Shown here piece after piece: positions 1-64,000 of a stretch of 64,000 nucleotides of DNA. The notes under the pieces were generated by a model. That model made no database searches. It saw nothing but the letters and a program-made list of their open reading frames with translations, and was not told where the DNA came from. A program made the position numbers and the translations under genes. Source of the DNA: Dictyostelium firmibasis (lineage: Eukaryota > Evosea > Eumycetozoa > Dictyosteliales > Dictyosteliaceae); NCBI GenBank assembly GCA_036169595.1, contig CM069767.1:786501-850500 (forward strand), read 5' to 3'. Within the stretch, counting starts at the first letter, position 1. Each line of letters starts with the position of its first letter.

Positions 1-152
1 TTTTTTTTTTTTTTTTTTTATATTAATGATTATTGTTTGACCTTAGTCTTTAACAATAATAAAGTTTTTTTTTTTTGTTTGCCAATGAAAATTTTTTTAT
101 TTTTTTTTTTTTTTATGAACTTCAGATTTAATGTTTTTGAGTAAAATAAACA

Positions 153-263
153 GATGATGGGTTTGATAGCTTTCAAGATTGGAATCGAACCAATTGATGG
201 ATTTCTCCACCACCACATACCGTTACGGGTCTCGAAAAAGAATTTATATGCTGTAAGATCATC
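153..263 (-). ncRNA. Candidate small non-coding RNA (class I-like, with tRNA-like 3' half)
   Basis: On the minus strand the proposed RNA begins GATGATCTTACAGCAT. The 5' GATGAT can pair with ATCATC at the 3' end (plus 153-158), closing a terminal stem. The CTTACAGCA just inside the stem resembles the conserved motif (about CCUUACAGCAA) that I recall for Dictyostelium class I RNAs. A CCCATAA box lies 59 bases upstream, where the DUSE promoter element of Dictyostelium small RNAs is expected. Inside is a tRNA-like part (plus 170-237): TTTCGAG pairs with CTTGAAA through 7 bp with one G-T, next to a perfect T-arm ATTGG/TTCGATT/CCAAT holding the B-box GGTTCGATTCC. The middle does not form a normal D arm or a 7-base anticodon loop, so a standard tRNA is unlikely. 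At 111 nt it is longer than the 42-65 nt class I RNAs I know of. Ends are inferred. Confidence 0.5.
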
Positions 264-321
264 TTGATTAAAAAAGGAAAAATCAAAAACAAAAATGGTT
301 TTAACAAATATTATAATTATA

Positions 322-328
322 TTATGGG
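322..328 (-). promoter_or_regulatory. DUSE-like element for the upstream small RNA
   Basis: The minus-strand sequence TCCCATAAT contains CCCATAA, the core I recall for the Dictyostelium upstream sequence element that precedes snRNA, class I RNA and other small RNA genes by about 60 nt. The spacing to the proposed RNA start at 263 is 59 nt. The element is short and the region A/T-rich, so the combination with the RNA motif matters more than the box alone. Confidence 0.5.
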
Positions 329-908
329 AGTATAAGTTTTTTTTTTAATAAAATTTTTTTTTTTTTTATTTTTTTTTTTTTTAAATTTTGATTAAAAAAA
401 AAAAAAAAAAATTTGGTAAAAAACCTTTTTCTAATAAATTAAGCAAAAACCTTTTTCCAAAAAAAAAAAAACAAAAACAAAAAATTTGGTTATGACCTTT
501 TTCCAAAAAAAATAAAATAAAAAATTTTATTCAAAAAAATTAAGAAATAATAATTTTTTTTTGAGAAAAAATTTAGAATATCTATTTTAATAAAAATATA
601 ATAAATAAATTGTTCAATAATTTTTCTCAGTTTTTTTTTTTTTTTTTTTTTTTTTGTAAGAAAAAAAAAACCATTTATACCAAATTTTTTTAATTATTTA
701 ATTTGTCATATCAATAATAAATAATATTATTACATATACAAAAAAAAATTACTAAAACTTAAACTTTAATTCTCCCCAATACATTGGCCTAAAACTTAAA
801 TAGCCTTTGTACAACTATTTCTCTTTAAATTTTAAAACAAATTATTCATTATTAAAAAAAATCTCTCTCTCTTTCTTTTCTTTAAAAAACTAAAACAAAA
901 AAAAAAAA
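329..908. other. Intergenic A/T-rich region, upstream of the EF-2-like gene
   Basis: About 580 bases of poly(A)/poly(T) tracts. A pair of related blocks (AAAAACCTTTTTC / ATGACCTTTTTCC, around 420-505) is the only recurring word I see. A pyrimidine stretch (TCTCTCTCTTTC) and an oligo(A) run lie just before the ATG at 909, a usual arrangement for a 5' leader in this genome. No ORF of substance. Confidence 0.6.
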
Positions 909-3591
909 ATGGTAAACTTTACAATTGATCAAATTCGTTCAATTATGGATCGTCGTGAAAATATCAGAAATATGTCTGTTATTGCCCAGTATGTATTTTT
1001 ATTTTTTTATTTTTTTATTTTTATTTTATTTTTAAAAATTAAATCTAACTTTTTTATTTTTTTATTTTTTTATTTTTTTTTTATAAAAAAAAAATAGCGT
1101 TGATCATGGTAAAACTACTCTTACTGATTCATTAATTCAAAGAGCTGGTATTATTACTGATAAGGTAACATCAGGTAGTACTGGATACATGTCATGTCGT
1201 CCAGATGAACAATTACGTGGTATCACTATTAAGTCATCATCAGTTTCACTTCATTTTGAAATGCCAAAGGATGAAAAATTACCAAGTGGTTGTACCTCCC
1301 ATGAATTTTTAATCAATCTAATTGATTCACCAGGTCATGTTGATTTTAGTTCTGAAGTAACTGCAGCACTTCGTGTAACCGATGGTGCTTTAGTAGTTAT
1401 CGATTGTGTTGAGGGTGTTTGTGTACAAACTGAAACTGTTTTACGTCAAGCAATGGCTGAACGTATTAAACCAGTTTTATTCGTAAACAAAGTTGATCGT
1501 TTCCTTTTGGAACTCCAATTAAACACTGAAGATGCATACCTCTCTTTCCAAAGAGCAATTGAATCTGTCAATGTAGTAATTGGTAGCTTTAGTTATGGTG
1601 GAATTGAAAACGACAATGATGGATTTGGTTTTGGTGATATTAATCTTTCACCAGAGAAAGGTACAATTGCATTTGGTTCTGGTTTACATGGTTGGGGTTT
1701 TACCATTGGTAAATTCGCTAAAATTTACGCCTCAAAGTTCGGTGTCTCTGAAGAGAAGTTAATGACACGTTTATGGGGCGATAATTATTTTGATCCTCTA
1801 TCAAAGAAATGGACAACAACAAGCTTACCCTCAAAGTCAACAATTGATTTAAATGGTGGTGAAGTAAAACCATTACAAAGAGCTTTCTGTCAATTTATTT
1901 TAGATCCAATTTATAAATTGACTTGCGCTGTTATTGAAGGAGATCAAGATAAAATCGATTCAATGTTGAAAACACTTAATATTTCACTAACACCAGAGGA
2001 TTCTGAATTAGAAGGTAAACAATTGATAAAGTCAATAATGAGAAAATTCTTACCAGCTTCTGATGCAATTCTTTCAATGATTGTTTCTCATTTACCATCA
2101 CCATTGGAAGCACAGAAATATCGTGTAAGTCATCTTTACGAAGGTCCAATGGATGATGAGTGTGCAATTGCAATTGCCAATTGTGATCCAAATGGTCCAT
2201 TGATGATGTATGTATCGAAAATGATTCCAACATCGGATAAAGGTCGTTTCTATGCGTTTGGCCGTGTTTTCTCTGGTAGAGTTCGTACTGGTCAAAAAGT
2301 TCGTATCATGGGTCCAGATTATGTTCCAGGTAAAAAACACGACCTTTTCCTTAAATCAATTCAACGTACAGTACTAATGATGGGTAGAAAGATTGAACTA
2401 CTTGATGATTGTCCATGTGGTAATATCATTGGTTTAGTTGGTGTAGACAGTTTCCTAGTTAAATCTGGTACGATCTCAACGTCTGAAGTAGCTCACAACA
2501 TAAGAGTTATGAAATTTTCAGTATCTCCAGTTGTAAGAGTTGCAGTACAGCCAAAGAATCCATCGGAATTACCAAAATTAATTGAAGGACTTAAAATTTT
2601 GGCAAAAGCTGATCCTTGTGTTTTATGTACAACTGAACAATCTGGTGAACATATTGTTGCAGGTGCTGGTGAACTTCACTTGGAGATTTGTCTTAAAGAT
2701 CTTGCAGAAGATCATGCAGGTATTGAAATCATTACTTCAGATCCAGTGGTATCATTTTGTGAATCTGTTTCTGATGAATCAAAAACTATGTGTCTTGCTA
2801 AATCACCAAATAAACATAATCGTGTCTTTATGAAAGCTGCACCGCTATCAATTGAATTACAAAATGAAATTGAAAATGGGTTAGTATCATCCAATCATGA
2901 TGCTAAAACTCGTGCAAACTATCTCCATGCTACACATGCTTGGGATAAGAATGAAGCTCTCAATATTTGGTCATTTGGTCCAGAATTTAAAGGTTCAAAT
3001 CTTTTAGTAAATCAAACCAAAGGTGTTCAATATCTTAATGAAATAAAAGATTCAATGATATCTTCATTCCAATGGGTGACTAGTGAAGGTGCAATTTGTG
3101 AAGAGGAAATAAGAGGTGTTCGATTCAATATCTATGATGTGCTTCTTCATAATGATTCAGTTCATAGAGGTGCAGGCCAAATGATGCCAACATCTCGTCG
3201 TGTAATGTATGCTTCTGAACTAGCTGCAAATCCAATCTTAATGGAACCAATCTATTTAGTTGATATTAGCACCCCAGAGAGTGGTATAGGTGGTATCTAC
3301 TCTGTACTCAATCGTAGAAGAGGTATTGTAATTGGTGAAGAACGTCGTGTCGGTTCTCCTTTATTCAACATCAAAGCTTATCTTCCAGTAATGGAATCAT
3401 TTGGTCTAACTGCTGATTTACGTTCTCATACTGCAGGTCAAGCTTTCCCACAATGTGTTTTCGATCATTGGAATTCAATTGGTATTGTTGGTCAAGATAA
3501 AAAATCAACTGATGTTGCTTTATCAATCAGAAAGAGAAAAGGTTTAAATCCAAAACTACCAACTGTTGATGATTATAATGAAAAACTTTAA
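909..3591 (+). CDS. Elongation factor 2-like translational GTPase (EF-2 paralogue)
   Basis: Two exons, 909-988 and 1098-3591, give 857 aa. The intron starts GTATGT, ends TAG and splits the His codon of the P-loop. EF-2 drives GTP-dependent translocation on the cytosolic ribosome. Order: G domain with HVDHGKTT (residues 27-34), switch I around 63-71, DSPGH, NKVD; then domains II-V and the C-terminal KL typical of EF-2. The diphthamide-site histidine is kept (about His716). The protein differs from what I remember of D. discoideum EF-2 (efbA) at sites that are normally fixed: switch I reads DEQLRGITI instead of DEQERGITI, and the diphthamide loop reads [13 protein letters not shown] instead of HRGGGQIIPTARR. 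There is also a Gly/Asp/Asn-rich insertion near residues 170-185. I therefore call it a diverged paralogue, not the main EF-2. Frame is intact throughout. Confidence 0.9.
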
Positions 3592-3863
3592 AAAACTATC
3601 TACTGAAATTAATAAACTAACTATATGTTTATTCACAAAAGTTTTTTTTTTTGTTTTTTCTAGTTTTTTATTTTTTTTTTTACAATGCTTTTAATATATT
3701 TGAGATAAAACTAAATTTCTGAATACTATGTGTTTAAATATAATTTTGAAAATAATTAGATAGATTTGTATATGTGTGGTTGTTTGAACTTTTAAAATAT
3801 AAAAATTTTAATTCTTCCTGTTTGAATATAAAAAAAGATTCGGGTATTTCAAGATAATTTTTG

Positions 3864-3895
<32 letters not shown>

Positions 3896-4058
3896 AAATA
3901 AAAAAAAAAAAAAAACTCACTATTTTTTTAAAAAATTTCAAAAAAAAAAAAGTTACATAATATATATAAAAGGGTATTATATTTCGATAAATTTGAAAAT
4001 TTAGTACCTCATATATTTATAAACATATATATATATATACATATCAAAAAATAATAAA
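3592..4058. other. Intergenic A/T-rich region
   Basis: The 3' flank of the EF-2-like gene, followed by long A tracts (about 3860-3915). The last 100 bases hold the ubc9 promoter. No ORF or RNA motif seen. Confidence 0.6.
3961..3974 (+). promoter_or_regulatory. TATA-like box upstream of ubc9
   Basis: TATATATAAAAGGG lies 85-98 bases before the ubc9 ATG, the only G-containing TATA-type word in this spacer. Dictyostelium promoters usually pair a TATA box with a downstream oligo(dT) run; no such run is obvious here, so this is a moderate call. Confidence 0.4.
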
Positions 4059-4836
4059 ATGGCAGGTATTTCATCAGCTAGATTATCAGAGGAAAGAAAG
4101 AATTGGAGAAGAGATCATCCATATGGTTTCTATGCAAGACCATCCACAAATGAAGACGGATCATTAAATTTATATATTTGGGATTGTGGTATTCCAGGTA
4201 AAACAAATGTATGTTTATAATAATCATCTCATCATCTCATCATCTGGTCACAACAACAACAATAATAAAGAAAAACCAATAAAAAAAAAAAAAAAATCAA
4301 CTAACCAAAGAAAATTAAATAATATATCTATAATAGACAAATTGGGATGGTGGTGTATATCCAGTTATTATGGAATTTACTGAAGATTATCCAAGTAAAC
4401 CACCAAAGTGTAGATTCCCAAAAGACTTTTTCCATCCAAATGTATACCCATCAGGTACTGTCTGTTTAAGTATTTTAAATGAAGAAGCAGATTGGAAACC
4501 ATCTGTAACAATTAAAACAGTAATATATCAAATTTTATTATTATCTACAGTGTTTTTTTTTCAATATATACATATCATATCAGTATCATTTACACTTTAT
4601 CATAATGTAATAGGTTTTATTAGGTATTCAAGATTTATTAGATAACCCAAATCCAAAGAGTCCTGCTCAACAACTCCCAATTCATTTATTTTTGTAGGTT
4701 AATCATTAAAAAACAATATTGAGTGGAATATTTAGAAAATTGTTAACTTTTTTTTTTTTTTTTTTTTAGGACCAATAAGGATGAATATGATAAAAGAGTC
4801 AAAGCACAATCAAAAGTATATCCTCCACCACAATAA
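4059..4836 (+). CDS. ubc9: SUMO-conjugating enzyme E2 (Ubc9/UBE2I)
   Basis: Four exons, 4059-4208, 4337-4519, 4614-4693 and 4770-4836, total 480 nt and 159 aa, close to the 158 aa of human UBC9. The enzyme takes SUMO from the E1 and transfers it to lysines of mostly nuclear targets. The N-terminus [20 protein letters not shown] matches the basic SUMO/E1-binding helix. The [15 protein letters not shown] block carries the catalytic cysteine at residue 93, the same number as in human. The PKSPAQ and KRVKAQSK blocks at the C-terminus are also family features. Intron 1 removal gives GKTNTNWDGG, the same length as human GKKGTPWEGG, which fixes the splice choice. All introns have GT/AG ends. Confidence 0.95.
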
Positions 4837-5065
4837 GTTCGACAACAACTTTCAATATATCAATAAAAACTATAGTTCTTTTTTTTTTCCTGGACAAAAA
4901 AAAAAAAAAAATCAAACCATTTGTAAAAATTTACCCTATAAAACTACAATAAACCACATCAACACTTTCGATTAAAAAAAAAAAAAAAAAAATCTATTAT
5001 TTTTTTACAAATATATAAAAGTTTTATTAAAGTATCGTTTCTTTATAGTTTTTTTTTTTATTTGC

Positions 5066-6188
5066 TTAAATGATTGAAGCGGCTTCATTGATATTATTAT
5101 TTGTTCTTGTTAAAACTTCAATAGCACGCGATCTTGGGAAACCCATATTCTCCAAAATCTGAATATTCTCTTCAGATGGAGGGGTTGGTGGGATTATTTG
5201 TTGTTGTTGTTGTTGTTGTAATTGTTGTAATTGTTGTTGGAAAGCATATAATGGATTATCGGCACCCATAGCAGCTTGTCTTTGTCTTTGATTTCTTTCC
5301 AATGTTGATCTATATGAGGTTGTTGGTGGTGCAGATTGAAGTAATGGTAAGAATAATTTTGAAAATAATGAATTTACACCTCTTGGTAAGCTAATATTTG
5401 GTAATCCTAATACTCTAGAACTTGCAATTACACCACTTGCAACACCAATTAAACTTGAATTAATATTACTTGGGAATCCAAGTAATGTTTGTGCTGCTAA
5501 TCCATATGTTATCATCTTATCTGATAATGGAATTTTAAATAATTTAAACCACATTGTTGATGGTACATCTTTATAATATAAAACTAAACATGAAAAAATA
5601 AATGAGAATCTAGATATAATAATAATAAAAATAAAAATATTAATTTATTGTTTTTTTTTTCACATCAACAAATAATGAGTAAATATAAAAATATTCAATA
5701 TGTATACATACGGTGAAGATTTTAATAATTTACCATTTGAATTTGTTAAAACATTAATTGCCAATTGAATTAATGAAGAGATACCAGTAGTGGTAAAATA
5801 AAAGAGGGCATATTTTGATGAACCCATCACTCTTTCAAATAACCTAAATGAATATATAAACATGACCCCAAATAACATCTCTGGCAAATTATTATATAGA
5901 AATTGATTGCATATAAATGATTGAATCCCATTACCTAATGATTGTGCCACTTTGTCAGCTCCTCCTTTTTTAATCATATAACTCACACTTAAATTAACAG
6001 CAAATGATCCAAATAGTAACACTTTAGTTACTGGTGCATTAACTATTGTCATATTGTTTGTTAATTGTAAATCGTTGGTTTTATTGTTATTATTGTTAGC
6101 AATAAATTAGTAATGTATGATCAAAAAAAAAAAAAAAATTAAAAAATAAAAAATACCTACATAAACCAGATGGTCCTGATGAATACAT
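5066..6188 (-). CDS. ubac2: UBAC2-like rhomboid pseudoprotease with UBA domain
   Basis: Three exons on the minus strand, 6188-6161, 6042-5712 and 5609-5066, give 903 nt and 300 aa. The first exon is only 28 nt and encodes MYSSGPSGL; joined to exon 2 it yields GLFNAPVTKVLL, which parallels human UBAC2 GLYKAPLSKSLL. UBAC2 is an ER-membrane, catalytically inactive rhomboid linked to ER-associated degradation and lipid-droplet protein control. Several hydrophobic segments fill residues 10-190, followed by a Gln-rich linker and a C-terminal UBA domain (about 262-300, with MGFPRSRAIEVL) for ubiquitin binding. I see no rhomboid GxSG serine. Exon 3 uses the acceptor ATATCTAG; the nearer TTTAG would run into a stop. 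Confidence 0.88.
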
Positions 6189-6683
6189 TATTGATAACTG
6201 TTATGTGATTTATACTAAAAAATTAAGTCTAAAATAAAAATAGAAAAGAAATAATATACAAAATATAAAAAAAAAATAAAAATAAAAAAAAAAAAAAATA
6301 GATATTGGTTTGCTGTTTTTTTAATTAAAATAAAAATAAAAAAAAATAAAAAAAAATATTAAAAAAATTGAAATTTGAACAAAAAAAAAAGTAAAAAAAA
6401 ATAAATAAAAAAAATAAAAAAAAAATTACTGTGAATAACTATAAAAAATATAGAAAAATAAAAAAATTAAAAAAAAATAAAAAATAATAACAATTCTTTA
6501 AAAGGGTAAGAACTAGTTTTTACATTTCACCTATTATTTTATTTTTTTTTATTTTTTTTTTTTTTAAATATATTTTTAATTCAAAAAAAATAAAAAAATA
6601 AATTTTAAAATATTTTTATTTTTCACAAATTTCATTCACTATCCACTTTTCTCTTTCATTGTGTTTACAAATAAAATAGTATT
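6189..6683. other. Divergent promoter region, A/T-rich
   Basis: Spacer of about 500 bases between the divergent ubac2 and Arp8 genes. It is nearly all A-runs broken by T. Short pyrimidine-rich stretches (CACTATCCACTTTTCTCTTTC, 6636-6656) precede the Arp8 ATG. No other feature seen. Confidence 0.55.
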
Positions 6684-9301
6684 ATGGAGAGTAAGGTTAT
6701 TGTAATTCACCATGGATCACATTCCTTAAAGATTGGACTAGCATCAGACTCAGTTCCAAAAACAATTCCAAATTACATTGCAAGAAAGAGAAAAGAAAAT
6801 ATCACCACTCCCACCACAATATCCTCAACAACAGAAACAACAAAGTCACCAATAGATTCATCCAATAATGAAAAGGATTTACATAATAATATTAAGACCT
6901 CAAATGAAAATAACGATGATAGTATGAAAATAGATGAAAAAACAGTAACACCTTCTGAATCAATAACACCCACAACTACCACAGAGGATGTTAAACCAAC
7001 ATCAGCAGAAGCAACAATAACAACAATAACAACAACAGAAGAAGAAGCCAAACCATCATCAATGGATATAGATAAACCCAGTATTACACATTCATCAGAT
7101 AAAAAAGAAATAGAAACAAAAACTGACACAATCATCACAACAGAAACAAACTCTACATCGATAACACCAACACCAATACCAATACTAACTGATATAAAAA
7201 TTGAAACACAACAACCAATATCTCAAATTTCAAAAACACAAACCAAAATACATCTACCAAGAAAACTATTAGAAGAAGTTGAACAATCTGTTAAAGAGAC
7301 AACTAAATTATTACCTCCAGTTGATTATATTAAAGTTAGACAAAAACCTACACTTTATAATGAAAATAACGCTACAACATTTGAAATCATAAAAAAGAAG
7401 AAAAAGAAAACCACCACATCATCATTATCATCACTAACAAATGTTGTAACAACTCCACCACCTTACGCACCACAACCATTAAACTACAAAGAAATCGATT
7501 ATTGTATTGGTGATGATGCAATCACCGTAAGCAGAGATAAAGATGAATGGATCGCTTATCAACCAATCACAATGTCAACTTTTAATACTGGTATCTATAA
7601 TTCAGCTCAATCATTATTTGATGATTTAACTCAAATGTGGAAATACGCAATTCAAAGATATTTAAATATTCCATCCTCTGATTTAAGTGTAAATTTTATT
7701 ATTATACATATTATTATTATTATTTTAATTTATTATTTTATTGCCATTGATTTGGTATAATTCTAACACTAATATATATTACTCTTTTAAAAAAAAAAAA
7801 AAAAAATTACCAGAGCTATGGATGTGTTTATGTTGTTACAGATAATATTGATAAAAAATCACTAAAACAAATTACAACATTATTATTAACTGAATTACAA
7901 TTTACATCAGTATTATTCTTTCAAGAATCAATTTGTTCATCATTTGGAGTATCAATGGCAACACAATCATGTGTCATTGATTTAGGTCACCAAAAGATAT
8001 CAATTGCATGCGTTGATGAAGGTTACCTTTTACCAAACACCAGACTAACACTTGGATATGGTGGTGAACAATTAACAAAACTATTAGAATATCTATTGAC
8101 TGGTATGGATAAATGTGATTTAGATTCTACAATATCTTCAAGACAAATGGCATCAAAACAAATTCATAAATATTATTTCCCTTTCAAATCTTCAATTAAT
8201 GAATTGGTTGATTTTTCTCCATTTTATTTAAATGTTTTTGATAATATTAAAATTGAAAATTTAGATTATAATTATGTAAACTATCAAAATAATCTAAATA
8301 TATATATACATTTATACTTTATAAAATATTAATTTTTAATTCAATTTCTATAGAATGATTTTCAAAAACAAAGAGTTGGTACATTTAAAGTTAAAGATAT
8401 TAAACAAGAGAAACATATGAATATTTATCATTTTAATGCTGATGAAGTTTACCAAGTTGTTGGTATGTCTTTATTTTATCCAAGTGTTTTAGCACATTTT
8501 GGTGGAAGTTCTGTAAATTATCTAGTTAAATCAAGACCATTGGTTAATGGTGGCGGTGGTGGTGAAAGTAATTCAATTTATGTTGAAGATCAAAAACATT
8601 ACTATAATCACTATTTATCTTCATATGATCATGAAGATCCATTCGATGGTCATAATCATAGCCATATGCATAGTTTTGGTCAAAATAGTACTAGCAGAGA
8701 TAGTAAAGAAGGTAGTGGTAATATTACAGTATCTCCCTCAGCTTCAAACTCTACTGCACCATCAACTTCAACTGCATCATCACCAACAAAGAAAAAAACA
8801 GGGTCATCCCCAAACTCTTATGAAGATTATATCGATATACCATTAGATATTGCAATTTTAAAAAGTGTGTCGCAATTGGAGAGAAGTGATGTTAATAAAA
8901 AGAAATACCTATCAAATATTCTTTTAGTTGGTGGTGGTGCATTAACACCAGGCATCCAAGATGTATTAAAGGTTTGTATATTCAAACAGTTGGAACAACA
9001 ATATCAAGCCCAACAATTACAAATTCAACAGCAACAACAACAGCAGCAGCAGCAACAATTACAAAGCTCTACAAACTCTGCTACAACCACTCCAACACCC
9101 TCTTCTGCAACTATAATCCCACTCGAAAATTATATTGGTTTCGCAAATAGTGGTATTAGAAGTGATGTCGATTATCGCCATGCAGGCTGGAGAGGTGGTG
9201 CAATTTTAGGTTGCTTAGAAAGTACAAGAGAAATTTGGATTACAAGAAGTGAGTGGCAAGATGGTAAAAAATCTTCTGCTTTAAATAAATTACCATTTTA
9301 A
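6684..9301 (+). CDS. Actin-related protein 8 (INO80 chromatin-remodelling subunit)
   Basis: Three exons, 6684-7688, 7814-8275 and 8354-9301, give 2415 nt and 804 aa; both introns fall between codons. Arp8 is a nuclear actin-related protein of the INO80 complex that binds nucleosomes and supports remodelling. The N-terminus VIHHGSHSLKIGLASD then IPNYIARKRKE matches the Arp8-specific start. The phosphate-loop 2-like VIDLGHQKISIACVDEG and the LLVGGGALTPGI block belong to the actin fold, and the end carries the W-rich GWRGGAILGCLES block. Large low-complexity insertions interrupt the fold: a Thr/Ser/Lys-rich segment over about residues 40-200, a His/Ser-rich loop in exon 3, and a Gln run near 9030-9060. 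These are usual for this genome. The Arp8 identity rests on the N-terminal and C-terminal blocks. Confidence 0.88.
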
Positions 9302-9630
9302 AATAAAAAATAAAAAATAAAAAATTAAATAATAAAAAAACTAAAAATAAAAAAATAAAAATAGACTATTTTTTGAAAAAATATACAGGTGCTTTTTTTT
9401 TTCAATCATTATTTTTCTAGGCGTGATCTTAAAAAAATCAATGATTATTAATTTTTATTTTAAAAAAGTTGGCGTTTTGTTTTAGAGATTGTTGTTGATG
9501 TTGTTGGTGAAATGTGAGTGGTTAAGTTTTTTTTTTTTTTTTTTTTACATTATATTGTCCTTTTCTTCTTTTTCCTTTTCTTATATATTTTGTTGTTTTT
9601 TATTTGTTCGTTTATTTATTTATTGCAAAT
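9302..9630. other. Convergent intergenic spacer
   Basis: 3' flanks of Arp8 (+) and sec61g (-). Mostly A/T with a mixed-composition stretch, GGCGTTTTGTTTTAGAGATT (9472-9491), and a GTT-rich track (TTGTTGTTGATGTTGTTGG, 9490-9508). Nothing codes here. Confidence 0.5.
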
Positions 9631-9941
<311 letters not shown>

Positions 9942-10678
9942 TTTATATGTATTTGTTTGGTGATGTTAAATAATTAAATTAAAAAAAATGAAAAAAAAAA
10001 AATTAAAAAAAATTTTGAAATTTTTTTTTTTTTTTTTATAAAAAAATGAAATTTTGTTTGGTCATCAAAAACATTTGACTTTTTTTAATATTCATCACAC
10101 TTAAAAAAAAATAAATAAAAAAAAAAAATAAAATAAAATGAAAAAAAATTTATTTTGGGTGTTGCATTCTTTTAAATAATTGGTTCATACCACATTTATT
10201 ATTTTTTAAAATAAAATTAAATGGGAATAGGTGGTATTTATGAATAATAACAATTGACAAATATATATATATATATACAAAGTAATTTCTGAGATTTATT
10301 TTAACAAATATACAATATTTTATTTTTAAGTTAATGAAATTTTATTTTATAGTTTGTTGCAATATTAGTACAACTAAATTCTATGAATTGAGATTAAAAT
10401 ATTTGTTGTTTTACTCTTTTTTAATTTTTCTTTCGTTTTTTTGTTTTTCGTTTTTTTTTTATTTTTTTTTTTTTTTTTTTTTTAATTTTTATTTTTTATT
10501 TTTTTTTTATTTTTATTTTTATTTTTATTTTTTTTTTTTTTTTAAAATTTTCACTGATTGAATTAACGAAAAAAATTATCAACGCTTCTAATAATTACTT
10601 GTATATACACATATCATTGTTTTTTTTTTTTTTTTTTTTTTTATAGAATAAATATAAAAATAAAAAAAATAAAAAAAT
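9942..10678. other. Intergenic region between sec61g and the PPR gene
   Basis: Divergent 5' flanks. It contains long T-only tracts (10440-10545, 10619-10642), a short AT dinucleotide run near 10260-10276, and an imperfect inverted repeat (TTCATACCAC at 10184-10193 against GTGGTATTTATGAA at 10231-10244) that could form a hairpin. A short ORF over the T tracts is all Phe/Leu/Tyr and not credible. Confidence 0.5.
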
Positions 10679-13040
<2,362 letters not shown>

Positions 13041-13329
13041 AAGTAATATAATTTTTTTTTTTAATAAAAAAAAATTACTCTTTGATTTTTTTTATTGTGG
13101 GTTGTCATTTATTTATTGAATTGGATTTAATTCTCAGGTCATAAAATGATATAATATCAACAAAATTGAGATCCCATGAAATATTTTTTTAAAAATTTAT
13201 TATAATAAACTCAGTACTTTTTAATCTCAAAAAAGAACATGAATGTTGTGCATATATATACATTACTGTCTCATAAATTTAATAATTAATGCTTGGGATA
13301 AATAGACCTTTAATTTATTAGAACCATGT

Positions 13330-14137
<808 letters not shown>

Positions 14138-14396
14138 TTTTAGAGTATTATCGAGGTAATATCTGTGGTTTTTAATAAAAAAAAAAAAAAAATAAAAAAA
14201 TAAAAAATAAATAAAAATAAAAATAAAAAAAAAAAAAAAGTGATCTCACAGAGAAAAAAAAAAATCAAAAAAAAAATCAAAAAAAAAAAACGTTCAACAA
14301 AAAAAATATTTCGTTCACCAATGTTTCTTCAATTAAGATTTTTTTTTTCAATTTTTCTTTTTTTTTTAATTTTTTTTTTTTTTTTTGTATTTGTTT

Positions 14397-15040
14397 TTAA
14401 CCCAAGATAATAGTTTCGGAATCTCCAATATTATTTTTACTTGTAATAAAATTTCCACCTACTTCATCATTTAAATATTTTTGGTATTGTTCCCTTGTCA
14501 TTAGTTTGTTAAAAGTTTTATGGTCATCCACTTCAATTTTAATAAGCCACCCTAAAAAAAAAAAAAATTGAAATTATTATTTTTATTATTTTGATAATAA
14601 TTGTTTTCAAAAACCTACCTTTTCTTTCAGGACTTTCATCAATTAAATTTGGTTCTTTTACAATCTCATGATTCATTTCAATACATTTACCAGAGATTGG
14701 TGTATGAACCTCTTTGATTGAGTTGATTGATCCAACAATTCCAATTGGGTCATTTGATTTGTAATGAGAATTTACTTCAGTTTCTAATTTGACTGTATCT
14801 AATTTTCCTATCTATTTTATTATTATTTATTTTAATATATATTATTTTTTAAGACATTATATAAAATTTTTCAATATATCATACAAAACTTGATGAAAAA
14901 CTGCTTATCCCAATGGTTGCAAGATTTCCTTTTTCTAACATTCTAACCCATTCATGAGATTTGCTATAACGTGTACAAAAAAATCTTAAATGACTTGAAA
15001 AAACTATATTTTTTCTTGAATATATTATTATTTTATTCAT
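14397..15040 (-). CDS. Glycine cleavage H-like protein lacking the lipoyl lysine, copy B
   Basis: Three exons, 15040-14885, 14811-14619 and 14551-14397, give 504 nt and 167 aa. Intron phases (0 and 1) and positions match copies A and C. The presequence ends in FFCTRYSKSHEWV, the same junction motif as its siblings. The fold is recognisable (TIGISSFSSS, PISGKCIEMN, ESPERKGWLIKIE). In the lipoyl loop, VGSINSIKEVHTPISG aligns without gaps to VESVKAVSEVYMPVSG and puts Asn82 where the lipoyl lysine should be; the nearest Lys is three residues on. It probably cannot carry a lipoyl arm in the normal place. The C-terminus is about 20 residues longer than in A. It lies 259 bases upstream of copy A on the same strand. 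Confidence 0.82.
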
Positions 15041-15783
15041 CAATTTATTTATTAATTTTTTTTTTTTTAAAAAAATAGGTTAATATAAAAAATATGAAAA
15101 AAAAAAAAAAAATGGTAAAAAAAATTAATGGTAAAAAAAAAAATGGTAAAAAAAATGGTAAAAAAATAAAAAAAATTAACTTTTTTTTTTTATTTGGTTT
15201 TTTTTTTTTTTATACACCACTGAACTTCATTTTTCTCATAGATTTTTTTTTTTCTTTTTTTTTTTTTTTATATTAAAAAAAATCTAAAGAATATTTTGGA
15301 ACTAATTCTTTTAGAAAAATGAGGGTCATTGTGAAAGACTTTTATTATATGTGATTCAAATTTTTGAAAATTCTTAAAGATTTACTTGTCTTGCTGAGGT
15401 ATTTCAAAATTCAACTTTTTTTGTCTAATAAAAGTTTGAATAATTTTAAAATTATTTGAAAGGGGGTCAATTGATGCAGTGGGCGTGTTTTTTTATTTTT
15501 TTTTTTTATTTTTTTTTTATTTTTTTTCATAAAAAAGTGTAAAAGTATTAAAATTAATTTTAATTTCAAACTTTTTTCGAAATTGATCTGGCAAGTCTAA
15601 TAATTACTTTAAATGGAAGTTTAATCTACACTTTAAAAAAAAAATGATGATAAATTCTGAGTATAAAAATAAAAAAAAAACCATCATTTTTTTTAAAATA
15701 AACAAAACAACCAAATAAATAAAAATAAGAATAATATACATTTAAAAAAAAAAAAAAAAAAAAATAACAAATTTAAAAAAATA
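15041..15783. other. Intergenic region with an unexplained mixed-composition stretch
   Basis: Divergent flanks of H-like copy B and the flavin oxidoreductase. It opens with A/T-runs (a Lys-rich phantom ORF at 15094-15276). Then 15290-15495 has more varied sequence than usual for spacers here, including GAGGGTCATTGTGAAAGAC and GGGGGTCAATTGATGCAGTGGGCGTG, and again 15575-15640. No ORF, T-arm, DUSE-like box or known repeat is visible. Confidence 0.5.
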
Positions 15784-17108
15784 ATGCAAGAATTTACATA
15801 TCCATATAAATACCCAAAAAATTATAAAGGTTCTGGTGTTCCAACTACTTTATCAACTATTGATGAAGTACCAAAAACTTTTACACCAATTGAGATAAAT
15901 AATTTAATTTTGAAAAATAGAATTGTTGTATCTCCCATGTGTCAGTACTCTTGTAAAAATAATAGTGGTTTAATGAATGATTGGCATTTAATACACTATA
16001 GTAATTTTGCTAAAGGTGGAGCTGCTTTAATCATTTTCGAATCGACAGCAGTTCAACAAGAAGGTCGTATTTCTTATGCGGACGCTGGAGTTTGGGATGA
16101 TTGTCATATACCGTCAATGAGAAAAATTATTGATTCAATTCATTCTTTTGATACTGTAAGTTAATAAATTATTATTAAAAAGTTTATATAAATGATTTAA
16201 ATACTTATTTTTTTTTTAAATTTTAGTGTGTTGGTATACAATTATCACATGCAGGTAGAAAAGCATCTACCCAACCACCATTTTTAGAGAATTCAAGACA
16301 ATCGATACCAGAAAATGATCCATCAGGTAATGGTTGGAAAGTTGTTGGTCCATCACCAATTAGATATAATGATAATATGTCAATGCCAAGAGAAATGAGT
16401 GTTGAAGATATTCATAATACCATTCAAGCATTTAAAGATGCAGCAATTCGATCACTTAAAGCAGGATTTGATTTCATAGAAATTCATGCAGCTCATGGAT
16501 ATTTAATTAATCAATTCCTTTCACCAACATCGAATAAACGTACCGATCAATATGGTGGTAACTTTGTAAATCGTATTAGAATCTTATTGGAGATTATAGA
16601 ATCGGTTCGTTCTGTTTGGCCAAGAAATAAAGCTTTGGGTGTGCGTCTTTCATGTGAAGAGTGGACAAATGATGGTTGGAATATGGAAGATACAATTCAT
16701 TTGGTTGAGATTTTAAATCAATTAGGTACTATTGATTTAATAGATTGTTCAAGTGGTGGCAACTCTAGTAATCAAAAAATCAATGTATCACCAATGTATC
16801 AAACTCCATTTGCTAATTCAATTAAAAGTATTATTAATACACCACTTCGTACAAGTGGTGGTAGTAGTAGTAGTAGTAGTAGTACCGAAAGTGGTGACTC
16901 TAGAACTAAAAATCAAATTAAAGTTTCAACGGTTGGTTTAATAACATCAGGTAATGAAATTGAATCAATTTTACAAGATGGCAAAGCTGATATTGTAATG
17001 GTTGGAAGACAATTCCTAAGAAATCCCTTTTCAGTTTATCAATTTGCAAACGATTTAAATGTAAAAATTGATTATCAACTTCAATATTATTTAGCTCAAA
17101 GAAAATAA
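15784..17108 (+). CDS. Old-yellow-enzyme-type NADH:flavin oxidoreductase (YqjM-like)
   Basis: Two exons, 15784-16155 and 16227-17108, give 1254 nt and 417 aa. Members are FMN-dependent ene-reductases that reduce activated C=C bonds with NAD(P)H. The TIM-barrel markers of the YqjM subgroup are present in order: NRIVVSPMCQYS with the flavin-tuning cysteine, IQLSHAGRKA, the substrate-binding pair in IEIHAAHGYLINQFLSP, SNKRTDQYGG, and the phosphate-binding GRQFLRNPF near the end. A Ser-rich insertion (about residues 335-355, coded near 16855-16905) sits before the last strands and is likely a surface loop. It stands between H-like copies B and C with no evident functional link to them. Physiological substrate unknown. 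Confidence 0.9.
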
Positions 17109-17133
17109 TATAAATATGTCCTTTCTCCTTTCG

Positions 17134-17164
<31 letters not shown>

Positions 17165-17360
17165 TAGTTTAATAAAAATTTTATTTAATTGATAATTTCA
17201 TTTACCAAAATAAAAAAAAGTCTATTCTTCGAGAAAAAATTTAAATAGGGTCTTTTGTTTTTTAATTTGATAAAAAAAAAAAAAATCACAAAAGAAAAAG
17301 TTTATTTGATAAAATAAAAAAATAAAGATTTATATGTAGGGAAAAAATTGAAAATCCTAT

Positions 17361-17949
17361 TTAATTTTGGTCTTTTATATATTTATCATATTGATCCTTT
17401 GACATTAATTCTGAAAAATCTCCACTTTGATCCGACTCGAATTCAACCAACCATCCTATAAAAATAAAAAATTAATAAACTGGGAAAAATTTTTATGTTT
17501 AAACATTAAAATGTTCTTACCTTCACCATATGGATCTTCATTCAAGATTTCTGGTTCTTCAGTTATTTTATCGTTAGCACTTGTTATTTTACCATCTATT
17601 GGAATATAATACTCACTAACAGCTTTGACTGATTCAATTGTTCCCATTTCGCCACCTTTTTCGAAACTATCTCCTATTTTTGGTAATTCAATATAAACAA
17701 TGTCTCCCATCTAAAGAAAAAATATAAAAAATTAGTGAATAAATTTTTAAAAAAAAAAAAAAAAAAAAAAATATATATAATATTTACCTGTTTTTGAGCA
17801 AAATCAGTTATACCTAATTTATATTTTTTTGGACCAATGTTATTTACCCATTCATGATCGGTAGTATATCTTGTGCAATAATTTCTTGAAAATGAAAATA
17901 AATTTTTATTAAAAGCTTGTGTTCCTACTCTTGTTAAAGTTTTTAACAT
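17361..17949 (-). CDS. gcvH: Glycine cleavage system H protein (lipoylated), copy C
   Basis: Three exons, 17949-17788, 17710-17521 and 17455-17361, give 447 nt and 148 aa. It is a close paralogue of the copy at 13330-14137: same presequence start (MLKTLTRVGTQAFNKN), same cleavage-zone motif (RNYCTRYTTDHEWV), same two intron positions and phases. GITDFAQKQ joins MGDIVYIELP across intron 1. The lipoyl site GTIESVKAVSEYYIPIDG has its lysine at residue 83. LNEDPYGEGWLVEFE closes the fold. It should act as an aminomethyl carrier in mitochondrial glycine cleavage. Confidence 0.93.
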
Positions 17950-18062
17950 TTTTTTTTTTTATATGAAAATATATTAAAAATTATTTAAATTGTATTAGAA
18001 AATAATAATGAAATTGAAAAAAAAAAAAATAATAATAAAAAAATTAAAAAAATTTATAGTAA

Positions 18063-18111
<49 letters not shown>

Positions 18112-18401
18112 TTTTGAAACAATTTTCCAAATTACAAATTAATTTCAAAAATACTTCAAATGTGATGTTATGAAACCCCATCACAAAATATCATTAAAAT
18201 GGGTGGAAAGTTTATTTTAAAATAACAAAAATAAAAAATAAAAAAATAAAAAAAAGAAAAATGGAAATAAAAATTTTTTTAAGAATTTGACACAAACCAT
18301 TTATTTCTTTGAATTAAATTACATGTGTGAAACAAAAACAACAAAAAAAGATGAATGTTGGTGTGACCATCTTGTAAGGATGTAGTATCAACATATGTTG
18401 T
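17950..18401. other. Spacer between tubA 3' end and H-protein copy C
   Basis: A minus-strand tandem arrangement: this holds the tubA 3' flank and the copy C promoter. There is a 40-base A tract at 18071-18109, then a mixed stretch with GTGATGTTATGAAACCCC (18161-18178). Nothing codes. Confidence 0.5.
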
Positions 18402-20065
18402 TTAATATTCTTCTTCTTGTTCCTCTGGGGAGGCTGAGACAGACTCGTAATCTTTTTCGAGGGCAAGTAAATCATCACGAGCTTCGGCAAATTCACCTTC
18501 TTCCATACCTTCACCAACGTACCAATGAACGAAAGCTCTCTTGACAAACATAAGATCGAATTTGTGGTTGATTCTGATTTTTTTATTATAATTTAATTTA
18601 AATATTAGTATCAAATGTAAGATAGTGAAATAATACTTTTGTATATATATATATATATAGTGTTTGAATAAACATACCTTGAGAATACTTGAGAGATAGC
18701 AGTGGTATTTGATAACATACAAACACTCTTTTTAACTTCGGCCATTTCACTATCTTTGGTTGAGACTGGAGCATGGTTGTTGATACCTTTTGGGAGAGAA
18801 AAGAAAAGAAAAAGTATGTTAGGCTAAATGACAAAAGTATATAACTATTATTGCAGACGAGTGAGGATCAAACTTACCGCATTTGAAACCAGTTGGAGAC
18901 CATTCGACAAAGGAAACAGTCTTCTTCTCACTACGGATGATTTGAACGGCTTTTTGGGCTTCTTTTGGAACGATATCACCTCTGTACATTAAACAACAAG
19001 CCATGTATTTACCGAGATTTGGTTGACATTTGGCCATGATATTGTTTTCAGAGAAGACAGCATTGGTGATGTTATCAACAGTGATACTTTCGTGGTGAGC
19101 TTTTTCACGAGAGATAACTGGAGCATATGAGCAGAGAACAAAGTGGAGACGTGGGAATGGAACCAAATTGGTTTGGATATCATTGATATCAAGATTTAAT
19201 GGACCTGGGAAACGGAGTGATGAAGTTAATGAACTGATAACTTGAGCAATTAAACGATTCAAGTTGGTGTAGGTTGGTTTTTCAATATCCAATGATTTTT
19301 TGCAAATGTTGTAAATAGCTTCATTATCCAACACTGTTAAATAATAATAAAAAAAAAAAAAAAAAAAGAAAATGAATTAATATGATATAAAAAAATGAAA
19401 CAAGTTTTTGAGAAAAGAAAAAAAAAAGAAAACTTACTAAAACTAACATCAGTATGTTCTAATAAAGAGTGAGTTGAAAGGACGGAATTGTATGGTTCAA
19501 CGACAGAGGTTGAAACTTGTGGTGATGGGTAAACACAGAAATCGAGTTTTGATTTTTTACCACCATAGTCGAGAGCTAATTTTTGGAGTAATAATGAACC
19601 GAAACCAGAACCTGTACCACCACCAACAGAGTGGAAAACGAGGAAACCTTGGAGACCATCGCATTGATCGGCTAAACGTCTGATACGATCAACACAAACA
19701 TCGATTAATTCCTTACCGACGGTGTAGTGACCACGAGCATAATTGTTAGCGGCATCTTCTTTACCAGTGATGAGTTGTTCTGGATGGAAGAGATTTTTGT
19801 AGGCACCAGTTCTAATTTCATCAATGACAGTTGGTTCTAAATCTAAAAAGATAGCTCTTGGTACAACTTTCTTACCATTGGTTGATTCACTGAAGAAGGT
19901 GCTTAAATCTTTGTTGTTGTTATTGGCTTCACTAACTTGTTTACGATCACTTGGAATTGTACCATCTTGTTCAATACCGTGCTCTAAACAATAAAGTTCC
20001 CAACATGAGTTACCAACTTGGACACCAGCTTGACCAATATGAATTGAGATAATTTCACGACCCAT
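18402..20065 (-). CDS. tubA: Alpha-tubulin
   Basis: Four exons, 20065-19438, 19333-18878, 18786-18678 and 18573-18402, give 1365 nt and 454 aa. Alpha-tubulin pairs with beta-tubulin to build microtubules and holds the non-exchangeable GTP. The start [20 protein letters not shown] and the tubulin signature [10 protein letters not shown] (from residue 148) are clear. So are EEFSEAR-like [17 protein letters not shown] and the acidic tail EEQEEEY ending in tyrosine. The ATG codon before [10 protein letters not shown] is itself split by intron 1. D. discoideum is known to have a single alpha-tubulin gene, tubA. Codon use is more C-ending than in the neighbours, as expected for a highly expressed gene. 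Confidence 0.97.
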
Positions 20066-20519
20066 TGTTTTTAATAAATTAATTAATTAATTATTATTAA
20101 AAATACAAATAAACAAAAAAAAAAATATTATTAATTTAGTTTAAAGAAATAAATATTATCTGTACAAGTTTCTGGTAATGAAGAAATCTTAACAGAGTTA
20201 TTATTAAAAAATTTTAAAAAAAATTAAATAAATATGTTGGTGATGATTAAAAAAAAAAAAATTAAAAAAAAAAAAAAAAAAAAATTAAAAAAAAAGAAAA
20301 AATTTTGAAAATCCTTTTTTTTTTTTTTTTTTTTTTTATTTTTTTTTTATATGGAATAGAAAAAAAAGAAAAATTGACAAAAACCAAAAAATAATTTTGG
20401 GCGCGCTTTCTAAGAAGATAGTAAAATTTTTTTTTTTTCAATTGGGGATTGTTGAGATTAAATTTCCAAATAAAGTGAAAAAAAAAAATGATTAAAATTT
20501 TATAATGATTAAAAAATTC

Positions 20520-20555
<36 letters not shown>

Positions 20556-20656
20556 TTTTAATTTACATACAAAAAAAAAAAAACTTTTTTTTATTTTTCC
20601 AATCATTATATTTTTAATTTGATTAAATTTTATATGATTTTAAAAAAAAAAAAAAA
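20066..20656. other. Divergent promoter region of tubA and H-like copy D
   Basis: About 590 bases of A/T tracts with a short ATT array (20521-20556). A single GC-rich island, GGGCGCGCTTTCTAAGAAGA (20399-20418), stands out about 340 bases upstream of the tubA ATG and may be a binding site; that is inference only. Confidence 0.45.
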
Positions 20657-21176
20657 ATGATTAAATTTTATTCAAACATTTGTGGTAAAAAAAGTTTACT
20701 TGTTAGAACATTTTGTACTCGTTATAGTGAATCTCATGAATGGATTAGATTTAATCATAGAAATAAAACATGTACATTGGGTATAACTAAATATGCATCT
20801 GATCAATTGAAATCAATTGTGTAAATATATCTTTTTTTTTTTTTTATTTTTTTTTTTTTTCTAAATAAAAAACAATATTAATAAAATATTTAGTAATATA
20901 AATTTACCAGATTTAAATTCAACAATTATAAGAAAACAACCAATTGGAAATATTGAAAGTACAAAAACTGTTGCTGATATTTTTTCAGATGTTGATGGAA
21001 AATGTACACTATTAAATCAAGATATCATTTTAAATCCAACAATAGTTAATAATAGTCCAGAGGATAAAGGTTGGTTACTTCAAATTGAAACAAATGATGT
21101 TGAATCTTTTAATAAAATGATGACAAAAAATGAATATGGTCAATTCTTAAAAGATATTAATAAATCTAATGATTAA
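20657..21176 (+). CDS. gcvH: Glycine cleavage H-like protein with lysine in the lipoyl site, copy D
   Basis: Two exons, 20657-20820 and 20894-21176, give 447 nt and 148 aa. The presequence ends in VRTFCTRYSESHEWI, the same junction as its paralogues. GITKYASDQ aligns with GITDYAQRH, but the following LGDIV block has become LKSIV. The lipoyl loop IGNIESTKTVADIF keeps the lysine at residue 79. NNSPEDKGWLLQIE closes the fold. Its only intron is phase 2 and lies five codons after the site used by copies A-C, and the second intron is absent. It is the only member of the cluster on the plus strand. A working H protein is possible but less sure than for A and C. Confidence 0.85.
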
Positions 21177-21403
21177 TATTAAAAAATTAAAATTGGTTAA
21201 TAAATAATAAAAATAATAAAACAATTTGTTATATTATTTTTATATATAAAAATTTATTTAAAAAAATATCTGGGAAATTAATAATTACAACATAAAAAGT
21301 AAAAAAATGGAATTTTATTGCGATATGAAAAAAAAAAAAAAAAAAATTATTTTTTTAATTTTTTTTTTTTATTTTTCTTGAAGTGATAGATTTTATTAAT
21401 AAA

Positions 21404-21435
<32 letters not shown>

Positions 21436-21528
21436 CATTTTTAATTAAAATTCTAAAATTTTTTTTCTTTTTTTTTAAATTTCATTTTTAATTAAAATTC
21501 TAAAATTATCTTCAATAACTAAAATAAA
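21177..21528. other. A/T-rich spacer
   Basis: Between H-like copy D and the GST gene, same strand. It contains a directly repeated segment: the block TTAAATTTCATTTTTAATTAAAATTCTAAAATT occurs twice in tandem (about 21428-21462 and 21475-21508). No coding potential. Confidence 0.55.
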
Positions 21529-22310
21529 ATGTCAAGCACTGTTATATTATTTGGTGATTTAATGTCACAACCAACAAGAGCAGTAATATGGTTTATGATG
21601 TTAAATAAAATTCCACACGAATTTCGTTTAATTTCAATTGGAAATTTAGAACAAAGATCAAAAGAATTTGAAAAAATGTAAATATTTTTTTAAAAATAGA
21701 AATTAAAAAAATATTATTTGAATTTATATTTATTCTAATTTTTTTTTTTATTTTATTTTATTTTATTTTTTTTTTTTCCAAAAAAAAAAGTAATCCATTT
21801 AAAAAATTACCAGTAATTCAATACGAGAATCAAACAATATTTGAAAGTCATACTATATTGAGATGGTTATCTCAACAATTTAAATTACCACAATACTATG
21901 ATTTCAATGATTTAAATAATAGATGTAAAGTTGATATGTATTTGGATTGGCATCATTTAGGTTTAAGAAAAGCTACAGCAGGTTACTTCTTTCAAAAGTT
22001 TATTTTACCAAAATTTGGTAAATCAGAATCAGAAGATATGGTTAAAGATGCTGAACTTAATATACCAAGAGCATTTAAAGAGATTGAATCAATCTTTTTA
22101 GCCAATGGTAAAAATGATTATTTAATTGGCGAAAATGTTACAATTGCAGATTTCTCTTGTTATTGTGAAATTAACCAATTGGAGGTATTAAATTATGATT
22201 TCACACCTTACCCAATCCTTTCAAATTGGATGGAAAGAATGAAACAATTTGAAGGTTTTAAAGAATCTCATAAAATTATTCATAAAATTGCTTCACAACC
22301 AAAATTGTAA
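21529..22310 (+). CDS. Theta-class glutathione S-transferase
   Basis: Two exons, 21529-21677 and 21791-22310, give 669 nt and 222 aa, normal for a GST. It conjugates glutathione to electrophiles or acts as a peroxidase. The thioredoxin-like N-domain has FGDLMSQPTRAV, matching the theta-class DLLSQPCRAV with its catalytic serine, then NPFKKLPVIQYENQTIFES with the cis-proline and the glutathione gamma-Glu contacts. The helical domain has YLDWHHLGLRKATAGYFF and the N-capping block IADFSCYCEINQL. The intron splits the Ile codon just before NPFKK. No organelle signal is evident. Confidence 0.9.
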
Positions 22311-22396
22311 ATAATAATAATAATGGCAATAAAAAAAAAAAAAAAAAAAAAAATTTCTATTCATTTATTTATATATTTATTTATTTATTTATTTAT

Positions 22397-22981
22397 TTAT
22401 TTATAGTCAATATTTTCACAATAATGAGCATACTCTTCTTCATTCATTAAATGATTAGTTTGAAATGGTTCATTAATTTTTAATTCAATTGTCCATGCGT
22501 TTTGTATATCATTAAATAATAATGAGTTTGATTTTAATGGTGATGCAGTGGTTGTTGTTGTTGTTATTGTTGATATTTTTGCTGTTGTTGTTGTAGTTGT
22601 TGTTGTTGAAATGGTTGTGGTTTGTTGATTTTGGTGAAATTTCTTATTTACTTTTGAAACTATACCAGACAATGGTGATTTGAATTGAATATTTTCATCC
22701 TCATTTGTTGAAATCGATAGAAATGGTTGATTAAATCCAATTTTTTCATTAATTTTAGGTAATTTTATTTTTAAAATTTTATTAAATTCATTATTTACAA
22801 CATCTGAAGCATAGCTAGTTATACCAATAGTGGCAAAATCTTTATTATCTGATATTTTAACCCATTGGTGATTAGGTGAATATTTTATATTACCATTATC
22901 ATTATTATTTTTAATAAAATTTCTAAAAAAAAAGAATTTATTCCTACTACTGTTTATTATTTTATTTGATAAATTGTTCAT
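22397..22981 (-). CDS. Glycine cleavage H-like protein lacking the lipoyl lysine, copy E
   Basis: A single exon of 194 aa. It keeps an H-protein outline: basic Asn/Phe-rich presequence, YSPNHQWVKI (for HEWV), TIGITSYASDVV, KIKLPKINEKIG, and SPLSGIVSKVN. In the lipoyl loop, STNEDENIQFKSPLSG has an acidic residue (about Asp95) where the lysine belongs, and the VESVKA motif is gone. A Thr-rich insertion of roughly 30 residues sits before the last helix, and the NSSPxxxGW block has become DIQNAWTIELK. No introns. It converges with the GST gene 86 bases away. The family link is clear, but glycine-cleavage function is doubtful. Confidence 0.75.
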   Translation of the reverse strand: MNNLSNKIINSSRNKFFFFRNFIKNNNDNGNIKYSPNHQWVKISDNKDFATIGITSYASDVVNNEFNKILKIKLPKINEKIGFNQPFLSISTNEDENIQFKSPLSGIVSKVNKKFHQNQQTTTISTTTTTTTTAKISTITTTTTTASPLKSNSLLFNDIQNAWTIELKINEPFQTNHLMNEEEYAHYCENIDYK

Positions 22982-23442
<461 letters not shown>

Positions 23443-23958
23443 TTATTCTATTTTATTTTTACAATAATTATCGTATTGATCTTTATTCATTAAATTATTA
23501 AAATCATCTATATTTGTAATTTTTATTTTACATAGCCAACCTTTTGACATTGGTGATGAATTTATATAATGTGGATAATCGAGTATATCTTGATTAATTG
23601 ATATTAATTTACAATTTTTTATTGGTGAATTTAAAAGAATTTGATCAGACATCGTATCAAGCGATATTGTTAATGGGTCATCTTCCTTGTTAATATCATC
23701 TTTTATTATTGGGAATTTAATATATAAAACATCATCATATTTATTAATAGGACCATTCTCTGTTAATCCCAAGGTACCAACTAAACTACTACTATTACTA
23801 TCTTTATTTATTGAAACCCACCAATGATTTTTTGAATATTTCGTACAAAAATATTTATTTTTTAAACTATTATTATTATTATTATTGAAAATTAAAAGTA
23901 AACTATTACTTTTATAATTTTTAGATTTTAAATATTTGAATGAGAACATGTTGACCAA
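23443..23958 (-). CDS. Glycine cleavage H-like protein lacking the lipoyl lysine, copy F
   Basis: A single exon of 171 aa. After an Asn-rich presequence it has NKYFCTKYSKNHWWV, the same junction motif as copies A-D with HEWV changed to HWWV. GTLGLTENGP and VLYIKFPII correspond to GITDYAQ and IVFVELP. The lipoyl loop LDTMSDQILLNSPIKN aligns ungapped with VESVKAVSEVYMPVSG and puts Ser104 at the lysine position. INSSPMSKGWLCKIK closes the fold well. No introns. The frame is clean and the ends of the fold are conserved, so this looks like a kept gene and not a decaying one, but it should not be lipoylated at the usual site. Confidence 0.78.
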   Translation of the reverse strand: MVNMFSFKYLKSKNYKSNSLLLIFNNNNNNSLKNKYFCTKYSKNHWWVSINKDSNSSSLVGTLGLTENGPINKYDDVLYIKFPIIKDDINKEDDPLTISLDTMSDQILLNSPIKNCKLISINQDILDYPHYINSSPMSKGWLCKIKITNIDDFNNLMNKDQYDNYCKNKIE

Positions 23959-23969
23959 AAGGTAACGTG

Positions 23970-24003
<34 letters not shown>

Positions 24004-24042
24004 AAAAAAAGAAAAAAAAAAGAAAAAAATTTTATTTTATTT

Positions 24043-26145
<2,103 letters not shown>

Positions 26146-26537
26146 AATAAAAAATTTTTTTCGTCAAAAAATTAAAAAAAAAATGAAAAAAAAAAAAATG
26201 AAAAAAAAAAAAATACACAAAAAAATCACATATTTTATTCAAATTTTTATACACATATTTGGTCTTTTAATTAAAATTTTATAAAATATATCACATTTAA
26301 CTATATTTTTTTATTTTATTTTATTTTTAATAATTTTAAAAAAAAAAATTTTTAAAAAAAAATCAAAAAAAAAAAAAAAAAAAAAAAAAATCAAAAAATC
26401 AAAAAAAAAATCAAAAAATCAAAAACAAACCCCAAGTTGTTTTTTTTACTCATACATTTATTTTTTTTTTTTTTTTTGTTTTTTATAAATTTATTTTAAT
26501 CCTCCAAGAAGGAAGGAAAAAACAAAAAACTTAAAGA
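26146..26537. other. Divergent promoter region, FNIP gene and UBR3-like gene
   Basis: About 390 bases, nearly all A and T, with TCAAAAAA units repeated near 26380-26425. A purine-rich leader (CCAAGAAGGAAGGAAAAAAC) precedes the UBR3-like ATG. Confidence 0.5.
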
Positions 26538-29500
26538 ATGGGTAATACATTTAGTTTTATGTCAAACGTTACAGGTAGTGAAAGGTTAACATCATTTAAA
26601 GTTCAAAAAACTCCAACATATGACGAGATTTCACATGAATTATCAGAAGAAGAGATTTCTTTTGAATTAATCGATAATATTTTTGAAAGATGTTGTTTTA
26701 TGACAATTGATTTCTTTTTTGATACTTATCATTCTGATGATACTCTAAAATGTCAACATAGTAAGTTTATTATTATTATTACTATTTTTATTTTCTTATT
26801 ATTATTATTACTATTTTCTTTCTTTTTTTTTACTAAATTTTTTTTTTTTTTTTTCAAATTAGGTCCATCTAAATCAGAATGGTTTTTCACATGTTCAAAA
26901 TGTAGTTTAGCAAATAACTCATGTATTTGTACATCATGTTTTTTAAGTGGTAATCATATTAGTGAAGGACATTCATTTACATTATTTGAAGCGAGTCAAT
27001 CAGCAATATGTGATTGTGGTAATGCAGAGGCAATCAAGAGAGAAGGATTTTGTAGTGATCATATCAATGTAAACCAAAGATCAAAGAAAGAACGAATTGA
27101 TAAATTACCATTCTTTATAAAGAAAGATGTTCATATTTTCTTTAGATATCTTTTTCAATATCTACAGGATTTATCTATTCAATCGACTGCAGCGACTACA
27201 TCAAATAACCCACAGAAAACGGAACTATTAGAGGCTGAGATACAAATAATCACCGATTGGCTATCAGAGGTTTGTAAGGAATCCTCTACATTAATTCATA
27301 TTATGGCAGAGGAATTCACTTCAAGAGTATTAGAGTTTGAAGGAGAAGGAGAAGGAGAAAAAAATAATTTAGAAAAAGAAGATAATGATAAAGATGACGA
27401 ATATTATTATAGTAAATTCAAACTTTATCAACACAAACCTTTACCATACAAAAGTGATAGTGAATCTATTCAACAACAATGGGAAGGCCATCATTTCTTA
27501 GGTTTCATTTTCTCAAAAATAGAATTGTTGTATCAATTCCTTCCATTGTTGGTATTATTAATTGATAATCACAGTGCCTTTAAGATCGTATTGTTTGAAG
27601 AATATTTAAAGAATTACATTAATATCTTTTCGCCACGTGATCTTAAATCATCGGGTGTAACATTAAACATTGGAAGTTTCTATATGGAGAATAAGATATT
27701 GGTACCGTTTTCAACAGGTTATTCACGTCACAATGTGTTGGAGTTAATATTAAGATTTCACAAAACCATCTATGTTCCCCTCTTATTACCATTTTATCAA
27801 ACTGATACAAAGATTGAGAAGGAGGTAATGTTACAGAGTGATCTAGGTGCTTTTGTTAACCAAATGAAGAATCCATTAGTAGTCAAATATTTCTCAAAAC
27901 AAGAGGATAAATTCAAGTTATTCTTTGAGTTTGCCGAACAATTACATAGATTTACATCTCCACAATTTGTAGATCCATCAATTACAACCACTAAATTCTT
28001 GTTATTAATGGAGCATCGTTTATTGTTATCGATGAAATCAATGATTCAAACAGCTCAATCTATGAATGACCCAGAGTTTTATCAATTCCTCATTGATAGT
28101 GTAGCAAATAATTTAGTGACTTGTATGGAGAGAATTCAAAAGAGACAAACATTCGATAGATGTGGCATGCAATTACCTCATCAAGATTTCTTTCAGAAAT
28201 TCACCTACTCTGAGATTCCAGTGCATTTTCCATTGTATAGAATATTATCAACTTTCTTATTAATGACTAAATTGGATCCAATGTTATTGATAACAAAATA
28301 TAACCTACAAGAGCCTGATATCATCGATATGTTAACAACATTATTATTATTTAGAGTTTGTTACGTTTCTTATGATGATTCACAATCCATAGAAAATTGT
28401 ACCGATATTACAATGGTATCCGATTTACATATGATGCAAGTTTCATTATGTCTATTGGGACCAAAAAAGTTCCTCTATGCTTTCTTCAATGTTTTAACCT
28501 CTATCGATACTAATCCATCGGCTTTCACTGACATTTTCTCAATGTTTATAGGAACTTTACAACTACGTGCTACATTAACACCAAACAAACAGGAAATTAT
28601 CTACAATCTACTTCAAGGTGTATTCTCTGGTATCTTTTATAAGTTACATTTTAGATCATTCGATACAGTACTATTAGATGTAACAGAGACTCAAATTTAT
28701 GATATCTATCTACCAGAGATAACAAACAAAGGTAATCAAGCAAAGGAATTGATAAACAACGATTGGTGGCAATATTTTGATCCTCATTATCCATTGTTTT
28801 CAATCAACTTTAGAGCTTTAATCAAAAGTAGTGCAAAGGATAGATTCAAAAAATATCAAACTCTAAATAAAATACCAGAATCAAATCCATTGCCACCAAT
28901 CATTGATCAATTACCATTGGAACTTAGTGGTGTATCAGAGATTTATAATGATCCAACTCTATTCGAAATCATTTTATGTGTGGTGGCTGATTGTGTTTTC
29001 CCATCAACTTTTGTTGGCTATGATGATAGTTTTGAAATGCAACCAATCTTGAAAATGTTAATTTCAAAACCTGGTACTATTTTGAGTGAAATGTTCTATA
29101 TCTTTGTTTTAGGTATTAAATCTTTTAAAGAATTCACTTTACCAAATTTAAATCAATCTGAAAAACTTTTAATAATTGAAACTATTAAAGATTATTTTAA
29201 TTCAACAACAACTACTACCAATAATAAAGATGAAAAAGAAGAAGAAAAAGAAGAAGAAAAAGAAGAAGATAAAATTAGAAAAGAAAAGAATAATAGTAGA
29301 TTTAAATTTGATTTCACATTAAAAACAAAGAATAATTATGCAATTTATAATTTATTACGTATTTATAATGTTGAAGTTGATATTGGTGTAAAAGAGAAAT
29401 TATCATTCTTGGATATTCTATTCAAATTTTGGGATCTAATGACAAATAAATCGGAATACTTGGAGTTACGTTCAAGTTTATTATACATTTTCAATTTCCT

Positions 29501-31889
29501 ATTAGAATTTGATCCAATCTTTGGAAAAGTATTCGATGAGAACAAAATCGATTTGGTACGTGACGTTGAGGCTTCAAATCAAGATGAATTGGCTCATAAG
29601 AAATTAATGGCTGAAAAGAAAGAAAAAATAATACAACAAATGAGAGAACAACAAAAATCATTCTTAGAGAGTTATAATAAAAAATTAGAAGAAGAAGCAA
29701 ATAAACATTATGACGATGAGGAGGAGGATGTGTATGAGGATGTGTATGAGGATGAGGATGGGGATGAAGATATACTTGACCAAGAATTAGAAAAAGAACA
29801 ACAAGGAGGGAAAGAAGAAGAAGAGGAGGAACAAGAAGTTCCATTAAAACTTAGAAATACAATTAAAGCTCCTGATACTTATGAAAACGACGATGATGAA
29901 GTTGATGAAAAAGTCTGTAAACTTATTAATATTGAAATTCAAGATGGAGGAATAGATGAAAATGAAATTAATAATGAAATTACAAAAGAAAAACTACAAG
30001 AAGATGATATTGAAAAAGAAGAGGTAGAAGAGGTAGTGGAAGAGGAAGGAGAAGAAGTTGAAGTTAAAGTTGAAATTAAAAAACCAATTAAACATAGACA
30101 TCATAAACATGAACCACGTTCAATTGAAATTTCTATTGAAGAAGAAGGTGAATTTGAACCATGTATAATTTGTAAGAGTGGTGAAAGAAGTGGTAGATTA
30201 TTTACAATTGGTTACATTGACTTATCATCAGTTAATCATCAGAATTCAGTTCAAAATAATTTTAATTTAGCAAATGATACAGAGTTAGGATTGGACCCAG
30301 TTTATCAACATTTCATTGAAACTTTCTATCTTACCGATATTAAACCAGGTACAACTCAATACATCCCCTATAAAGATGATCCAGCCGGTTTATTTGCATG
30401 TTATATTTTCCAGAGAAGCCCATCGACTTACATCTCTAGTTGTGGTCATAATATACATAAGAAATGTTTAGATAAATATTTAAAGGAACAAGAACAACAA
30501 AAGATTGATGAATTTATTACAGCCTTCAATTGTCCACTCTGTAGTAGACCATCAGATTTCATTCTACCGTTAGGTGAACCAATCGATTCAAATCAATATA
30601 AATCCGATGCAAATGATATGTTCACAAAGTTGTGTTACTACGATTTCTTGGTTTTAATGGATCCTGAAAACAAATATAGTATAGATAAATACCTTTGGAA
30701 ATTTGTTTTGCAAAATATTGAAACCTTGGAATTGAAATCAAGAAAAACCAATCTTTACTCTCAAGATGATTATTTCATAATATCAGAGATCGACTTCCAA
30801 AAGGAATTGACCACAACCACTCGTTTATTTAATGTTATCTCCTCTGCTGACGTTGAACCCGATCAAATCTTACCAATCTATGATCAATCGACTTTCTTTA
30901 TGGATCCATTCACCAGTAGTAGTTATTCAATTTTCCTCTCAAAGAAAGATCATCTATCTTTAATTTTCGAAGGTTTATCTAAATATCTCTTTAATATTGT
31001 ACTTTTCCATTGTATAAAGAAAAAGGTCGTGCCTGATAGTCTCTTGAGCAATGATAACCAAACTCAAAAACTTGTTGAAAAAGAATATCAACTTTTATTC
31101 CTCGACAATCACCAATTGGATGAAGATATTGAAAATGAATTTAAAAATCAAATTCATCCATACATTAGAAAGGTTCTATTATTATATTCTTTAATTTTAA
31201 ATACGAATGTAATCGATACCAAAGAAGATTTGGCCCTATTCCCTTCCTCTTGTGACCCAAATACCCCATTAACTTTAGAGTTGTTATCAGATTTCGATAA
31301 ATGTATTGGCTTTTTCGGTTATGGTAATATTCAATCAATGTTTAATCATCTCTTAAATAAGGATACTTTTGAGTTAACTTTAAGTAAATTTATAAAGAAG
31401 AAGAAGATTACTTCAACCATCGCTACCACTCCAACATTATTTTGCTCTTATCCACCACCATCTGACTATAGATCATTGCCACATTTCATTTCGTTACCAG
31501 AGAAATTTGTAGATTTCATGCAAGAAAATATCTATGCAGGTAATTGCTCCTGTGACTCCCTCTTGAAATTGGTTTGTCTATTATGTGGCCAAAGTGTTTG
31601 TACTGTTAATACTTGTAAACAAGGTGGTGCCGTCAGTCATTGTTATGTTTGTAGCTCAACACCATTAGGTTTCTTCCATTTAATCGATAAACCAATGATT
31701 CAAGTCTACAATTTCCAATTTGGTTCATTCAAAGGAAATTCTTTATATACTCATATCTATTTAGATAAAGATGGTCAAAAATCAAATTCCACCTCTGTGG
31801 AAATCTCACTCTCTCAAAAGAAATTGAAAAAACTTTATAAATATTGGATGGACACAACAAATTCAAGAAAGTTTTTAATAACAAAATAA
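26538..31889 (+). CDS. UBR3-like E3 ubiquitin ligase (UBR box + RING)
   Basis: Two exons, 26538-26760 and 26863-31889, give 5250 nt and 1749 aa. The 102-base intron is in frame and stop-free, so a naive ORF is 34 residues too long and would place a hydrophobic stretch inside the UBR box. After splicing, the UBR zinc finger runs from KCQHSPSKSEWFFTCSKCS through CICTSCF, GHSF and ICDCGNAEAIKREGFCSDH. The last block resembles UBR3 (CDCGD...ESGFCKRH) more than UBR1/2. An acidic Glu/Asp-rich region follows (about 1030-1160). A RING-H2 begins near CIICKSG (about 1173) with a long insertion and ends with SCGHNIHKKCLDKYL and NCPLCSRPSDF. The C-terminal Cys/His block LVCLLCGQSVC...CYVC matches the UBR autoinhibitory domain. 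The N-terminus MGNTFS fits an N-myristoylation site. Confidence 0.88.
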   Translation: MGNTFSFMSNVTGSERLTSFKVQKTPTYDEISHELSEEEISFELIDNIFERCCFMTIDFFFDTYHSDDTLKCQHSKFIIIITIFIFLLLLLLFSFFFFTKFFFFFFKLGPSKSEWFFTCSKCSLANNSCICTSCFLSGNHISEGHSFTLFEASQSAICDCGNAEAIKREGFCSDHINVNQRSKKERIDKLPFFIKKDVHIFFRYLFQYLQDLSIQSTAATTSNNPQKTELLEAEIQIITDWLSEVCKESSTLIHIMAEEFTSRVLEFEGEGEGEKNNLEKEDNDKDDEYYYSKFKLYQHKPLPYKSDSESIQQQWEGHHFLGFIFSKIELLYQFLPLLVLLIDNHSAFKIVLFEEYLKNYINIFSPRDLKSSGVTLNIGSFYMENKILVPFSTGYSRHNVLELILRFHKTIYVPLLLPFYQTDTKIEKEVMLQSDLGAFVNQMKNPLVVKYFSKQEDKFKLFFEFAEQLHRFTSPQFVDPSITTTKFLLLMEHRLLLSMKSMIQTAQSMNDPEFYQFLIDSVANNLVTCMERIQKRQTFDRCGMQLPHQDFFQKFTYSEIPVHFPLYRILSTFLLMTKLDPMLLITKYNLQEPDIIDMLTTLLLFRVCYVSYDDSQSIENCTDITMVSDLHMMQVSLCLLGPKKFLYAFFNVLTSIDTNPSAFTDIFSMFIGTLQLRATLTPNKQEIIYNLLQGVFSGIFYKLHFRSFDTVLLDVTETQIYDIYLPEITNKGNQAKELINNDWWQYFDPHYPLFSINFRALIKSSAKDRFKKYQTLNKIPESNPLPPIIDQLPLELSGVSEIYNDPTLFEIILCVVADCVFPSTFVGYDDSFEMQPILKMLISKPGTILSEMFYIFVLGIKSFKEFTLPNLNQSEKLLIIETIKDYFNSTTTTTNNKDEKEEEKEEEKEEDKIRKEKNNSRFKFDFTLKTKNNYAIYNLLRIYNVEVDIGVKEKLSFLDILFKFWDLMTNKSEYLELRSSLLYIFNFLLEFDPIFGKVFDENKIDLVRDVEASNQDELAHKKLMAEKKEKIIQQMREQQKSFLESYNKKLEEEANKHYDDEEEDVYEDVYEDEDGDEDILDQELEKEQQGGKEEEEEEQEVPLKLRNTIKAPDTYENDDDEVDEKVCKLINIEIQDGGIDENEINNEITKEKLQEDDIEKEEVEEVVEEEGEEVEVKVEIKKPIKHRHHKHEPRSIEISIEEEGEFEPCIICKSGERSGRLFTIGYIDLSSVNHQNSVQNNFNLANDTELGLDPVYQHFIETFYLTDIKPGTTQYIPYKDDPAGLFACYIFQRSPSTYISSCGHNIHKKCLDKYLKEQEQQKIDEFITAFNCPLCSRPSDFILPLGEPIDSNQYKSDANDMFTKLCYYDFLVLMDPENKYSIDKYLWKFVLQNIETLELKSRKTNLYSQDDYFIISEIDFQKELTTTTRLFNVISSADVEPDQILPIYDQSTFFMDPFTSSSYSIFLSKKDHLSLIFEGLSKYLFNIVLFHCIKKKVVPDSLLSNDNQTQKLVEKEYQLLFLDNHQLDEDIENEFKNQIHPYIRKVLLLYSLILNTNVIDTKEDLALFPSSCDPNTPLTLELLSDFDKCIGFFGYGNIQSMFNHLLNKDTFELTLSKFIKKKKITSTIATTPTLFCSYPPPSDYRSLPHFISLPEKFVDFMQENIYAGNCSCDSLLKLVCLLCGQSVCTVNTCKQGGAVSHCYVCSSTPLGFFHLIDKPMIQVYNFQFGSFKGNSLYTHIYLDKDGQKSNSTSVEISLSQKKLKKLYKYWMDTTNSRKFLITK

Positions 31890-32000
31890 ATAAAAAAACT
31901 ATTTTAGTGTTGAAAAATAGAAAAAAAAAGAATTATTTACTAATTGAAGTAAAAAATAAAAAATTTAATCTTTTATTTTATTTTTTTATTGTTATTATTT

Positions 32001-34579
32001 TTACAAAAGTTTATATCTTTTAGATAAATATTTTTTAATATAAAAAATTATTCCAACTGATAAAAGTAATTCTATTAAACCAGATACCAAGAACCAAATT
32101 TCATTTGTATATGAACCAACATGGAATAATCTCACTGTTGTATAATCCCAACTAAAAAAATAAATAAATAAAAGTTAATAAATATTAAATATTGTGTTAT
32201 GTTTGTTGAAAATTAATGATACTCACTTGCTTTCAACAAAAACTGGATACGAAGAATTTACTATTGTCCAAGATGATTTTGAATTATCAAATGAAAATGC
32301 TAATGAAATTGCATCATGGAAATGAGTATTTGAATATATACAAACTTTACTCACACATATACTACTTGCAGTATCCTATATTTAATAATTGGTAAATAAA
32401 ATTATAATTTTGGGTAATGATATGATTTATAAAACTATAATACATACACAGTCAGAGTCATATGTGCAATTTGTAGCATTTGTTCGGTGTTGTGTTAAAT
32501 ATGTAGCCAATTTATAAACGAATCTTGTTTCGATTGAAGAAATATGATTAACAGGACTAACACCATAAACACTTGAATAAAAATTTGGAATTGGATTGTA
32601 TGCTTTTTTATTAAAAAAAAACAACGAAGAGTTAATATAAAAAAAAAAAAAGCTTGTTTCCTAGGAAATATACATACGATAAGTTGACATTAAAGAAGTT
32701 ACCCAAGAACAAGTAAAGGAACTAGTTAAACAGGAATAAATATCTCTAACGAAAAAGTCATCGACCTTAACAGTGCCATTACCACCAGCCAATAGATCGA
32801 TTGAAGTAGAGAATACTTGAATCATATCGATGAGTGTTGATCTAGTTGTATCGATATTACCTGCATTATCTTGTTCATAACCAAAATATTGGTTATTGTA
32901 TTGATAGTCATGATCAGTGATAACAAGGGTACCAATAAAGTTTGGAGCGGATTTTTTATTAATCTCTTTGATGAATGACATACTTGAACATGGTGGTAAT
33001 TCTTTTTGAGTTGTAGTTTTGAATTGAATTGTACTATTCTCAAAGGATTGGGCAGATTGAGTGAATACATTCATCAATTGATCAGCACCTCCATTTGGGT
33101 GGAAAACTAAATTATAGATATCTGAATCGTTTGGAGTTTTAATACCACTTTTGATTGGTCTACCCAATTGATTGAACTCAATGATTGCATAAATATTTTC
33201 AAATTTAATTTGTTCAAAAGTTAAATCAAGTATTGGTGGAGATGAACAAGAATTTTCGTTATCACTATTCAATGATGTACAATTGAAATTCAATAAATCA
33301 TTGACGAAATTGGTTGAACCTACGTAACCCCATCTCTCTGAATTCCACATAGCGAAAATCACTTCTTTATCCCATTTGGTTTTATCAACACCTTGTAGAC
33401 TGTTTAATATTGATAATAAAACTACCAATGCATATGCAGATTGATCGGTACCAGTGGCGAGATCACGAAAGAATGCAGTTGTATCCAATGGTAACATCAC
33501 CAATATAATTGGTTTACTTTGATCAATCTCTGCTGAAAATGATGACCAAATACTTTGTCCACCAACTGGTTCACAAAATCCTCTTCTTAAACATGTCTCT
33601 GCATTAATAGCACCTTGCATAAAACTATCTAATTCTGCTCCATATGCTGGGTATTTTCCATTTCTATTGATTGTTGATAACTAATTTTTTTTAATGTTAA
33701 AAATAAATAAACTACTGAAAAAAATAATAATAAATAAATACAAACATTTCTAATATAAGATGAAGTTTCTAGTTCTAAAGCAAACATTGGAAAAGGAAAA
33801 CTTTGGTAAGTGAAACCATCACCATTTGGGTTCCAAACCAATGAACTATCAGGATAAAGTCCATATTGTTTTATTGGATATTGAAGTTCTGGTGAGTATG
33901 GATATGTTTTTTCTACATCTGTTAAAATCAATGCGCCATTCATTTTCTTTTTAGTATACAATGTTGATAATAATGTTCTAAAAAAATAATATAATATATA
34001 AAAAAAAATATTCATTTTTTTTTTTTTAATATTTTATATTATGTAAGTATCATATCCGCTTAATAAATCCTATTTATTATTACTAATAATATTAAATATT
34101 TACTTATTAAAATAATTTGAATCAAATACTATAATAATATCTTTTTGTTGATTATATGAAAAGTAATTGTTATAAGACTCGTCACTATCAATTAAATAAA
34201 GAATACCACTATCACCGCCATGTGATGATGAACAACCTATTTGCCCATTCAATGTCATAATTCGAGTGCATGGATAACTATTTAATGAAACATACATCTT
34301 CTCCTCAATAGATGATTGGGATAAAATTACATCTGTTGTTTTGTTTTGTTTTGTTTTGTTTTGTTTTGTTTTGTTTTGTTTTGTTTTGTTTTGTTTTGTT
34401 TTGTTTTGTTTTGTTTTGTTTTGTTTTGTTTTGTTTTGTTTTGTTTTGTTTCAAAAAAAAAAAAGATAAAGAGCGGGTTAGAAATTTCTCCAAAAAAAAA
34501 TTCACATATGTCTAAAAATTAATAACATACTTGATAAAACTATTATTATAAAAACTATAAAATAAATTTTAATCTTCAT
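32001..34579 (-). CDS. ncstn: Nicastrin, gamma-secretase subunit
   Basis: Seven exons (34579-34531, 34332-34104, 33977-33746, 33680-32678, 32602-32448, 32375-32227, 32151-32001) give 1968 nt and 655 aa. Nicastrin is the substrate-gating glycoprotein of gamma-secretase, which also contains presenilin, Aph-1 and Pen-2. Exon 1 encodes a signal peptide (MKIKIYFIVFIIIVLS). The ectodomain has LNSYPCTRIMTLNGQIGCSS, the peptidase-like DAP core with FAMWNSERWGYVGS (its Glu matches the conserved glutamate of human GETFDYIGS), and several NxS/T sites. A single C-terminal span, IWFLVSGLIELLLSVGIIFY, is followed by a short basic tail. Intron 1 contains a TTTTG pentanucleotide array. All junctions have GT/AG ends and keep frame. 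Confidence 0.92.
34337..34451. repeat. (TTTTG)n pentanucleotide array in nicastrin intron 1
   Basis: About 23 perfect TTTTG units, just upstream of the exon 2 acceptor on the gene strand (AAAAC units on that strand). It is unlike the AAT arrays that dominate the window. Confidence 0.95.
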
Positions 34580-35119
34580 TTTATAGCTTTTTTAAAAAAA
34601 GAAAAAAATTCTTGTTGTGATTAAAATAAAAAAAAAAAAAAATTATTATGTAAGATTTTAGTGTACGTTATTAAGTAGTGAAAGCAAGAGTGTGTGTGTG
34701 TGGTAGGGTTGTTTTATACAAATAAAACTATCTCTCTTTGATCCCTTTACAAAAAAAAAAAAATAAAAAAAAAAAAAAAATTAAAAATTAAAAATTAAAA
34801 AAAAATCAAACTGTTTATTAATTAAAAATTAGAAAAAATTAAAAAAAAAAAAAAAAAATTCAAAAAAAAAAAAAATTATTTAATTATTTAAATAAAAAAA
34901 AAAAAAGTAAGATTTAAATAATAGAAAAGGATCAACTAAATGGGAATTTTAATTTTATTTTAATTTTTTTTTTTTTTTTTTTTTATTAAATAAAATTTTA
35001 CTTCGTTTTTTTATTTTTTTATATTTTTTTTATTTTTTTTTATTTTTTTTAGTTTTTCATTTGACGACTTTTCTATCATGATATTTATTTAATATCAGAA
35101 TTTGATTGAAAAAAAAAAA
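34580..35119. other. Divergent promoter region, nicastrin and ArgRS
   Basis: About 540 bases of A/T tracts around one G-rich element, GAGTGTGTGTGTGTGGTAGGG (34688-34708). That element resembles GT/G-box sites of Dictyostelium developmental promoters and lies 110-130 bases upstream of the nicastrin ATG. Confidence 0.45.
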
Positions 35120-37443
35120 ATGATAAGAAATTTATCTATTTATAAAAATATTAATAATATTACTTTAAAACCAATTTATTTTATTAACATAAAAAGAAAC
35201 TTTTCAACAACAAAAACAACGAATCAAAAAGAAATTCAACCACATCAACCACAAAAATTTAATATAAAGAATAAATGGTTTGATATAAGTTCAAGATCAG
35301 CATTTTTATTATTACATCAATGTTTTAAATCAATGTTTGAAAAAACCTTAACAAAAGAAGAGATTGATAAAGTATTTAAAAATGAAAAAATAAAATATCA
35401 AGCAGTATTCTCACAAGTTCCATCTAAAAAAGTATTTGACTATGACTACTCACTTAGTAATTTAATGGTAGCATCAATGTTATTAAAAGATAAAGATTTA
35501 GGTAAAAAATTAATTGAAACATTTGAATTGAGAAAATCCGAAATACCATATTCATCAATGATTGAAAGGTTAGAAATAAGTAATAAAGGTCATTTAAATC
35601 TTAGAGTCACTGATGAATATTTAAAAACCATTTTAAAACTTTGGATTGATTCATATAGTGATAGTGATAGTTATGATAAGGATAATGAAAGATCAAAATA
35701 TTTAATTGAAAATTTAAAATTTCAAGATGATAAAGATTTGAATGAAACTGAAAGAGAGAATAAATTACTACCAATTAAAAATAAAAAAGTTTTAGTTGAT
35801 TTTGCATCACCAAATATGTCGAAAGAATTACATGTTGGTCATTTAAGATCTATTGCATTGGGTGAATCAATTTGTAGAATTTTAGAGTATATGGGACATG
35901 ATGTTGAAAGAATTAGTCATGCTGGTGATTTTGGTACACCATTAGGAATTGTATTGGCTCATTCATTGGAAACCAAAGCTGACTATTTAAAGCATATTCA
36001 AGATCCCACTTGTAAATCCAATGAACCAATTATACCAACACCAAAAGAATTATCTCAACTCTATACCACCTCAAAGAATAGAACTAAAACCGATGAAGAA
36101 TTCTCAAAGAGAACACTTTGGACTGCTGCACAATTTCAAAAAGGTCCACCAATTTATGATGACGTTGATGGTAAACAAATTGGTGGTAGTGATCCAATAG
36201 TCTACAATGCATGGTTGGCACTTTGTGAAGCATCTAGAATTGGATTCAATAAAGTTTTTAAAATGTTAGATATTAATGTAAATGAACGTGGTGAATCATT
36301 CTATAGGGATATGTTACCAGGTGTAATTGATGAATTGACTAGATTAGGTTTTGTTGATATTTCAGAAGATGGTAGAAAATGTATTTTCTTGGATAAAACC
36401 AAAGATAAAGAATCACAAGTACCAGTGGTAATTCAAAAGAGTGATGGTGCTTATCTATATGCTACAACTGATATAGCGGCAATTAAACATCGTGTTGAAA
36501 ATGGTAGACAATGGGTAATTGTTATAACTGATGATTCACAAAGTGGCCATTTCCAACAAGTCTTTAAGATAGCTCAAGATGCAAAGTGGTTAGATCGTAA
36601 TGAAACTCGTGTCGATCATTTATCATTTGGTGTTGTTCGTGGAGCTAATGGTCAAAAATTATCATCACGTGATGGTACCCCAATAGCACTAGTCGATTTA
36701 TTACATGAATCAATTGAACGTTCAAAACAAGCTACATCACTCTCTAAATCTTTTACTCGTTCTGAAAAATTAGATATCACTCAAAATGCAAATAATGTTG
36801 AAATTAATAGACTACTTGATACTTTTGAAAATAATAATGATAACAATTACAATGATATTTTGAATGATGAAAAACATTTCCAAAAGATTGGTATGGGTGC
36901 ATTAAAATATTATGATTTAACACATAGAAATAATCCATATGTTTTTTCTTATGATAGTATTTTATCATTTAAAGGAAATACAAGTATTTATATTTTATAT
37001 TGCTATACTCGTATTTCAACTTTATTAAGAAGAATTGATTTTAATAATTTAAATTTAAATCCAAAGTAAGTGAAAAAAAAAAAAAAAAAAAAGAAAAGTA
37101 AAAAAATCTTCAATTTTGGTATTAACCAATTTTATTTTATTTTTTTGAAAAAAAAAAAAAAAGTTTAACTGAATTTAAAGAATTCACAGAAAAAGAAAGA
37201 AATTTAATATTCATAATGTCAAGATTTAGTGATGTAATGAAAAATACAGAACAATCATTAAAACCTGGTGTTATTTGTGATTTCCTTTGGGATCTTTCAA
37301 ATAGTTTCCATCAATTTTATGAAGCTGAAAAAATTATTGGAAGTGAGAGACAAGATCAAAAATTATTCATTTGTTTGGCAACTCAAAGAATTTTATCAAC
37401 TGGTTTACATTTATTGGGTGTAGAAACTGTTGAAAAATTATAA
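35120..37443 (+). CDS. Arginine--tRNA ligase, probably mitochondrial
   Basis: Two exons, 35120-37065 and 37164-37443, give 2226 nt and 741 aa. The class I synthetase charges tRNA-Arg. An in-frame TTG lies 18 bases upstream; the ATG at 35120 is the sensible start. The presequence (MIRNLSIYKNINNITLKPIY...IKRNFSTTK) is basic with the FST motif common before mitochondrial processing sites here. The catalytic domain has VLVDFASPNMSKELHVGHLRS (HIGH variant HVGH), ISHAGDFGTPLG, TDIAAIKHR and GQKLSSRDG (KMSK equivalent, as is usual for ArgRS lacking the canonical KMSK). The C-terminal DALR-type anticodon domain spans exon 2, ending LGVETVEKL. A cytosolic isoform from a later Met is possible. Confidence 0.9.
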
Positions 37444-37449
37444 TAATTG

Positions 37450-37482
<33 letters not shown>

Positions 37483-38119
37483 CAAATTAATAACAAAAAA
37501 AAAAAAAAAAAAAAGTAATAAATTTAAGAAATAATAATATTTTATTTGTGAATTATAAAAAGAAGTTCCATCGCTTTCAAATAATAATACATTCGAATCT
37601 CAATTCATCTAAAAAAAATTTTAAAAGATTTTTTTTTAAAAAAAATTTTTTAATTTTTTTTTTTTTAATTTTTTTTTAATTTTTTTTGATTTTTATTTTT
37701 TTTTTTTTTTTTTTTTTTTTTACCCAACCTTTTTTTTTTATTTTTTTATTATTTCACACACACAATAATTTGTGATTTAGATATCTTTTTGTTTTTTTTA
37801 TTTGAAAAATAAAACAAAAAACTAATTCAAAGAGTTTTGTTGTAGTAAATAAATAAATCAATTGTAATATTATATATAAAAAAACTTTTTATTTTTAATT
37901 TTTAAAATTTGTATTATTATTATTTTTATTTTATTTCCATCATCCATTGCACATCACCACTCCCCAATATATATTTAATTACAAAACACAACCATAAACG
38001 CAAAAACAACCAATATATATATATATAAATCAATCCAAATATACACAATAGGAAAAAAAAAAAAAATATATTTTAGTATAGTAAAAGTTAATAATTAAAA
38101 AAAGAAAAAAAAAAACACA
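37444..38119. other. Intergenic region upstream of pirA
   Basis: About 680 bases. Long T tracts (37640-37735) are followed by more varied sequence with CACACACA (37756-37763), CATCACCACTCCCCAATATATAT (37952-37973) and CACAACCATAAACGC. These C-rich islands are plausible pirA promoter elements. No ORF. Confidence 0.45.
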
Positions 38120-41100
38120 ATGTCAATTGATCCAAAACAATCAAAAATAGCAGATGTCTTTGAAAGATGTGACGTTTTAGAGAGTTTTCCATTTCGTGAT
38201 GACCAATCAGAGATTGAGGAACAATCACCAAGTATTGGATATGATGCATATGATAAATCATTGAATTATACAGATAGAGGTGCCTATGAAACTCAATGGT
38301 CTGAAGAAACCATTGGTATGGAGAAAATGGAGGAAGTTTTAAAACAAGGTGATTCATTCATCAATATGGTTTACACATATCGTTCATGTTCAAAGGCATT
38401 ACCAACTGTTAAAACCGCTGAACAAGTAAATAAAACTCAAATCTATGAAGGTAACTTTGAGGTGTTGGAACCAGAAATTAAGAAATTAAAAGATTTTATG
38501 TACTTTCAAAAGGACACTATCAAATTGTTTTGTGATCATATTAAAAAATTAGCTTCTTCCTATGATAAAAAAAAAGAGACAATCTTAGCCTCTGAATCTT
38601 TTATCAATTATTTAGTTCGTATCTTGGATCTCTTAGCAATTTTAGATGCTTTAAAAAATATGAAAGCTTGTTTAAATAATGATTTTTCTTTCTTTAAAAG
38701 GTAATTAAAAGAAAATAATTGAAAAATAATTAAAAAAAAAAAAAAAAAAAAATTATTTATTAACTTTTTTTATTTTTTTATTTATTATTATTAATTAATT
38801 AATTAATATTTTTTTAGAGCTACTGGATTTTTAAGAAAACAAATGTCAGGTACTGAAGATCAAACTCAAGAGAATCATACATTATACTTATTTTTAGCAA
38901 ATCAAAATTCAATTACATCATCATTAAAGTTAGAGTTACATCATATTGAAAAGTTTGATGATATTTTACCAGTTATCGTTAATCAATGTGCAGATTATTT
39001 GGAGCAAGAAAAGTATGTTTTACCAAGTGAAAAGCATTGTTTACTTAGAGTGATGCCATTTGTTTTATTTTTAATTGATGAGAATGATTCCAAACATAAC
39101 ATCAACAAAAACAAGAATTTGAATATCTCACGTTATGCAAAGATCTTCAAAAAGAATCCTGTAGTACCATTGTATGGTGATATGCAAATCACCTTGGAGT
39201 CATTGGTAAAGAGATCACCACATTTCGATGAAAAGGCATGGGGTACCTCTACATTGGATAGTAAGTCTGCATTGGACTATGAGATTATTCATGTTTTAGA
39301 CTCTACACGTGTAATCTACAATGAGAATATGGCACGTTTTGCCAATATGGTCAATGAAATTAGAGCTGCCAAAGCTCGTGGTCCAAAGGAACCATTACCA
39401 ATGGCAGAGGCAGAGATTCAATTAGTCACTTTAAATTGTCTTCGTCTACTCTCTGATTGGACCTCTAGAGTACTCCAACAATCCGCTTGGAAATATTCAA
39501 AGCCAAACAATGACCCAACCATCTCTGCCACTTTTGATTATGAACGTGTCGTTAAATTCAATTACACCAAAGAGGAGAGAACAGCATTGGTTCAATTCAT
39601 CGCTATGATCAAATCATTGGCATCGTTAATGATGAAGAGTGAAACATTACTCCAACCAATTCTTCGTAAGACCATTCATCAAGAGTTACAAGAGTTCATT
39701 CAAATCAATCTCAAAGAGACCATTAAATCCTTTGTAAAGAACAATCCAAAGAAGAAGGATAACATCAAATTGGAGATGTCCCAATTGAAGAATATCTCTG
39801 TCGATTGGTTCAGTGGCTTTGAACCAGCCGAAGCTGTGCCAAACAAAAAGAGCAAAGAAGTCGAAGAGAAAGTTCAAATTCCTGCTCGTGCTGTACCACC
39901 ATCACCAACTCAATTGGAGTTGATTCTCACTTTAGTATCATCATTGATGGATAAAAAGAAAGATTTCTCCTCTGATCAATATCGTGACTTTGAAAACTTT
40001 ATCACCAAAGCATTCTTCTATCGTTACCTCTTATCGTTGTCATCGTCTATCATCTCCATCACTGATTTGGCTGATCTTTGGTATCGTGAGTTCTATTTAG
40101 AGTTGAACAATCGTGTTCAATTCCCAATCGAAACTTCACTCCCATGGATCCTCACTGATCATATCTTGGAATCTGATGATCCATCATTGATTGAACATCT
40201 CTTCTATCCATTAGGTCTTTATAATGATACTGCTCAACGTGCTCTCTTAAGTTTGAATCAACGTTTCCTCTACGATGAAATCGAAGCTGAACTTAATCTC
40301 TGTTTCGATCAATTACTCTACAAACTCTCTGGTAAGGTTTATACTCATTTCAAAACTCAAGCAAGCTCCATCCTCTTGGATAAACCATACAAAACTCAAT
40401 TGGAGTTGGCTCATTTCAATGGTAAATTACATACACCAAAATCACGTTTCGACGTTTTACTCCGTCAAAAACATATCACCCTTTTAGGTCGTTCAATCGA
40501 TCTCTGTGGTCTTTTAGCTCAAAGACAAAACAATACAATCCGTCAAAATTTAGATTATGCCATCAGTAGATTCGAAGCTTGTGATCTTACATCAATCGTA
40601 GAATTGGAGACTCAAATCACCAACATCAAACTTACTCACAAACTCTTATCCGAGTACTTTGATATCGATCCATTCGAATCTATCTTCAATGAAATTAATG
40701 AATCCTCCTCTTTAGTCTCTTATCATGGTCGTATTGTACTTCACATCATCTTTGAGTTGGTTGCTGATTTTGCACCAAATTATACTTTCAACTCGATCAC
40801 TCAACGTTTCATAAAGGCACCATATACTTTCACTGAAGAGTTGAAACGTGATGCCCTCCCAAAGACAAATCCTGTCTTCTTGTTTGGTAATAAATATTTG
40901 AATGCCGCCTACGCAAACTCGATCGAACTCTACAAGAACTTCATCGGTGTACCACATATTCAATCGATTCTCAGAATCGTCGGTAAGAAGAATCTTCCAT
41001 TAATTGTCGGTGAGGTATTACGTAACATTGAGATTAAGATCACCAATGTTCTCTCACCATACGTCAGCGAATTACTCCAAGGTATGCCAGCTTCCACTAA

Positions 41101-42334
41101 ACTTCCAATCTATGATTATGGTACAGAGGGTGGTTACGGTTATTTCCAACTTAAATTGAAGGATATCTACATCTATCCAGATTTACGTCCTGAAGTACTT
41201 CAAACATTCAGAGAGTTGGGTAATAGTTTGGTGTTTATGAATCTTTTGGATCAAGTTATCACACAAACCGATAGCTACAACTTTGCCAAAGCTGCACCAT
41301 TCCTTGGTATCACCCCAGAGACTTGGAAAGAATTAGAGCCTTCTAACGAGGACCCAACCCTTCAATCGCCATTGTACTTCCAATTACAAAAGTTGGCTCA
41401 ACTTCTTGAAAGCAGACCAGAAGTTGCAAAATCATCACAGTCACTCAATGATATGGTCGCCAACGCATGGCGTGCTGATAAATTCTATCGTCCATCCGAA
41501 CAAAACTTTTCACTCTTTAAGAGTGTCCTCCAACGTTTCTCATCCATCCTCAATATTGTTCGTCATGATTGGTCCGGTGCTCAGCCAGATAATGGTGTCA
41601 TTTGTGTTGATTCCTCCACCGAGTTCTATCGTCTATGGAGTGCTCTTCAATTTGTAATCTGTTGGCCACTCTCCAATGAAAACGATAAATCTTTCCACGA
41701 GTTGTTTGGTGATGGTTTAATGTGGGCTGGTTGTTCATTGATTCATTTCCTCGGTCAACAATATCGTTTTGAGTTATTTGATTTCTGTTATCACATTTTG
41801 AATGTCGAAGAGGCTGCTGCAGTTCGTTCCGATAAACCTGCCCTCAAGAATTTCTTTAAGAACGCTCAAATCATCAAGGATATCAATAATCAAATCTTTA
41901 GTATACTCAATACCTATTGTCCACCACCAGCACCTTCAAATATGATCCTTTCACCACCTGCCTCTGAACAAGCAGAACAGTTTATAGTTACCACTACAGT
42001 TGAAGAACAGTCTATTCAACAACAACAACAACAACAACAACAACAACTCCAACAATCAACCTCAAACTCTGGTAGTAGTTTATCACTTTCTGCTGCTGGT
42101 GCACCACCACCTCCACCACCATCTACAAATGGTTTACCACCACCACCACCAATGGGTGTAAGTATTTAAATTTTATGATTAGAGGATAAAAAAAAATATT
42201 AAAAAAAAAAGAAACAATACTAATACTCAAAATTTTCAAAATTATAGGAATATGAAATGAGCTCAAGTATTGATGATTTTGCTCCACCACCACCACCATC
42301 ATTTGGAATGCCACCACCACCACCACCAATGTAA
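38120..42334 (+). CDS. pirA: PirA (PIR121/Sra-1/CYFIP), SCAR/WAVE complex subunit
   Basis: Three exons, 38120-38700, 38818-42157 and 42248-42334, give 4008 nt and 1335 aa. PirA/CYFIP is the Rac-binding subunit that keeps SCAR/WAVE inactive until Rac engages it, and so gates Arp2/3-driven actin assembly at the leading edge. Conserved blocks include [20 protein letters not shown] and [16 protein letters not shown] at the N-terminus and [20 protein letters not shown] in the C-terminal half. The end differs from animal CYFIP: a Gln run, then [20 protein letters not shown], and a last exon encoding [17 protein letters not shown]. Exon 3 is joined at a codon boundary; without splicing the frame would stop four codons later. 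Confidence 0.96.
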
Positions 42335-43512
42335 AAAAAAAAAAAGAAAAAAACCTAACTTAAAAATTAATAAACACAAGAATAATAATTATTTGGTAAA
42401 CTGCAAAAAATAATAAAAAAAAAAATTTAAAAAAAAAAAAATAAATAATATTTAATAAAAAAAATATACAGCCATGATTTTTGCTTTGTTTCCAATATAT
42501 TATTTATATTATTTATTTTTTTAATTTTTTAAAATATTTTTTTTTTAGTGTATAAAATTATGGGGACTTGGTGTTTTACACAAACTACAATGACTTTTGT
42601 TTTTTTTTTTTTTTTACAATCATAATTAGCAATAAACTAAAAAAAAAAAAAAAAAAAATATATATACATAATTTATATAAAAATAGAATTAATATATTTT
42701 TATTTTTTTTTAATTTTTTATTTTTTTTTGTTTTTTTTTGGAAGCACAATCATTTCAACAAAAAAAAAAAAAAAAAAAAAAAAACTACAAATTTAACACT
42801 ACATTAACAGTTTATATAATAAATGCACACTATGATTACCTATATTTGATTATTTACATATTATTGTGTGTGTGGTTAAGTGGGGTAATCGAAAATGTAG
42901 TTTAAAAAAAATTGTATACTCACTCATACACCCACATTCATTCACACCCAATCTCTATAGATAAATTACAAATAGTAATAAAAAATTTACATGCGAATAA
43001 AAATGACAATATGCACATTAATATTGTAAATTTATTTATATCTATTTTTTAAAAAATAATATTAATATTAAAAAAATAAAAAATAATAATAATAATAATA
43101 ATAATAAAAATAATAATAATAATAATTAAAATACAATGATCCATTCATTGTACAAATTTTAATGATTTAAAATATTAATATTAGTTTATTTTTTGTGTGG
43201 TAGTGGTGGTGGTCAAATACTACAGTCTATTTAATTTATTTAATAAAATTAATACTATTAAATTAAAAAATTAAAAAAAAAAAAAAAAATAAAAAATTAC
43301 ATTACATTAAATAATCATTAAGATTGAAAGAGTTCTTATTTTCATTACAAAAAAAAATAACAAAAAGCAATATAAAAAAAAAAAGGAATTGTAAAGTAAA
43401 CTAAAATATTTTATTTCTATAATAATATTGGACATTTATCCCTTAAGGATTTTTTTTTTTGAACTTTAATCATTTTTTTTTTTTTTTATTTTATAAAATT
43501 GTAAATAATAAA

Positions 43513-43559
<47 letters not shown>

Positions 43560-43708
43560 CCAAAAACCAAAATATAATATAGAAAAAAAAAGGTAAGTTG
43601 TTGTTGTTATCAAAATATTTTCATTCCAAAAAAAATAATTATTAATGTTGGTTTTTTTATCAGTTTTTTTTTTTTACCTTTTTTTACCAATTTGTATATA
43701 GAAAAAAA
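42335..43708. other. Large intergenic region with candidate regulatory boxes
   Basis: The longest gene-free stretch in the window, about 1.37 kb. It holds the pirA 3' flank, A/T tracts, small AAT arrays (43089-43107, 43518-43551), and a G/T- and C/A-rich pair of elements at 42865-42950. A further GT-rich word, TTTTTTGTGTGGTAGTGGTGGTGG, lies at 43189-43213. No small-RNA motif or ORF is seen. Confidence 0.5.
42865..42950. promoter_or_regulatory. Candidate G-box / CA-rich element (GBF-type)
   Basis: TGTGTGTGGTTAAGTGGGG (from 42867) is followed by ACACCCACA (42928-42936) and CACACCCA (42943-42950), so a G/T-rich box and two C/A-rich boxes face each other over about 85 bases. GBF, the G-box factor of Dictyostelium post-aggregation genes, binds G-rich/CACCC-type sites of this kind. 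The element is about 760 bases upstream of the secreted repeat protein. Assignment is inference from composition. Confidence 0.35.
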
Positions 43709-46700
43709 ATGAGGTTATTATTTATTTATTCAATATTATTTCTTTTAATATTTAATATTTTTTTTGTGAATTCAAACACATTGAAAGAGAATGAAATTGA
43801 TACACAAAGACAACAAAAATCATTACCATTCAATGAGAGTAATGTTGCACAATTAGATTTTACTTCAGTTTTTTCGCCAGGTCTTTATGCTATACCTTGG
43901 ACCGATCCAAATATGCCAACTGTTGCTTTGGAACAAGTCTCACAATCTGGTTATTTTATTGGAAATGTTATTCTCCAAGGAGGTCAATTTAATGATGAAA
44001 AATTAGGCAGTTTATTAAATGGAAAAGATCTTTATGTGTTAAGTCATTTTTCAGGTGCAGCTTGTTGCCAAAATGTAACCAGTGAAATTAAATTATTATT
44101 TGCCTTACCAATGGATAATATTTGTTTATTGATAGCATCTGTCGATGATAGTGATTTCGTTACTGTTAAGGCCAGAACAACACAAACCGATAATATTTAT
44201 GGAATCGGTAGTACAAATGCACCAATGGATATGAAAAAAGATTGGGCAAACTATGGACAAGGTACTTTATCAATGTCAACAGTGGAACAACCATCAAATA
44301 CCTCTGATTTGCCATCAATTGTTCTATCAAGAGACCAATCAAAAGCTTTCATTACAAGTATGGGAAATCCAACCACAATTAACTATCAAATCTTGGCTCC
44401 ATATATTAGTGTATCCTCAATTGATATTTCTTATTCAACTCTATCCGATTCTCAATACGTATTTTATGCACTTTTCCAATGTCCAAAACCAACTGGTGAT
44501 ATCGAACCAACTTGTGAGCCTGGATGCGTAACAGGTGGGGGTACTTCAGGTTCTTCATCAACTTCCGCCACCACAACAACTGGAGGGAGGCTCCTCGATT
44601 TCCTCCTCAGCTGGCAGTGAGTCAGAAAGTGAATCTCAAGGAACCACTGGTAGTGGATCTCAGGGAAGTAGTATTTCAACTACAACAGGTGGATCACAAG
44701 GTACTGGTATTTCATCCACAACCGGAAATTCTGGTAGTGAATCACAATCACAAGGAACTACTGGTAGTGGATCACAATCACAAGGAACTACTGGTAGTGA
44801 ATCACAATCACAAGGAACTACAGGCAGTGAATCACAATCACATGGAACAACTGGTAGTGAATCACAAGGAACTAGTGGATCCCAAGGAACCACTGGTAGT
44901 GAATCAGAATCACAGGGAACAACTGGCAGTGAATCACAATCACATGGAACAACTGGTGCAGGAAGTTCTGGATTCATTTCAGGTGTCACAACAACATCTC
45001 AATCATCCACAACTCAACAATCAACCACTCAATCGTCAACAACATCAACTGGATCCCAATCTGGTCATTCGAGCAGCCACTCTAGTTCCGGTCACTCCGG
45101 CCATTCAAGCAGCCACTCTGGTTCCGGTCACTCCGGATCAGGTCATTCCAGTGGTCACTCCAGTGGCCAATCTGGTCACTCCAGTAGCCATTCTGGTTCT
45201 GGTCATTCTGGTTCCGGTCATTCAAGTGGCAAAACAACCAAAGATTCATCTACTTTCACTTCTGGGTCACAAACTTCTACCACAGGAATTGATACTACAT
45301 CAACAACTCAAACATCAACAACATATAGTGCAGGAAGCACTGGTTTCATTTCAGGAGCATCAACAACCTCTGTTTCGACAACAACAGCAACAGGTAGCAT
45401 CCCAACAACAACATCCCAACCAACAACATCTCAACCATCTACAACTGACCAATCAACTGGTGCAGGAAGTTCTGGTTTCATTTCAGGTGTCACAACAACA
45501 TCCCAATCAACTACAACTCAACAATCAACCACTCAATCGTCAACAACATCAACTGGATCCCAATCTGGTCATTCGAGCAGCCACTCTGGTTCCGGTCATT
45601 CCAGTGACCACTCTGGTCATTCGAGCAGCCACTCTGGTTCTGGTCATTCTGGTTCTGGTCATTCTGGTTCCGGTCATTCTGGTTCCGGTCATTCTGGTTC
45701 TGGCCATTCTGGCAGCCTCTCTACTACCTCAACTGGATCACAAACATCTACCACAGGAATTGATACTACATCAACAACTCAAACATCAACAACATATAGT
45801 GCAGGAAGTACTGGTTTCATTTCAGGAGCATCAACAACCTCTGTTTCGACAACAACAGCGACAGGTAGCATCCCAACAACAACATCCCAACCAACAACAT
45901 ACCAACCATCTACAACTGACCAATCAACTGGTGCAGGAAGTTCAGGTTTCATTTCAGGTGTCACAACAACATCCCAATCATCCACAACTCAACAATCCAC
46001 AACTCAATCATCAACAACCTCAACTGGATCACAAACATCTACTACATCAACAACTCAAACATCAACAACATATAGTGCAGGAAGCACTGGTTTCATTTCA
46101 GGAGCATCAACAACCTCTGTTTCGACAACAACAGCAACAGGTAGCATCCCAACAACAACATCCCAACCAACAACATCTCAACCATCTACAACTGACCAAT
46201 CAACTGGTGCAGGAAGTTCTGGTTTCATTTCAGGTGTCACAACAACATCCCAACCAACTACAACTCAACAATCAACCACTCAATCGTCAACAACCTCAAC
46301 TGGATCCCAATCTGGTACTGGTAGTTCTGGATCAGGTCATTCCAGTGGTCACACAGGTCATTCGAGCAGCCACTCAGGTTCTGGACATTCTGGATCAGGC
46401 CATTCCAGCGGTCATTCAAGTGGTAAAACAACCCAAGGTTCCCCTACTACCTCCACTGGATCACAAACTTCTACCACAGGAATTTATACTACAGCAACGT
46501 CTTCACAATCTGTATCTGGCCAAAGTTCGATAGGCCTTATTTCTGGTGTAATTTCAGGAGGTAATAGTGTTGCAGGTGGATCTGGTTCAATTGGAAACAG
46601 TGGATCAATTACTGGATTAACTACAACAACTGGAGGAATAAGCGGAGGCAATCTTATTGCAGGTTTAACAACTGCAAGCTCGATTGCTCAAACAGGATCA

Positions 46701-49700
46701 GTCACTGGTTTAACAGCTGGTGGAATTGCAGGATCAGTCGGAGGTTTAATAACATCAAATTCATTAACTGGAGTAGGTTCAATCGGTAATATCGCCAATG
46801 CAATTTCAACTGGTGTCGTCGGTCAAATAACAACATCAAAACCAACCGTTTCATCATCGACAACATCACCACAAACAACATCAGGCCAAGGTACAATCGG
46901 ATTTATTTCTGGAGCCGGTAGTATCGCAGGAGGATCTGGATCAATTGCAAACACAGCAGTCGGAACTGGTTTAACAACAACAGGAATCTCAGGAGCCAAC
47001 TCCATTTCTAATTTAATTGGTGGCGGACTATCAGTCAGCGGTAGTGGATCAGTAGCTGGATTAACAACTCAATCAGGTAGTTTAACAGGAGGAAACACTG
47101 TAGCAGCAGTTACAACAGCCAATTCAATTGGATCTAAAACATCAATAACTGGAGTTTCATCTATTGGTGCAATTTCAGGATCAATTGACGGTTTAACAAC
47201 TGCAAACTCATTAACAGGAGCAGGCTCAATCGGTGGTGTAATCAGTCAAGCATCATCAATCGCTAATGTTATTTCTGGTGGTAATATCGCCGGTATCACT
47301 ACATCTCAAAGTTCAATTAGTAACTTAATCTCAGGATTAATCGCAGGAGGATCAGGATCAACAACATCTCCACAAACAGGATCAACTCAAAGCTCAACTG
47401 GTATTATATCTGGAGTAATTTCAGGATTAATAGCAGGAGGATCAGGATCAACAACATCCCCACAAACAGGATCAACTCAAAGCTCAATTGGTATTATTTC
47501 AGGTATTATATCTGGAGTAATTTCAGGAGGTAATAGTGTTGCAGGTGGATCTGGATCAATTGGAAACAGTGGATCAATTACTGGATTAACTACAACAACT
47601 GGAGGAATAAGCGGAGGTAATGTTATTGCAGGTTTAACAACTGCAAGCTCAATCGCCCAAACAGGATCAGTCACTGGTTTAACAGCTGGTGGAATTGCAG
47701 GATCAGTCGGAGGTTTAATAACATCAAATTCATTAACTGGAGTAGGTTCAATCGGTAATATCGCCAATGCAATTTCAACTGGTGTCGTCGGTCAAATAAC
47801 AACATCAAAACCAACCGTTTCATCATCGACAACATCACCACAAACAACATCAGGTCAAGGCACAATCGGATTTATTTCTGGAGCCGGTAGTATCGCAGGA
47901 GGATCTGGATCAATTGCAAACACAGCAGTCGGAACTGGTTTAACAACAACAGGAATCTCAGGAGCCAATTCAATTACAAATTTAATTGGTGGAGGATTAT
48001 CAGTCAGCGGTAGTGGATCAGTAGCTGGATTAACAACTCAATCAGGTAGTTTAACAGGAGGAAACACTGTAGCAGCAGTCACAACAGCCAATTCAATTGG
48101 ATCTAAAACATCAATAACTGGAGTTTCATCTATTGGTGCAATTTCAGGATCAATTGACGGTTTAACAACTGCAAACTCACTAACAGGAGCAGGCTCAATT
48201 GGTGGTGTAATCAGTCAAGCATCATCAATCGCTAATGTTATTTCTGGTGGTAATATCGCCGGTATCACTACATCTCAAAGCTCAATTAGCAACATAATCT
48301 CAGGATTAATCGCAGGAGGATCAGGATCAACAACATCCCCACAAACAGGATCAACTCAAAGCTCAACTGGTATTATTTCAGGTATTATATCTGGAGTAAT
48401 TTCAGGAGGTAATAGTGTTGCAGGTGGATCTGGATCAATTGGAAACAGTGGATCAATTACTGGATTAACTACAACAACTGGAGGAATAAGCGGAGGCAAT
48501 CTTATTGCAGGTTTAACAACTGCAAGCTCGATTGCTCAAACTGGATCAGTTACTGGTTTAACAGCTGGTGGAATTGCAGGATCAGTCGGAGGTTTAACAA
48601 CATCAAATTCATTAACTGGAGTAGGTTCAATCGGTAATATCGCCAATGCAATTTCAACTGGCGTCGTCGGTCAAATTACAACATCATCAACATCACCACA
48701 AACAACATCAGGCCAAGGTACAATCGGATTTATTTCTGGAGCCGGTAGTGTCGCAGGAGGATCTGGATCAATTGCAAACACAGCAGTCGGAACTGGTTTA
48801 ACAACAACAGGAATCTCAGGAGCCAACTCCATTTCTAATTTAATTGGTGGCGGACTATCAGTCAGCGGTAGTGGATCAGTAGCTGGATTAACAACTCAAT
48901 CAGGTAGTTTAACAGGAGGAAACACCGTAGCAGCAGTTACAACAGCCAATTCAATTGGATCTAAAACATCAATAACTGGAGTTTCATCTATTGGTGCAAT
49001 TTCAGGATCAATTGACGGTTTAACAACTGCAAACTCATTAACAGGAGCAGGCTCAATCGGTGGTGTAATCAGTCAAGCATCATCAATCGCTAATGTTATT
49101 TCTGGTGGTAATATCGCCGGTATCACTACATCTCAAAGCTCAATTAGCAACATAATCTCAGGATTAATCGCAGGAGGATCAGGATCAACAACATCTCCAC
49201 AAACAGGATCAACTCAAAGCTCAACTGGTATTATATCTGGAGTAATTTCAGGATTAATAGCAGGAGGATCAGGATCAACAACATCCCCACAAACAGGATC
49301 AACTCAAAGCTCAATTGGTATTATATCTGGAGTAATTTCAGGAGGTAATAGTGTTGCAGGTGGATCTGGATCAATTGGAAACAGTGGATCAATTACTGGA
49401 TTAACTACAACAACTGGAGGAATAAGCGGAGGCAATCTTATTGCAGGTTTAACAACTGCAAGCTCGATTGCTCAAACAGGATCAGTCACTGGTTTAACAG
49501 CTGGTGGAATTGCAGGATCAGTCGGAGGTTTAATAACATCAAATTCATTAACTGGAGTAGGTTCAATCGGTAATATCGCCAATGCAATTTCAACTGGTGT
49601 CGTCGGTCAAATTACAACATCATCAACATCACCACAAACAACATCAGGCCAAGGTACAATCGGGTTTATTTCTGGAGCCGGTAGTGTCGCAGGAGGATCT

Positions 49701-51872
49701 GGATCAATTGCAAACACAGCAGTCGGAACTGGTTTAACAACAACAGGAATCTCAGGAGCCAATTCAATTACAAATTTAATTGGTGGAGGACTATCAGTCA
49801 GCGGTAGTGGATCAGTAGCTGGATTAACAACTCAATCAGGTAGTTTAACAGGAGGAAACACTGTAGCAGCAGTTACAACAGCCAATTCAATTGGATCTAA
49901 AACATCAATAACTGGAGTTTCATCTATTGGTGCAATTTCAGGATCAATTGACGGTTTAACAACTGCAAACTCACTAACAGGAGCAGGCTCAATCGGTGGT
50001 GTAATCAGTCAAGCATCATCAATCGCTAATGTTATTTCTGGTGGTAATATCGCCGGTATCACTACATCTCAAAGCTCAACTGGTATTATATCTGGTGTAA
50101 TTTCAGGATTAATAGCAGGAGGATCAGGATCAACAACATCTCCTCAAACAGGGTCAACTCAAAGCTCAATTGGTATTATATCTGGAGTAATTTCAGGAGG
50201 TAATAGTGTTGCAGGTGGATCTGGATCAATTGGAAACAGTGGATCAATTACTGGATTAACTACAACAACTGGAGGAATAAGCGGAGGCAATCTTATTGCA
50301 GGTTTAACAACTGCAAGCTCGATTGCTCAAACTGGATCAGTCACTGGTTTAACAGCTGGTGGAATTGCAGGATCAGTCGGAGGTTTAACAACATCAAATT
50401 CATTAACTGGAGTAGGTTCAATCGGTAATATCGCCAATGCAATTTCAACTGGTGTCGTCGGTCAAATAACAACATCAAAACCAACCGTTTCATCATCGAC
50501 AACATCACCACAAACAACATCAGGTCAAGGTACAATCGGATTTATTTCTGGAGCCGGTAGTGTCGCAGGAGGATCTGGATCAATTGCAAACACAGCAGTC
50601 GGAACTGGTTTAACAACAACAGGAATCTCAGGAGCCAACTCCATTTCTAATTTAATTGGTGGCGGACTATCAGTCAGCGGTAGTGGATCAGTAGCTGGAT
50701 TAACAACTCAATCAGGTAGTTTAACAGGAGGAAACACTGTAGCAGCAGTCACAACAGCCAATTCAATTGGATCTAAAACATCAATAACTGGAGTTTCATC
50801 TATTGGTGCAATTTCAGGATCAATTGACGGTTTAACAACTGCAAACTCATTAACAGGAGCAGGCTCAATTGGTGGTGTAATCAGTCAAGCATCATCAATC
50901 GCTAATGTTATTTCTGGTGGTAATATCGCCGGTATCACTACATCTCAAAGCTCAATTAGTAACATAGTTTCAGGTTTGATCGCAGGAGGGTCAGGAACAA
51001 TCGCAAACACAGCAGTCGGAACTGGTTTAACGTCAATAGGAATTTCAGGAGCCAATTCAATTACAAATTTAATTGGTGGAGGATTATCAGTCAGCGGTAG
51101 TGGATCAGTAGCTGGATTAACAACTCAATCAGCTAGTCTAACCGGAGCAAACACCATAGCAGCAGTCACAACAGCCAATTCAATTGGAACTAAAACATCA
51201 ATAACTGGAGTTTCATCTATTGGTGCAATTTCGGGATCAATTGACGGTTTAACAACTTCAAATTCACTATCTGGAGCTGGTTCAATTACTGGATTAACTA
51301 CAACAACTGGAGGAATAAGTGGAGGCAATGCTATTGCAGGTTTAACAACTTCAAATTCAATCGCCCAAACAGGATCAGTCACTGGTTTAACAGCTGGTGG
51401 AATCGCAGGATCAGTCGGAGGTTTAACAACATCTAACTCATTAACTGGAGTAGGTTCAATCGGTAATATCGCCAACGCAATTTCATCTGGTGTCGTCGGT
51501 CAAATTACAACATCAAAACCAACAACCACTGCGAGCCAATCAACAGGTTTTATCACAGGATCTAATAGTATTGGTGCAGGAACTGGCTCGGGATCGTCTT
51601 ATTTGGGTGGGTTGATTAGTTCATCTGGTTCAACGGGTTTAATTAGTGGCGTAACCTCATCTACACCTCCAACTCAAAAACCATTATTTGGCTCTATTGG
51701 TTTCATCACTGGTAGTTTCAAAATTAGTGAAGATAAACCATTCACATATGAACAAGAAAAAACAGATAAAATGATAGCTGTTAAAGAAGTATCTCGAAAC
51801 CAAAGCCCAGCATTTAGTGAAGAGGATTACCTTGGACCATTAGACCAAAATTATGTTGAAACAAGAAATTAA
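43709..51872 (+). CDS. Secreted Gly/Ser/Thr-rich giant repeat protein, apparent frame break near start
   Basis: I do not recognise the gene. The first frame opens with a signal peptide (MRLLFIYSILFLLIFNIFFV) and a roughly 270-residue globular part with cysteines (AACCQN, CPKPTGDIEPTCEPGC). It then enters Gly/Ser/Thr sequence and stops at 44618-44620. The low-complexity sequence continues in the +1 frame to 51872, about 2430 aa more. Composition changes frame smoothly at GGAGGGAGG (44582-44590), which suggests one extra base there, real or an assembly error, rather than an intron. The next part has TGAGSSGFISGV and SGHSGSGHS units; then about five long repeats; then a non-repetitive acidic tail (EEDYLGPLDQNYVETRN). 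No membrane span or GPI signal is seen. A cell-surface, coat or matrix role is only a guess. Confidence 0.75.
44956..46500 (+). repeat. Short tandem repeats: Thr/Ser units and His-Gly-Ser units
   Basis: Within the giant gene. Units opening GAGSSGFISGVTTTSQ occur four times (near 44958, 45460, 45930, 46207), three of them separated by YSAGSTGFISGASTTS units. Between them are SGHS/GSGHS arrays coded by GGTCATTCTGGTTCC-type 15-mers, densest at 45070-45230 and 45560-45720. Confidence 0.85.
46561..51540 (+). repeat. Five long near-identical tandem repeats plus a partial sixth
   Basis: The word GTAATAGTGTTGCAGGTGGA recurs at 46561, 47530, 48409, 49345 and 50200, giving units of about 969, 879, 936, 855 and a final shorter one. 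A sixth, rearranged partial copy runs from about 50990 to 51540. Length differences come from whole sub-units, such as one or two copies of the GLIAGGSGSTTSPQTGSTQ block and presence or absence of KPTVSS. Copies are nearly identical at the DNA level, including silent sites. Confidence 0.9.
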
Positions 51873-52013
51873 AATGTTAAAATTTTTTTTAAAAGAAAAT
51901 CAAAAAAAATAAATAAATAAATAATACGAAAATAAAAGTTTATAGAAATAAATTTAAAAAAATAATTTTATTAAAATAATTTTACATTTGGTTTTTTAAA
52001 ACAATTTTTTGTT

Positions 52014-55000
52014 TTAATTTTTCATACTCTTCATCTGTATATTGTTATTTTTTTTAAACTTTAATTTAAGAGATAACATTTTAGTTCTAACACTTGTATT
52101 TTTAGTATAAAGTACAGACATTAATATGGTGACAATGATGGCAGCACCAACAACTGAAACAACAACAGCAACTGGCAAAACCCATTTTTTATTACTTGTT
52201 TTGTTGGAAGAATTTTCAATTTTAACTCCACACTCATCGTATTCATCCTCATGAAAATTTGGGTTTACCAAAACTGAGAAATCTGGATCTAGTTCAATGT
52301 AATCTCTAAAGAATGGTATGTTAACTTTAACTTGAATGGTTGTACCAAACTCTAAACCTTCATTTGATGTTGAAACCACTCTACCATCAGCAATTAAATA
52401 ATTTGAGAATTTACCATACAATGAAACTTGATTATTTGGTAATGTTACCCAATGCATATCTGTTGATTTCTTTGCACCCCATGCAATCGATTGTTTAATT
52501 TCACATTCTGGTGATAGTTTTGAATTTGGTGATGCTTGGTAGACTAATTGTAAATTATTTAAATTTGACACAAAGGTATAATTCTCAATTCTAACTGAAT
52601 ATTTAATTGAATGATCTGGTAGAGTTAATAATTGACCTGCCCATTCTCTTGTTGTTGCGACTGGAATAGTTTCAAGTTGTACAAACAAATTGGAATATTC
52701 TGTTAATGTAGTATTGTAAATAACAATATTATTTTCATCTGAAAGTAAAGACCATGAATCTGTTGTAAAAGAATAATTTTTAACCAATTTACCATTGTAA
52801 TCGATTTCTTGAATGTATGGTATTAAAATTGAATAACCAGATGATTTCGTAACATTGTTTAATGTTGAATTTGTATTGGTTGAATTTGTTGAGAAAGAAC
52901 CCAAGTCAATTGATGGTTCTTGTTTACTTGTGTTCATTTCCATTGATAAACCTAGATCCGGAGAATAGGTACTACATGAAACACCGGTATAACCTTTATT
53001 ACAATTACATGTCATATCGATGGAACAATTTCCTTTACCACTACAATTATCAACACATTTAAAGGTCATATCGATTGAACAATCAGAACCACCCCACCCG
53101 GTCTTACACGTACATGTTGATAAAGCAACATTGCATACTCCATTACCGCTACAATCTGATTTCATACAGGTTTGAATGAAAACACTTATATTTTTAATAC
53201 CATCGTATCCATAATCAATAGAGATATTGAAAGGAATGGTTGCAGGTGACTTTAGTGTATAGTAACCCAGTGTACCATTAATCATTGTTAAATTTGAAGT
53301 TGAAACTAATAAAGATTGAGTATCCAAAATTTTATTTGGTACTAAATCAAGATTAGTACCACTAATATACATGATTGTATCATTCATTGTAACAGAAATT
53401 TGCCAAATATTTGGATTATAAAAACTTTGATAAAAGAAAAAGATTGGACAATTTTGAATGATACCTCCATTTAGATAACCATTTGAATCAATCATATTCC
53501 AAACAGAACATTGTCCAATCATTCTTAGACCCCAGTATAATGGTATTTCCATATCACATGTATATAGTGATGATAGGTTTGAAATTTGTTTAAGTGGACA
53601 CTGAATTTTTTCATTGGTTTGTTTTTCTGATATGTAAAAAATTGGATCTTGGCCAAATGATGCTGTAAAAATATCATTTGTGGAATATTTTAAATCAATT
53701 GATATTTTTAATTTACGATTAGAACTGCTAACATCTACATAGTTTCTAGAAAATGTTGGTGTACCAATTACAACCGATCTTATAGTTGGATTAAGATATG
53801 TATTTGAATATTGTTTGCTTGTTTTGAGTGCTGTTGGACTTAATTCATAACAATTATCAAAAACATCACAAACCGATTCAATGAATGCATTTGGGTTTAT
53901 ATAATTATACTTTGCATTTAAAATCAATAATGAATCATTAAAGCTAATATATGAAGTTGAATCACCCTTTAAATAAACCAAGGATTGAGAATAACTATTG
54001 AATGAATCCTTAATTGTTAGAGTTAAATTCTTGATACTTGAGAATTGTGAAGATGTTATGGAGAATTGAGTAAGTTGTTGTAAATTATTGATAAAATCTA
54101 GTAAAACTAAATCCCTTAAAATTAATGATGGTCCTTGGTAATCAATATTTCTAATAATAAATTGAGAGTTTACAACAGTTGTAGTTGTTTGAGCCTTTAA
54201 GAATGATTGATTAATAAATTCCAATTCTTTTGTTGAAAGGGTAAAAGTTGAAGTTGAATCTGACTGCTTTGAAACTTTAATTGAAATGAATTTCTTTTTA
54301 CTCATAGTTGTTGAGTTGACTGGGAAATTATAGGTACCTTTAAATACTGCCGAATTTGTTTGACTTATAAATTTCGTTATAGATAATGGTATACTAGTTT
54401 CGAGTGGTCCTTTATTTTCATAATCACCAAATATTTGAACCACAACATTATAATCTTGATCAAGAACATTTCCAAATAATAATGAGAAAGTAATATTTGA
54501 ATTTGAATTGTAAATTATGAAATTTGTAAATAGTTGAGCTTTTGGAATTGTAGATGATAGACTTGTATTACACTGATCAAAATTTTCAAAAAACAATTGA
54601 CGTAATTCTGATGTTGAAAAATCGTTTTCAAATATTCTATTGCCTTTAATATCTGAACAATCGATTACAGGTGAAACTATTGAACAAAAGTAACGATTAA
54701 ATTTTAATTTAATTGAGAACTCTAACAACTGAGAGATATATGTATGATTTATCGATTTCAAATAAATTGAACTTGGTGATAATATATAAGAATTGGTTGC
54801 GAATTTAAATTGACAAGTAGATTGACCAACACCCACTGAATCCATAATTGAGATTAAAAATTCATCATTTTCGGTTGAACTATTTGCCCAATTAAATTTA
54901 ACTATTAAACTTGGGTTAATGAAATCTTTCTTTGTGAATGGGTTACCATTTAATGTAATTGATGGAGTTGTTGTACCATTTAAGCTAAACGACATTGTTG

Positions 55001-56972
55001 GTGTATCACTTGAAATTGGTATTGAAGGAGTCCATTTGAGCTCATTTCCAAAGCCTGTAAAGCCATGAGGGAACGATGAAGAAATATTGAAAAACTCTCT
55101 TGGATTTGGTGATGGTTTTGAATTTGTTGTTAGTTTACCAACTGGTGTCAATGAAATTGTTGCTTCTGGTATTTCATATAGAGTTTGAGAAAAAGTGCCA
55201 GTAAAAAATGTATAAAATTCAATACCTTTACCAATTTGAATTGTATTGTTTCCTGTTGTGGTCAATGCAACTTCCTGTGGTTCTAAAAAATCAAATGGTA
55301 TTGATGTTATTGAATATAATGAAATTCTACCAACACTTTCATAATTTCCAAATATATTTAATGATATCTTTGAGGTTGTTATCAATTTATCAGGAATTGA
55401 TATAATTTTACTATAATATTTCGAACTGAATAACTCTCTATCACTTAGGAATACAACGCCATTAGATTCATAATCAATACTATTTAAAATTTGTGAAGGA
55501 TCTGTAAAATTTAACTCAACCAATATTTGAATTTGTTTATTTTCATATGCATATCTGCTTGAAGATGGTACCAAAAAGAATTGATTAGATAAAATTGTAG
55601 TATTAAATTTTACCGCTGGTATTATTTGAATAATAGGTGTAACTGTCAACTCTGTATTCCAAGATGGTTTAGTGATTGAAATTTGAACTTTTGAATTTGA
55701 AACAAAATCAGGTAACATTTTAACAATCGATGTCCAAAAATTTGAGGAATTTGATTGGATTGATATAGGTACGACAATTGCATCACTTATATTCAATAAT
55801 TCTATCTTTTCATTTGAAATAAAACTACAATAACAAGATGCCCAGCCATTGACAAAAATAATTTCAGTTTGAATTAATTCTATTTGTAAATCACTACTGA
55901 ATGTTGTAGACACTTGTCTTTCTTGTCCTGTTAATTCATCAATAACTATTTCATAGTTGGAAGCAATTGTTGAACCAAATTTATTATAATAATAATAATA
56001 ATCTAATCCATTTAAACTTTTAATAAATTGTAAATTACTAAACGTAGGATTTGAGCCATTATAAAGATCTTTTGAATAAAATAATCCATAAGAACCTGAT
56101 TTGATATTATTGATTGTAACAATTGATAAATGTTGATTGTAATTTAAACCAAACCCATTGACTTTATTATTGGTTTTATAGGTTGAAATAATCGAATTTT
56201 CAATAGTTAAATTATAGGCTGGTGCATTAAATTCAAATGGTGCATCTTTAAAATCTACTGTGGTTTGTGTTCCTTTAATTGGATTAGCTATATACTGTAA
56301 ATGTAAATAATAATAATCATAAAATGATTTAGTGCTACTATTCATTAGTGATGTTATAGTGTATGGCATTGTCATAGTATAATTGGCAATTATTGCAGCT
56401 TTTAGCCATGGTCTTTTATTTTTTGGTTGTTGAGTATCAATAGATAGTTTTTGTTGTCGTTCTTGTTCCTGTTGTTGGAATCCATTAAAATCAACCAATG
56501 CTGAATTCGTTGTCGATGGTCCAATTGTCGGAGCAACCTCAACTAGATTTATATTAAAAGTACCATCAATCAATAATTCATTTAAATTATTATAAATTGC
56601 TGCATAGCATCCAGTTAATACTGTTGGTGTATTAAATGTTGAAGCAAATGTAAAATATAAATTTTGATTATCTGATCCTGGATAATATGGTGTAATCACA
56701 AATGGATTAATAATATTTGGTGAAGTCACAACTTTTACTACTATTTTTTTTTTTTTTTTGTTTTTTTTTTTGTTTTTTTTTTTTGTTTTTTTATTATTAT
56801 TTTTTTTGTTTTTTTTTTTTTTTTCAAATAATTAGTTTATTTTATCAACAAAATTTATTTTATTTTTTTTTATTTTTTTTTTTCTATTGCTTTTTATTTT
56901 AAACAACTTACAATTTAATTGGCAATTAATTTGGTTAAAAAATAAAATAAATAAAATAATAAAATATTTCAT
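52014..56972 (-). CDS. ComC-like EGF-domain transmembrane protein, long form
   Basis: Two exons, 56972-56912 and 56740-52014, give 4788 nt and 1595 aa. Exon 1 is a 20-residue signal peptide (MKYFIILFILFFNQINCQLN). A long ectodomain with many N-glycosylation sites leads to two EGF-like modules (about 1210-1275): CSGNGVCNVALSTCTCKTG and CSGKGNCSIDMTCNCNKG. Next is a domain starting SGYSILIPYIQEIDYNGKLV that resembles the C-terminal 'supersandwich' domain of ComC-type Dictyostelium proteins. One span, WVLPVAVVVSVVGAAIIVTI, and a basic tail finish it. Such proteins act in cell-cell signalling or adhesion during development. It converges with the repeat giant, 141 bases away. The exact family member is not assigned. 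Confidence 0.85.
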
Positions 56973-57062
56973 TTTTCTTTATTTGTTTTTTTTTTTTGAA
57001 AAAAAAAAAATATAATAAAATAAAAATTATATTTTTTTAAAAATAAAAAAAAGAAATCATTA

Positions 57063-57096
<34 letters not shown>

Positions 57097-57188
57097 GAGA
57101 TCGACACAAAAACTTTGAAATTTTTAACCAATTTCCAAAATTTTCTCACAAACAAAATAAAATAATCAACTAACGTAAAATAAGATAT

Positions 57189-57247
<59 letters not shown>

Positions 57248-57348
57248 AAAATGTTTTTCGGGCTTGTGTGAAAATAGGGTTTTTTTATTAATTTTTTTTT
57301 TTTTTTAAAAAAAAAAAAAGGAATATATATTATTACATTTTAATACTA
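56973..57348. other. Spacer between the two ComC-like genes
   Basis: About 375 bases, with two long A tracts (57069-57094, 57197-57241) around a mixed stretch, GAGAGATCGACACAAAAACT (57095-57114), that belongs to the promoter of the long form. Nothing codes. Confidence 0.5.
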
Positions 57349-59047
57349 TTATTTCATTGAAATATTATTATTATTATTTCTTAAAAACTTTAATTTAAGA
57401 GATAACATTTTAGTTCTAATACTTGTATTTTTAGTATAAAGTACAGACATTAATATGGTGACAACGATGGCAGCACCAACAACTGAAACAACAACAGCAA
57501 CTGGCAAAACCCATTTTCTTTTATCACTACTTTTTTCAATTTTAATACCACACTCATCATATTCTTCATTATTCATATTATCAGAATTTACCAAAACTGA
57601 GAAATCTGGATCCAGTTCAATATAATCTCTAAAGAATGGTATGTTAACTTTAACTTGAATGGTTGTACCAAACTCTAAACCTTCATTTGATGTTGAAACC
57701 ACTCTACCATCAGCAATTAAATAATTTGAGAATTTACCATACAATGAAACTTGATTATTTGGTAATGTTACCCAATGCATATCTGTTGATTTCTTTGCAC
57801 CCCATGCAATCGATTGTTTAATTTCACATTCTAATGATAGTTTTGAATTTGGAGAAGCCTGATAAATTAATTGTAAATTATTTAAATTTGATACAAAGGT
57901 ATAATTCTCAATTCTAACTGAATATTTAATTGAATGATCTGGTAGAGTTAATAATTGACCTGCCCATTCTCTTGTTGTTGTAATTGTTATTAACTCAACA
58001 ATTACTGTTAAATTTGAACCAGGTGATAACTCTGTTTGATAAACACTACTACTACCACCAGTTGTTGAATTTTTAGTGCTACCCAAATATTTCCAAGTAG
58101 TTGAAGTAGTATTAGTTGATGTTAACGATGAAAGTGAATAATTCTTTACTAATTTACCATTGAAATCAATTTCTTGAATGTATGGTAATAAAATTGAGTA
58201 TCCAGATGATTTGGTATAATCATTTAAAGTCATCGATGAATTGGTTGAATTGGTTGTGAATGAACCCATAGTGATTGTAGGCTGAGTTAAACTTTTATTC
58301 ATTGTCATTGATAAACCGATATCGGGTGAATATTGATTACATGATACACCCGTATAACCTTTATTACAATTACATGTCATATCAACGGAACAAACTCCAT
58401 TACCACTACATCCATTAACACATTTATAGGTTAAATCTATTGAACAATCAGAACCACCCCATCCAGTAGTACAATTGCATTGCATTATATTAGTTATACA
58501 AATTCCATTACCACTACAATTTGGTTTCATACAAGTTAAAATGAAAACATCTATAGTCTCATTGAAGAGTCCAATCAATTCAATAGAGAATGGTTGAATG
58601 ACATTTGATTTCAATATAAAGTATCCATAGGTATTAATAACTGTATTATTCAAATCAAAATAGGTAGTATTAAGTAATAGTTCATTAGTTACTGAGCTAA
58701 ATACAACTAAATCTAAATTATAACCTTTTAAATATAATTTATTGTCATTCATTTTGACTAATGCCTCTTCAACATCTGGAGTCTTTACTAATTTTTTTTA
58801 TAAAAAAAAAAAAAGAAAATAAATAAATTTAAAAAAAAGGAAATAAATAAAAAAAAAAAATTTTTAAAAAAAGAAAATAAATAAATTAAAAAATTAAAAA
58901 AAAGAAATAAATAAAAAAATATTGTCTACATTAATAAATCAAATTTAAAAAGTTTTATATGTATTTTAATGAATGTTTTTTATATTTACCTGATCCATTT
59001 GTTAAAAAAAACAATGAAAATAAAATAAAAGAAAACAAATACCACTT

Positions 59048-59050
<3 letters not shown>
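57349..59050 (-). CDS. ComC-like EGF-domain transmembrane protein, short form
   Basis: Two exons, 59050-58990 and 58787-57349, give 1500 nt and 499 aa. Exon 1 is 61 nt and phase 1, the same size and phase as in the long neighbour, and encodes a signal peptide (MKWYLFSFILFSLFFLTNGS). Exon 2 starts where the long form is near residue 1130 (MNDNKLYLKGYNLDLV against MNDTIMYISGTNLDLV), so about 1,100 residues of ectodomain are absent. Two EGF-like modules (CSGNGICITNIMQCNCTTG, CSGNGVCSVDMTCNCNKG), the supersandwich-like domain, the span and the tail are all present. From the AGQLLTLPDHSIKYSVRIEN block onward it is almost identical to the long form. An intact reading frame and signal peptide argue for a real gene, not a fragment. 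Confidence 0.85.
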
Positions 59051-59080
<30 letters not shown>

Positions 59081-59251
59081 TATAAGTATATTTGAAACTA
59101 AAATTAAAAAAGAATGATTTCTTTTTTGTTTGGGAAAAAAAAAATAATAAAAATAATAAAAATTTTAAATTCACTTTTAACCTTCCCAAATAAATATCTT
59201 TTTAAATTAAATTTGATTTTTTTTTTAAAAATGTGGCTTTTAAAAAATAAA

Positions 59252-59282
<31 letters not shown>

Positions 59283-59457
59283 ATTCTCGCTTTGTGATTT
59301 ATTTTACTATAAAATTGGAATCTAATATTCTTTTTTTTTTTATTTTGATTTTTACAATTTTGATATTAATAAAAAAAAAAAAAAAAAAAAAAAATGTACC
59401 TATTTGAATTTTCTATTTATTATTCACTACTATATATTTAAAAGGTTATAAACTCTA
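59051..59457. other. A/T-rich spacer
   Basis: 5' flank of the short ComC-like gene and 3' flank of the Asn/Ser-rich gene. T and A homopolymer tracts only; the ORF read here is Lys/Phe-rich and not credible. Confidence 0.5.
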
Positions 59458-59972
59458 TTAAGGATGCGATGATGATGATGATGATGATGATGATTGTTTT
59501 AACTTTTTTAGAGCAATTATTTTATTTGCCTTTATTAATAAGCATTGTAAATTAAAATCTGGAGGTATTGAAGGTACAGAGATATTTTCAATTCTATTAA
59601 TCAAATAATTTGAATTATCCTCACTTCCAATAAACTCGATCAAGTAATATTTAAAATTGGTTCTTGTTATTAAACCATTACCAAATGCAATTGATAATAA
59701 CATTAACACATCAAAACTTTCATTTTCTTTTTTAAGTAAAGTTTGACTAGAAAATATTGTTTCTGGTGTTCGACCTGAGTTACCGTCACTCGAATTTAAA
59801 TTTTCATTATTATCACTACCATTATCATTCAAACCATTACTTTTATCACCATCACTATCACTATAACTATAACTATCACTATCATTACTTGTTGTATCAA
59901 TACTATTTGAAATTTCTTCATCATCACTATAATCAATTATATTCCTTCTTTCATTAATTTGTTCAGGTAGTA

Positions 59973-60054
<82 letters not shown>

Positions 60055-60345
60055 ATTATTATTATTATTAATTATTCTATTTTTATTATTATTTATAATT
60101 ACTGATGCTGGTTTAAAACTACTTTTAAAGAGACCATTCCCTTCTAAATAAGGAAATTGTGGAATTGGTTGTGATATGGTTGAGAAATATCTTGAATATT
60201 GTGACGTACTTCTAATTCCTTTTTCAATTTCCTCATCTTTACTATTTTCCATATGTATATTCCTACCAAAACTATTTTTTGATGATCTTTTTTTATAACA
60301 ACAAAAATTTGTAACACCCTTCACACCTCCAAACATTGTATGCAT
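59458..60345 (-). CDS. Uncharacterised Asn/Ser/Asp-rich protein
   Basis: A single exon of 295 aa that I do not recognise. It opens MHTMFGGVKGVTNFCCYKKR, with a Cys pair next to a basic stretch. An Asn run (59968-60069) and an acidic Ser/Asp segment (SNDSDSYSYSDSDGD) follow. The C-terminal part (about residues 205-280, TLLKKENESFDVLMLLSIAF to LLIKANKIIALKKL) looks folded and helical and is the only part likely to show homology. It ends in a Ser run. No signal peptide or membrane span. Codon use is like its neighbours. A second Met (HMENSK) could be the true start. Confidence 0.6.
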
Positions 60346-60798
60346 TTTCAGTAAAAAAAAAAAAAAAAAATCTAAAAATAAAAATAAAATAAAAATCTAA
60401 AAATAAAATAAAAATATAAAAAAATAAAAAAATATACAAAAAAGAAAAAAAAAAAAAAAGAATTCAATAAATAATGGAAAAAAAAAAAAAATATACAAAT
60501 AATAAATAAATATCAAAAAAAATAAAATAAAATAAAATAAAAAACAAAAAAATAAAAAAAATTTAAAATAAAATAAAATAAAATTTCCCAAAAATAAAAA
60601 GCTTAAAAAGGATTTGTAAATAAATCTTTTAAAAATAAATAAAAAAATTTAAAAAAATTAAAAAAATTAAAAAGTAAAAATTAATCAAAAAAAAAAAAGA
60701 ATCCCACACACTACTACCCCCTCCATTTTTATTTAATCATAAATTATATGATTAGTGATAATATAAACTTATTGTTGTAGTTGATTCAATTACTATTA
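60346..60798. other. A/T-rich spacer with a C-rich box
   Basis: About 450 bases of A tracts with TAAAA units. The exception is CCCACACACTACTACCCCCT (60703-60722), 360-380 bases upstream of the Asn/Ser-rich gene and near the 3' end of the small ORF beyond. It looks like a CACCC-type regulatory box. Confidence 0.45.
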
Positions 60799-60886
60799 TT
60801 AATTAATTTTAAGTAAAAGTAAAAATAATAATATATAGAAAATAAAGCTTCTTGTTGTATTATTATTATCATCACCATTATTATTA

Positions 60887-60970
<84 letters not shown>

Positions 60971-61077
60971 CTATGGTATTTGTTGGCTCCACTGTTGTTT
61001 TTGTTTTGAGCGCTTGGTTGTGGTGGAAAACCAGGATTCCCATTTGAAGAAGGGATAGAGTTTCTAAAAAATTTCAT
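60799..61077 (-). CDS. Possible small Asn-rich protein
   Basis: An ORF of 92 aa: MKFFRNSIPSSNGNPGFPPQ, a mixed segment, an Asn run of about 25 and a short hydrophobic end (FIFYILLFLLLLK). The first 40 residues have normal amino-acid variety, which speaks for a real exon. TTTTTTAG overlapping the Met/Phe codons could also be a splice acceptor, so the true start may lie in an upstream exon that I cannot place. The hydrophobic tail may be unspliced sequence. It faces away from hspE with ATGs 275 bases apart. Confidence 0.35.
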
Positions 61078-61351
61078 ATTTAATTATTTTTTTTAGTTTT
61101 TATATATTCAACTTGAGTCTGAGTTTTTAATATAATAGAATAAAAAAAAATAAAAAAAAACAAAATAAAATAAAATATAAAATAAAAAAAATATTAAAGA
61201 ATTTTTGTTTTAAAAAAAATAAAATTTTGGGAATGAAAATTAAAAAAAAAAAGTAAAAAAAAAAAATAAAAATAAAAAAAAAAATAAAAAAAAAAATTTC
61301 GACATAAATCATTATTGTTCGCAAATAATCAACACTTCATTAACCGATACA

Positions 61352-61761
61352 ATGGTAATAATTAAAAAAAAACCAATTAATTCAATTAATTCATTTAATT
61401 AATAATAATAATAAAAATAATAATAATAATAATAACACTTTATATTTAACTTTAGTCATCATCAATTAAATCATTTAAACCATTATTTGATCGTGTTTTA
61501 GTACAAAGATTAAGAAACTCTGATATTAAAACCGGTGGTGGTATTTATATTCCAGATAAACTTGCAAATAAAACACATGAAGCAATTGTAATTGAAGTTG
61601 GTACTGGTAGACGTACTGTCAATGGTTTTGCCCCACCACTCTTAAAGAAAGGTGATCGTATTTTACTTAATGAATCACCACTCGGCGAAAAAATCACTGT
61701 AAATGGTATTGAATGTGAAATTCTCTCTGAAAATGAAGTATTAGGTTTTATGGGAAATTAA
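61352..61761 (+). CDS. hspE: 10 kDa heat shock protein / chaperonin 10 (GroES-type)
   Basis: Two exons, 61352-61354 and 61456-61761, give 309 nt and 102 aa, the normal Hsp10 length. Hsp10 caps the Hsp60 chamber in the mitochondrial matrix. The first coding exon is only the ATG, followed at once by GTAATA; the second begins SSSIKSFKPLFDRVLVQRLR. The mobile-loop region SDIKTGGGIYIPDKLANKTH, the roof-loop region, and GDRILLNESPLG are all present, and ENEVLGFMGN closes the fold. The start is inferred from splicing: no other Met lies upstream of FKPLFDRVLV in that frame. Lack of a cleaved presequence is usual for Hsp10. Confidence 0.9.
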
Positions 61762-61824
61762 TTTTAAAAAAAAAAAAAAAAAAATTATATAAATTAAGTA
61801 ATAAAACGAAAATAAAAAAATGTA

Positions 61825-61860
<36 letters not shown>

Positions 61861-61964
61861 CCAAATGGCAGCAATCAAAAAAAGAAATCTATAAATTTGA
61901 TTAAACAAAGTATACGTAAACCAAATATTAAATTAACTTTGTTTTGTTTTTTTTTTTTTTTATT

Positions 61965-62912
61965 TTAATGAAGTAAATTTAATTTTTTTAATTCTTCTAA
62001 TTCTGGAGTATTTTCAGGAGTGAAGTTGGTCATGAATTCTACTTGAGTTGACATAGCAGATTTAATTTTCTCTTCTTCAGTACGTTGATCGTTATCTACG
62101 ATACCATATTCATCACCGAGAGCCTTCATTTTTTCACGATACCAACGAAGTACTTTGAAGAAATCTGAATGCATTTCAAGCATACGAACACGTTTAGCCA
62201 TTGCAGATGGATCTTCAACCATATTTTTAGAGACATATTCAAGATCTTGTTCTAATTCTGCGATAATATGAGCACGACGTGGATTATCCTCTGGGAATGA
62301 TTTGACGGATTCGATTTGAGCTTCAATGATATCTTTTTCCATTTTATGATATTGACGAAGACGACCATCCAATGAGGCAGAGAAGAAATCTTGACTTTCT
62401 TGGAGATTGTAAGTAATCTCACCGAGACCTTCTTTGAAGGCACCATATTTCTCTTTGGATAATTGTTCATTTGGTGTAACTTGGAAACCTAAATCCATCT
62501 TTAAGTGATTGACACAATAATCGTCCAAACCAGCCTCTAACCATTTGGTAACCTCAACAATACCATTTGACCAAACGTAAAGTTTTCTATATTCATCAGC
62601 TTTGGTTGAGAATTTCTTCTTTAATAATGCTAATTTATCATTTTCTTCTTGTAATTCCTCTTCGTATTCACGACGTTTTGGATGAATTGGGAATTTCTTC
62701 ATTGCATTCAATTGAGCTTCAATCATCTCTTGATCAGTTGTTACTTTCTTTAATTCCTCTTCAAAGTATTCTGCTTGTTGTAATTTGGTTGCACTACCAC
62801 CAACATAAAAATTGGTCATAATTTTCATTACTCTCTTTAATTTTTTATATTCTTGAATTGTTGGTGTATCATTGATATAATCAATATCATCTGCTGGTAA
62901 AATTCCGTGCAT
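61965..62912 (-). CDS. Uncharacterised coiled-coil protein with internal duplication
   Basis: A single exon of 315 aa that I do not recognise. It is rich in Glu/Lys/Leu, mostly helical, with no signal peptide or membrane span. Two halves are related. Residues about 55-125 hold MIEAQLNAMKKFPIHPKRRE, AxxxRKLYVWS and VTKWLEA. Residues about 195-265 hold IIEAQIESVKSFPEDNPRRA, AKRVRMLEMHS and VLRWYREKM. So the shared pattern is IEAQ(6)FP(4)RR, then (A)xxxR(K/M)L and a Val-x-x-Trp. A link segment, LDDYCVNHLKMDLGFQVTPN, lies between. The codons are biased toward well-used ones (GAA, TTC, ACC), suggesting good expression. Function unknown. Confidence 0.75.
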   Translation of the reverse strand: MHGILPADDIDYINDTPTIQEYKKLKRVMKIMTNFYVGGSATKLQQAEYFEEELKKVTTDQEMIEAQLNAMKKFPIHPKRREYEEELQEENDKLALLKKKFSTKADEYRKLYVWSNGIVEVTKWLEAGLDDYCVNHLKMDLGFQVTPNEQLSKEKYGAFKEGLGEITYNLQESQDFFSASLDGRLRQYHKMEKDIIEAQIESVKSFPEDNPRRAHIIAELEQDLEYVSKNMVEDPSAMAKRVRMLEMHSDFFKVLRWYREKMKALGDEYGIVDNDQRTEEEKIKSAMSTQVEFMTNFTPENTPELEELKKLNLLH

Positions 62913-63755
62913 CTTTTATTTTATTTATATTATAAATCTCTATTTATTTTATGAAAATAAATTTAAAATTAAAAAAAAAAAAAAAAAAATTAAAGTATGA
63001 AAAAACGAATAAGATTTTTTTTTTTTTTTTTTTTTTTAAAAATTAAATTAAAAATCAAAAAAATAAAAAAAAAAAACGTAATTATTAGCAACAACCGAAT
63101 TTTGCCAGAGTTTTGATGATGTTATTATTGCTTTTTTGAATGTGCAAATATTTTTTTATTTTTTTTTATTTTTTTTTTTTTTTTTTATTATTTTTTATTT
63201 TTTTTTTATATGAATTACTTAGTTTGGGAATATTCAATAATAAATTCGATTTCTATATTTTTTTTTTTTTTTTTTATTTTTTTTTTTTATTAAAACTTAA
63301 AGAGAAAATTGAAAAACCAATTATGGGTAGTGTATTACTATGTTTTTAACCCTTCAATCAATTAATTTTTAAATAAAATTTTATTGTACTATGTTTTGCC
63401 AAATTTTAAACAATTTTATTTATAAGAATTTACAATATTGATTAAAAAGGGTAAAATATAGTAATTTGAAATAATATTTTTTTATTATCCAATTAAAATA
63501 AAAGACTTCAAAGTAATAGTAAAAATAAAAAAAAAATAAAAAAATGTATTTGACCAAATAAATTATTTAAAAAAACCGAATGATTTTTTTTTTATTTTTT
63601 TTTAATTTTTTTTTTTCGTTTTTCCAATTTTTTTTTTTTTTTTGTTCGTTTTTTATTTTTCTTTATTTTTTTTTTTATCAGATTTTTGTGTGCCAATTAT
63701 TAAATTTTTTTCTATAATCTTTTTTTTTTTTTTAAAAAACATTTAAAAAGAAAAA
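62913..63755. other. Divergent promoter region
   Basis: About 840 bases between the coiled-coil gene and the BMS1-like gene. T tracts and A tracts alternate with short mixed segments (63080-63150; 63305-63360, with ATTGAAAAACCAATTATGGG). TTATGGG at 63321-63327 is a DUSE-core word on the minus strand, but no small-RNA motif follows it. Nothing codes. Confidence 0.45.
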
Positions 63756-64000
63756 ATGGATTCAGGAAAAGATAATAAAAAAGTACATAGGGTATCAAAG
63801 GCAGGTGCCAAAGCAAATAAAAAGAAAGCAGCCAAATTAAAGAAATTAGAACAAAATGAAGCATTAAAAGGTCGTAATCCAAAAGCATTTATATCTCAAG
63901 CAGCATATGCATCGAATAGATTAACAGTTCGTAATTTAGATAGAGAAGCTAAACGTGTTAATTTACCAGTTATTGATAGATCAGGTACAGCAGTTGAAAC
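63756..64000 (+). CDS. bms1: BMS1-like ribosome biogenesis GTPase, N-terminal part
   Basis: Starts at the ATG after an oligo(A) leader and runs off the window; 81 codons are visible. Bms1 is the GTPase of the U3 small-subunit processome that recruits Rcl1 to pre-40S particles. The visible part is the basic N-terminus: HRVSKAGAKANKKKAAKLKK, then GRNPKAFISQAAYASNR, and NLDREAKRVNLPVIDRSG. The RNPKAF and (L/I)PVxDR words match the conserved BMS1 opening just before the GTPase domain. The P-loop would follow beyond the window end, so the call rests on these short blocks. Confidence 0.8.
   Translation, partial: MDSGKDNKKVHRVSKAGAKANKKKAAKLKKLEQNEALKGRNPKAFISQAAYASNRLTVRNLDREAKRVNLPVIDRSGTAVE

What the first reader, a model, noticed from the sequence alone, without database searches (positions are those of the whole stretch)
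153..328. Small RNA locus combining class I-like motif, DUSE-like box and tRNA-like 3' half
On the minus strand, CCCATAA is followed 59 bases later by GATGATCTTACAGCAT, whose first six bases pair with ATCATC 111 bases on. That is the architecture of Dictyostelium class I RNAs. The same transcript contains a 7-bp acceptor-like helix joined directly to a perfect T-arm with a B-box. Class I RNAs as I know them are shorter and carry no tRNA-like domain, so this could be an unusual long member, a chimera, or two overlapping RNA genes. A T5 run inside (plus 235-239) would stop Pol III starting at 263, which hints at Pol II, or at a separate internal promoter for the tRNA-like part.
Basis: partly seen in the sequence, partly recalled or inferred. 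Interest (0 to 1): 0.75.

Follow-up and report, generated by a model that had tools for sequence, protein, structure and literature searches.

The report
Long Class I RNA with tRNA-like core
A social amoeba gene for a small developmental RNA of a known amoeba-only class is about twice the usual length, because its usually floppy loop is replaced by a compact fold that resembles part of a transfer RNA.

Summary
On the minus strand of a genome whose size and contig number fit Dictyostelium firmibasis lies a predicted 114-nt RNA (263→150) with the Class I RNA signature: DUSE CCCATAA 58 nt upstream, AAG start, 6-bp closing stem, CTTACAGCA motif, CTGT end. A covariance model built from nine other loci of this genome finds it end to end (27.8 bits, E 1.9e-4 in the window). 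DUSE plus CTTACAGCA occurs four times in 31 Mb; the other three match Rfam's Class I model. It departs from the siblings in length (114 versus 52-64 nt), in the last motif base (A→T) and in lacking the T run that all 8 DUSE-bearing siblings have. The T5 argument does not discriminate: three siblings have T5-T6 at nearly the same place. The core folds as a four-way junction with acceptor-like helix, T-arm/B-box and two small hairpins, like mascRNA. T-arm plus acceptor arises in 18 of 300,000 shuffles, but tRNA models see no tRNA and the choice of feature was post hoc. So: a long Class I variant; whether the tRNA-like core is used is unknown. Expression and conservation could not be tested. By-product: the tRNA-Sec gene has a DUSE at the same 58-nt spacing.

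The parts
322..328 (-). DUSE promoter element CCCATAA
   Evidence: 58 nt to G263, identical to siblings L024, L025, L027 and to the tRNA-Sec gene; element as described in PMC7919456 and PMC3188802
150..263 (-). Predicted 114-nt long Class I RNA (5' G at 263, 3' CTGT ending at 150)
   Evidence: Model R1, built from 9 other loci, matches 265-147 end to end, 27.8 bits, E 1.9e-4; with filters off it picks 265-187, 15.9 bits; ends by analogy with published Class I ends
258..263 (-). 5' strand of closing stem, GATGAT
   Evidence: Pairs with 158-153, pair probability 0.87-0.92 at 22 C
153..158 (-). 3' strand of closing stem, ATCATC
   Evidence: two pairs changed on both sides relative to the siblings' GTTGAC/GTCAAC (reading)
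248..258 (-). 11-nt Class I motif, TCTTACAGCAT (siblings CCTTACAGCAA)
   Evidence: first and last base differ from the siblings
150..153 (-). Conserved 3' end CTGT
   Evidence: Same CTGT in 9 of 9 siblings; the bases after it vary among siblings
235..239 (-). T5 run in the RNA strand (nt 25-29)
   Evidence: siblings L022, L024, L027 have T5-T6 from nt 27
171..237 (-). tRNA-like (mascRNA-like) four-way-junction domain, nt 27-93
   Evidence: MFE at 22 C -28.1 kcal/mol, z -2.18; 26 of 1000 shuffles as stable; four-way junction in 36 of 3000 shuffles
231..237 (-). 5' strand of acceptor-like helix TTTCGAG
171..177 (-). 3' strand of acceptor-like helix CTTGAAA, directly after the T-arm
213..229 (-). 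Small D-like hairpin with loop ACGG (two G in the loop)
   Evidence: Pair probability about 0.62-0.75 at 22 C; an alternative CCG-UAA-CGG hairpin, which pairs those G, has about 0.13
196..211 (-). Middle (anticodon-arm-like or variable-arm-like) hairpin GGTGGA-GAAA-TCCATC
   Evidence: Pair probability 0.91-1.0 at 22 C
178..194 (-). T-arm with consensus T-loop; B-box GGTTCGATTCC at 191-181
   Evidence: weak local match of 213-179 to tRNA-Sec model positions 47-82, 15 bits, E 7.2

Best explanation
A genuine Class I RNA gene of a dictyostelid, in a long variant. DUSE at -58 sets the start at G263. The transcript is closed by the 6-bp end-to-end stem, which presents the largely single-stranded CUUACAGCA motif for the Class I partner (in D. 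discoideum the RRM protein Rnp1A binds the one tested Class I RNA). In place of the usual short variable loop it carries a 67-nt four-way junction with a tRNA-like acceptor/T-arm. That module probably acts as a structured payload, protecting the RNA and offering a tRNA-type elbow to tRNA-binding or tRNA-modifying proteins. Shown: sequence signature, promoter spacing, model match, predicted fold. Inferred: transcription, exact ends, protein binding and any use of the tRNA-like module.
For: DUSE+motif at the right spacing: 4 places in the genome, control 0; the other three are RF01414 matches, one over the gathering score of 41.5 bits (42.6) and two just under it (41.4, 39.8). R1, trained on 9 other loci and without the DUSE, matches 265-147 in full, with 76 bases where the model has 23 positions, 27.8 bits, E 1.9e-4; the only other match in the window up to E 10 has 9.6 bits. 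DUSE distance is 58 nt, as in L024, L025, L027. AAG start and CTGT end are intact, and two closing-stem pairs differ from the siblings on both sides yet pair. The gene is intergenic, between a minus-strand PRT6_C-domain gene plus a 135-aa ORF and a plus-strand EF-2-like gene; published Class I genes are intergenic too. The core is more stable than shuffles (z -2.18; 26 of 1000) and forms a four-way junction that 36 of 3000 shuffles form.
Against: RF01414 itself does not report it, at gathering in the window or at E<=10 in 900 bases, nor among its 9 genome matches (where 60 of 30,104 first-look candidates were scored). With filters off R1 prefers another end (265-187, 15.9 bits, without CTGT). 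Position 11 of the motif is T instead of the near-invariant A. 114 nt is outside the lengths I saw published (42-65, and 82 and 85 nt). No run of 5 or more T follows within 400 nt, whereas 8 of 8 DUSE-bearing siblings have one starting within 13 nt. The whole RNA is not unusually stable (z -1.05 at 37 C; -0.51 at 22 C). No expression data and no relative's sequence were available.
Confidence: 0.68

Rival explanations
1. A Class I gene whose variable region only happens to look tRNA-like. The long insert is neutral and the T-arm/acceptor has no partner in the cell. (This shares the Class I identity with the best explanation and disputes only the use of the core.)
For: The Class I variable region is free to vary in sequence and structure (PMC7919456). 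A T-arm with stacked 7-bp helix turns up at one other place in the window's 128 kb. ARAGORN and Rfam tRNA models give nothing significant. The whole RNA is no more stable than shuffles. The resemblance was chosen after seeing the sequence.
Against: 18 of 300,000 shuffles of the interior give T-arm plus acceptor; 36 of 3000 shuffles of the domain give the junction; T-arm and middle-hairpin pairs are predicted at 0.86 or more at 22 C.
Confidence: 0.45
2. A decaying Class I gene: promoter and ends still readable, but terminator lost and an unrelated insert accumulated; not expressed or not functional.
For: No T run downstream, motif A11 changed, interior unlike every sibling. A probably dead copy exists in this genome: L028 has no DUSE, no T run and a predicted fold without the 6-bp closing stem.
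Against: DUSE, spacing, AAG, all 6 stem pairs and CTGT are intact together, which is not so in L028; two stem pairs differ from siblings on both sides and still pair.
Confidence: 0.17
3. Two overlapping RNA genes, or a precursor: the tRNA-like part is excised by RNase P and RNase Z (as mascRNA is from MALAT1), or transcribed on its own from an internal A/B-box promoter.
For: Acceptor-like helix, T-arm with B-box, small D-like hairpin with GG in its loop, longer middle stem with compact loop and few linker bases are the features described for mascRNA/menRNA (PMC11693755, passages). A permissive A-box match (nt 28-38) lies 35 bases before the B-box core, inside the 30-60 bp quoted in PMC5391098 (passage).
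Against: Permissive A-box matches are expected about twice per 114 nt in this window and the stringent form is absent; no T run of 5 or more after it in 400 nt; acceptor-helix probability only 0.64-0.68 at 22 C; excision would destroy the Class I RNA.
Confidence: 0.08
4. Not Class I in function but a vault-RNA- or Y-RNA-like RNA: end-to-end stem plus internal B-box, bound by a TROVE protein.
For: The genome has one reported TROVE-domain match (266.6 bits; listed with an open frame of 2466 aa and 3 stops inside), and human vault RNA genes carry A and B boxes (PMC7904556, passage). I saw no identified Dictyostelium vault RNA in the passages read. That Y RNAs have an end-to-end stem is recalled.
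Against: The motif, ends and DUSE are Class I; no Rfam vault or Y model rings.
Confidence: 0.03

Closest known systems
Class I RNAs of Dictyostelia (Rfam RF01414 Dicty_Class_I_RNA; Kjellin et al. 2021, PMC7919456)
   Same: DUSE about 60 nt upstream, AAG start, 6-bp end-to-end stem, CTTACAGCA motif next to the 5' stem, CTGT end, intergenic
   Different: 114 nt instead of 42-65 (82, 85) nt; motif ends in T instead of A; structured tRNA-like interior instead of a mostly open loop; no T run downstream; not reported by RF01414
mascRNA / menRNA tRNA-like domains of MALAT1 and MEN-beta (PMC11693755, passages)
   Same: By predicted fold: acceptor-like helix stacked on a T stem-loop, reduced D hairpin with two loop G, longer middle stem with compact loop, almost no junction linkers
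   Different: Nested inside a Class I RNA rather than cut from a long RNA; no evidence of processing; no sequence relation shown
Selenocysteine tRNA gene of the same genome (C2:2684555-2684641)
   Same: DUSE exactly 58 nt upstream plus an internal B-box core GTTCGATTC
   Different: A full tRNA-Sec with anticodon arm (RF01852, 61.3 bits) and a T7 run 7 nt after its end; the window RNA has neither
Class II RNAs of D. discoideum (PMC3188802, passages)
   Same: Share DUSE, bulge motif and end-to-end stem with Class I
   Different: Stem begins GCTCG there, GATGAT here; arms 40-70 bp apart there, about 100 here

Membership tests
Class I RNA (RF01414) | DUSE about 60 nt upstream of the start | tested here: met
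   CCCATAA, 58 nt; same as the 3 DUSE-bearing siblings whose DUSE is nearest
Class I RNA (RF01414) | AAG at the 5' end | tested here: met
   265-263
Class I RNA (RF01414) | About 6-bp stem joining 5' and 3' ends, structure kept while sequence varies | tested here: met
   6 of 6 pairs, probability 0.87-0.92 at 22 C; among the nine siblings 98.1% of cells paired and 6 cells changed on both sides, each reached by 0 of 500 shuffles, while the count of such pairs (3) is reached by 37 of 500
Class I RNA (RF01414) | 11-nt motif with near-invariant T3, C6, C9, A10, A11 | tested here: inconclusive
   T3, C6, C9, A10 met; A11 is T. Four of five.
Class I RNA (RF01414) | CTGT 3' end, C pairing with the first G | tested here: met
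   153-150
Class I RNA (RF01414) | Length around 60 nt (42-65 in D. discoideum; 82-85 reported in others) | tested here: not met
   114 nt; siblings 52-64. A typical rather than a strict criterion, but it is why I call this a variant.
Class I RNA (RF01414) | Score of a Class I covariance model | tested here: inconclusive
   R1 from 9 siblings 27.8 bits, E 1.9e-4; filters off 15.9 bits with another end; RF01414 silent
Class I RNA (RF01414) | T run downstream (many members) | tested here: not met
   None of 5 or more in 400 nt; 8 of 8 DUSE-bearing siblings have one starting within 13 nt
Class I RNA (RF01414) | Expressed as a discrete, developmentally regulated RNA; partner Rnp1A | not testable with these tools
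   No reads available
tRNA | Match to tRNA models | tested here: not met
   ARAGORN 0 genes; RF00005 silent and RF01852 only a 15-bit partial match; at half threshold ARAGORN rings 382 times in the window, so its ring here means nothing
mascRNA-like tRNA mimic | Acceptor helix + T stem-loop + reduced D loop with two G + long middle stem, few linkers | tested here: met
   By predicted fold only; acceptor helix at 0.64-0.68
mascRNA-like tRNA mimic | RNase P / RNase Z processing | not testable with these tools
   No reads or assay

The most novel reading that the evidence does not exclude
Class I RNAs can act as carriers: here the constant frame (closing stem plus CUUACAGCA) carries a true tRNA mimic that recruits tRNA-handling factors (TFIIIC on the gene; pseudouridine synthase, RNase P/Z or another tRNA-binding protein on the RNA), linking the amoeba's developmental Class I RNP to tRNA biology. 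As far as I know (recalled; some searches were my only searches on Class I RNAs) it would be the first such chimera in this class.
Probability: 0.2. Interest if true: 0.72.

Novelty: new variant of a known kind. Interest (0 to 1): 0.42.

Why it matters
Class I RNAs are abundant, known only from Dictyostelia and tied to multicellular development (PMC7919456), but what their variable loop does is not settled. A member whose loop is a defined, tRNA-like module turns that into a testable question: swap or delete the module and see what changes. It also suggests that models tuned to about 60 nt can miss members, so other long Class I RNAs may be uncounted. The DUSE shared with the tRNA-Sec gene at the same 58-nt spacing adds to the case that DUSE can drive Pol III genes.

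Tried and rejected
Canonical tRNA: rejected. ARAGORN at half threshold gives a ring here, but also 382 rings in the window and 11,348 in 20,000 shuffles, so I do not count it. From 80% downwards it also rings on the bare 114 nt; the hit printed there, at 50%, wraps round the ends, and I do not count that either.

Derivation from a known tRNA: the mitochondrial tRNA-Asn (C12:1031-1103) shares the T-arm with two mismatches, but its acceptor and D arms do not match by eye. A 196-nt DNA search finds only the locus itself. Not supported. Not every tRNA of the genome was compared.

Other long members in the genome: CTTACAGCA-N80-110-CTGTTT gives this locus and one place on C5 without DUSE; N49-79 gives none. 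The N18-48 search gives 4 Class I loci and one place without DUSE. Longer or motif-changed members would be missed.

DUSE followed at tRNA-like distance by a B-box core: 6 places, control 2 in all. Two are this locus and tRNA-Sec. The other four were not resolved; the fetched stretch of one (L035) also holds an ordinary tRNA.

A first DUSE/B-box pattern with too short a gap found nothing, not even this locus: my error. One search looked for a T run only as far as the window's edge (149 nt); one search repeats it over 400 nt with the same result.

Public collections: an exact 22-base piece in prokaryote genomes and a gapped pattern in viral contigs gave 0.

Telomerase RNA was considered: the complements of the core of the two repeats published for D. 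firmibasis share no word of 4 bases with the RNA. Vault and Y RNA: see rivals.

Full report
Where it is. The window lies at C3:786501-850500 of a genome of 31,455,843 bases in 12 contigs. The published D. firmibasis TNS-C-14 assembly has 31.5 Mbp in 12 contigs (PMC11193728, passages), so I take the host to be that species; this is an inference from size and contig number. The RNA lies in an intergenic stretch: to its right an EF-2-like gene on the plus strand (Pfam EF-Tu/EF-G domains), to its left a 135-aa ORF without Pfam match and a gene with a PRT6_C domain (UBR-type ligase by inference), both on the minus strand.

Observation. In addition the locus has the AA before the first G and the CTGT end, which Kjellin et al. 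2021 give as conserved ends of Class I RNAs (PMC7919456). The RNA would be 114 nt, 263 to 150.

Is the Class I signature chance? DUSE CCCATAA, 45-75 bases, CTTACAGCA occurs four times in the genome, with 0 for the reversed control. The other three coincide with matches of RF01414, Dicty_Class_I_RNA. That search lists 9 matches, 5 of them over the gathering score of 41.5 bits and 4 below it (41.4 to 37.9, E up to 1.6e-4); 60 of 30,104 first-look candidates were scored, so 9 is a lower bound. In the window's 128 kb of both strands CTTACAGC and ATCATCTGT each occur once, both in this RNA, and the DUSE stands 58 nt upstream, exactly as at L024, L025 and L027. I aligned the nine matches. Their closing stem has 98.1% paired cells and 6 cells changed on both sides, each reached by 0 of 500 shuffles; the number of pairs changed on both sides (3) is reached by 37 of 500 and the number of further pair types by 204 of 500. 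A covariance model built from them, which had not seen this locus or any DUSE, finds the locus from 265 to 147 over its whole length with 27.8 bits, E 1.9e-4, with 76 bases where the model has 23 positions; the only other match in the window up to E 10 has 9.6 bits. Kjellin et al. used 25 bits of their own model, or 15 with a good DUSE, as thresholds; scores of different models are not strictly comparable. Against this, with filters off the same model chooses another 3' end (265-187, 15.9 bits), and Rfam's own model does not report the locus. I think a limit on insert length is the reason, but did not show it.

How it differs from its siblings. The nine matches are 52-64 nt and none has a B-box core (0 of 9). 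One of them, L028, has no DUSE, no T run and a predicted fold without the 6-bp closing stem, and looks dead. The eight with DUSE all have a run of five or more T starting within 13 nt of the end; the window RNA has none in 400 nt. Its motif ends in T where the published motif has a near-invariant A. Its stem GATGAT/ATCATC differs from GTTGAC/GTCAAC at two pairs, both changed on both sides (reading).

The tRNA-like core. Nt 27-93 fold at 22 C into an acceptor-like 7-bp helix, a D-like hairpin with loop ACGG, a 6-bp middle hairpin with loop GAAA and a 5-bp T-arm with consensus loop. Pair probabilities at 22 C are 0.86-0.97 (T stem), 0.91-1.0 (middle), 0.64-0.68 (acceptor) and 0.62-0.75 for the D-like hairpin; at 37 C the outermost T-stem pair drops to 0.67. 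The domain is more stable than shuffles (z -2.18; 26 of 1000 as stable), and 36 of 3000 shuffles have such a junction. The whole RNA is not unusually stable (30 of 200 shuffles as stable at 37 C; 282 of 1000 at 22 C). A B-box core arises in 6107 of 300,000 shuffles of the interior, a full T-arm in 1167, a T-arm with stacked 7-bp helix in 18. These figures are conditional on having chosen 'tRNA-like' after seeing the sequence. In the window's 128 kb one other such T-arm plus acceptor occurs, so the feature alone is not rare; its place inside a Class I RNA is what is unusual. Detectors of real tRNAs see nothing significant; a 15-bit partial match of the middle hairpin and T-arm to tRNA-Sec has E 7.2. 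The shape agrees with the description of mascRNA and menRNA: acceptor and T stem-loops kept, smaller D hairpin with two guanines that dock on the T loop, longer middle stem with compact loop, linkers missing (PMC11693755, passages). That is an analogy of predicted folds, not evidence of kinship.

How it most likely works. The DUSE starts transcription at G263 (inferred from spacing; [quoted passage not shown] The ends pair, and most of the motif stays open (nt 7-11 and 15 unpaired at 0.69-0.98, but nt 12-14 only at 0.28-0.36). The frame would enter the usual Class I particle, for which Rnp1A is the known direct partner of DdR-21 (PMC7919456). The tRNA-like core would be a structured cargo. Which polymerase makes it is open: PMC7919456 thinks of Pol III because of T runs, which this locus lacks. 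The 3' end may come from processing or from the T4 just downstream.

By-product. The only tRNA-Sec match reported in the genome (RF01852, 61.3 bits) also has CCCATAA exactly 58 nt upstream and a T7 run 7 nt after its end. Both genes therefore combine DUSE with an internal GTTCGATTC. A 2026 paper calls the D. discoideum tRNA-Sec gene constitutively repressed from nucleosome data (PMC13063481, passage). If the D. discoideum gene uses a DUSE too, which I could not check, that reading may need a second look.

Novelty. Searches of the paper library for Class I RNAs listed no paper whose title or abstract start mentions a tRNA-like Class I RNA (1, 5, and 12 of 13 papers listed). I could not read the supplements with the DfiR list, and ten Class I RNAs are annotated in this genome (PMC11193728) against eight DUSE-bearing RF01414 matches here, so this locus may be among them. 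I rate it a new variant of a known kind.

Noticed in passing
L014 1501-1587 minus (G000:C2:2684555-2684641): The only tRNA-Sec match reported in the genome has a DUSE (CCCATAA) exactly 58 nt upstream, the spacing of Class I genes, and a T7 run 7 nt after its end: a snRNA-type promoter for tRNA-Sec in a dictyostelid.
   Followed up: partly
L028 (G000:C3:294924-294983 minus): RF01414 match of 37.9 bits without DUSE or T run and with a predicted fold lacking the 6-bp closing stem; its variable region resembles L025. Probably a dead copy.
   Followed up: partly
L024 and L027 (G000:C5:1615026-1615087 and C4:4134821-4134881): Two near-identical Class I genes with stem GTCTGC/GCAGAC on different contigs, similar between DUSE and start too: looks like a recent dispersed duplication.
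   Followed up: no
   Followed up: no
window 44535-51872: GC rises to about 0.38-0.43 over a 2445-aa open frame with tandem repeats (units of 30, 90, 132 bases and longer) that read as Thr/Ser/Gln-rich: a large repetitive, perhaps surface-type protein.
   Followed up: no
G000:C1:1093831-1094880 (L032): One reported TROVE-domain match (266.6 bits), listed with an open frame of 2466 aa and 3 stops inside: a candidate TEP1- or Ro-like RNA-binding protein.
   Followed up: no
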